Source: a virus | Strand: one strand, 5' to 3' | DNA length: 28,013 nt | Virus record (IMG/VR): IMGVR_UViG_3300017788_000130 | Location: 1-28,013 of that record | Shown here: positions 1-28,013 of the stretch, piece by piece | How positions within the stretch are numbered: position 1 is the stretch's first letter | How the letters are laid out: each line of letters starts with the position of its first letter | Translations under genes and position numbers: made by a program | Notes under the pieces: model-generated | Seen by the model: the letters and a program-made list of their open reading frames with translations, nothing else | Databases searched by the model: none | What the model was told of the DNA's origin: nothing

Positions 1-101
1 AGGATGTTCGGATTATACTAGGTCCAGTAGTAAATCTTATGAATCTTACTATTAAACGAATCAAACGTAAAAGTGTTCAGCTAGTTAGAAAAGCCAAATA
101 A
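1..101 (+). CDS. C-terminal end of an unidentified plus-strand gene (5' truncated by window)
   Basis: The frame is open from the first bases of the window to a TAA at 99-101 and reads about 32 residues, ending in the very basic stretch IKRIKRKSVQLVRKAK. The stop lies one base from the stop of the minus-strand gene at 103, a convergent packing typical of this genome, which is the main reason to believe it. There is an internal ATG at 39, but a 20-residue gene is less likely than the end of a longer one. Function cannot be told from this fragment. Confidence 0.35.
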   Translation, partial: DVRIILGPVVNLMNLTIKRIKRKSVQLVRKAK

Positions 102-102
102 T

Positions 103-681
103 TTAACTGTATCCGTAACTGATAGATTCGCAGATTAAATTCATCTGCACTACTATAGCCATAGCGTAGGCGACGGCATGGGCTTTCTTAAAATAATATT
201 CATCGTTCTCTGGTTTCTTCCATATCGTCTTCCCAATCTCTGTCCATGTCTTCCCAACGAGGTGTTTCTTGGCTGGGCGGATCAAAGCGAGACACATTGC
301 CAACTCTTCTACATTCGATGGGCCCATCTGTCTCATTAAGTAACCATGTCCATTTATGTGGAATAGTAAGTCCGTGAAATCGTCTTGTTTTAAAAGTTCC
401 CATAACGGTTCAGTCTCCATTAGTTGTTTGAGATGATCTTCATCTCTGACTTTGTTATAAATGTTGACGTTGAGGAAATCGATCTTAAAATATCCTCTTT
501 TTTCTGCTTCTTTGTAGTCTATTCCTGATAGATTATTTACTGGATCATAAGGAATATTTTGTATATATATCCCTGTATTGTGTGGAACCGTTTCATTATT
601 TTCTTTGCGAGATGCTCTAATATGTTTGATCACATTTAAGGCTAGATTCCTATCTGCGAAATCGATGTCAATATCGGGCAT
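103..681 (-). CDS. Miniature DNA polymerase III alpha (DnaE, C-family) palm-like protein
   Basis: A 192-aa protein. Residues 2-8 (PDIDIDF) match the DnaE palm motif carrying the first two catalytic aspartates. HNTGIYI (about 34-40) resembles the DnaE KHAGGVVI segment, and YFKIDFLNV (about 64-72) matches KFDFLGL with the third aspartate. The stretch around FTDLLFHINGHG and ELAMCLALIRPA matches the GVFQLES...ALxRPGP region, and FKKAHAVAYA matches FNKSHAAAYAL. The order is that of DnaE, but the PHP domain, much of the fingers, the beta-binding and OB domains are missing, and the conserved YQEQ region is not visible. The ATG sits one base after the preceding stop, so no longer N-terminus is possible. 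It is last in a run of overlapping small genes. Whether it polymerises, regulates or is only a structural relic is unknown. I believe similar short proteins occur in other marine T4-like phages but cannot verify it. Confidence 0.7.
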   Translation of the reverse strand: MPDIDIDFADRNLALNVIKHIRASRKENNETVPHNTGIYIQNIPYDPVNNLSGIDYKEAEKRGYFKIDFLNVNIYNKVRDEDHLKQLMETEPLWELLKQDDFTDLLFHINGHGYLMRQMGPSNVEELAMCLALIRPAKKHLVGKTWTEIGKTIWKKPENDEYYFKKAHAVAYAMAIVVQMNLICESISYGYS

Positions 682-682
682 T

Positions 683-865
683 TTAATGTCTTATTTCAGA
701 TTCAAAAAGCATCAAGGGTAAATGTTCAGTTAAATGATTTGCATAATTATCAGCATCTTCAAAATTATCAAAATCTGTCAATTTAACATATACTGCTGCA
801 TCATCTTCGCTAACTATTACTTCTAAATCCAACTTTGTTGCTTGGGAATTCGACGGAACGATCAT
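683..865 (-). CDS. Small conserved-type hypothetical protein (60 aa)
   Basis: A 60-aa acidic protein (pattern VSEDDAAVYVKLTDFDNFEDADNYA) with no recognised domain, signal peptide or membrane segment. Its ATG overlaps the end of the upstream gene by four bases (ATGA-type coupling), and its stop is one base before the ATG of the DnaE-like gene, so it is probably translated as part of that operon. Alternating charged and hydrophobic residues suggest a small folded alpha/beta domain. Function unknown. Confidence 0.7.
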   Translation of the reverse strand: MIVPSNSQATKLDLEVIVSEDDAAVYVKLTDFDNFEDADNYANHLTEHLPLMLFESEIRH

Positions 866-1563
866 AGATTAGCCTCCTTGACGACTTCTTTGACCAAAGC
901 TAGATCATCACGTTGTTTTTTAAACTTTTTGATCCAGATATTTGGGTCTATAACTGTACTTATCGAATCTAATTGTTCATCGTTGAGTGAAGTCAATAGC
1001 TTTTTTCCAGTCTGACAGTTTAGTAATAGCCAAGGACTAATTTTTCCATCTTTTATGTCAAACGTGGCTCTACTGGCGCTAACATAATTAAAATAATGGC
1101 TCCAGAGGCTGTTATTATCATTAGCCCATGCTTGCATGTGTGTAACAGATCGTTGTAGAGCAGTTTCCACATTTTCTGTGTGTATAAGTTCTAAAACATA
1201 TTGTTCATATAAACTATCTCTACACCAATGATCAAGTTTCACACCACTCCTTATCACCCAATCTATATACTGATCAGGATACAAAGGATTAACGTTGTTG
1301 ACATAACTACCAAATTTCACAAAAGCATTGTAATAAGGGCTGCGTGAGAACTCGTCGTGGGTTTTTTGAAATTTAGATTTTTGCGTTAGTTGATAAAATC
1401 TGTTATAGGTTTGAAACCCTATCACCACATGTTTTTCTTCTTTGGAAAGATACCGCCGTTTTTGTTCGCACATATGCACGGTCAAAGTTTTTTCCTGCAT
1501 ATAGGCATGACCACAATGCTGACAAACATAAGGTTTAACAGATTCTTTCAAATGCAATTTCAT
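862..1563 (-). CDS. Zinc-finger-containing hypothetical protein (233 aa)
   Basis: The N-terminus carries a finger-like cluster Cys14-x2-Cys17-x12-His30-x-Cys32, a C2HC variant of the classic C2H2 spacing, preceded by a basic stretch. The remaining 200 residues are rich in aromatics and contain YYNAFVKFGSYV and QYIDWVIRSGVKLDHWCRD. This overall pattern I associate with a conserved hypothetical family of marine T4-like phages. It overlaps its neighbours by four bases on both sides, so it is operonic. The finger suggests nucleic-acid or protein binding, but nothing in the sequence says which. Function unknown. Confidence 0.8.
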   Translation of the reverse strand: MKLHLKESVKPYVCQHCGHAYMQEKTLTVHMCEQKRRYLSKEEKHVVIGFQTYNRFYQLTQKSKFQKTHDEFSRSPYYNAFVKFGSYVNNVNPLYPDQYIDWVIRSGVKLDHWCRDSLYEQYVLELIHTENVETALQRSVTHMQAWANDNNSLWSHYFNYVSASRATFDIKDGKISPWLLLNCQTGKKLLTSLNDEQLDSISTVIDPNIWIKKFKKQRDDLALVKEVVKEANL

Positions 1564-2036
1564 CCTGTGATCTTATCTATTTCTTTATCAGTGTAACCGT
1601 GTTGTTCCGCCAGATACTTGATTTCTTTTTTATTTAACATAGCAGATAATAATTCTAACTCGTCTTGTTTTCTATTAGGATAAATTTCTAACAGAAACTT
1701 AACGACCTTTCCTTCTGACTTTTTCTTTTTAAATCCTATCCATTCATGGTAAAAGATTTTTTTGCTTTCGTGACTACACATACATAACAATTGCCATAAC
1801 AGCTTTGGGTGTTTCTGTAAAGTGTTCCAGTGTTTGTTAAAATACTCGTTGACAGTTAATACAAAGTGTTCTTGTATTTCTCTGCTTTGTCCTTTGACAT
1901 TACTGATATATCGATTTAATATAAAAAATTCTTGTTTGAGAGATTTTTGTTGTTCTGCAGTCATATCATCCCAGAGCTCTTTGGATCCGAGATCGATCGC
2001 TGCTAATTTCTCCTTGAGTTCAACTTTATCGCTCAT
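1560..2036 (-). CDS. Conserved phage hypothetical protein (158 aa)
   Basis: A soluble, mostly helical 158-aa protein containing NRYISNVKG, HPKLLWQLLCM, WIGFKKKK and a C-terminal ELELLSAMLNKKEIKYLAEQ segment. I recall this pattern from conserved hypothetical proteins of marine T4-like phages that sit beside the zinc-finger gene, as here. The NR-x-x-S and C-terminal helix faintly resemble the small clamp-loader subunit gp62, but gp44 and gp45 are not adjacent and I do not make that call. It overlaps both neighbours by four bases. Function unknown. Confidence 0.75.
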   Translation of the reverse strand: MSDKVELKEKLAAIDLGSKELWDDMTAEQQKSLKQEFFILNRYISNVKGQSREIQEHFVLTVNEYFNKHWNTLQKHPKLLWQLLCMCSHESKKIFYHEWIGFKKKKSEGKVVKFLLEIYPNRKQDELELLSAMLNKKEIKYLAEQHGYTDKEIDKITG

Positions 2037-2305
2037 GATGGGTTGTCTTTCGAAAGTCTATAAATCATTATAGCGCGATCTAATGCTTTTTGTAAAGTAA
2101 GATTGGTTAATGCAGCTCGACGTATCTCCCCCCAGAGTTTATCTTCTTTTAAATGCTCATGCAGAGGTCTTCCATCCCATGTTCTAGAATCATAATCTCT
2201 ACCGATTTCAAATCTAGAATTGGGATCGGCACCGATTTCTCTAGCATATGTGATTCCGTCTGTTTTTTCATAGACATACGCAGCATCTGGTTTTAATCTT
2301 CCCAT
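2033..2305 (-). CDS. Conserved phage hypothetical protein (90 aa)
   Basis: A 90-aa protein with a front half of short conserved-looking blocks (AAYVYEKTDGITYARE and FEIGRDYD) and a helical back half (WGEIRRAALTNLTLQKALDR). It is translationally coupled: its ATG shares a base with the upstream stop, and its end overlaps the next start by four bases. The pattern recalls a small family found in marine T4-like phages. No catalytic motif, membrane segment or signal peptide is visible, and function is unknown. Confidence 0.7.
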   Translation of the reverse strand: MGRLKPDAAYVYEKTDGITYAREIGADPNSRFEIGRDYDSRTWDGRPLHEHLKEDKLWGEIRRAALTNLTLQKALDRAIMIYRLSKDNPS

Positions 2306-2532
2306 TAGACATTTCCTTTAATTTGCTGAAAAAGAAATTCTTTTCGTTCGACCCATCGATGCCAAAAGATCGAATCTCCCGGACCTGTCAGTATGGCTGT
2401 TCCAAAATATGCTCTTTTGAACCAAAGTATTTTTTTTGAATAAAAGCATTTCTTAGGTAAAAAACAAAATTTCAACTCCCATCCTATACAGAGTCTTTTA
2501 AAGCTATCATCGAAAAAATTATCAAGCGGCAT
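2305..2532 (-). CDS. Conserved-type hypothetical protein (75 aa)
   Basis: A 75-aa protein rich in aromatic residues (Phe, Trp, Tyr), with the blocks ILTGPGD, HRWVERKEFLF and two cysteines (CFLPKKCF). The layout is typical of a small all-beta fold. It shares single bases with the stop upstream and the start downstream, so it depends on the operon for translation. The GPG...RW...EFL pattern is one I associate with short marine T4-like phage proteins of unknown role. Function unknown. Confidence 0.65.
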   Translation of the reverse strand: MPLDNFFDDSFKRLCIGWELKFCFLPKKCFYSKKILWFKRAYFGTAILTGPGDSIFWHRWVERKEFLFQQIKGNV

Positions 2533-2720
2533 TACAATGTTTTTGTTTGTTCTTTAAATTTTTCTATTTCGTCCCTGAGTTGTAGCTTTTTCTTTTTTAA
2601 ATGATTGAGTGAAGTATCGTCTTTAAATTTAGCATAATCTTCTTGGATCTGTTGATCTAGGACATCATGCATTTCTTGCAGATGAGTGATGTGATGTTCT
2701 AATTTTTCTCTAGTTAACAT
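2532..2720 (-). CDS. Small coiled-coil protein, DUF465/YdcH-like
   Basis: A 62-aa, almost wholly helical, highly charged protein. HITHLQEMHDVLDQQIQED followed by LKKKKLQLRDEIEKFKEQ matches the pattern of the DUF465 (YdcH) family: a helical hairpin in which a His-x6-LD motif precedes LKK-x-KLxLKDEI. Length fits the family. A good Shine-Dalgarno (AGGAG, seven bases upstream) precedes the ATG, so this may be a fresh translation entry point for the small-gene run below it. Role in phages unknown; probably oligomerises. Confidence 0.7.
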   Translation of the reverse strand: MLTREKLEHHITHLQEMHDVLDQQIQEDYAKFKDDTSLNHLKKKKLQLRDEIEKFKEQTKTL

Positions 2721-2728
2721 GTTTTCTC

Positions 2729-3235
2729 CTATAATAATTTCGATAAATCGATTATTTCATTTTGCCTCGGTACCTCTTTGACAAAGTAAGAACAGAGAGA
2801 TTTAGGCTTCTGTTCTAAAGGAACTGCTAAAAGTTGCCCATTTTTCATCTTAGGGAAATACCATTTCACATCGTTGTAAAAATTAACGATTTCTATAGGT
2901 TTAAATTCTAATCTAAAACTGCTAAGAGGATTGAAGCATAATGCTTCAAATCCTCGATCATTTAAGCTAGTTAAAGGTAAAATTTCTATGTCACAGCCGC
3001 TTTGACTATCACCGACTGCGATACACCATTCCAACGGCATAGTAACTTCATCATCTCCTATTTTTAATACCATAGCTGGAGAATTAAAACTTTCTAAGAA
3101 AACTAACGGCATGAAGAAAAAGTCTGGATTTTTAGGATCGCTGTTGTCTAAAACAGCGAATCTCATATCGTCATCTACTTCTTCTGGTAGATTGTTTAGA
3201 TCAAATGTTTTATTTTCTATTGTTAATATTTGCAT
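2729..3235 (-). CDS. Hypothetical protein (168 aa) downstream of uvsW
   Basis: An acidic, soluble protein with no domain I recognise. Blocks such as MRFAVLDNSD, FFFMPLVFLESFN and VKWYFPKMKNGQLLAVP suggest a beta-rich fold. The start is placed at the ATG at 3233-3235, because AGGA lies seven bases upstream of it; an in-frame TTG one codon earlier is too close to the ribosome site. A hairpin lies in the 50-bp gap between this gene and uvsW. RegA was considered because of the neighbourhood but there is no similarity. Function unknown. Confidence 0.75.
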   Translation of the reverse strand: MQILTIENKTFDLNNLPEEVDDDMRFAVLDNSDPKNPDFFFMPLVFLESFNSPAMVLKIGDDEVTMPLEWCIAVGDSQSGCDIEILPLTSLNDRGFEALCFNPLSSFRLEFKPIEIVNFYNDVKWYFPKMKNGQLLAVPLEQKPKSLCSYFVKEVPRQNEIIDLSKLL

Positions 3236-3251
3236 CAATTATTCCTATTGC

Positions 3252-3273
3252 TATGTTGTGATAGTACAACATA
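3252..3273 (-). other. Hairpin in uvsW-downstream leader
   Basis: An 8-bp perfect stem (TATGTTGT / ACAACATA) with a six-base loop lies between the uvsW stop and the next gene's ribosome site. No U-run follows it on the minus strand, so it is not a standard intrinsic terminator. It may be an RNA processing or stability element. Confidence 0.4.
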
Positions 3274-3285
3274 ATATTTTAAAAG

Positions 3286-4755
3286 TCAACCATTCCATGA
3301 TGTTTTTTCTAAAGTAAATGGATACTTGGCTTCCTTATAAAATTTCTTCCGTTGCGTTAAATGCCTTTTCGCGTATTTGCACGTGGAGGTAAGATCCCAG
3401 ATCTGGACAAAGTCCTTATCCTCTGCCTTACGGATTCCTCGACCAATAGATTGGATAACCCTAACAAAGCTCTTTCCGGGCTCCAGAAGAACCAGATTAA
3501 AAATACGAGGGATATTAATACCCACAGCGGCCACACCATAAGTCGCCACAATAATCTTGTTATCGCTAATTTTAACTTCATCATATTCTTCCTTACGGTC
3601 CTTGGTCTTGACCTCTCCCGAAATGAACACGCTGTCCGGTATTTCGTTGGTCAAGAATTTTCCGCTATCAATCCTATTTACTAGCACTAAAGTATTGCCG
3701 TTTTCACTGATATCTTTGATTAAATTGCTGATATATCGTAATCTATCTTCGTCTGTGACTAGATACTTGTATTCTTCAGCGTATCCTCGGAATTCAGGAA
3801 GATCGATTAGTTGAACTATATTTACGTGACAATTAGATAGCACACCCATTTCTTGTAACTCGTGAGCTTTGATTCCCCCGATCACTGGGCCGATGCTGGC
3901 AAAAATACTTTCATATTCGAATGGTTCTTTAGGTATAGTGCCAGTTAATCCCCAACGAATAGGAGCATTGCCTAAATTTTGTGTCAATAGATTTTTTAGG
4001 ACTTCGGCCTTGGCCATATGTACTTCATCTACTATCACACAGGTAACACCTTCTAAAAATTCTGCTAGAGATAATATTTCTTGTTCTTGATTTTTACTTT
4101 TTTTATCTAGTATATTAAGGCTCTGCCAAGTGCAGATAGTATGTGTTTTTCCTAGATCTTTTCTATCTCCATAATAGACCCCGACATCTAGCCCTACATT
4201 GATAAAATCTTCTTCTGTTTGTTCAACAAGACTTTTGTTAGGTACTATGGTTACGGTCCTTCCGAGAGGTTCACATAGATGTGCCAATGTTGCAGTGGTT
4301 ATGGTCTTTCCTGCTCCGGTAGCTACTTCCTGTAATGCCTGGGGATTTTCTAAAAATCGATTTATCGCATCGACTTGGTAGTCTCTTAAAATTATAGGTT
4401 TGCCCGATTCCGGATGTCCTGGCGGCCATACTTTATTTTGATCTGCCCAGTATGTTTCCGTTACTTTTGAAAAATTTAATTTGACGGAATTTCTAAGATC
4501 ATTGATGGTCTCGATGCTCACAGAACACGAGTTGAGTATTTCTAGAATCTTAGGAAGCTGATTAAGATAGCCATTACCCCCCATACCAAACAAGGTAACT
4601 GTACCGTCCCAACGACCTAATTTATAAGCTGGATGATATCTAGCATAGCCTACTTCATATTTAAAGTTATTAACTAATTTTCTTCTTATCTCAACAGGAA
4701 GACCTTCTAGTTTGATATTAACTTCATCTTTTATTATTAGTTTACATGATGACAT
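3286..4755 (-). CDS. uvsW: UvsW-type recombination DNA/RNA helicase
   Basis: A 489-aa superfamily 2 helicase, close to the 503 aa of T4 UvsW. Motifs run in order: an N-terminal DNA-binding-like region (1-120), Q-like DYQVDAI (125-131), Walker A ATGAGKT (145-151), DEVH box (243-246), motif III LTGTIP (270-275), and motif VI QSIGRGIRK (435-443). UvsW unwinds branched DNA and R-loops and helps shift T4 from origin- to recombination-dependent replication. Here it follows gp32, uvsX and the uvsY-like gene on the same strand. Its ATG overlaps the end of the 390-aa orphan gene by 14 bases, so the two are probably co-translated. Confidence 0.93.
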   Translation of the reverse strand: MSSCKLIIKDEVNIKLEGLPVEIRRKLVNNFKYEVGYARYHPAYKLGRWDGTVTLFGMGGNGYLNQLPKILEILNSCSVSIETINDLRNSVKLNFSKVTETYWADQNKVWPPGHPESGKPIILRDYQVDAINRFLENPQALQEVATGAGKTITTATLAHLCEPLGRTVTIVPNKSLVEQTEEDFINVGLDVGVYYGDRKDLGKTHTICTWQSLNILDKKSKNQEQEILSLAEFLEGVTCVIVDEVHMAKAEVLKNLLTQNLGNAPIRWGLTGTIPKEPFEYESIFASIGPVIGGIKAHELQEMGVLSNCHVNIVQLIDLPEFRGYAEEYKYLVTDEDRLRYISNLIKDISENGNTLVLVNRIDSGKFLTNEIPDSVFISGEVKTKDRKEEYDEVKISDNKIIVATYGVAAVGINIPRIFNLVLLEPGKSFVRVIQSIGRGIRKAEDKDFVQIWDLTSTCKYAKRHLTQRKKFYKEAKYPFTLEKTSWNG

Positions 4756-5914
4756 CTATATCTCCATTTAGAGGTTGTTTATCATTATAATAAATTAATA
4801 AATCCACATTAGAAAAATATGCTGAAGCTTTGTTATTTTTAAAATTATTTGTGAAACTAATGATAGTCTGTGGGATCCACCCTGTTTTTATCATAAATTT
4901 TGGTAATGTGTTATTAGCTATGGCGGCGATTTTTGTATTTTCTGAAAGGTTTTTATTAAAACTTAGATCAGCTATGCTCGAATTAAACTTATTACCTTCA
5001 GCTGAATTTGGATGCCTGAAATAGATTCCAACATCACCTAAAATTTTGGAATTCGACATCGAAAAAGTTAATAAATCGAGAGATTTTTTATCTTTTATTG
5101 GCTCATGTCCTTCGAAGATCATAAGTATCGGAAATCTATTTAAATTTTTAACAACATCAAAGACTTCTTCTAATGAAAATTTCTCGTTATCGATAAACAC
5201 CTTATTACGAGTTCGCTGGGCGATCTCATTTTTTAATGATTTTTCAGGGATTTTTTCATTAATTGTATACTGATAACGTATTTTTCGATCATGTAGCATA
5301 ATCAAGTTATCATGAGTTATTTCGCCGGCATCATCTTCGATGAGTTTTTTTAATTTTTCATCTTTTAGGTTAAAAATATCAAAATTATAAGGATTTTCTT
5401 TTCTAATATTTTTAATTTCTTGATGAAAATTGAGAATTTTCTCCTCTATTTCGAAATTGTAATTTTTAAATTCATTAATCAACAGATCAATATTGTTTTC
5501 CGACAATGGTACACTGTATAAACTACAAGACTTTGAACCGTATGCCAATAATTCCCCGTTTATTTTAGAATTTAATGAACTCAGCCTTTCTTTTATAGAT
5601 TTATTAAATGTAAATTCGATTTTTATTTTTATATCGACTGGATCCACATAAATTTTTCTTATTTTTTGTAAAATCCTAAAGGGTTGAGACCAAAGGTTAT
5701 CTTCTAAAATTTTTTTGAAATTTTTTTCGATTTTTTCAAAATATGTAAAATTATCATTGAGAATTTTAACCAATAATTTAGATTGATTTTCGGTTAAAAA
5801 TATATTCTGGGATATTTGTGTTGACAAACTTTGAAGAATTTGACAATCTCTTGTTGGTAATTGATCGATGTCATTTTGAAACTTTAATAAAAACTGATCT
5901 ATGGCTAATGTCAT
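4742..5914 (-). CDS. Orphan 390-aa protein between uvsY-like gene and uvsW
   Basis: No family recognised. The protein is rich in Asn, Lys, Ile and Phe and the DNA is clearly more AT-rich than its neighbours. The first 100 residues look helical. The middle holds KKLIEDDAGEITHDNLIMLH and KNEIAQRTRNKVFID, and the C-terminal third (FPILMIFEGHEP, then VGIYFRHPN, then KFMIKTGWIPQTIISF) looks alpha/beta. There are no cysteine clusters, P-loop or nuclease motif. It is embedded in the recombination operon: it starts 12 bases after the uvsY-like stop with only a weak GAAAG ribosome site, and overlaps uvsW. Position suggests a partner of recombination or replication, but that is inference only. Confidence 0.8.
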   Translation of the reverse strand: MTLAIDQFLLKFQNDIDQLPTRDCQILQSLSTQISQNIFLTENQSKLLVKILNDNFTYFEKIEKNFKKILEDNLWSQPFRILQKIRKIYVDPVDIKIKIEFTFNKSIKERLSSLNSKINGELLAYGSKSCSLYSVPLSENNIDLLINEFKNYNFEIEEKILNFHQEIKNIRKENPYNFDIFNLKDEKLKKLIEDDAGEITHDNLIMLHDRKIRYQYTINEKIPEKSLKNEIAQRTRNKVFIDNEKFSLEEVFDVVKNLNRFPILMIFEGHEPIKDKKSLDLLTFSMSNSKILGDVGIYFRHPNSAEGNKFNSSIADLSFNKNLSENTKIAAIANNTLPKFMIKTGWIPQTIISFTNNFKNNKASAYFSNVDLLIYYNDKQPLNGDIDVIM

Positions 5915-5926
5915 TTTTACTTTCGA

Positions 5927-6382
5927 TCAAAGAGAAGCATCTTCCATTCCTGCCACACGTAATTTTATGATGTTACTTAATTGCCACTGTTTAATTTCTA
6001 ATGCCTTGGTGATGCCTAACCATTTATTGCGCAATAAAGCGAATTCATTGATAATTTTCTCCATATCAACGACATCTGATTCACCGTCGACGTATTTTTC
6101 AACATCTCTGCTGCTTAATGCTCGTTGATAAGTTTCAAGATACTTTCTAAAAATTTGACTACGAAGTCTTCGTAGTTCGATATTCAAATATTCCAGAATA
6201 GCTTCAATTTCTTGTAGTTGTGAAAACCTCAATTCTACGATACCAGGCATCGCAGCTGACGATTTTTCAATATTTCCAACAATATTAGCATCTTTTCTAG
6301 CTGCAAGCAATTCTAACTCGAAATATGCCACAGCATCTGGAATATTTGAAATATCTTTAGATACTTTTGAATACCAACTCAT
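5927..6382 (-). CDS. uvsY: UvsY-like recombination mediator
   Basis: A 151-aa helical protein, close in size to T4 UvsY (137 aa). The C-terminal half has the UvsY-like layout of a region ending RKYLETYQRALSSRDVEKYV, then DGESDVV, a long helix, and WQLSNIIKLRVAG, comparable to the closing helix of UvsY (the IKHIQDMRAFEAG region). UvsY loads the UvsX recombinase onto gp32-coated single-stranded DNA as a hexamer. Similarity is weak, and the gene's place between uvsX and uvsW carries much of the call. Start: GAGGAT lies just upstream of the ATG, inside the end of the preceding gene. Confidence 0.55.
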   Translation of the reverse strand: MSWYSKVSKDISNIPDAVAYFELELLAARKDANIVGNIEKSSAAMPGIVELRFSQLQEIEAILEYLNIELRRLRSQIFRKYLETYQRALSSRDVEKYVDGESDVVDMEKIINEFALLRNKWLGITKALEIKQWQLSNIIKLRVAGMEDASL

Positions 6383-6631
6383 TTAATCCTCATCGGTATC
6401 GTGATCCCAATTGTCTTCATCTTCGTAATTTTCTTCGCTGTCTTGGTCAAGATAGTATTCAATAGCCTCATCTAAATCTTCATCAAATCCGATCGCTGCC
6501 TCTAATGTTTTATCACTGACACCGTGGTCAGCTAAAAGGTCTATATATCTTTCTGTTAAAACATCTAAGGATTTTTTATCTGTATATTCTTTAAACAACA
6601 TCCAAATGTCTGCAATTTGATTTTCATTCAT
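6383..6631 (-). CDS. Small acidic protein between uvsX and uvsY-like gene
   Basis: An 82-aa protein whose last 25 residues are mostly Asp and Glu (for example DSEENYEDEDNWDHDTDED). The first 60 residues form likely helices (ADIWMLFKEYTDKKSLDVL, then DLLADHGVSDKTLEAAIGF). Its ATG overlaps the uvsX stop by eight bases and its stop touches the next start, so it is tightly coupled. A strongly acidic tail in a recombination operon could mimic DNA or contact gp32/UvsX, but this is speculation. No family recognised. Confidence 0.75.
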   Translation of the reverse strand: MNENQIADIWMLFKEYTDKKSLDVLTERYIDLLADHGVSDKTLEAAIGFDEDLDEAIEYYLDQDSEENYEDEDNWDHDTDED

Positions 6632-7694
6632 GATTTAAAATTTCTCCAGTTTCGAGATCGATGCTAGACCTTACTATAGGATTTTTTGTTAGGTCATCCA
6701 TGACTTTACTCAAAGAAGCGTCTTCGTTTCGTTCCCATTCCTTGCGATAAAGTTTTATTTCTGCGCCATCTGATCCAACATATTTAAGTCTATTACCATC
6801 TTTTTGTAAAAGACCTTTAGATTCAAACAAATCAACAAGTCCACTATGAGGGTTCATGCCAGTTTCATAAGGAATTTTAATTTGCACTGATTCAAATGGT
6901 TTGGCGTAACGTGTTTTCATGATCTTGCAGGCGGCACGAATACCGCGTATTTCTGAAATCTTGTTTCCATCATCATCTTCTTTGAGTTTGAGTTTTTTCA
7001 TTGCAACCACGATAGAACTTGCGTAAATGAAGCCTTGTCCCCCTGAGATTTTGTCATCGGGATCGAACATATCTTGGCTCGCATAAGTGTGATTCGTAGC
7101 CACCAAGCCAACATTATGGCTACCAAACATATTAACACAGTTGCGCACCAGGGCTGTGAGGCTCTTGGCTTTACGGCCAAGGTCACCTTTTAGATCTCCT
7201 GCCTCAAATTGATTGACATCTGTAGGAGTAAGTAACATACCTAAACTATCAATCACAAATAAGACCTTAGGACGATCTTCCATGGTCTTATATTCTTTCA
7301 TAAACTCATTAACAGTTTTAGCCACGTCATCGATCATAGCCATGTTAAGTTTTAACAGTTTTTCCTCACTTGTATCAACACCTAATGCTTCTAACCATTT
7401 TTGATCTAATGCGTTTTCACTGTCGATTAATACAACGTAGATGCCTTGTTCTTGTGCGTGGCGAATGAGATTTCCTGAACAAATAAAACTTTTGCCTGCT
7501 CCAGATTCTCCAGCGAAAACTGTGACTTTACCTAGAGGTACTCCTTTATGAAAGTCTCCGCTAATCAAATAATTTAAGGCATAATTGCCTGTTGAGATCC
7601 AGTCTGTAGGATCATTAAATCCTACCCCTAATCCATCAATACTTTTGGTCAGAGTCTTTCTAAATTTTGATAAATCAAATGCCTTCGTTGCCAT
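6624..7694 (-). CDS. uvsX: UvsX RecA-like recombinase
   Basis: A 356-aa RecA/Rad51-family ATPase; T4 UvsX is about 390 aa. Walker A is GESGAGKS (62-69), Walker B is in PKVLFVIDSLGML, followed by the L1/L2-like region DPDDKISGGQGFIYASSI and the RecA-type KTRYAKPFESVQIKI. UvsX polymerises on single-stranded DNA and performs strand exchange with gp32, UvsY and helicases. The ATG has a strong ribosome site (GAGAGGA, about seven bases upstream). A 28-bp perfect palindrome separates it from gp32 upstream. Confidence 0.95.
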   Translation of the reverse strand: MATKAFDLSKFRKTLTKSIDGLGVGFNDPTDWISTGNYALNYLISGDFHKGVPLGKVTVFAGESGAGKSFICSGNLIRHAQEQGIYVVLIDSENALDQKWLEALGVDTSEEKLLKLNMAMIDDVAKTVNEFMKEYKTMEDRPKVLFVIDSLGMLLTPTDVNQFEAGDLKGDLGRKAKSLTALVRNCVNMFGSHNVGLVATNHTYASQDMFDPDDKISGGQGFIYASSIVVAMKKLKLKEDDDGNKISEIRGIRAACKIMKTRYAKPFESVQIKIPYETGMNPHSGLVDLFESKGLLQKDGNRLKYVGSDGAEIKLYRKEWERNEDASLSKVMDDLTKNPIVRSSIDLETGEILNHE

Positions 7695-7714
7695 ATTTTT
7701 TCCTCTCGAATGAT

Positions 7715-7742
7715 TACAGGCGAGGAATATTCCTCGCCTGTA
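7715..7742. repeat. 28-bp perfect palindrome between gp32 and uvsX
   Basis: Both arms of 14 bases (ACAGGCGAGGAAT core) pair without mismatch around the centre AAT|ATT. As RNA it would fold into a strong GC-rich hairpin just after the gp32 stop and 20 bases before the uvsX ATG. No U-run follows on either strand, so it is more likely a processing/stability or attenuation element than a plain terminator. Confidence 0.7.
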
Positions 7743-7751
7743 TTAACACTA

Positions 7752-8726
7752 TTATTGCTTTTGACGATTGCGAATCATTGCAAGGATGTCTGCGGCATTA
7801 CTTCCGGTAGAAGAGGCTGTAGATTCTGCTTGCTTCGGTGCAGGGGCAGTTTTAACTGCTGGCTCCTCCCAAGGAGCTTCGTCATCATCTGTAGATGAAG
7901 TTGTTTTGGTTTTTGCCATAGGATCGCCTGTTTGTTGGCTCATACCAGCAGGCTTAAAATATTGTCCCCAACGATCCATATCAAATGGTTCCCCGTCGAC
8001 GCTGGCTTCGAACATTTCTTTGATAACTTTGAGTTCAACATCGCCGGGTTTCTTAGGTAGAAAATCTTTGAGGTTATAGAGACCGTGCTGTTTAAGAGCT
8101 GCCTGCTCTTCGTCGCTGAGAGGACGCTCACGACGACTCCATTTAGAAGTAGAGTAGTCAGCATATCCGCCTTTAGAAGTTTTGATTAATTTAAAATCAA
8201 CACCGTGAAGGATATCAGTAGGCAGATTGTCCATCTCGGGATCAAGTAAAGCACCGCGAATTAATTGAAAAATCTGAGGGCCGATGATAAAACGTCGGAT
8301 CGGATTTTCAGGTTTAGCGTCTTCTTTTAGACCGTCTTCTGTGACAAATCCTTGGAAGATATAACTACGCTTCTTCCAATACTTACGTCCCATATCTTCT
8401 AATTTGGGGTCTTTAAACCAACCTCGAACTTCTGAGAGGATGGGGCAAGTAGCACCGTACATTTCCATGCATGGAACTTGTACTTGGACTTGTTTAGAAT
8501 CAGCTGAGTCTTTAACTCCAGCGAACGGCAATTTGATCATCGCACGCTCTACCCAGAAAAAGGTGTTGTCGCTGTCGCCGTCGGGTAAGAAACGAACTAC
8601 TGCCTCGCTTCCTTCTTTGAGATTCCAGAATGGGTAAATTGAATTATCACCACCTGAACGTTGATTGTCGGAACCACGTAGTTCCTGCTCTTTTAGTTTT
8701 GCACGAATTTCTGCCAAAGATGCCAT
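7752..8726 (-). CDS. 32: gp32 single-stranded DNA-binding protein
   Basis: A 324-aa homologue of T4 gp32 (301 aa). The N-terminal basic helix (MASLAEIRAKLKEQELRG) serves cooperative binding in T4. The OB-fold core includes YPFWNLKEGSEAVVRFLPDG, FFWVERAMIKLPF, PCMEMYGATCPI, and the highly conserved LEDMGRKYWKKRSYIFQGFV. Only Cys86 and Cys94 appear near the zinc-ribbon position, where T4 uses one His and three Cys, so zinc binding may be altered. An acidic stretch (STDDDEAPWEEP) sits near the end, as in T4 where it contacts partners. It heads the recombination operon with its own leader and a good ribosome site (AGGAG). Confidence 0.93.
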   Translation of the reverse strand: MASLAEIRAKLKEQELRGSDNQRSGGDNSIYPFWNLKEGSEAVVRFLPDGDSDNTFFWVERAMIKLPFAGVKDSADSKQVQVQVPCMEMYGATCPILSEVRGWFKDPKLEDMGRKYWKKRSYIFQGFVTEDGLKEDAKPENPIRRFIIGPQIFQLIRGALLDPEMDNLPTDILHGVDFKLIKTSKGGYADYSTSKWSRRERPLSDEEQAALKQHGLYNLKDFLPKKPGDVELKVIKEMFEASVDGEPFDMDRWGQYFKPAGMSQQTGDPMAKTKTTSSTDDDEAPWEEPAVKTAPAPKQAESTASSTGSNAADILAMIRNRQKQ

Positions 8727-8766
8727 AATTTTTCTCCTATATTAGCCTTTGTGTTTTTGCCTTTAT

Positions 8767-8789
8767 TTGTTGGACACTGTGTCCAACAA
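8767..8789. repeat. Inverted repeat in the gp32 leader
   Basis: Two perfect 11-base arms (TTGTTGGACAC / GTGTCCAACAA) flank a single central base, about 40 bases upstream of the gp32 ATG. In T4, gp32 represses its own mRNA through a structured leader; this repeat could play a similar role as RNA, or be a protein operator as DNA. It directly abuts the terminator hairpin. Confidence 0.6.
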
Positions 8790-8820
8790 AAAACGCATAT
8801 ATGTTATTATATGCGTTTTT
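8788..8820 (-). terminator. Intrinsic terminator after the 742-aa gene
   Basis: A 13-bp perfect stem (AAAAACGCATATA / TATATGCGTTTTT) with a six-base loop, giving a U-run on the minus-strand transcript after the hairpin. It lies about 30 bases past the stop of the 742-aa gene and before gp32. The stem is symmetric, so it could also work on the plus strand. Confidence 0.75.
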
Positions 8821-8827
8821 ATTTATC
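8820..8827 (-). promoter_or_regulatory. Possible late promoter (GATAAATA) before gp32
   Basis: GATAAATA on the minus strand fits the T4 late box NATAAATA. It sits just upstream of the terminator hairpin, so a transcript starting about six bases on would begin inside the hairpin's first arm and could only form a shortened stem. About 93 bases separate it from the gp32 ATG. It may be chance, as the stretch is AT-rich. Confidence 0.35.
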
Positions 8828-8848
8828 ACCGCAAGAGAATTTTAAGAA

Positions 8849-11077
8849 TTATTTCGCCAATCCTGCTAGTTTCATTATTCTTCGGCTTTCATACATGTTC
8901 TGTAATTTTCCAATAACTTGTTGTGCTACTGGAACTGCACCTTCACCAAATTTCTTTTCGACAGCGATTAATACACCTGTTTCACCTTTGGGGAAATTAC
9001 CCGTATTCTGATCATACATAGATTTAACGAATTCTATTAGCTCTCCTTGAGCAGATTTTTGTGAACTACCAAAAAAATCTTCAACTGTTAATCCTGCCAT
9101 TTCTATAGCATCTTTGAGAGTAAATTCTTTTCCTCCGACGTCAAACTTATCACCGGGTTTCATCCCAGCGGCCTTGGCTTTTTGTACTGCCTGAGCAAAA
9201 GCATTGCCTTCTGCTGCAGGTTCGTATCCTGCTGTCACTGGCTGCTCAGCGGCAGCAGGTTCAGCAGCAGGTTCAGCAGCAGGTTCAGCAGCAGGTTCAG
9301 CAGCAGGTTCAGCGTCAAAAGTTAACTTTGATAATATATCAGTTCCGTTCTCTTCGTCCTTCATCTGGATGTAATCTTTTAAGATATCTTTAATGTCGGC
9401 ATTAGAATTTATATCTGCTAATTCTTTAAAGACATCCATCAGTTCGTCATCTTCGATGATGCCGCTGAGGCTTTCTACAGCGTTGGTACCGTCTGTACCT
9501 ACAGGAAACGGATTCGCTAGCAGTTGGTTTAACTTTTCGATGGCTTCTGTAGCAGCAGCTTCATCATCGCTAAAAATATCGGTACCTTCAATGATATTGT
9601 TCAACGTTTGTTCGTATTGATCAAATTCTTTGATGTTTAGATCATAATTTTCATCTGTGGAATTAACTTTATCTAACATATTATAAGCATGATTTAGATA
9701 ATCGGTTAAATCATACTCTCTGATATGGCGGGCGATGTTCCCATGAGTCATCCTTTGGATTGCAGGATTGCTTCGGTCGTCATCGTCGGGGTCGTAATGG
9801 TCCATATCGGCATTGATCACTAAATCGATATATTTGCCGATGACAGCACGAGCCTTTTCAAATTCGGACGAATCGGCAGCATCGATCGTTGCGTTCATGA
9901 CATCTATTAGATTATCGATATGTTTTCCTGGGTCGTTGATTTCTTCTTCCACAGCAGCCATGAGATCTTCTATACCTTCACTTTCATCTCTGCCTGTGCC
10001 GTAATCTTTAGTCTGAGGATGATCGTTGAGATCGTAACCGCCCGCCTCACCGAATCCTTGATGTTCTCCTCCGAACTGCATCAATTCATCTACTGAAAGT
10101 TCCTTGACGGGGATGTCATCTTCATTGACTAATCTAAAAATATAAGGGAACACGTTTTTTAATTCTTCATTAAAGCTACGGATAGTCAGTCGATCAATCC
10201 AATCGTTCATTATTTCTTCTGGAATCTGTTGCGCTTCATTGTTTTCAAAAGTTTCTACAAAAGACTTATATTTGCCTGCGTTTTGAAGATCAAAAATTTG
10301 TTTTTTAACTTCTTCGATGCGTTCTACTACTTTGGTATGTATGCTGCCGATATTCTCTGCGATAGTGGGATTACGATCTACGTAACTCTTAAACATACGC
10401 AGCTTGCTCATTTCTTCACTAAGACTGATGACATGCTGTCCGATGCTATCATATGGTGTTCCGCCATGCGATACATGCTGTGCAAGGGCACGGGCACCAT
10501 TGAGATGTTTATAAGGATATCGGAATCTTTCTCCTTGTGTATTTTCAACATAGATGCTTTCGATGCGCTGTGTCCTACCAGCAGGTAGTTCAGTGTTTAC
10601 TGGTGCACTGTGTTTGACAATTAATTTAGTATCTCCTAATTGCTGATAGCTAGTCATGCTAGTACCATATAGTTTACTCTCGGTCATCTGACTCTCTCCG
10701 ATATTTTTTGAAAGGTTTTTGTAGTCTCTTTTTTCAAGATTAGATTTAGATACATCTCTAGTATCAAAATTCATGAATTTTTGTTTAGCGAATTCTCGTA
10801 GTTCTTTTAAAAATCTATAAAATAGTTTTTTCGTATATCCACCTTGATTTTCTACTATGTCGTTGGAAAAAATAACGACCAGTCCGTCATCGTCGGAAAG
10901 GCTAATGCTGATTCGTCCAAGAGTTTTTCCATCTTGTACATAATCAAAATCAAAAAAACGTGCTTCTTCGGGCTCATCAGTAGGTTCACGATCAGCGTCC
11001 TTTGTTGAGATTTTAGGGAACTGAGTACGTATTTTACTAAAAAGCTCTTCAGCGATAAGACCTAGATTTTTATCCAT
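8849..11077 (-). CDS. Large probable virion protein downstream of gp17 (742 aa)
   Basis: The N-terminal third (FFDFDYVQDGKTLGRISISL, KLFYRFLKELREFAKQKF) and helical middle have no recognised fold. Five EPAA repeats lie at about 590-609, followed by an EGNAF...GDKFDVGGKEFTLKDA module (623-657) also found in the 671-aa protein, and the C-terminus ends RRIMKLAGLAK. The start is placed at MDKNLGL, not at an upstream in-frame ATG that would overlap gp17 by 46 bases: a GATAAATA late box ends five bases before this ATG. The position after terminase and a late promoter argue for a head-associated structural role, which is inference. A terminator follows the gene. Confidence 0.75.
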   Translation of the reverse strand: MDKNLGLIAEELFSKIRTQFPKISTKDADREPTDEPEEARFFDFDYVQDGKTLGRISISLSDDDGLVVIFSNDIVENQGGYTKKLFYRFLKELREFAKQKFMNFDTRDVSKSNLEKRDYKNLSKNIGESQMTESKLYGTSMTSYQQLGDTKLIVKHSAPVNTELPAGRTQRIESIYVENTQGERFRYPYKHLNGARALAQHVSHGGTPYDSIGQHVISLSEEMSKLRMFKSYVDRNPTIAENIGSIHTKVVERIEEVKKQIFDLQNAGKYKSFVETFENNEAQQIPEEIMNDWIDRLTIRSFNEELKNVFPYIFRLVNEDDIPVKELSVDELMQFGGEHQGFGEAGGYDLNDHPQTKDYGTGRDESEGIEDLMAAVEEEINDPGKHIDNLIDVMNATIDAADSSEFEKARAVIGKYIDLVINADMDHYDPDDDDRSNPAIQRMTHGNIARHIREYDLTDYLNHAYNMLDKVNSTDENYDLNIKEFDQYEQTLNNIIEGTDIFSDDEAAATEAIEKLNQLLANPFPVGTDGTNAVESLSGIIEDDELMDVFKELADINSNADIKDILKDYIQMKDEENGTDILSKLTFDAEPAAEPAAEPAAEPAAEPAAAEQPVTAGYEPAAEGNAFAQAVQKAKAAGMKPGDKFDVGGKEFTLKDAIEMAGLTVEDFFGSSQKSAQGELIEFVKSMYDQNTGNFPKGETGVLIAVEKKFGEGAVPVAQQVIGKLQNMYESRRIMKLAGLAK
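9252..9311. repeat. Five tandem copies of a 12-bp unit
   Basis: The unit GCAGCAGGTTCA is repeated five times without change, coding for Glu-Pro-Ala-Ala repeats on the minus strand. Identical copies imply recent expansion or slippage. The copy number probably varies between related phages. Confidence 0.9.
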
Positions 11078-11082
11078 ACTGA

Positions 11083-11090
11083 TATTTATC
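11083..11090 (-). promoter_or_regulatory. Late promoter box GATAAATA, five bases before an ATG
   Basis: GATAAATA on the minus strand contains the gp17 stop codon and ends exactly five bases (TCAGT) before the ATG of the 742-aa gene. T4 late transcription starts about six bases after the box, that is at or next to this ATG, and no Shine-Dalgarno is present. Confidence 0.6.
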
Positions 11091-12684
11091 CTAAGTTCGA
11101 AGAAACGAAAATCGGCATGGGCATTTCCCAATCATCGTCTTCTCGCCCGTCTCCGGTGCTGATATTTTCAAACACTCTAGAATCCCAGTCTGCCAGTACT
11201 TGGCTCATGCGTACTGATAACAACATAGCACTGACGAGATCGTCTTGCTCACCAGTTTTCGCTTTAAAACTAACACCTGTAGCGATAAATGCCTTTAGCT
11301 CTGAAATCAAAGGTTTGCTAGCGATCTTCATCTTGCCGCTTTCGACAAGATATTTTAATCTGGCACTAGCTGATATTTTAACTCCATGTGTGGTATTAAA
11401 TCCCTTGCGAAATTTACGCACATGCCCTTTGCGTACAGGCTCGCTAAGGAATAACCCCGGAAAATTTTCTTCTCCTATGTCACGGATACAAACTAATCCA
11501 GCTTCACCTACTGTGTTGTTTTCTATGCTCCAATAGATATTACCGGAATTTTCTTCACCGACTTCGTCTGCTATGTATTTTAACATATCTTTAAGCACAC
11601 GTATTTGTCCTTGTATCGGAGTTAAATTATGTTGCCATTCTGCTATTTGAATGAATGTGGGTAACTCTAGGACTTCTATGGCAGCGCTGTTACCTCCTGT
11701 TCCTAGGCTAGGATCTAATGATACTACGTAAAGGCACTCTTTGCTGGGTTTTTTATACCAACGACTCTGACCCATGCGCATGATAGGTTCTTTTCCTTCT
11801 AAGCCTGCTAGGCATATGCTGTTGATCAGTGTTTCATCGTAAACCAAGAATTCGCAGCCGTATTCTCTACGGAAACGCTCTTCACCGATCCGATTACGCT
11901 CTTGAACAGCCCATTCGTCGTCTCTGTCTGGATGCTCGTTCCATGCACAGGTAAACGGAAAAAATCCGTTGATGCCTACTTCTTGTTCATTTCCGTATTC
12001 ATCGAATTTCTTATTAGCTTCTTTCCAGATGGTAGCAAATGTATCTTCGTCTGAATTAGGTGTAGACGTGATGATGGCTTTACCGCCAGTGGCCAGCGTA
12101 GGCGAAATACTAGTCCAAAACTCGTCGGCAATGTTAGGCGGTACGAACGCAAACTCGTCACAGTACAGCAGTGAAATACTCATACCACGACCAGTGTTAC
12201 CTGTGGTAGTAGTCGACACGATACGGCTACCGTTATCAAACTCTATGCTGCCTTTGTTATAGTTGATTACACCGCAGCGTATGTGATCGGGACAGAGTTC
12301 GTAGGCATATCGTATGCGCTGCATGATCTCCTGAGAGCCGGTAAATTTGTGCGCTGAGATTAATATAGTCTGATCAGGACGGAACATGGCATACCAAAGG
12401 AGATAACCTGCAGCACAGGTAGTCTTGCCCATTTGCCTAGGTAGCATGTTAATGTTAAACCTATGTCCATGATAGGCATCTAGTAATCTTGTTTGATAGT
12501 CATAAGGCTCAAATAACATTTTACCTTTGATAGGGTGCTGTAAGTAAAAAAAATGCTCAAGGAAATAATGATATCCGGATTCGTGGTTAGCACACGCAGC
12601 CAGCTCTTGTATGTGCTGCTCTGTAAACGTTTCTCGAGTATGCGCCTTTTTGGTTAAGACGCCGTCTAGGCTTTTTGAAGACAT
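11086..12684 (-). CDS. 17: Terminase large subunit gp17
   Basis: A 532-aa packaging motor (T4 gp17 is 610 aa). The ATPase domain has the variant P-loop RQMGKT (83-88) and Walker B SLLYCDEF (171-178) with catalytic Glu177, followed by the coupling motif STP (207-209). The RNase H-like nuclease domain has Asp324 in VVSLDPSLGTG, Glu388 in WSIENN, and Asp481/Asp482 in DDLVSAML. It docks on the portal, pumps DNA into the prohead and cuts concatemers, aided by gp16. In T4, genes 16 and 17 are adjacent; here three genes lie between them. An ATTAAATA box lies four bases before the ATG. Confidence 0.95.
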   Translation of the reverse strand: MSSKSLDGVLTKKAHTRETFTEQHIQELAACANHESGYHYFLEHFFYLQHPIKGKMLFEPYDYQTRLLDAYHGHRFNINMLPRQMGKTTCAAGYLLWYAMFRPDQTILISAHKFTGSQEIMQRIRYAYELCPDHIRCGVINYNKGSIEFDNGSRIVSTTTTGNTGRGMSISLLYCDEFAFVPPNIADEFWTSISPTLATGGKAIITSTPNSDEDTFATIWKEANKKFDEYGNEQEVGINGFFPFTCAWNEHPDRDDEWAVQERNRIGEERFRREYGCEFLVYDETLINSICLAGLEGKEPIMRMGQSRWYKKPSKECLYVVSLDPSLGTGGNSAAIEVLELPTFIQIAEWQHNLTPIQGQIRVLKDMLKYIADEVGEENSGNIYWSIENNTVGEAGLVCIRDIGEENFPGLFLSEPVRKGHVRKFRKGFNTTHGVKISASARLKYLVESGKMKIASKPLISELKAFIATGVSFKAKTGEQDDLVSAMLLSVRMSQVLADWDSRVFENISTGDGREDDDWEMPMPIFVSSNLG

Positions 12685-12688
12685 ATTC

Positions 12689-12696
12689 TATTTAAT
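12689..12696 (-). promoter_or_regulatory. Late-type promoter box ATTAAATA before gp17
   Basis: ATTAAATA on the minus strand ends four bases (GAAT) before the gp17 ATG. No Shine-Dalgarno lies between. It follows a terminator, so gp17 would need its own promoter. Confidence 0.45.
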
Positions 12697-12724
12697 AAAA
12701 AAATAGGCTCAGAAGAGCCTATTT
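12697..12724 (-). terminator. Intrinsic terminator between the 671-aa gene and gp17
   Basis: A 10-bp perfect stem (AAATAGGCTC / GAGCCTATTT) with a four-base loop is followed on the minus strand by seven or more T residues. It ends the transcript of the 671-aa gene about 65 bases past its stop. Confidence 0.8.
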
Positions 12725-12757
12725 GATTACCCGTTTATAATATATGTTATTTCATGA

Positions 12758-12875
12758 AATCTGTACTCCCGGTCTAAGTACCAAGATATTCAAGTAACAG
12801 GCCTATAGATCACACTCGGTCCGGTGTCACCACCAATCTGTACTCCCGGTCTAAGTACCAAGCCATTCAAGTAAC
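12758..12875. repeat. 41-bp direct repeat around the stop of the 671-aa gene
   Basis: Copies at 12758-12798 and 12835-12875 are 41 bases long with two adjacent mismatches, 77 bases apart. The second copy codes for the gene's SYLNGLVLRPGVQI; the first holds the stop codon but in another frame reads YLNILVLRPGVQIS and then stop. It looks like a partial tandem duplication of the gene's 3' end. Confidence 0.9.
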
Positions 12876-14805
12876 TCATGAAGAATTCTCGCATGCTCTT
12901 TTGATCAGACTTGACTCCGCGAAAGAAAACCACAAATAGCCCACTATAGTTCTCGCCTTTATAACTGAAGGTAATGGGAATATCCGCCGAGCCAGCCACA
13001 AGTCGAGAAGTCCCCCTGGGATTAAAAGATATGCCTGAATCGGAGATTGTCCCTCGCCCCTCCCATCCGCCGTAAACCCAGTCCAAGATCACGTTACCCC
13101 TCCGACTGCCAGACATAGTTTGACTTTGAATAGTTTTCTTATCGACTCCCCAATCTGGAGACAGATTCAACGGCTCTGCACCAATCGAGTCTGCAGAATG
13201 ACTACTGCCTGGACGAAAAGTCATCCAAGCAGTAAAAAAAAGCGAGCCTGTCCTCTTGTTCTCAAAAGATTCTAGAAGCTTCATATGGTCTACCCCCTCT
13301 ACGGCCATCGTCTGGGCCGCCCTCGCTTTCCCGCCAGCCCCCCAACCCGAAGGAGCAGAGGCTCCCTTCGATAAAATTGGTACGTCCACATTTGGTCGGT
13401 CCGGATCCATAGTTGAGGAAGGTTCCTCAGAAGGTTTCTCCCCTGACTGAGCAACAACAGGAGCCGAAGCTGACCCTGGTGCTGCCGCTGCTGGTTGTGT
13501 TTGAGGTACTGCTGATCGTGATGCAGGACTTGCGGCCCGGCCGCCCGCTTTAGGAGTACCATCTTGATTATGTGTCTTGCCATACTTTGCAAGCCACTCA
13601 TCTCTTTGCGCCATAGTACCAGTTCTTCGATTAGGATCTGGCATTGCAGGAACTTCTTCATCTGCTGGACTTGCACCTTGACCAGCAGATGAAGCAGTAC
13701 TTTGTCCAGGAAGATTTAAGCTGGCACCGGCAGCGATCTTATTTCGATCAGTGATCTGTGGGTTAGCCTTCATTATGGCATCGACTGTTGTATCATTAGC
13801 TTTGGCGATCTTTGTCAGTGTGTCGCCTTTTTGTATGGTATATTCCTCCATAAACTCATCTATGGCATCTCTGGTCTTGGGGCCTATGATGCCATCTACT
13901 TGAAGACCAGCGTTATACTCTTTATTGAGATACATTTGTAGTTTTTTATTTCTCTCTCTCTCATTTGAGTCGGATTTATCTGAAGAAAACTTGTCTTTTA
14001 ACCAGTTGGCTCCTGATGCTAGGCCGGCACCGCCTGCGGCTGCACCTATAAGTTTACCTATACTTTCGCCAACAGGTTTACCAACAATACGACCAGTAAC
14101 AGGTTTTGTGCCGACTTTACGATGTCTAGGATAATCTGTGGCTTTTTCTTCTCTAATTCTAGAATTATTGCGATTTAATTTTTGCGGTTTGTCATTGACC
14201 TTTTTTTTTATTTGATTATATTGTTCTTGAAGTTTTTTCTTTAAACTTTCTACAGCCATAGGATTGCCACCGCCTGCCACCGCCGGTTTTTCGATGCCTT
14301 TGCTATGTAGGTCTCCACCCGTGCGTGTTACTGCATCAACACCCTGATATATCTCGTCCGGGGCGTTATCAAAGTCGTCATCTAAACCCATCGGGGGAGA
14401 CATTTTTTTGACTATAACGTCTGCATCAGCATCTCCGAAACCAGGCATTTCATGTTTTTCGCCTTCGAAGTTGCGCAGTAAATCCATCAAATCTCTGATA
14501 CCACCTTTGCCGCTGGCATTCAAGCTGACATTGGCATTGATGCTATCGGGTTGTGGAGGAGTTCCGCTTCTCATGCCCATCATACCGCCAGGCATGTCTG
14601 ACATTCCTGGGGGAGGTAGTCCGCAGGCTTCTTCAAAAGATCCATCTTCCTTGACTTTGTAAGTTTTACCGTCGACTTCAAAATTATCTTCCCCAGCATC
14701 ACGGGCAGCATCAAGGGCTCCACTAAAGGCGTTACCTTCATTTGGTTCTTCGATCACTGGTTTATCTAGTTCGGCCATCCGTTGCATTAATTCTTGAAAG
14801 TTCAT
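12790..14805 (-). CDS. LysM and peptidoglycan-binding domain virion protein (671 aa)
   Basis: Domains in order: a tag-like N-terminus MNFQELMQRMAEL; an EGNAF...NFEVDGKTYKVKED module (23-60) shared with the 742-aa protein; a Gly/Met/Pro-rich and acidic linker; a glycine-rich hydrophobic stretch (249-265); a PG_binding_1-like repeat around GLQVDGIIGPKTRDAIDEF (300-318); a LysM domain starting YTIQKGDTLTKIAKAND (322-366); an Ala/Ser/Pro-rich linker to about 495; and a C-terminal domain of about 170 residues with no family I know. No lytic catalytic motif is visible, so it probably binds rather than cuts cell wall. The DNA for the linker and C-terminal domain is clearly richer in GC than the N-terminal half. 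Good ribosome site (GAGGAA). A role in injection or head-tail assembly is inference. Confidence 0.8.
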   Translation of the reverse strand: MNFQELMQRMAELDKPVIEEPNEGNAFSGALDAARDAGEDNFEVDGKTYKVKEDGSFEEACGLPPPGMSDMPGGMMGMRSGTPPQPDSINANVSLNASGKGGIRDLMDLLRNFEGEKHEMPGFGDADADVIVKKMSPPMGLDDDFDNAPDEIYQGVDAVTRTGGDLHSKGIEKPAVAGGGNPMAVESLKKKLQEQYNQIKKKVNDKPQKLNRNNSRIREEKATDYPRHRKVGTKPVTGRIVGKPVGESIGKLIGAAAGGAGLASGANWLKDKFSSDKSDSNERERNKKLQMYLNKEYNAGLQVDGIIGPKTRDAIDEFMEEYTIQKGDTLTKIAKANDTTVDAIMKANPQITDRNKIAAGASLNLPGQSTASSAGQGASPADEEVPAMPDPNRRTGTMAQRDEWLAKYGKTHNQDGTPKAGGRAASPASRSAVPQTQPAAAAPGSASAPVVAQSGEKPSEEPSSTMDPDRPNVDVPILSKGASAPSGWGAGGKARAAQTMAVEGVDHMKLLESFENKRTGSLFFTAWMTFRPGSSHSADSIGAEPLNLSPDWGVDKKTIQSQTMSGSRRGNVILDWVYGGWEGRGTISDSGISFNPRGTSRLVAGSADIPITFSYKGENYSGLFVVFFRGVKSDQKSMREFFMSYLNGLVLRPGVQIGGDTGPSVIYRPVT

Positions 14806-14948
14806 GTTAGTTCCTCATTTAAACTTATTTCTGGTTGTTCAACAGAAATTGCGTGTTCATCAACAAAAACAACCAAAGGAGCCTGATCTGCTTCTTTAGC
14901 CTGTAGTTCGTCGATGTTGACTGTTAGAACTTCCTCGATTATAGTCAT
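14802..14948 (-). CDS. Small acidic protein (48 aa)
   Basis: A 48-residue frame beginning MTIIEEVLTVNIDELQAKEA and ending SLNEELT. It overlaps the 202-aa gene's stop and the 671-aa gene's ATG by four-base ATGA-type overlaps at both ends and has an AAGGA ribosome site six bases upstream. It fills the only gap between those two genes exactly. The protein is acidic with a hydrophobic centre (APLVVFVDE). Function unknown; likely a small accessory of the head or packaging operon. Confidence 0.8.
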   Translation of the reverse strand: MTIIEEVLTVNIDELQAKEADQAPLVVFVDEHAISVEQPEISLNEELT

Positions 14949-15553
14949 TTTCCTTTTCCACTTATTGGTGTTAAAATACTACGGGCAGGACCTGCGCTGG
15001 GCATTTCTTCCATTTTTTCTTTAGGCGCAGACTTTGCTAATAATTGATCATTTACGCCTTTGTATTGAAACGGTTGTTTTTCTTTACGAGTTTTCGATAA
15101 TTGTTTTAAAAAACTGCTGATATGTTTTTCACCGACCATACCTTGATTGTTTTCTTTGGCATAGTCTTGCGTTAAAAGAGGCTTGTTATCTTTTTTCTCA
15201 GGAACCTGTTCTGCTTCAAAAGCAGCTTCTTCTAAAGGTGTGCGAACACGAATACAATCTCTGCTGATTCCTGTGGCATTTGCTAAAATTTCTGCCACTA
15301 CTGCGCTAGTCGCCGGATAATCTAATTCGGTCTCAAACACGGTCATCGCAGAATTTTTTATAGAAGGAAATTCAATTAAATTAGCCTGTATAGGAGTTGA
15401 TTTTCCTTTGGTAAATCTGCTGACCTTAAACTGTTGTAAAGCAGCTTCCATACAGTCGTCACAGTGCTCAGGCAAATCTCCAGCCACTTTGATCTTAAAA
15501 ACGTATTTTTTTTCTTCTGCGCTTTCTTTTAAGTATTCTATAAATGATTTCAT
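14945..15553 (-). CDS. Hypothetical head-associated protein with capsid-targeting-like N-terminus (202 aa)
   Basis: The N-terminus MKSFIEYLKES closely resembles the T4 capsid-targeting tag MKTYQEFIAEA of internal head proteins, including a possible gp21 protease site after LKE. The next 100 residues form an alpha/beta-looking domain with CDDC (about 31-34) and SAVVAEILANATGISRDC; the final 80 residues are basic and disordered-looking (KQLSKTRKEKQPFQYKG). An AATAAATA late box lies 20 bases upstream with a plausible ribosome site (AGTAGGA) between. No family is recognised. The tag suggests that it enters the prohead. Confidence 0.75.
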   Translation of the reverse strand: MKSFIEYLKESAEEKKYVFKIKVAGDLPEHCDDCMEAALQQFKVSRFTKGKSTPIQANLIEFPSIKNSAMTVFETELDYPATSAVVAEILANATGISRDCIRVRTPLEEAAFEAEQVPEKKDNKPLLTQDYAKENNQGMVGEKHISSFLKQLSKTRKEKQPFQYKGVNDQLLAKSAPKEKMEEMPSAGPARSILTPISGKGK

Positions 15554-15573
15554 GATATAATCCTACTATAATA

Positions 15574-15581
15574 TATTTATT
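15574..15581 (-). promoter_or_regulatory. Late promoter box AATAAATA before the 202-aa gene
   Basis: AATAAATA on the minus strand overlaps the gp16 stop codon and is followed by a 20-base leader holding TAGGA before the ATG. This is the ordinary leadered layout, unlike the boxes that touch start codons. Confidence 0.55.
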
Positions 15582-16053
15582 TAATATTCTTAAGTTTTTC
15601 TAATAGGCTGTTTCTATCAGAAATAATATATCCGTTGCCTGGGATGTCCATAGAATCGTCTGTGTTGGCTTTTTGATCTAACTGTTGCTTTTTTAACTGC
15701 AATTCAATCATTTTTAGCTTCTTGTCTAATTTGGCGCTTTTAGCATCTATAGCATTTTTGAGCATGCTGGCTGCTACTTCGAAAACTCGACCAGAATATC
15801 TTGCTTCTACGTTCATGCCTAGATCCATAAGATCGTCGTAGGCATCTGTAGCACGCTGAGCTAAGGAATCCAATTCTCCGTCTGCTAAATCTCCCAGACC
15901 TTTTACCTGTGGAAGAGCCGAAGAAATCTTATCAAACTCTTCGATGTCTCTTAGTAGAGGAGCCGGATCTATTTTTGTTTCTAGTTTTTCTTCCTTCTTA
16001 ATAATTTTTTTACTTTCGGGAAGATTTAATAGTTCTTCTAATTTTTTAGTCAT
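15577..16053 (-). CDS. 16: Terminase small subunit gp16
   Basis: A 158-aa, mainly helical protein (T4 gp16 is 164 aa). It has a charged N-terminal segment and a central region, DLMDLGMNVEARYSGRVFE followed by VAASMLKNAIDAKSAKLDKK, which matches the layout of the gp16 central coiled-coil oligomerisation domain. A glutamine/lysine-rich helix follows. gp16 forms rings, recognises the DNA to be packaged and stimulates gp17 ATPase. It lies between gp4 and head genes in the packaging block. The call rests on length, helical pattern and context. The start has no clear Shine-Dalgarno but a GATAAGTA box five bases upstream. Confidence 0.7.
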   Translation of the reverse strand: MTKKLEELLNLPESKKIIKKEEKLETKIDPAPLLRDIEEFDKISSALPQVKGLGDLADGELDSLAQRATDAYDDLMDLGMNVEARYSGRVFEVAASMLKNAIDAKSAKLDKKLKMIELQLKKQQLDQKANTDDSMDIPGNGYIISDRNSLLEKLKNIK

Positions 16054-16058
16054 AATAT

Positions 16059-16066
16059 TACTTATC
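16059..16066 (-). promoter_or_regulatory. Degenerate late-type box GATAAGTA before gp16
   Basis: GATAAGTA differs by one base from GATAAATA and ends five bases before the gp16 ATG, the same spacing seen at three other genes. It contains the gp4 stop codon. The mismatch makes activity uncertain. Confidence 0.3.
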
Positions 16067-16499
16067 TTTTATTGTCTTGGTAGAATAACTCTTGTTCGTT
16101 GATCACCCTAAATTTTATTCCCTGAGCTTTGCACCAGGTTTGGGCAGCACGCCATTTGGCTAAATTACGCACGTATTGGATTTGATTATTTCTATTTTTT
16201 CCTACTTTTTCTCGTAGAGTTTGATTTTGCGGTTTAACTTCGATCAATTCTGTTTGTATCTTAGAATTTTTATCTATATACTGTATAAAGAAATCAGGAA
16301 CGTAGATAGTTTGTTTTCCAGTTAGTGGACATCGATATGGTATGCTAATAGCTTCGCTAGCCCATTTTTGAACGTACGGATTAGTATCACAAAATCGCAT
16401 GAAATGGAATTCCCAAGAACTTCTATATGTCGGATTTTTCTTACCTACATACTTTTCCGGGTTCGCTATCGTATATTTGCCTTGTGCGAAACGACTCAT
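16062..16499 (-). CDS. 4: Head completion protein gp4
   Basis: A 145-aa homologue of T4 gp4 (150 aa). The opening FAQGKYTIANPEKYVGKKNP is the conserved start of the family. The protein carries a PD-(D/E)XK nuclease-like arrangement: Glu30 in SSWEFHFMRFCD, Asp69 in IYVPDFFI, and Glu87-x-Lys89 in ELIEVKP. gp4 joins filled heads during completion so that tails can attach. Its ATG overlaps the previous stop (ATGA). T4 genes for packaging and head completion are scattered, while here gp4 sits directly before gp16. Confidence 0.85.
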   Translation of the reverse strand: MSRFAQGKYTIANPEKYVGKKNPTYRSSWEFHFMRFCDTNPYVQKWASEAISIPYRCPLTGKQTIYVPDFFIQYIDKNSKIQTELIEVKPQNQTLREKVGKNRNNQIQYVRNLAKWRAAQTWCKAQGIKFRVINEQELFYQDNKR

Positions 16500-16876
16500 G
16501 CTCGAATATTGCGGCTTTCAGCAGTTTCTTCTATGGTAGTTATAGTATAACCTAGGCTGCTGGTTTTTTGTCTATAAGAATTTAAAATCTCAGTAACTAC
16601 CGCACTAAGTTGCAGATCTGTTAGATTTTTTAAGGTATCAATTAATTGGAACACATTAACACCATCTATTTTAGCTTGGTTTAATAAAACTATAGCAGTG
16701 CTACGTGCAGCTTCGTCATCAAACCCGCGTTTAATAAAATATCCGACTACTGCATCAATTTGATTAGCAGGGAACGTTACCTGATGACGGAAATATTTGT
16801 CAAAAAAATCTTTGACTTCCTCGCTGCTGTCCGAAGGAGATCTAGTAGGTAAATTTTTATCTGCTGATGTAACCAT
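16496..16876 (-). CDS. Conserved marine T4-like hypothetical protein (126 aa)
   Basis: A helical 126-aa protein with the sequence blocks GYFIKRGFDDEAARSTAIVL, LLNQAKIDGVNVFQLIDTLK and LSAVVTEILNSYRQKTSSLG. I recall this pattern from a conserved gene next to gp4 and tail genes in marine T4-like phages, without a known function. It lies between the tube-fold protein and gp4, overlapping gp4 by four bases. No clear ribosome site precedes the ATG; the gap to the upstream gene is 19 bases. It is likely a virion or assembly factor by context only. Confidence 0.75.
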   Translation of the reverse strand: MVTSADKNLPTRSPSDSSEEVKDFFDKYFRHQVTFPANQIDAVVGYFIKRGFDDEAARSTAIVLLNQAKIDGVNVFQLIDTLKNLTDLQLSAVVTEILNSYRQKTSSLGYTITTIEETAESRNIRA

Positions 16877-16895
16877 GATTAACGATTAAACAAAT

Positions 16896-17951
16896 TTAAA
16901 ATGGTGAATAAGGTAATGCTTTGGTAGTTTGAGTGGGGTTACTTATAGGAAAGGAAGTATTTTGTATACCGCTCAATCCTATCCGTGAAACACTGTTTAA
17001 ACCTTTTACTGCGATATTTTCTAATTCTGTCCTAACTCCAGTTGACGATAGTTGTTTAGAATTTTGATATGTATTAACCGCTGTAATAGCTGTAGCGATA
17101 AAATTAGCCGGACTTTCGAAAGCTTTTCCGCTACTCAACGCTCCGAATACAGCCTCGGCACCAGCAAGCACACCTGCTTGACCGAACAATGTTCTTGTTC
17201 CACCGCCTGCTAAAGAAATAGGACTTGGTATTCTATCATAATGTTCTTGAGCGAATCCTGGAGGATCTCCAGGTCGAACATATCCAGTATTATATGCCAC
17301 GGATTCATAGGCCAATGTCATTGATTGCTCTGAGGGCTGGTTGCTGCTGTAATCTAAGCTATCGTGGCTCCATGCGGTGATTACAGGATTGATTAATTTG
17401 TAGCTATAATAGGCTCTCTTAGCCAGCTGATAGATAGTGATATCAGTAAAAAATGGAATGCTGCTGTTATTGTCTAGTCCGTAACGACCTCTAATGAAAT
17501 TAGAGTTCAACATGGCATTCCTGTTATATGCTCCGGGTATTCTTGCAGCCGAGCTATCCCCATAATAATATCCGTAGTAGTTTTGCCATAGTTGACCTAC
17601 TACTCCTAGGTTATCGTCATGAAACTTTATTTGTATTGGTTGATAGTCTAATTTAACCTGTACTACTTTTTTTCTATTATATTGATTAAGGGTATCTGTT
17701 TGCACAGTGAACTTAGGAAGGTCTGCTGTCTTGACCAGCATGTTTATTTCGTTGATGTGTTGATATTTAAAATTTAAACTTTTAAGAGCATTAGGGTTAA
17801 TGTTAAAACTAACATGATACAGAAATTTCTGTTTAGGCGCTAATCTTAGATCACTGTCTACGAATAATCTCGCGGCGTGTTGGAAGTCGCCGACATTACC
17901 TTTAGGATTAGTTAACCCCGATACAAATTGTCTTAATGCTTTGCTGGTCAT
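16896..17951 (-). CDS. Tail-tube-fold baseplate/tube junction protein (gp54/gp48-like)
   Basis: A 351-aa protein (T4 gp54 320 aa, gp48 364 aa). The block INEINMLVKTADLPKFTVQT with LNQYNRKKVVQVKLDYQPI and IKFHDDNLGVVGQLWQNYYG is the hallmark of the gp19/gp48/gp54 tube fold: the 'NxYN+K' strand, then 'FHDD...LW+.YY'. The C-terminus is Ala/Ser-rich and helical. gp54 and gp48 start tube polymerisation on the baseplate. Immediately upstream lie the terminator that ends gp19 and an AATAAATA box five bases before the ATG, so it is transcribed separately. Which of gp54 or gp48 it equals cannot be decided. Confidence 0.6.
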   Translation of the reverse strand: MTSKALRQFVSGLTNPKGNVGDFQHAARLFVDSDLRLAPKQKFLYHVSFNINPNALKSLNFKYQHINEINMLVKTADLPKFTVQTDTLNQYNRKKVVQVKLDYQPIQIKFHDDNLGVVGQLWQNYYGYYYGDSSAARIPGAYNRNAMLNSNFIRGRYGLDNNSSIPFFTDITIYQLAKRAYYSYKLINPVITAWSHDSLDYSSNQPSEQSMTLAYESVAYNTGYVRPGDPPGFAQEHYDRIPSPISLAGGGTRTLFGQAGVLAGAEAVFGALSSGKAFESPANFIATAITAVNTYQNSKQLSSTGVRTELENIAVKGLNSVSRIGLSGIQNTSFPISNPTQTTKALPYSPF

Positions 17952-17956
17952 ACTAT

Positions 17957-17964
17957 TATTTATT
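17957..17964 (-). promoter_or_regulatory. Late promoter box AATAAATA, five bases before an ATG
   Basis: AATAAATA on the minus strand ends exactly five bases (ATAGT) before the ATG of the tube-fold gene. There is no Shine-Dalgarno between or overlapping. The preceding terminator makes an independent promoter necessary. Confidence 0.65.
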
Positions 17965-17998
17965 GATTAAGATAAACTGCGTATATTACTTTTAGCCA

Positions 17999-18028
17999 TT
18001 AAAAAAGGCCGAAAACGGCCTTTTTTAA
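17999..18028 (-). terminator. Intrinsic terminator after gp19
   Basis: A perfect 13-bp stem (core AAAAAAGGCCG / CGGCCTTTTTT) with an AAAA loop directly abuts the gp19 stop codon and gives a T-run on the minus strand. The stem is symmetric and could also act on the plus strand. Confidence 0.9.
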
Positions 18029-18655
18029 TTAAGAACCACCACCAGTGGTTAATACTCCAACTGTTCGTCCCACGACCGTACCAATACCAGTACCTTGTGG
18101 TGTTTGTATTGCGTTGTCATATTTAATAGTCAAAGCAATGGTTGCGGCAGCATTTTCACCGTATGCTAGATTTCCATAGTTTGCTGTTAGAACATAGCAG
18201 CCATAACATTCCCATGTTTCTAGCACTGTGGGGGCATTGGCTCCGTTGCCGCCATCTAGCACTTCTACACGAGTAGTAAACTTATAGTCGATACCAGAAG
18301 CAGCAGAACTCTGCTCAAAAAAGTCAAATTGTTTCTGTAGTTGCTCACCGACCAATTTAGTAACTTCTCCAGTCACATCATCACGTAAGTTTAATGTGAT
18401 ATCTTGCCATGTATGTTTACCAGCGATATGCACCTTGCTGTTATAAACATCTAGCAGGATATTTTCAAAACTCAAGTTAGGACGGGTTACATCCACGACC
18501 TGCTTTGTGATCACACTAGTCGGAGTGCTAACACCGAAGTTTTCTAAACTAACTCTGAAACGATATTTTAGTTTAGGCATCAGCAGGCCCTGGGCGCTAG
18601 CTGATTGATCGCTGGCTAACGGGACTGTGAATTTAGATAGTGTTGAAATTGCCAT
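18029..18655 (-). CDS. 19: Tail tube protein gp19
   Basis: A 208-aa protein (T4 gp19 is 163 aa), immediately after the sheath gene as in T4. The N-terminal KLKYRFRVSLENFG is the conserved first strand of the tube fold. It is followed by VVDVTRPNLSFENILLDVYN with the HTWQDITLNLRDDV strand pair and ETWECYGCYVLTANYGNLAY. gp19 hexamers stack to form the inner tube through which DNA passes. A ribosome site AAGGA lies upstream and gp18 ends 18 bases before the start, so both share the gp18 promoter. A strong terminator follows at once. Confidence 0.92.
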   Translation of the reverse strand: MAISTLSKFTVPLASDQSASAQGLLMPKLKYRFRVSLENFGVSTPTSVITKQVVDVTRPNLSFENILLDVYNSKVHIAGKHTWQDITLNLRDDVTGEVTKLVGEQLQKQFDFFEQSSAASGIDYKFTTRVEVLDGGNGANAPTVLETWECYGCYVLTANYGNLAYGENAAATIALTIKYDNAIQTPQGTGIGTVVGRTVGVLTTGGGS

Positions 18656-18673
18656 AATATGTTATCCTTTAAA

Positions 18674-21600
18674 TTAACCTAAACCTTTGATTTCGCCGGT
18701 GTTCTTTAAGCGTAGTGGAATATAGATAAATTCCACAGCCTTGACTGGTTCGATAGCGATATCAATATATAACTCGTTACGATCGATTCTTGCAGGTGTG
18801 TTGTTTGATTCATCACAAACTACTAGATAATCGTACAGAGCACGCTGACCTACTAATTCTAGTAATAGACTTTCTACTGCACCTTTGATCTCGTCTCGGG
18901 TGAGCTTATCGTTAGGTTCAAAAATGTATGGTTTAGCCAATGCGTTTAACTGTCTGCGTAAATATACCACTAGACGTGCTACATTGATACGATCTAATGC
19001 AGAAGCTGCACGAGCCCTAGTGTACTGGCCGTAGGCAACCAGACCTGTTCCTGTGATAAACGCGATCGGATTGACCTTAACGCTGGCCATCGTATCACGT
19101 TGTCCAACGTTTAGAGCCACGCTGTTGAACTCGCCTTCGCTATCAACATAACCAACTGCTGTAGCATTTGTGATACCGCCGCGCCTTACGCCGGCTGGTG
19201 CGAACCATGGATAAGCAACTTGGTCATTTAATGCGATAGTGCGCAGCATCATATGGCTTGGAGGCACAACAACGTTGTTACCAAAGTTATCGCTGGTAAA
19301 TCCCCATGGATAATAAAAACCTAGATATTCGTCACTAGATACAAGACCCAGATCATTGTCTTCTAGTGCTAGACGCTGATTCGTACCCCAGTTTAATAAT
19401 GATGTTGCATCAGGCGTTAATCTTGCCGGCGAATCTGCAACTACGAATGCTGTTAGGCCTCTGTCGTAGTTTAGACTTACTAACTCACCGACTAGTTCTG
19501 GATATCCCGGACAAGCGATCAAGTTAAACACACGACTTTCTTCGTCACGGATTTGTTGATTACTATTAACCGTAGCTTGCAAGGCCTGTACAATTACTTT
19601 TCGTTGAGCTTTGCGACCAAATGTTCCGGAACCGTCATCTTGATTGCTTGATTCTGTTACCCAACGATGTGGGTAATAGTTAGCCTGTGATTCGTCGTTA
19701 AATCGAACGTTGTCAGCAGTTAGATCGACATAGTCTCTTACATACTTCTTGACGTTGAATCCGCTTCTACGGAGGTTCCATAACAACATACCTTTCGGAT
19801 ATAATGCAGGATCGGGGCAATCTGTATCGACATAATCACTGGCTAGTAGGTCTGTAATCGCGCCAGCAGTATCGCTGTTTGCGCCAGCCGTATTATAACG
19901 TGCATCAGAAAATAAACAACCGTCTTCTGTGCTTTGATCGCTCTTGTCAACTGAGAACCATTTCAATAAATCTTTATTGAATTTATAGATAGCTGGAAAA
20001 TTCTCGATGTCGCTGGTATCTATCCACAAGTCTCCTGTTTCTAACACGGTACCATCACTCTGTGTTTCTGGTTTCGTGGCAGCAACGATCGGACCATTTG
20101 AGTTGGTGCTAGGATAGACATTAAGATATCCACTCCATTTAGTTCCGTCATGGATCATGATGTCTACTTCGTCGATCACAGAGCTATACCACAGCGTGCC
20201 ATCTGCTGTGAGGCTAGTTGGTGCCGTGCCGCCTGCCACGTAGGTCAATGGCTCCCAGAGGCTGGCTACGAAATCATGATCGCCGTCTAAATCTGTGTAA
20301 AGATTTACTGTACCATTGCCAGTTTCTGGATCATATGGGCTAAATCCTAGATCAACTAACGGGGTGCCAGTTCCGTCGTCGAGGTGCATTTCTCCACCTA
20401 ATGCATGTGCGATCACTACACGGTTTTGGCTGTCTACGCTGGCTTCAACGTTAACAAATCCTGCTATGTTGATAGCTGCGGCAATGGCATTGCTATCATT
20501 AATGGTACCAGCTACAGTTACCGTGATTGTTTTATCTGCCGCTAATGCCTGTTGTCCTTTTAAGGATTCAGCCAATTTAAAATTAACTGTACCTGCTGAG
20601 AAAGTAGAAGCTGTTACTTTTGTTGATTTGATCGTGGTTGGTGCTGCTGATTTCCTTCTAAAAATCTTAAAATCTGCTAAAAGATTTTCGATAGTGTAAT
20701 CGTATTGAACAAATGCCGATCCAACTGCTAGATTCTCGCCACCACCTGTTTTGTCCAGTTTAAATAGTGCTTCTAATGCGTTTTGATAGACTGGTGCGCT
20801 GATATCTTCAAACAGTTGTGTGGTGCTATTATACCTTTTCAGTCTCCAGCGAGCTCCTAGATTAGGTTCTGTGGTTTTAATCCACACAGATCCTGTAGGA
20901 GCGATTGAAGGATCACCGACTGCACGCTTCCACTGTGGTACCTGTGTATGAGGTTGGATGGCTAGATCTTTCCCACCAGTTGCCCACTGTGCCGAACCAA
21001 CTTGAACCCAATCTCCGCCGCTGTTTCTGTACCAAACAGTCATAGGATGCTGGTATGTTAGATCGTCATCTGTGTAAGAACTATCTCGCACAGTAACGAC
21101 AGCATAGCTGCCATTCTTGCCTACAGAAGCAGCTGGACCTCCGGTTGACTGATCTATCTTAGTAGGATCAGTAATAACTAAAGGAACTTTATTAGTAAAT
21201 GTTTGCCCACCGGATGATGTGATAGGAGCGTCGTTCCACTCAAAGATACCAAACGCTGTATTATCAGTATCTAACCAATATGTTCCATTATTTGGTTCTG
21301 CTGCTGGTGCAGTTGCACTGGCATTAAGCTGGTTTAAATCAAGGTCTGCTCTAACAACAAATGCTCTGTTGCTGACTCCTAATAAGCTATAAGCTGCTTG
21401 CAGACCGTATTCGTTTTGCTCGCCCGCATGTATAGGATTGTTGTTTGAATCTGTCTTGAATACTGGATCTCCGAATGTGTCTGCGAGATCTTTCTGGCTA
21501 GTGATCAAATATACTGTACCAGCATCGGCTTTTATTGTGCCTGGAGCAACTCCGTCCCCTGCACCATTAGATTTATTTTCAGCGGAAGCGACAACGATCA

Positions 21601-21682
21601 GAGGAACCGTTCCAGGTTCTGCTGGAGTGTAAAACGATTCGTCGATGACCTTGACTTCTACGCCTGGTGAACTTAATGCCAT
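18674..21682 (-). CDS. 18: Tail sheath protein gp18, enlarged
   Basis: A 1002-aa sheath protein, far longer than T4 gp18 (659 aa). The N-terminus (SSPGVEVKVIDESFYTP, then VPLIVVASAEN) and the C-terminal core (LVAYGQYTRARAASALDRIN, then LYIDIAIEPVKAVEFIYIPL) match the conserved sheath. Between about 120 and 600 lies a large insertion with four or five copies of a short motif of the form G-(T/D)-(L/Y/V)-W-(I/L/Y)-x-(T/S) followed by an aromatic-rich strand ending in W. The sheath contracts to drive the tube into the host; insertions here are expected on the outer surface. A leadered late promoter and AGGAG ribosome site precede it. Confidence 0.93.
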   Translation of the reverse strand: MALSSPGVEVKVIDESFYTPAEPGTVPLIVVASAENKSNGAGDGVAPGTIKADAGTVYLITSQKDLADTFGDPVFKTDSNNNPIHAGEQNEYGLQAAYSLLGVSNRAFVVRADLDLNQLNASATAPAAEPNNGTYWLDTDNTAFGIFEWNDAPITSSGGQTFTNKVPLVITDPTKIDQSTGGPAASVGKNGSYAVVTVRDSSYTDDDLTYQHPMTVWYRNSGGDWVQVGSAQWATGGKDLAIQPHTQVPQWKRAVGDPSIAPTGSVWIKTTEPNLGARWRLKRYNSTTQLFEDISAPVYQNALEALFKLDKTGGGENLAVGSAFVQYDYTIENLLADFKIFRRKSAAPTTIKSTKVTASTFSAGTVNFKLAESLKGQQALAADKTITVTVAGTINDSNAIAAAINIAGFVNVEASVDSQNRVVIAHALGGEMHLDDGTGTPLVDLGFSPYDPETGNGTVNLYTDLDGDHDFVASLWEPLTYVAGGTAPTSLTADGTLWYSSVIDEVDIMIHDGTKWSGYLNVYPSTNSNGPIVAATKPETQSDGTVLETGDLWIDTSDIENFPAIYKFNKDLLKWFSVDKSDQSTEDGCLFSDARYNTAGANSDTAGAITDLLASDYVDTDCPDPALYPKGMLLWNLRRSGFNVKKYVRDYVDLTADNVRFNDESQANYYPHRWVTESSNQDDGSGTFGRKAQRKVIVQALQATVNSNQQIRDEESRVFNLIACPGYPELVGELVSLNYDRGLTAFVVADSPARLTPDATSLLNWGTNQRLALEDNDLGLVSSDEYLGFYYPWGFTSDNFGNNVVVPPSHMMLRTIALNDQVAYPWFAPAGVRRGGITNATAVGYVDSEGEFNSVALNVGQRDTMASVKVNPIAFITGTGLVAYGQYTRARAASALDRINVARLVVYLRRQLNALAKPYIFEPNDKLTRDEIKGAVESLLLELVGQRALYDYLVVCDESNNTPARIDRNELYIDIAIEPVKAVEFIYIPLRLKNTGEIKGLG

Positions 21683-21715
21683 ATAGCTTCTCCTAAGGTG
21701 TTCGTGTTCTAGTAG

Positions 21716-21722
21716 TATTTAG
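21716..21722 (-). promoter_or_regulatory. Late promoter CTAAATA for the gp18-gp19 operon
   Basis: CTAAATACTACTA on the minus strand is followed by a leader of about 30 bases ending in AGGAG and then the gp18 ATG. The preceding GCG and following ACTACTA are nearly the same as at the gp14 promoter. Confidence 0.7.
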
Positions 21723-21780
21723 CGCATTTTCTTAAAATGGGCTAGTAATACACAACAAAAAAGGGGAAGAAAAGGTATGT

Positions 21781-21788
21781 AATAAATA
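21781..21788 (+). promoter_or_regulatory. Late promoter box AATAAATA, five bases before the HNH gene
   Basis: AATAAATA, then CTTTT and the ATG. The five-base spacing equals that of the minus-strand cases. No Shine-Dalgarno lies at a usable distance; the GG-rich run at 21762-21777 is too far upstream and would not be transcribed from this box. Confidence 0.6.
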
Positions 21789-21793
21789 CTTTT

Positions 21794-22132
21794 ATGAACA
21801 GACCGTTATGTATTTGTGGATTTAGGCCCGCAGCCATCAACTATGTCAAGAACGGCAAGATCTATTATCGAAAAAAGTGCGAAATCTGCCTCAACGGCGG
21901 TCTAAACAAAGGAATACCAAGATGGTATCAAGATGGGTATCGTATGAAAAATTTATGCGATGTCTGTGGCTTTAAGAGCAGATATAAAGAACAGTTTAAT
22001 GTCTATCATTTAGACGGAAATTTAAATAACAGTCGTTTAAATAATTTAAAAACCGTCTGTGCTAATTGTCAGCGTGTGTTATCTAAAGACGGATTTAAAT
22101 GGCAACAGGGCGGTCTTCAACCAGATTTTTAA
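21794..22132 (+). CDS. HNH-type zinc-knuckle endonuclease-like protein (112 aa)
   Basis: A first zinc knuckle uses C6-x-C8 and C29-x2-C32. The second half has C55-x2-C58, then YHLDGNLNNSRLNNLKTVCA with His72, Asp74 and the closing C89-x2-C92, the layout of HNH nucleases held by two CxxC pairs. Whether it is a homing enzyme or a phage recombination/packaging nuclease is not clear; no intron or insertion site is visible. It is alone on the plus strand between gp18 and the dNMP kinase, and its last 38 bases overlap the end of the kinase gene on the other strand. The start is apparently leaderless. Confidence 0.75.
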   Translation: MNRPLCICGFRPAAINYVKNGKIYYRKKCEICLNGGLNKGIPRWYQDGYRMKNLCDVCGFKSRYKEQFNVYHLDGNLNNSRLNNLKTVCANCQRVLSKDGFKWQQGGLQPDF

Positions 22133-22742
22133 TCTGATTAAATAGATCATTAATAGTTCCGTTATTGTCAATTTCTAAGTCAATATTTTTGCCGACCCAT
22201 GCAGTTTCACTAGTGTGTATTTTTAGTCTGTCCATCTTCATCTTAGAAACAGCCCAATTCATATTATTAGGTCCTTGATTCATGTTCCACGCATCTTGAT
22301 ACCATTCTGGATCAGGCCCACGAATTACACGGACTACTTTACCACCTGCTCTGTGAATAGCGTTAATTTCGTTAGGAAAACGCACATCAGAAATTACGAT
22401 ATTATCTGTGGTTCTACGCATCTTATTTTCTAAGCTAGCGATCCAGATATCATCATGGAAGCCTTGGCGGCAAACTTCTGTGCCCCAATGTTGTAACACC
22501 CAACGAGGGGTTAGAGTGGGTATGTCTAAGCGATCCGACCACCAAGGATCTACTTGTTCTCGCCATTCTCTGGCTTCTTTGGTTCTTCCCTCTAATAGTG
22601 TACGATCCCAACCAAAAACAGCAGCCACAGCATCTTTCAGCGTGTTAGCAAAACTGTCTCTTCGGAATCCGTGAAAGTTAACCAAATAATCTGCGGCAGT
22701 ATCTTTGCCCGAACCAATAAATCCAACGAACCCAATAATCAT
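22095..22742 (-). CDS. 1: Deoxynucleoside monophosphate kinase (gp1-like)
   Basis: A 215-aa P-loop kinase; T4 gp1 is 241 aa. GFVGFIGSGKDTAADYL (4-20) is the phosphate-binding loop. PRWVLQHWGTEVCRQGFHDD and NIVISDVRFPNEINAIHRAGG are typical of the dNMP kinase family, the latter with the DVR(F)xNE motif. The enzyme converts dNMPs to dNDPs for phage DNA synthesis. A GGGAG ribosome site sits in the loop of a hairpin that includes the start of the ATG. It is unusually placed among neck and tail genes, and its 3' end overlaps the HNH gene in antisense. Confidence 0.88.
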   Translation of the reverse strand: MIIGFVGFIGSGKDTAADYLVNFHGFRRDSFANTLKDAVAAVFGWDRTLLEGRTKEAREWREQVDPWWSDRLDIPTLTPRWVLQHWGTEVCRQGFHDDIWIASLENKMRRTTDNIVISDVRFPNEINAIHRAGGKVVRVIRGPDPEWYQDAWNMNQGPNNMNWAVSKMKMDRLKIHTSETAWVGKNIDLEIDNNGTINDLFNQIKNLVEDRPVAI

Positions 22743-22763
22743 AGCATCTCCCGGTGATGCTAT
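22741..22763 (-). promoter_or_regulatory. Start-codon hairpin of the dNMP kinase
   Basis: Two perfect 8-base arms (ATAGCATC / GATGCTAT) enclose a seven-base loop. In the mRNA the ribosome site GGGAG straddles the loop and the second arm, and the first two bases of the ATG are in the stem. Translation is probably tuned by this fold. Confidence 0.6.
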
Positions 22764-22797
22764 ATTTTATAGGTTTTATTCTCGGTACGTCAAATTT

Positions 22798-23175
22798 TTA
22801 TACGCCATATTTGTTGCGTTTTGGTTTAGCAACTGGGCTGATTTTGTTTGTAGTATCTAGCTCAAGGCTACGCATATCTCCGTGGTTAGGATCATCGTAC
22901 TTTGCTCCAGCGACTTTATAGGCTATTTTTAACATTTCTTGTTCTTCTTTAGTATATGGAAATGCTGCCTTTCTTTTTCCGATCCAGGATTTTCTATCAA
23001 CGTCCGGAACGATCTTTCCATCGGTACAGGCCACAGCCATACCTACTCTAAACTGGACATAATCACTGTTAGCACGTTCTGCATCCCCAAATGTATTAAT
23101 ACCTCGAGATGATTGACTTTGTCGTTTAGTTAATTTTGCCTGGGTAGCCTCTGAAATGATTTCTTTAACTTTCAT
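22798..23175 (-). CDS. Hypothetical protein with internal-head-protein-like N-terminus (125 aa)
   Basis: A basic 125-aa protein starting MKVKEIISEATQAKL; the first ten residues resemble the T4 capsid-targeting tag, with a possible gp21 cleavage after ISE. The middle has DYVQFRVGMAVACTDGKIVP and RKSWIGKRKAAFPYTKEEQE, and the end is Lys/Pro-rich (VAKPKRNKYGV). No family is recognised, but the pattern recalls conserved proteins of marine T4-like phages. It starts one base after the gp13 stop and shares its promoter. A head-associated role is inference from the tag and neighbours. Confidence 0.7.
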   Translation of the reverse strand: MKVKEIISEATQAKLTKRQSQSSRGINTFGDAERANSDYVQFRVGMAVACTDGKIVPDVDRKSWIGKRKAAFPYTKEEQEMLKIAYKVAGAKYDDPNHGDMRSLELDTTNKISPVAKPKRNKYGV

Positions 23176-23176
23176 G

Positions 23177-23941
23177 TTAACCTATGATAAATGTATAACC
23201 TGTACCGCCCGGCACTGCTGTTTCGAGTTCTTTTTCTAGCTTTTCTATTTCTTCTTTGCTGGCCGCTTTTAGATCACCGCCGTTGAGTTGTGTACCACCT
23301 TGCGGTCCTGCGATATTAGCAAATTTACTACGAGCTTCTCCAAGGATGCCCTTACATATAGCCAGAGTGTAATCTTTAATCCATTGGCTGGCATAGACAT
23401 CGTCGATTAAAATATAGTCAGGCTTGTAGTTATATGTGCGTAACATCACTACTTCGCCTTCTGTAAAAGGACGTTGTAACATCCTAAATGTATGGCTGTG
23501 CGGAATCCATTGGAACTCAATATAGCTACCGAACATACGTCCCACCATTTCTTGATACTGTGCAAACATTTCATAGGTAGCTATACCGCCTAGCATGGTG
23601 CTGTTTAGAAGATATGTATTAGTATAGGCTAGATTAAAAGGTTCGAAGTTTGTACCTGTGCCGCCACCTGTCCTAGAACCTAATGTCCTACGAAATGCTG
23701 ATCGCACTTCTATGATTTCATCGGGTAATTTGTAGTCATTGGTGTCTTTTTTCAATTCTAAAAACATATAACTTTCTTCAACAGCATTAGGGCTACGTTG
23801 GCGAAATTTTGATACTGTTCTGTCAAGGGCAGTTTCGTAATGTATGGGATCTAACTCTACGTCAATCATGCCGTCTCCTAACATGGCTCTGACGTAATCG
23901 TAGACTTTTTGTTTTTCTGATTGAGTATTAGATTGGGACAT
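23177..23941 (-). CDS. 13: Neck protein gp13
   Basis: A 254-aa protein (T4 gp13 is 309 aa). VYDYVRAMLGDGMIDVELDP with HYETALDRTVSKFRQRS is the conserved opening helical pair. FEPFNLAYTNTYLLNS, FGSYIEFQWIPHSHTFRMLQ and DYTLAICKGILGEARSKFAN follow in the family order. gp13 closes the filled head and connects to gp14. The start is set at MSQSNTQ: GGAG lies six bases before this ATG, while an upstream in-frame ATG (23951-23953) is only three bases from the late box and would probably not be in the mRNA. Confidence 0.8.
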   Translation of the reverse strand: MSQSNTQSEKQKVYDYVRAMLGDGMIDVELDPIHYETALDRTVSKFRQRSPNAVEESYMFLELKKDTNDYKLPDEIIEVRSAFRRTLGSRTGGGTGTNFEPFNLAYTNTYLLNSTMLGGIATYEMFAQYQEMVGRMFGSYIEFQWIPHSHTFRMLQRPFTEGEVVMLRTYNYKPDYILIDDVYASQWIKDYTLAICKGILGEARSKFANIAGPQGGTQLNGGDLKAASKEEIEKLEKELETAVPGGTGYTFIIG

Positions 23942-23956
23942 TTTGTTCTCCATTAT

Positions 23957-23972
23957 TATTTAGCGCTAAATA
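23957..23972. promoter_or_regulatory. Palindromic pair of divergent late promoters
   Basis: The perfect 16-bp palindrome TATTTAGCGCTAAATA contains CTAAATA on both strands, sharing a GC centre. The minus-strand box serves gp13 (short leader with GGAG); the plus-strand box ends seven bases before the gp14 ATG (apparently leaderless). Because the boxes overlap, only one polymerase can occupy them at a time. Confidence 0.75.
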
Positions 23973-23979
23973 TACTACT

Positions 23980-25482
23980 ATGCCCCGTTTATCACTTTAC
24001 CGCCCAGAAAAAGGCAACGATTACAAGTTTCTAGATCGAGAAATCAGCGAAGTTTTCCAAGTGGGGGGAACGGATATTTACCTCCATAAATATATCGGAA
24101 CCAATGACGGGACTACCTTCAAAGATATAACACAGATACAAGATCTAGTTTTTCTTGAAAATCGTGACCGCAAATACGATGACAGTATCTATAGATTACG
24201 TGCTGTTTATAATGTACAGGATTTAGATTTCAATCTAAGCCAATTTGGATTGTTTATCGACAATGACACGGTTTTCATGACTGTACATATCAATGATTTT
24301 ATTCGCACGGTGGGCAGGAAACCAATCAGCGGTGATGTCATAGAAATCCCACATCTCAAAGATGAATTTGCATTAAGTTCCTTTGATGTTAGCTTGCCTA
24401 GATATTATGTGATTAGCGATGTAGGTAGAGCGGCCGAAGGATTTAGTCCAACATGGTATCCGCATCTTTATAGATTAAAACTTACTAAAATTGCAGACAG
24501 TCAACAGTTTGCAGATATTTTTACTAAACCCACAGATCAGGATGCTAATTTTGTTGGTGATTACGTAGAAGGTACGGAATATTTTACCGGCCAGATCGTC
24601 CGGTATCAAGGCACACTCTACGAAGTTAAACCTGGTTTCGTTGCTCCCGACGGCACTATGTTGAGTCCATCGGACGATAGTGCTTGGTCGATATATGGGG
24701 GCGATACGTTGAGAGATCTTCTTAGCACACAAAGCAGATCACTCCAGATTAATGATGCTGTGTTAGCAGAAGCAGAAAATAACGCTCCTAAAAGCGGGTA
24801 CGAAACGCAGCATCTTTATACTCTAGCAGTAGATGAACGAGGAAATGCTGCTCTGCAGACGGTAGATGAAACTGATGTCAGTGTGGACGAAACTAGTCTG
24901 GATGTTAGTAGGATAGCGCAAAGGCCCAAAAGATCGGGATATGCTGGCTATCTATTAGGTGATGGTATCCCGCTTAACGGAGTAGACTTTGGTCACGGAA
25001 TCACATTTCCTAATAATCCCTACGAAGGAGACTATTTCCTACGAACAGATTTCTTCCCTAATAGACTGTTTCGTTTTGATGGAAGCCGATGGGTACGTAG
25101 AGAAGATGCTGTTAGAACCACTATGACCAGCGATGATCCCACTAATCTAGATTCTGAAAATCGTCTCACGCAAAAAGGAACATTTATCAATAACAAGAAA
25201 AGAACCGGCGTTAATTTATTGGGGTCAAATACCGTGACATTGGCAACGTCTACGAATCAAATTCTAACTACTATAGACTACGTCAGTACCATGTATGCCA
25301 CAGCATTGATAGTCAATATAGCACAAATTCCTGTCACGGTAACGAATTCCGCAGGCAAAGCCTTACTTACATTTAATGAATCCGTGGCTGCGGGCAAACA
25401 AATAGATTGGAAGTTATACGAATCGAGCATAGAAGAAAAACAGGCCTTGTCTAAGGCTGTCAAACCTAGGGCGGATCTATAA
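23980..25482 (+). CDS. 14: Neck protein gp14, C-terminally extended
   Basis: A 500-aa protein; T4 gp14 is 256 aa. Residues 1-180 follow the gp14 pattern: EISEVFQVGGTDIYLHKYIG, FNLSQFGLFIDNDTVFMTV, and SGDVIEIPHLKDEFAL leading to a fold-ending YPHLYRLKL. The extension carries a small sugar-binding-like motif (YFTGQIVRYQGTLYEVKPGF, 201-220) and a W-motif (YEGDYFLRTD then FRFDGSRWVRR, 348-374) like those in the enlarged sheath. With gp13, gp14 forms the neck. It is co-transcribed with gp15 (start and stop share one base). No Shine-Dalgarno before the ATG. Confidence 0.75.
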   Translation: MPRLSLYRPEKGNDYKFLDREISEVFQVGGTDIYLHKYIGTNDGTTFKDITQIQDLVFLENRDRKYDDSIYRLRAVYNVQDLDFNLSQFGLFIDNDTVFMTVHINDFIRTVGRKPISGDVIEIPHLKDEFALSSFDVSLPRYYVISDVGRAAEGFSPTWYPHLYRLKLTKIADSQQFADIFTKPTDQDANFVGDYVEGTEYFTGQIVRYQGTLYEVKPGFVAPDGTMLSPSDDSAWSIYGGDTLRDLLSTQSRSLQINDAVLAEAENNAPKSGYETQHLYTLAVDERGNAALQTVDETDVSVDETSLDVSRIAQRPKRSGYAGYLLGDGIPLNGVDFGHGITFPNNPYEGDYFLRTDFFPNRLFRFDGSRWVRREDAVRTTMTSDDPTNLDSENRLTQKGTFINNKKRTGVNLLGSNTVTLATSTNQILTTIDYVSTMYATALIVNIAQIPVTVTNSAGKALLTFNESVAAGKQIDWKLYESSIEEKQALSKAVKPRADL

Positions 25483-27149
25483 TGCAATATTTTTATGATG
25501 GCCAAATACGTAGATATCTAGTTCAAATAATTAGATTATTAAGTAATTTTGTAGTTAAGTATGCCGATGGAACTTTGGTAAGAATTCCTGTAGTTTATGG
25601 TGATGCCGACAGACAAGTGGCTGCGATACTTAACCAAAACAGCGAAAACTCTGTGCAGGCTTCTCCTAAGATAGCTGTCTACATCACTGATATAGAATTA
25701 GATACCAGTAGATTAGCAGATGCTAGTTTTGTTGGAAAATTGCATATCAGAGAGCGTGCTGTAGATGAAAGCACAGGAGAATATCTCAATACCCAGGGAG
25801 AAAATTATACCGTCGAACGATTAATGCCTACTCCTTATAAACTAACTTTCAAAGTAGACATATGGAGCAGCAGTAACGAACAGAAATTACAGATATTAGA
25901 ACAGATATTGGTATTGTTTAATCCCAGCCTAGAAATACAAACCACAGATAATTACATAGATTGGACGAGCCTCAGTGTAGTCGATCTTAACACCGTGACC
26001 TATAGCAGTAGATCTGTTCCTGTGGGGTCGGCCACAGAAATAGATATCGCTACATTAGCATTGTCCACACCTATCTACATCAGTCCCCCAGCTAAGGTCA
26101 AGAGATTAGGTGTGGTCACTAGCATAATAGCTAATATATTTGGAGGTGATGGTGATCCTTATGGAAACTATATCGACGGATTAGGTACAGATCCCGGCGC
26201 CGGCCTTAGAGAACCGTCTAATCCATTGTTCGGTCAATTCGTCACTATCGGAAATTATGACATAGAAGTATTAAATGGCACTGTACGATTGATCAGCAGT
26301 GAAGGTATAGATCTAGCATGGACCATGCTTATAGATCAAAATCCTGACATATATAAAGCCAGCTTGACTAGATTGTATCTCAGACAACCTAACGGATCTA
26401 ATGTCGTAGGTTACATAGCACTAAATTCCCTAGATGAAACTATCATGGTGGCCAGCTGGGATGAAGACACTTATCCATCAAACACCATCATTGATAGCCG
26501 TGGTAGGATCGAAAGCATCGATCCTGACTATGACAATGATACAGGTCGAGGCACGTTTGATGGAATCATAGATCCGCACAGGACTGGTCCTGGATCGGGA
26601 TTACCTGCTGTAACTGTCGCTGGAACTAGATATTTGATATTAGAAGATATAGGAGGAGGAGTCAGAGATTCCTTCATTGCAGAACGTCCCTTACAAAGAA
26701 TTAACACTAATGTGTTGCATCGAAAAGTAGACGGTCATCGAGTTTTTGTAAACGGTGTTGAAGTAGGCAGCGGAAATTTAAGAATACCAAATAACGTCGA
26801 TACTGGAAATTATTATATATTGTTGGATGATCCCGTACCTGCAGGAACAGAGATTACATACGAGATATATCAAAACGAAACTCCAGAGTTAGGCAGCGAT
26901 TGGGGAGGCGCTGATGCTTGGAAAAACTCCGACGGAACAGATTTAATAGCAGCCGCTAATGATATCATAGAATGGTCAGACGACAAATGGTCGGTGATAT
27001 TCAGCGCCAAAGAGCACACAGACATTCTGATATATCAAACTAATGTATTCCCAGGCCGACCGGATGTGCAGTATAAATGGAACGGGGTGGCTTGGGTCAA
27101 GAGTTTTGAAGGCATATATCGCAGAGGGGAGTGGCGACTTGAGCTCTAA
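25482..27149 (+). CDS. 15: Tail completion/sheath stabiliser gp15, C-terminally extended
   Basis: A 555-aa protein, twice the length of T4 gp15 (272 aa). The gp15 pattern is clear in residues 1-215: YFYDGQIRRYLVQIIRLLSN, then VRIPVVYGDADRQVAAILN, and YTVERLMPTPYKLTFKVDIW with EQKLQILEQILVLFNPSLEI. gp15 hexamers cap the tail and join it to the neck. The extra 340 residues include GDGDPYGNYIDGLGTDPG, a region around AWKNSDGTDLIAAANDIIEW, and the closing VQYKWNGVAWVKS, which resembles W-motifs of gp18 and gp14. It is coupled to gp14 by a one-base overlap. Confidence 0.82.
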   Translation: MQYFYDGQIRRYLVQIIRLLSNFVVKYADGTLVRIPVVYGDADRQVAAILNQNSENSVQASPKIAVYITDIELDTSRLADASFVGKLHIRERAVDESTGEYLNTQGENYTVERLMPTPYKLTFKVDIWSSSNEQKLQILEQILVLFNPSLEIQTTDNYIDWTSLSVVDLNTVTYSSRSVPVGSATEIDIATLALSTPIYISPPAKVKRLGVVTSIIANIFGGDGDPYGNYIDGLGTDPGAGLREPSNPLFGQFVTIGNYDIEVLNGTVRLISSEGIDLAWTMLIDQNPDIYKASLTRLYLRQPNGSNVVGYIALNSLDETIMVASWDEDTYPSNTIIDSRGRIESIDPDYDNDTGRGTFDGIIDPHRTGPGSGLPAVTVAGTRYLILEDIGGGVRDSFIAERPLQRINTNVLHRKVDGHRVFVNGVEVGSGNLRIPNNVDTGNYYILLDDPVPAGTEITYEIYQNETPELGSDWGGADAWKNSDGTDLIAAANDIIEWSDDKWSVIFSAKEHTDILIYQTNVFPGRPDVQYKWNGVAWVKSFEGIYRRGEWRLEL

Positions 27150-27579
27150 TGATCGCATAGTCTGTAGCGGTGCGCTGTTCTATGCTAAATCTACTAAAAG
27201 ATTTTTATTATTACAAAAAGCCAACGGTAAACATCAAGGTACTTGGAGCCTAGTAGGAGGAACTAATCTAGGCGAAGAAACTCCTTGGCAGGGACTACAA
27301 AGAGAAATAGAAGAAGAAATTGGATTCGTACCTAAAATTTTAAAGGCTATGCCTTTGGAAACATTTGTCAGCAATGACAGTGTTTTCCATTTTCACACTT
27401 ATCTTTGCGTAATAGACAACGAATTCATACCCGATCTCAGCGATGAACACATGGGCTACGCATGGACTACCGCAGAGAATGCACCTAAGCCCCTACATCA
27501 AGGCCTCCGCAACAGTTTCTCAAACAGAACTATAAGATCTAAATTACAAACAGTATTTGATGTGATCGATTTGATCTGA
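27139..27579 (+). CDS. Nudix hydrolase with TTG start
   Basis: A 146-aa Nudix protein with a full box: GGTNLGEE, seven residues, then REIEEEIGF, matching Gx5Ex7REUxEExGU. The acceptable start is TTG at 27139: GGGGAG lies seven bases upstream and no ATG exists in frame nearby. An ATG at 27043 would require 107 bases of overlap with gp15. It overlaps the gp15 end by 11 bases, so it is the last gene of the gp14-gp15 operon. Nudix enzymes hydrolyse nucleoside diphosphates linked to other groups; the substrate (damaged dNTP, NAD, ADP-ribose, RNA cap) cannot be told. Its stop abuts the convergent fibre gene with no gap. Confidence 0.8.
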   Translation: MSSNDRIVCSGALFYAKSTKRFLLLQKANGKHQGTWSLVGGTNLGEETPWQGLQREIEEEIGFVPKILKAMPLETFVSNDSVFHFHTYLCVIDNEFIPDLSDEHMGYAWTTAENAPKPLHQGLRNSFSNRTIRSKLQTVFDVIDLI

Positions 27580-28013
27580 TTAAGCGAATGTAGCATTTAA
27601 TGTATACCATTGTGTAGCACTGAATCCAATAAATTCCAGCGTAGTTGAAGTTTCTAAACTAAAAAAAGCATTAGTTCCTAAACTGTTTATCTGGGCACCA
27701 GATGCCGGATATATTCTCAATGTGTTTGCACCGCTGTTTCGAATTATTATCTTTCTGCCAGCACTGGCTGTAGGCAGTATAACCCCAGTGCTGGCTGCTA
27801 CTGTGGTGACGTTTGCTAGATCTGTGGTAATCGCTGTGGCTGTTCCTTGTGTAGAACCTGCAGCACTCACGGCATTATTAACGCTGACAGTTAAAGCTCC
27901 GCTGATTGCGCACGTTGTAGAGTTGATAGTGGTAGTACCACCATTGCTGCTACCGATGTTTACGTTAGTAGTTGAACTGGCTGCGCCCCCAGTACCTAGA
28001 TTTACAGTTTTTG
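27580..28013 (-). CDS. Tail-fibre-like protein, C-terminal part (5' end outside window)
   Basis: The frame stays open to the window edge, giving at least 143 residues. The visible part begins in Ser/Thr/Asn/Gly-rich short repeats (KTVNLGTGGAASSTTNVNIG and SSNGGTTTINSTT), typical of beta-helical fibres. It ends in a compact domain containing GVILPTASAGRKIIIRNSGA and FFSLETSTTLEFIGFSATQW. A GTG at 27868-27870 is only an internal codon. It is probably a distal tail fibre or tail-spike subunit, though only the C-terminus is seen. It abuts the Nudix gene tail to tail. Confidence 0.65.
   Translation of the reverse strand, partial: KTVNLGTGGAASSTTNVNIGSSNGGTTTINSTTCAISGALTVSVNNAVSAAGSTQGTATAITTDLANVTTVAASTGVILPTASAGRKIIIRNSGANTLRIYPASGAQINSLGTNAFFSLETSTTLEFIGFSATQWYTLNATFA

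Follow-up and report, generated by a model that had tools for sequence, protein, structure and literature searches.

The virus-derived stretch analysed here, called the window below (positions 1 to 28,013 of IMG/VR record IMGVR_UViG_3300017788_000130; 28,013 nucleotides), encodes a 192-aa protein that is very probably one half, the C-terminal one, of a minimal C-family nucleotidyltransferase core that is specific to phages, comes in two pieces and is assembled in trans. The protein is another member of a system that has already been described. A split minimal Pol III alpha was recognised from sequence in the "group 2.2" jumbo phages, in which distant loci encode an N-terminal protein that binds NTP and a C-terminal protein that binds metal and template, alongside a B-family polymerase (Iyer et al., 2021, Viruses 13:63; PMC7824862). 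A stripped C-family core, which a preliminary description of this DNA had held to be unexpected in such a phage, thus has a precedent in the literature. The split Pol III alpha was proposed by the same authors to be a model of ancestral Pol III (Iyer et al., 2021). Genome papers had also noted a 172-aa truncated Pol III alpha in phage CBB, which corresponds to the N-terminal half (PMC5259590), and gp316 in phage Atu_ph07 (PMC6102473). We found no experimental study of a split phage Pol III alpha in the literature searched.

We refer to the two proteins as the N-half and the C-half. Compared with the group 2.2 system, we saw no difference in kind: the families are the same (PHROG 11127 for the N-half and PHROG 11778 for the C-half), as are, in relatives of the window, the split itself and the coexistence with a B-family polymerase, and Atu_ph07, which was named by Iyer et al. 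(2021), carries both halves in our analysis too. The window contributes a further member from an uncultured contig, with the C-half alone in the fragment. What is new here is the location of the split to within five residues, conservation tables of 118 and 42 sequences, a quantified co-occurrence of the two genes, independent fold matches for each half, and the observation that the pair is not constantly accompanied by a DnaQ-type exonuclease.

The C-half gene occupies positions 103..681 on the minus strand, a strand that the preliminary description did not give; the plus strand over the same interval is closed and full of stop codons. Its product belongs to PHROG 11778 ("DNA polymerase"; E=2.5e-71, residues 3-186). 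When the single sequence was used as query, the matches in Pfam, NCBIfam and the PDB were to Pol III alpha and were weak, with DNA polymerase III alpha as the top match by sequence in both NCBIfam and the PDB. A profile built from 118 homologues matched DnaE of Mycobacterium tuberculosis (E=1.8e-4) in four motif blocks, all in the same order. Relatives covering at least 80% of the length were found by tblastn in 63 phage records, and the named phages examined are all jumbo phages (RaK2, 121Q, PBECO4, PA5oct, Atu_ph07, Phosso, SCTP-2, and others). Relatives are also encoded in at least 554 IMG/VR stretches. The nearest of these share 60-77% identity with the C-half of the window and form with it a clade known mostly from IMG/VR. 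In most records, the split-polymerase genes are annotated as 'hypothetical protein' or plain 'DNA polymerase'.

All of the DnaE motifs quoted in the preliminary description are present, and in the DnaE order. MPDIDIDF (residues 1-8; 658..681, minus strand) contains the catalytic aspartates D3 and D5 together with D7, and KIDFL (residues 66-70; 472..486, minus strand) supplies the third catalytic aspartate, D68, as well as K66, and aligns to KMDFL of M. tuberculosis DnaE. ALIRP (residues 132-136; 274..288, minus strand) is a fingers motif with R135 and P136, aligned to the end of ALFRPG at approximately 636-641 of Escherichia coli DnaE. FKKAHAVAYA (residues 164-173; 163..192, minus strand) is a second fingers motif, the equivalent of FNKSHSAAYA, and aligns to E. 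coli residues 752-767. The first residue of the C-half aligns with M399 of E. coli DnaE, M461 of Thermus thermophilus and M413 of M. tuberculosis. Because M1 falls on E. coli M399, D3 and D5 are the catalytic D401 and D403, and D68 corresponds to D555. Eight residues (D3, D5, D7, K66, D68, R135, P136 and H168) are identical in every one of the 118 aligned homologues, and F164, K165 and K166 are kept in 117. A survey of the three aspartates in homologues, as the preliminary description had proposed, therefore finds each of them invariant. Judged from these alignments, the motif order is that of a genuine C-family (DnaE/Pol III alpha) protein and not a product of chance.

What is absent from the C-half is equally clear from the DnaE alignment. 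The PHP domain, the greater part of the fingers and the C-terminal domains are missing, as the preliminary description stated, and so are the thumb and the N-terminal half of the palm that bears the GRGS motif (upstream of residue 399 in DnaE). The thumb region is reduced from approximately 140 residues in DnaE to approximately 35, predicted to form two beta-strands, and the stretch of fingers between the ALxRP and KSH motifs from approximately 110 residues to approximately 23. The 192-aa protein is therefore not a full-length DnaE, in which palm, thumb, fingers and PHP are carried on one chain. Nor is it a stand-alone palm, since the GRGS half is missing. Of the earlier label "miniature palm", the stripped C-family character holds; the protein is only the C-terminal half of the palm, and the GRGS half is encoded elsewhere in the genomes of relatives.

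When the Pfam palm family DNA_pol3_alpha was used to look for this second half in four complete relatives, one further gene came up in each genome, coding for 169-177 aa. The gene belongs to PHROG 11127 (approximately 170 aa), and its product ends in the sequence ...GVGRGSSVASYVLFLIGIHKVNSIKYDLDFxEFL. The GxGRGS motif is identical in all 42 homologues. The end of the N-half aligns at residue 455 of T. thermophilus DnaE and 407 of M. tuberculosis DnaE and the C-half starts at 461 and 413, respectively, so that five DnaE residues lie between the two at the split point. The two genes are 31-224 kb apart in the six genomes measured, and the N-half gene lies near that for a gp44-type clamp loader. 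No intein sequence was seen in either half. The halves are not duplicates of each other, as their profiles have no similarity. Being a fragment of 28 kb, the window contains neither a match to the N-half nor a B-family polymerase.

Structure prediction agrees with the sequence comparisons. The AlphaFold2 model of the C-half has a mean pLDDT of 92 and a pTM of 0.82, and its best 14 matches in the PDB (Foldseek) are all Pol III alpha, followed by unrelated noise; the best E-value is 3.2e-4 and the TM-scores, normalised to the query, are 0.40-0.53. A comparison of this kind had been put forward in the preliminary description as a check on the polymerase assignment, which it upholds. For the N-half, the model has a pLDDT of 91 and the first 16 PDB matches are all C-family polymerases, with weak E-values and poor superposition (rmsd 10-20 A).

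The two halves are almost always found together. When two tblastn lists were compared and three records checked directly, 59 of the 60 phage records listed as having a C-half proved to carry the N-half as well; the sole exception is a 109-kb unverified record. Amongst IMG/VR contigs longer than 200 kb, four of the five that have a C-half carry the N-half too; conversely, a C-half is present in eight of nine large contigs in which an N-half was found. The exceptions are a 280-kb contig (G004) with a C-half and no detectable N-half and a 349-kb contig (G015) with an N-half and no C-half, both of which may be incomplete. A B-family polymerase was found in all 21 records tested, in keeping with the earlier suggestion of a T4-like phage that has such an enzyme. 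In RaK2 and Cassandra, its YGDTDS motif and the exonuclease motif DIET are intact. The gene is gp43-like and the catalytic fold of its product is unrelated to that of the C family; these phages have the split Pol III in addition to the T4-type polymerase.

Other parts of DnaE do not accompany the pair. PHP was absent in 15 of 15 relatives tested and no separate fingers domain was found in the relatives searched, and we therefore rejected the idea that the remaining DnaE domains are supplied as extra separate pieces. An RNase_T/DnaQ exonuclease was detected in six of eight named phages and in none of nine IMG/VR contigs above the curated cut-off, which led us to discard the idea of a regular pairing with a DnaQ-like proofreading exonuclease. 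Such genes are located at 50330-50791 (W02), 8164-8679 (W09) and 109954-110460 (W03) of named jumbo phages, and in RaK2 and 121Q the DnaQ-like gene shares a block with the C-half.

The C-half lies in a conserved block of replication and recombination genes. In the window, the order is UvsX, UvsY, UvsW, PHROG 11279, PHROG 11758, PHROG 11058, C-half and a convergent gene, the same as in named jumbo phages, where the C-half sits between uvsW and the genes for primase and gp41. The UvsW-like helicase (3286..4755, minus strand; ResIII, Helicase_C and weak UvsW_N matches; PHROG 16, DNA helicase) serves as a marker of this block. Upstream of the C-half, a 233-aa protein with a zinc-finger-like N-terminus (862..1563, minus strand; PHROG 11058) is part of the block; its gene neighbours the C-half in 87 loci, those of all eight named jumbo phages examined among them, and the protein is a possible partner for the split polymerase. 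The PHROG 11758 gene (1560..2036, minus strand; 158 aa) always adjoins that of PHROG 11058 and is found beside the C-half in 84 loci, the eight named phages included. Its product looks by eye like T4 gp62, the small subunit of the clamp loader, but neither searches of the PDB, Pfam and PHROG nor an hhalign comparison with a gp62 alignment bore this out. The convergent gene is cut by the window edge, leaving its end at 3..101 on the plus strand (open frame DVRIILGPVVNL...RKAK and a stop codon), in the position of the opposite-strand gene that follows the C-half in all named phages examined.

A 60-aa reading frame directly upstream of the C-half (683-865, minus strand) has relatives in 48 IMG/VR loci and in no named phage examined. 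The 390-aa protein adjoining uvsW (4742-5914, minus strand) has relatives in 61 loci, all in the clade of the window itself, and no Pfam or PHROG match. Farther along the window, reading by eye picked out a short plus-strand frame with a CxxC/H pattern resembling an HNH endonuclease (21794-22132), surrounded by minus-strand genes; a 671-aa protein with peptidoglycan-binding-like and LysM-like segments (12790-14805, minus strand); and a plus-strand frame with a Nudix-box-like sequence (GGTNLGEETPWQGLQREIEEEIGF; 27043-27579) that overlaps the end of the preceding long reading frame.

Compared with bacterial DnaE and PolC, the phage proteins are alike in motif order, in all catalytic residues and in predicted fold. 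They differ from DnaE in being two polypeptides of approximately 170 and 190 aa instead of one of approximately 1,100 aa, in lacking PHP, thumb, most fingers, beta-binding and OB domains, and in a palm that is cut five residues before the catalytic strand. The intein-split DnaE of cyanobacteria is also a C-family polymerase encoded in two pieces. Unlike that enzyme, the phage halves show no intein sequence, are broken in the palm and not in the fingers, and have no remainder of DnaE after them.

A mechanism consistent with these features can be proposed. The N-half and C-half would associate non-covalently and so complete one pol-beta-type palm, in which the GRGS helix of the N-half would hold the triphosphate, while D3, D5 and D68 of the C-half would hold two metal ions and the C-half would also contribute the ALxRP and KxH residues of its reduced fingers. 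The pair could then add nucleotides to a DNA primer over a short range; a short-range nucleotidyltransferase is what would be expected because there is no thumb, PHP, clamp-binding or OB domain. How template and primer would be gripped is uncertain, given the loss of the thumb region and of the greater part of the fingers. The role would most likely be in repair or gap-filling, or as a lagging-strand helper, beside the T4-like B-family polymerase. A bolder version, which we put forward only tentatively, is that the two halves (approximately 360 aa in total) are the smallest known working C-family DNA polymerase, a dedicated repair or lagging-strand enzyme beside the B-family replicase, such that polymerases of bacterial and eukaryote type would share one fork.

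The same architecture could also belong to a C-family-like nucleotidyltransferase with a task other than copying DNA, for example adding a nucleotide to a protein, an RNA or a DNA end, or sensing nucleotides to regulate the replisome. The loss of the thumb and most fingers, the want of a fused clamp-binding or OB domain, and a B-family replicase already in place would all suit such a protein. We nevertheless regard it as unlikely, as the ALxRP and KxH finger residues are retained along with the metal site, and the C-half lies amongst UvsW, primase and helicase genes. A catalytically dead relic, or a decoy contacting the host or phage replisome, would fit the small size and the lack of a known activity, yet is very improbable: none of the catalytic residues varies among 118 C-halves and 42 N-halves from diverse phages, each half is kept alongside the other, and preserved active-site residues in two separate genes are not what one would expect of a decoy. 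The decoy and regulator roles raised in the preliminary description have no specific support, and the invariant residues speak against a non-catalytic function. That the C-half is a minimal polymerase by itself, as was also suggested there on the strength of its three catalytic aspartates and as its confident single-chain fold prediction might allow, is scarcely credible and was rejected as the main reading, since essentially all relatives encode the GRGS half of the palm in a gene of its own.

An association of the two halves into one catalytic core is thus the reading that we favour. Activity of the pair would establish how small the catalytic core of the bacterial replicative polymerase family can be, and would demonstrate that two proteins can restore a palm severed immediately ahead of its catalytic strand. 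The families are widespread, and many of the phages that carry them are isolates kept in laboratories (RaK2, 121Q and PA5oct-like phages). An active pair would also mean that one phage replisome contains polymerases of two unrelated folds, and would provide a test of the ancestral Pol III proposal of Iyer and colleagues (Iyer et al., 2021).
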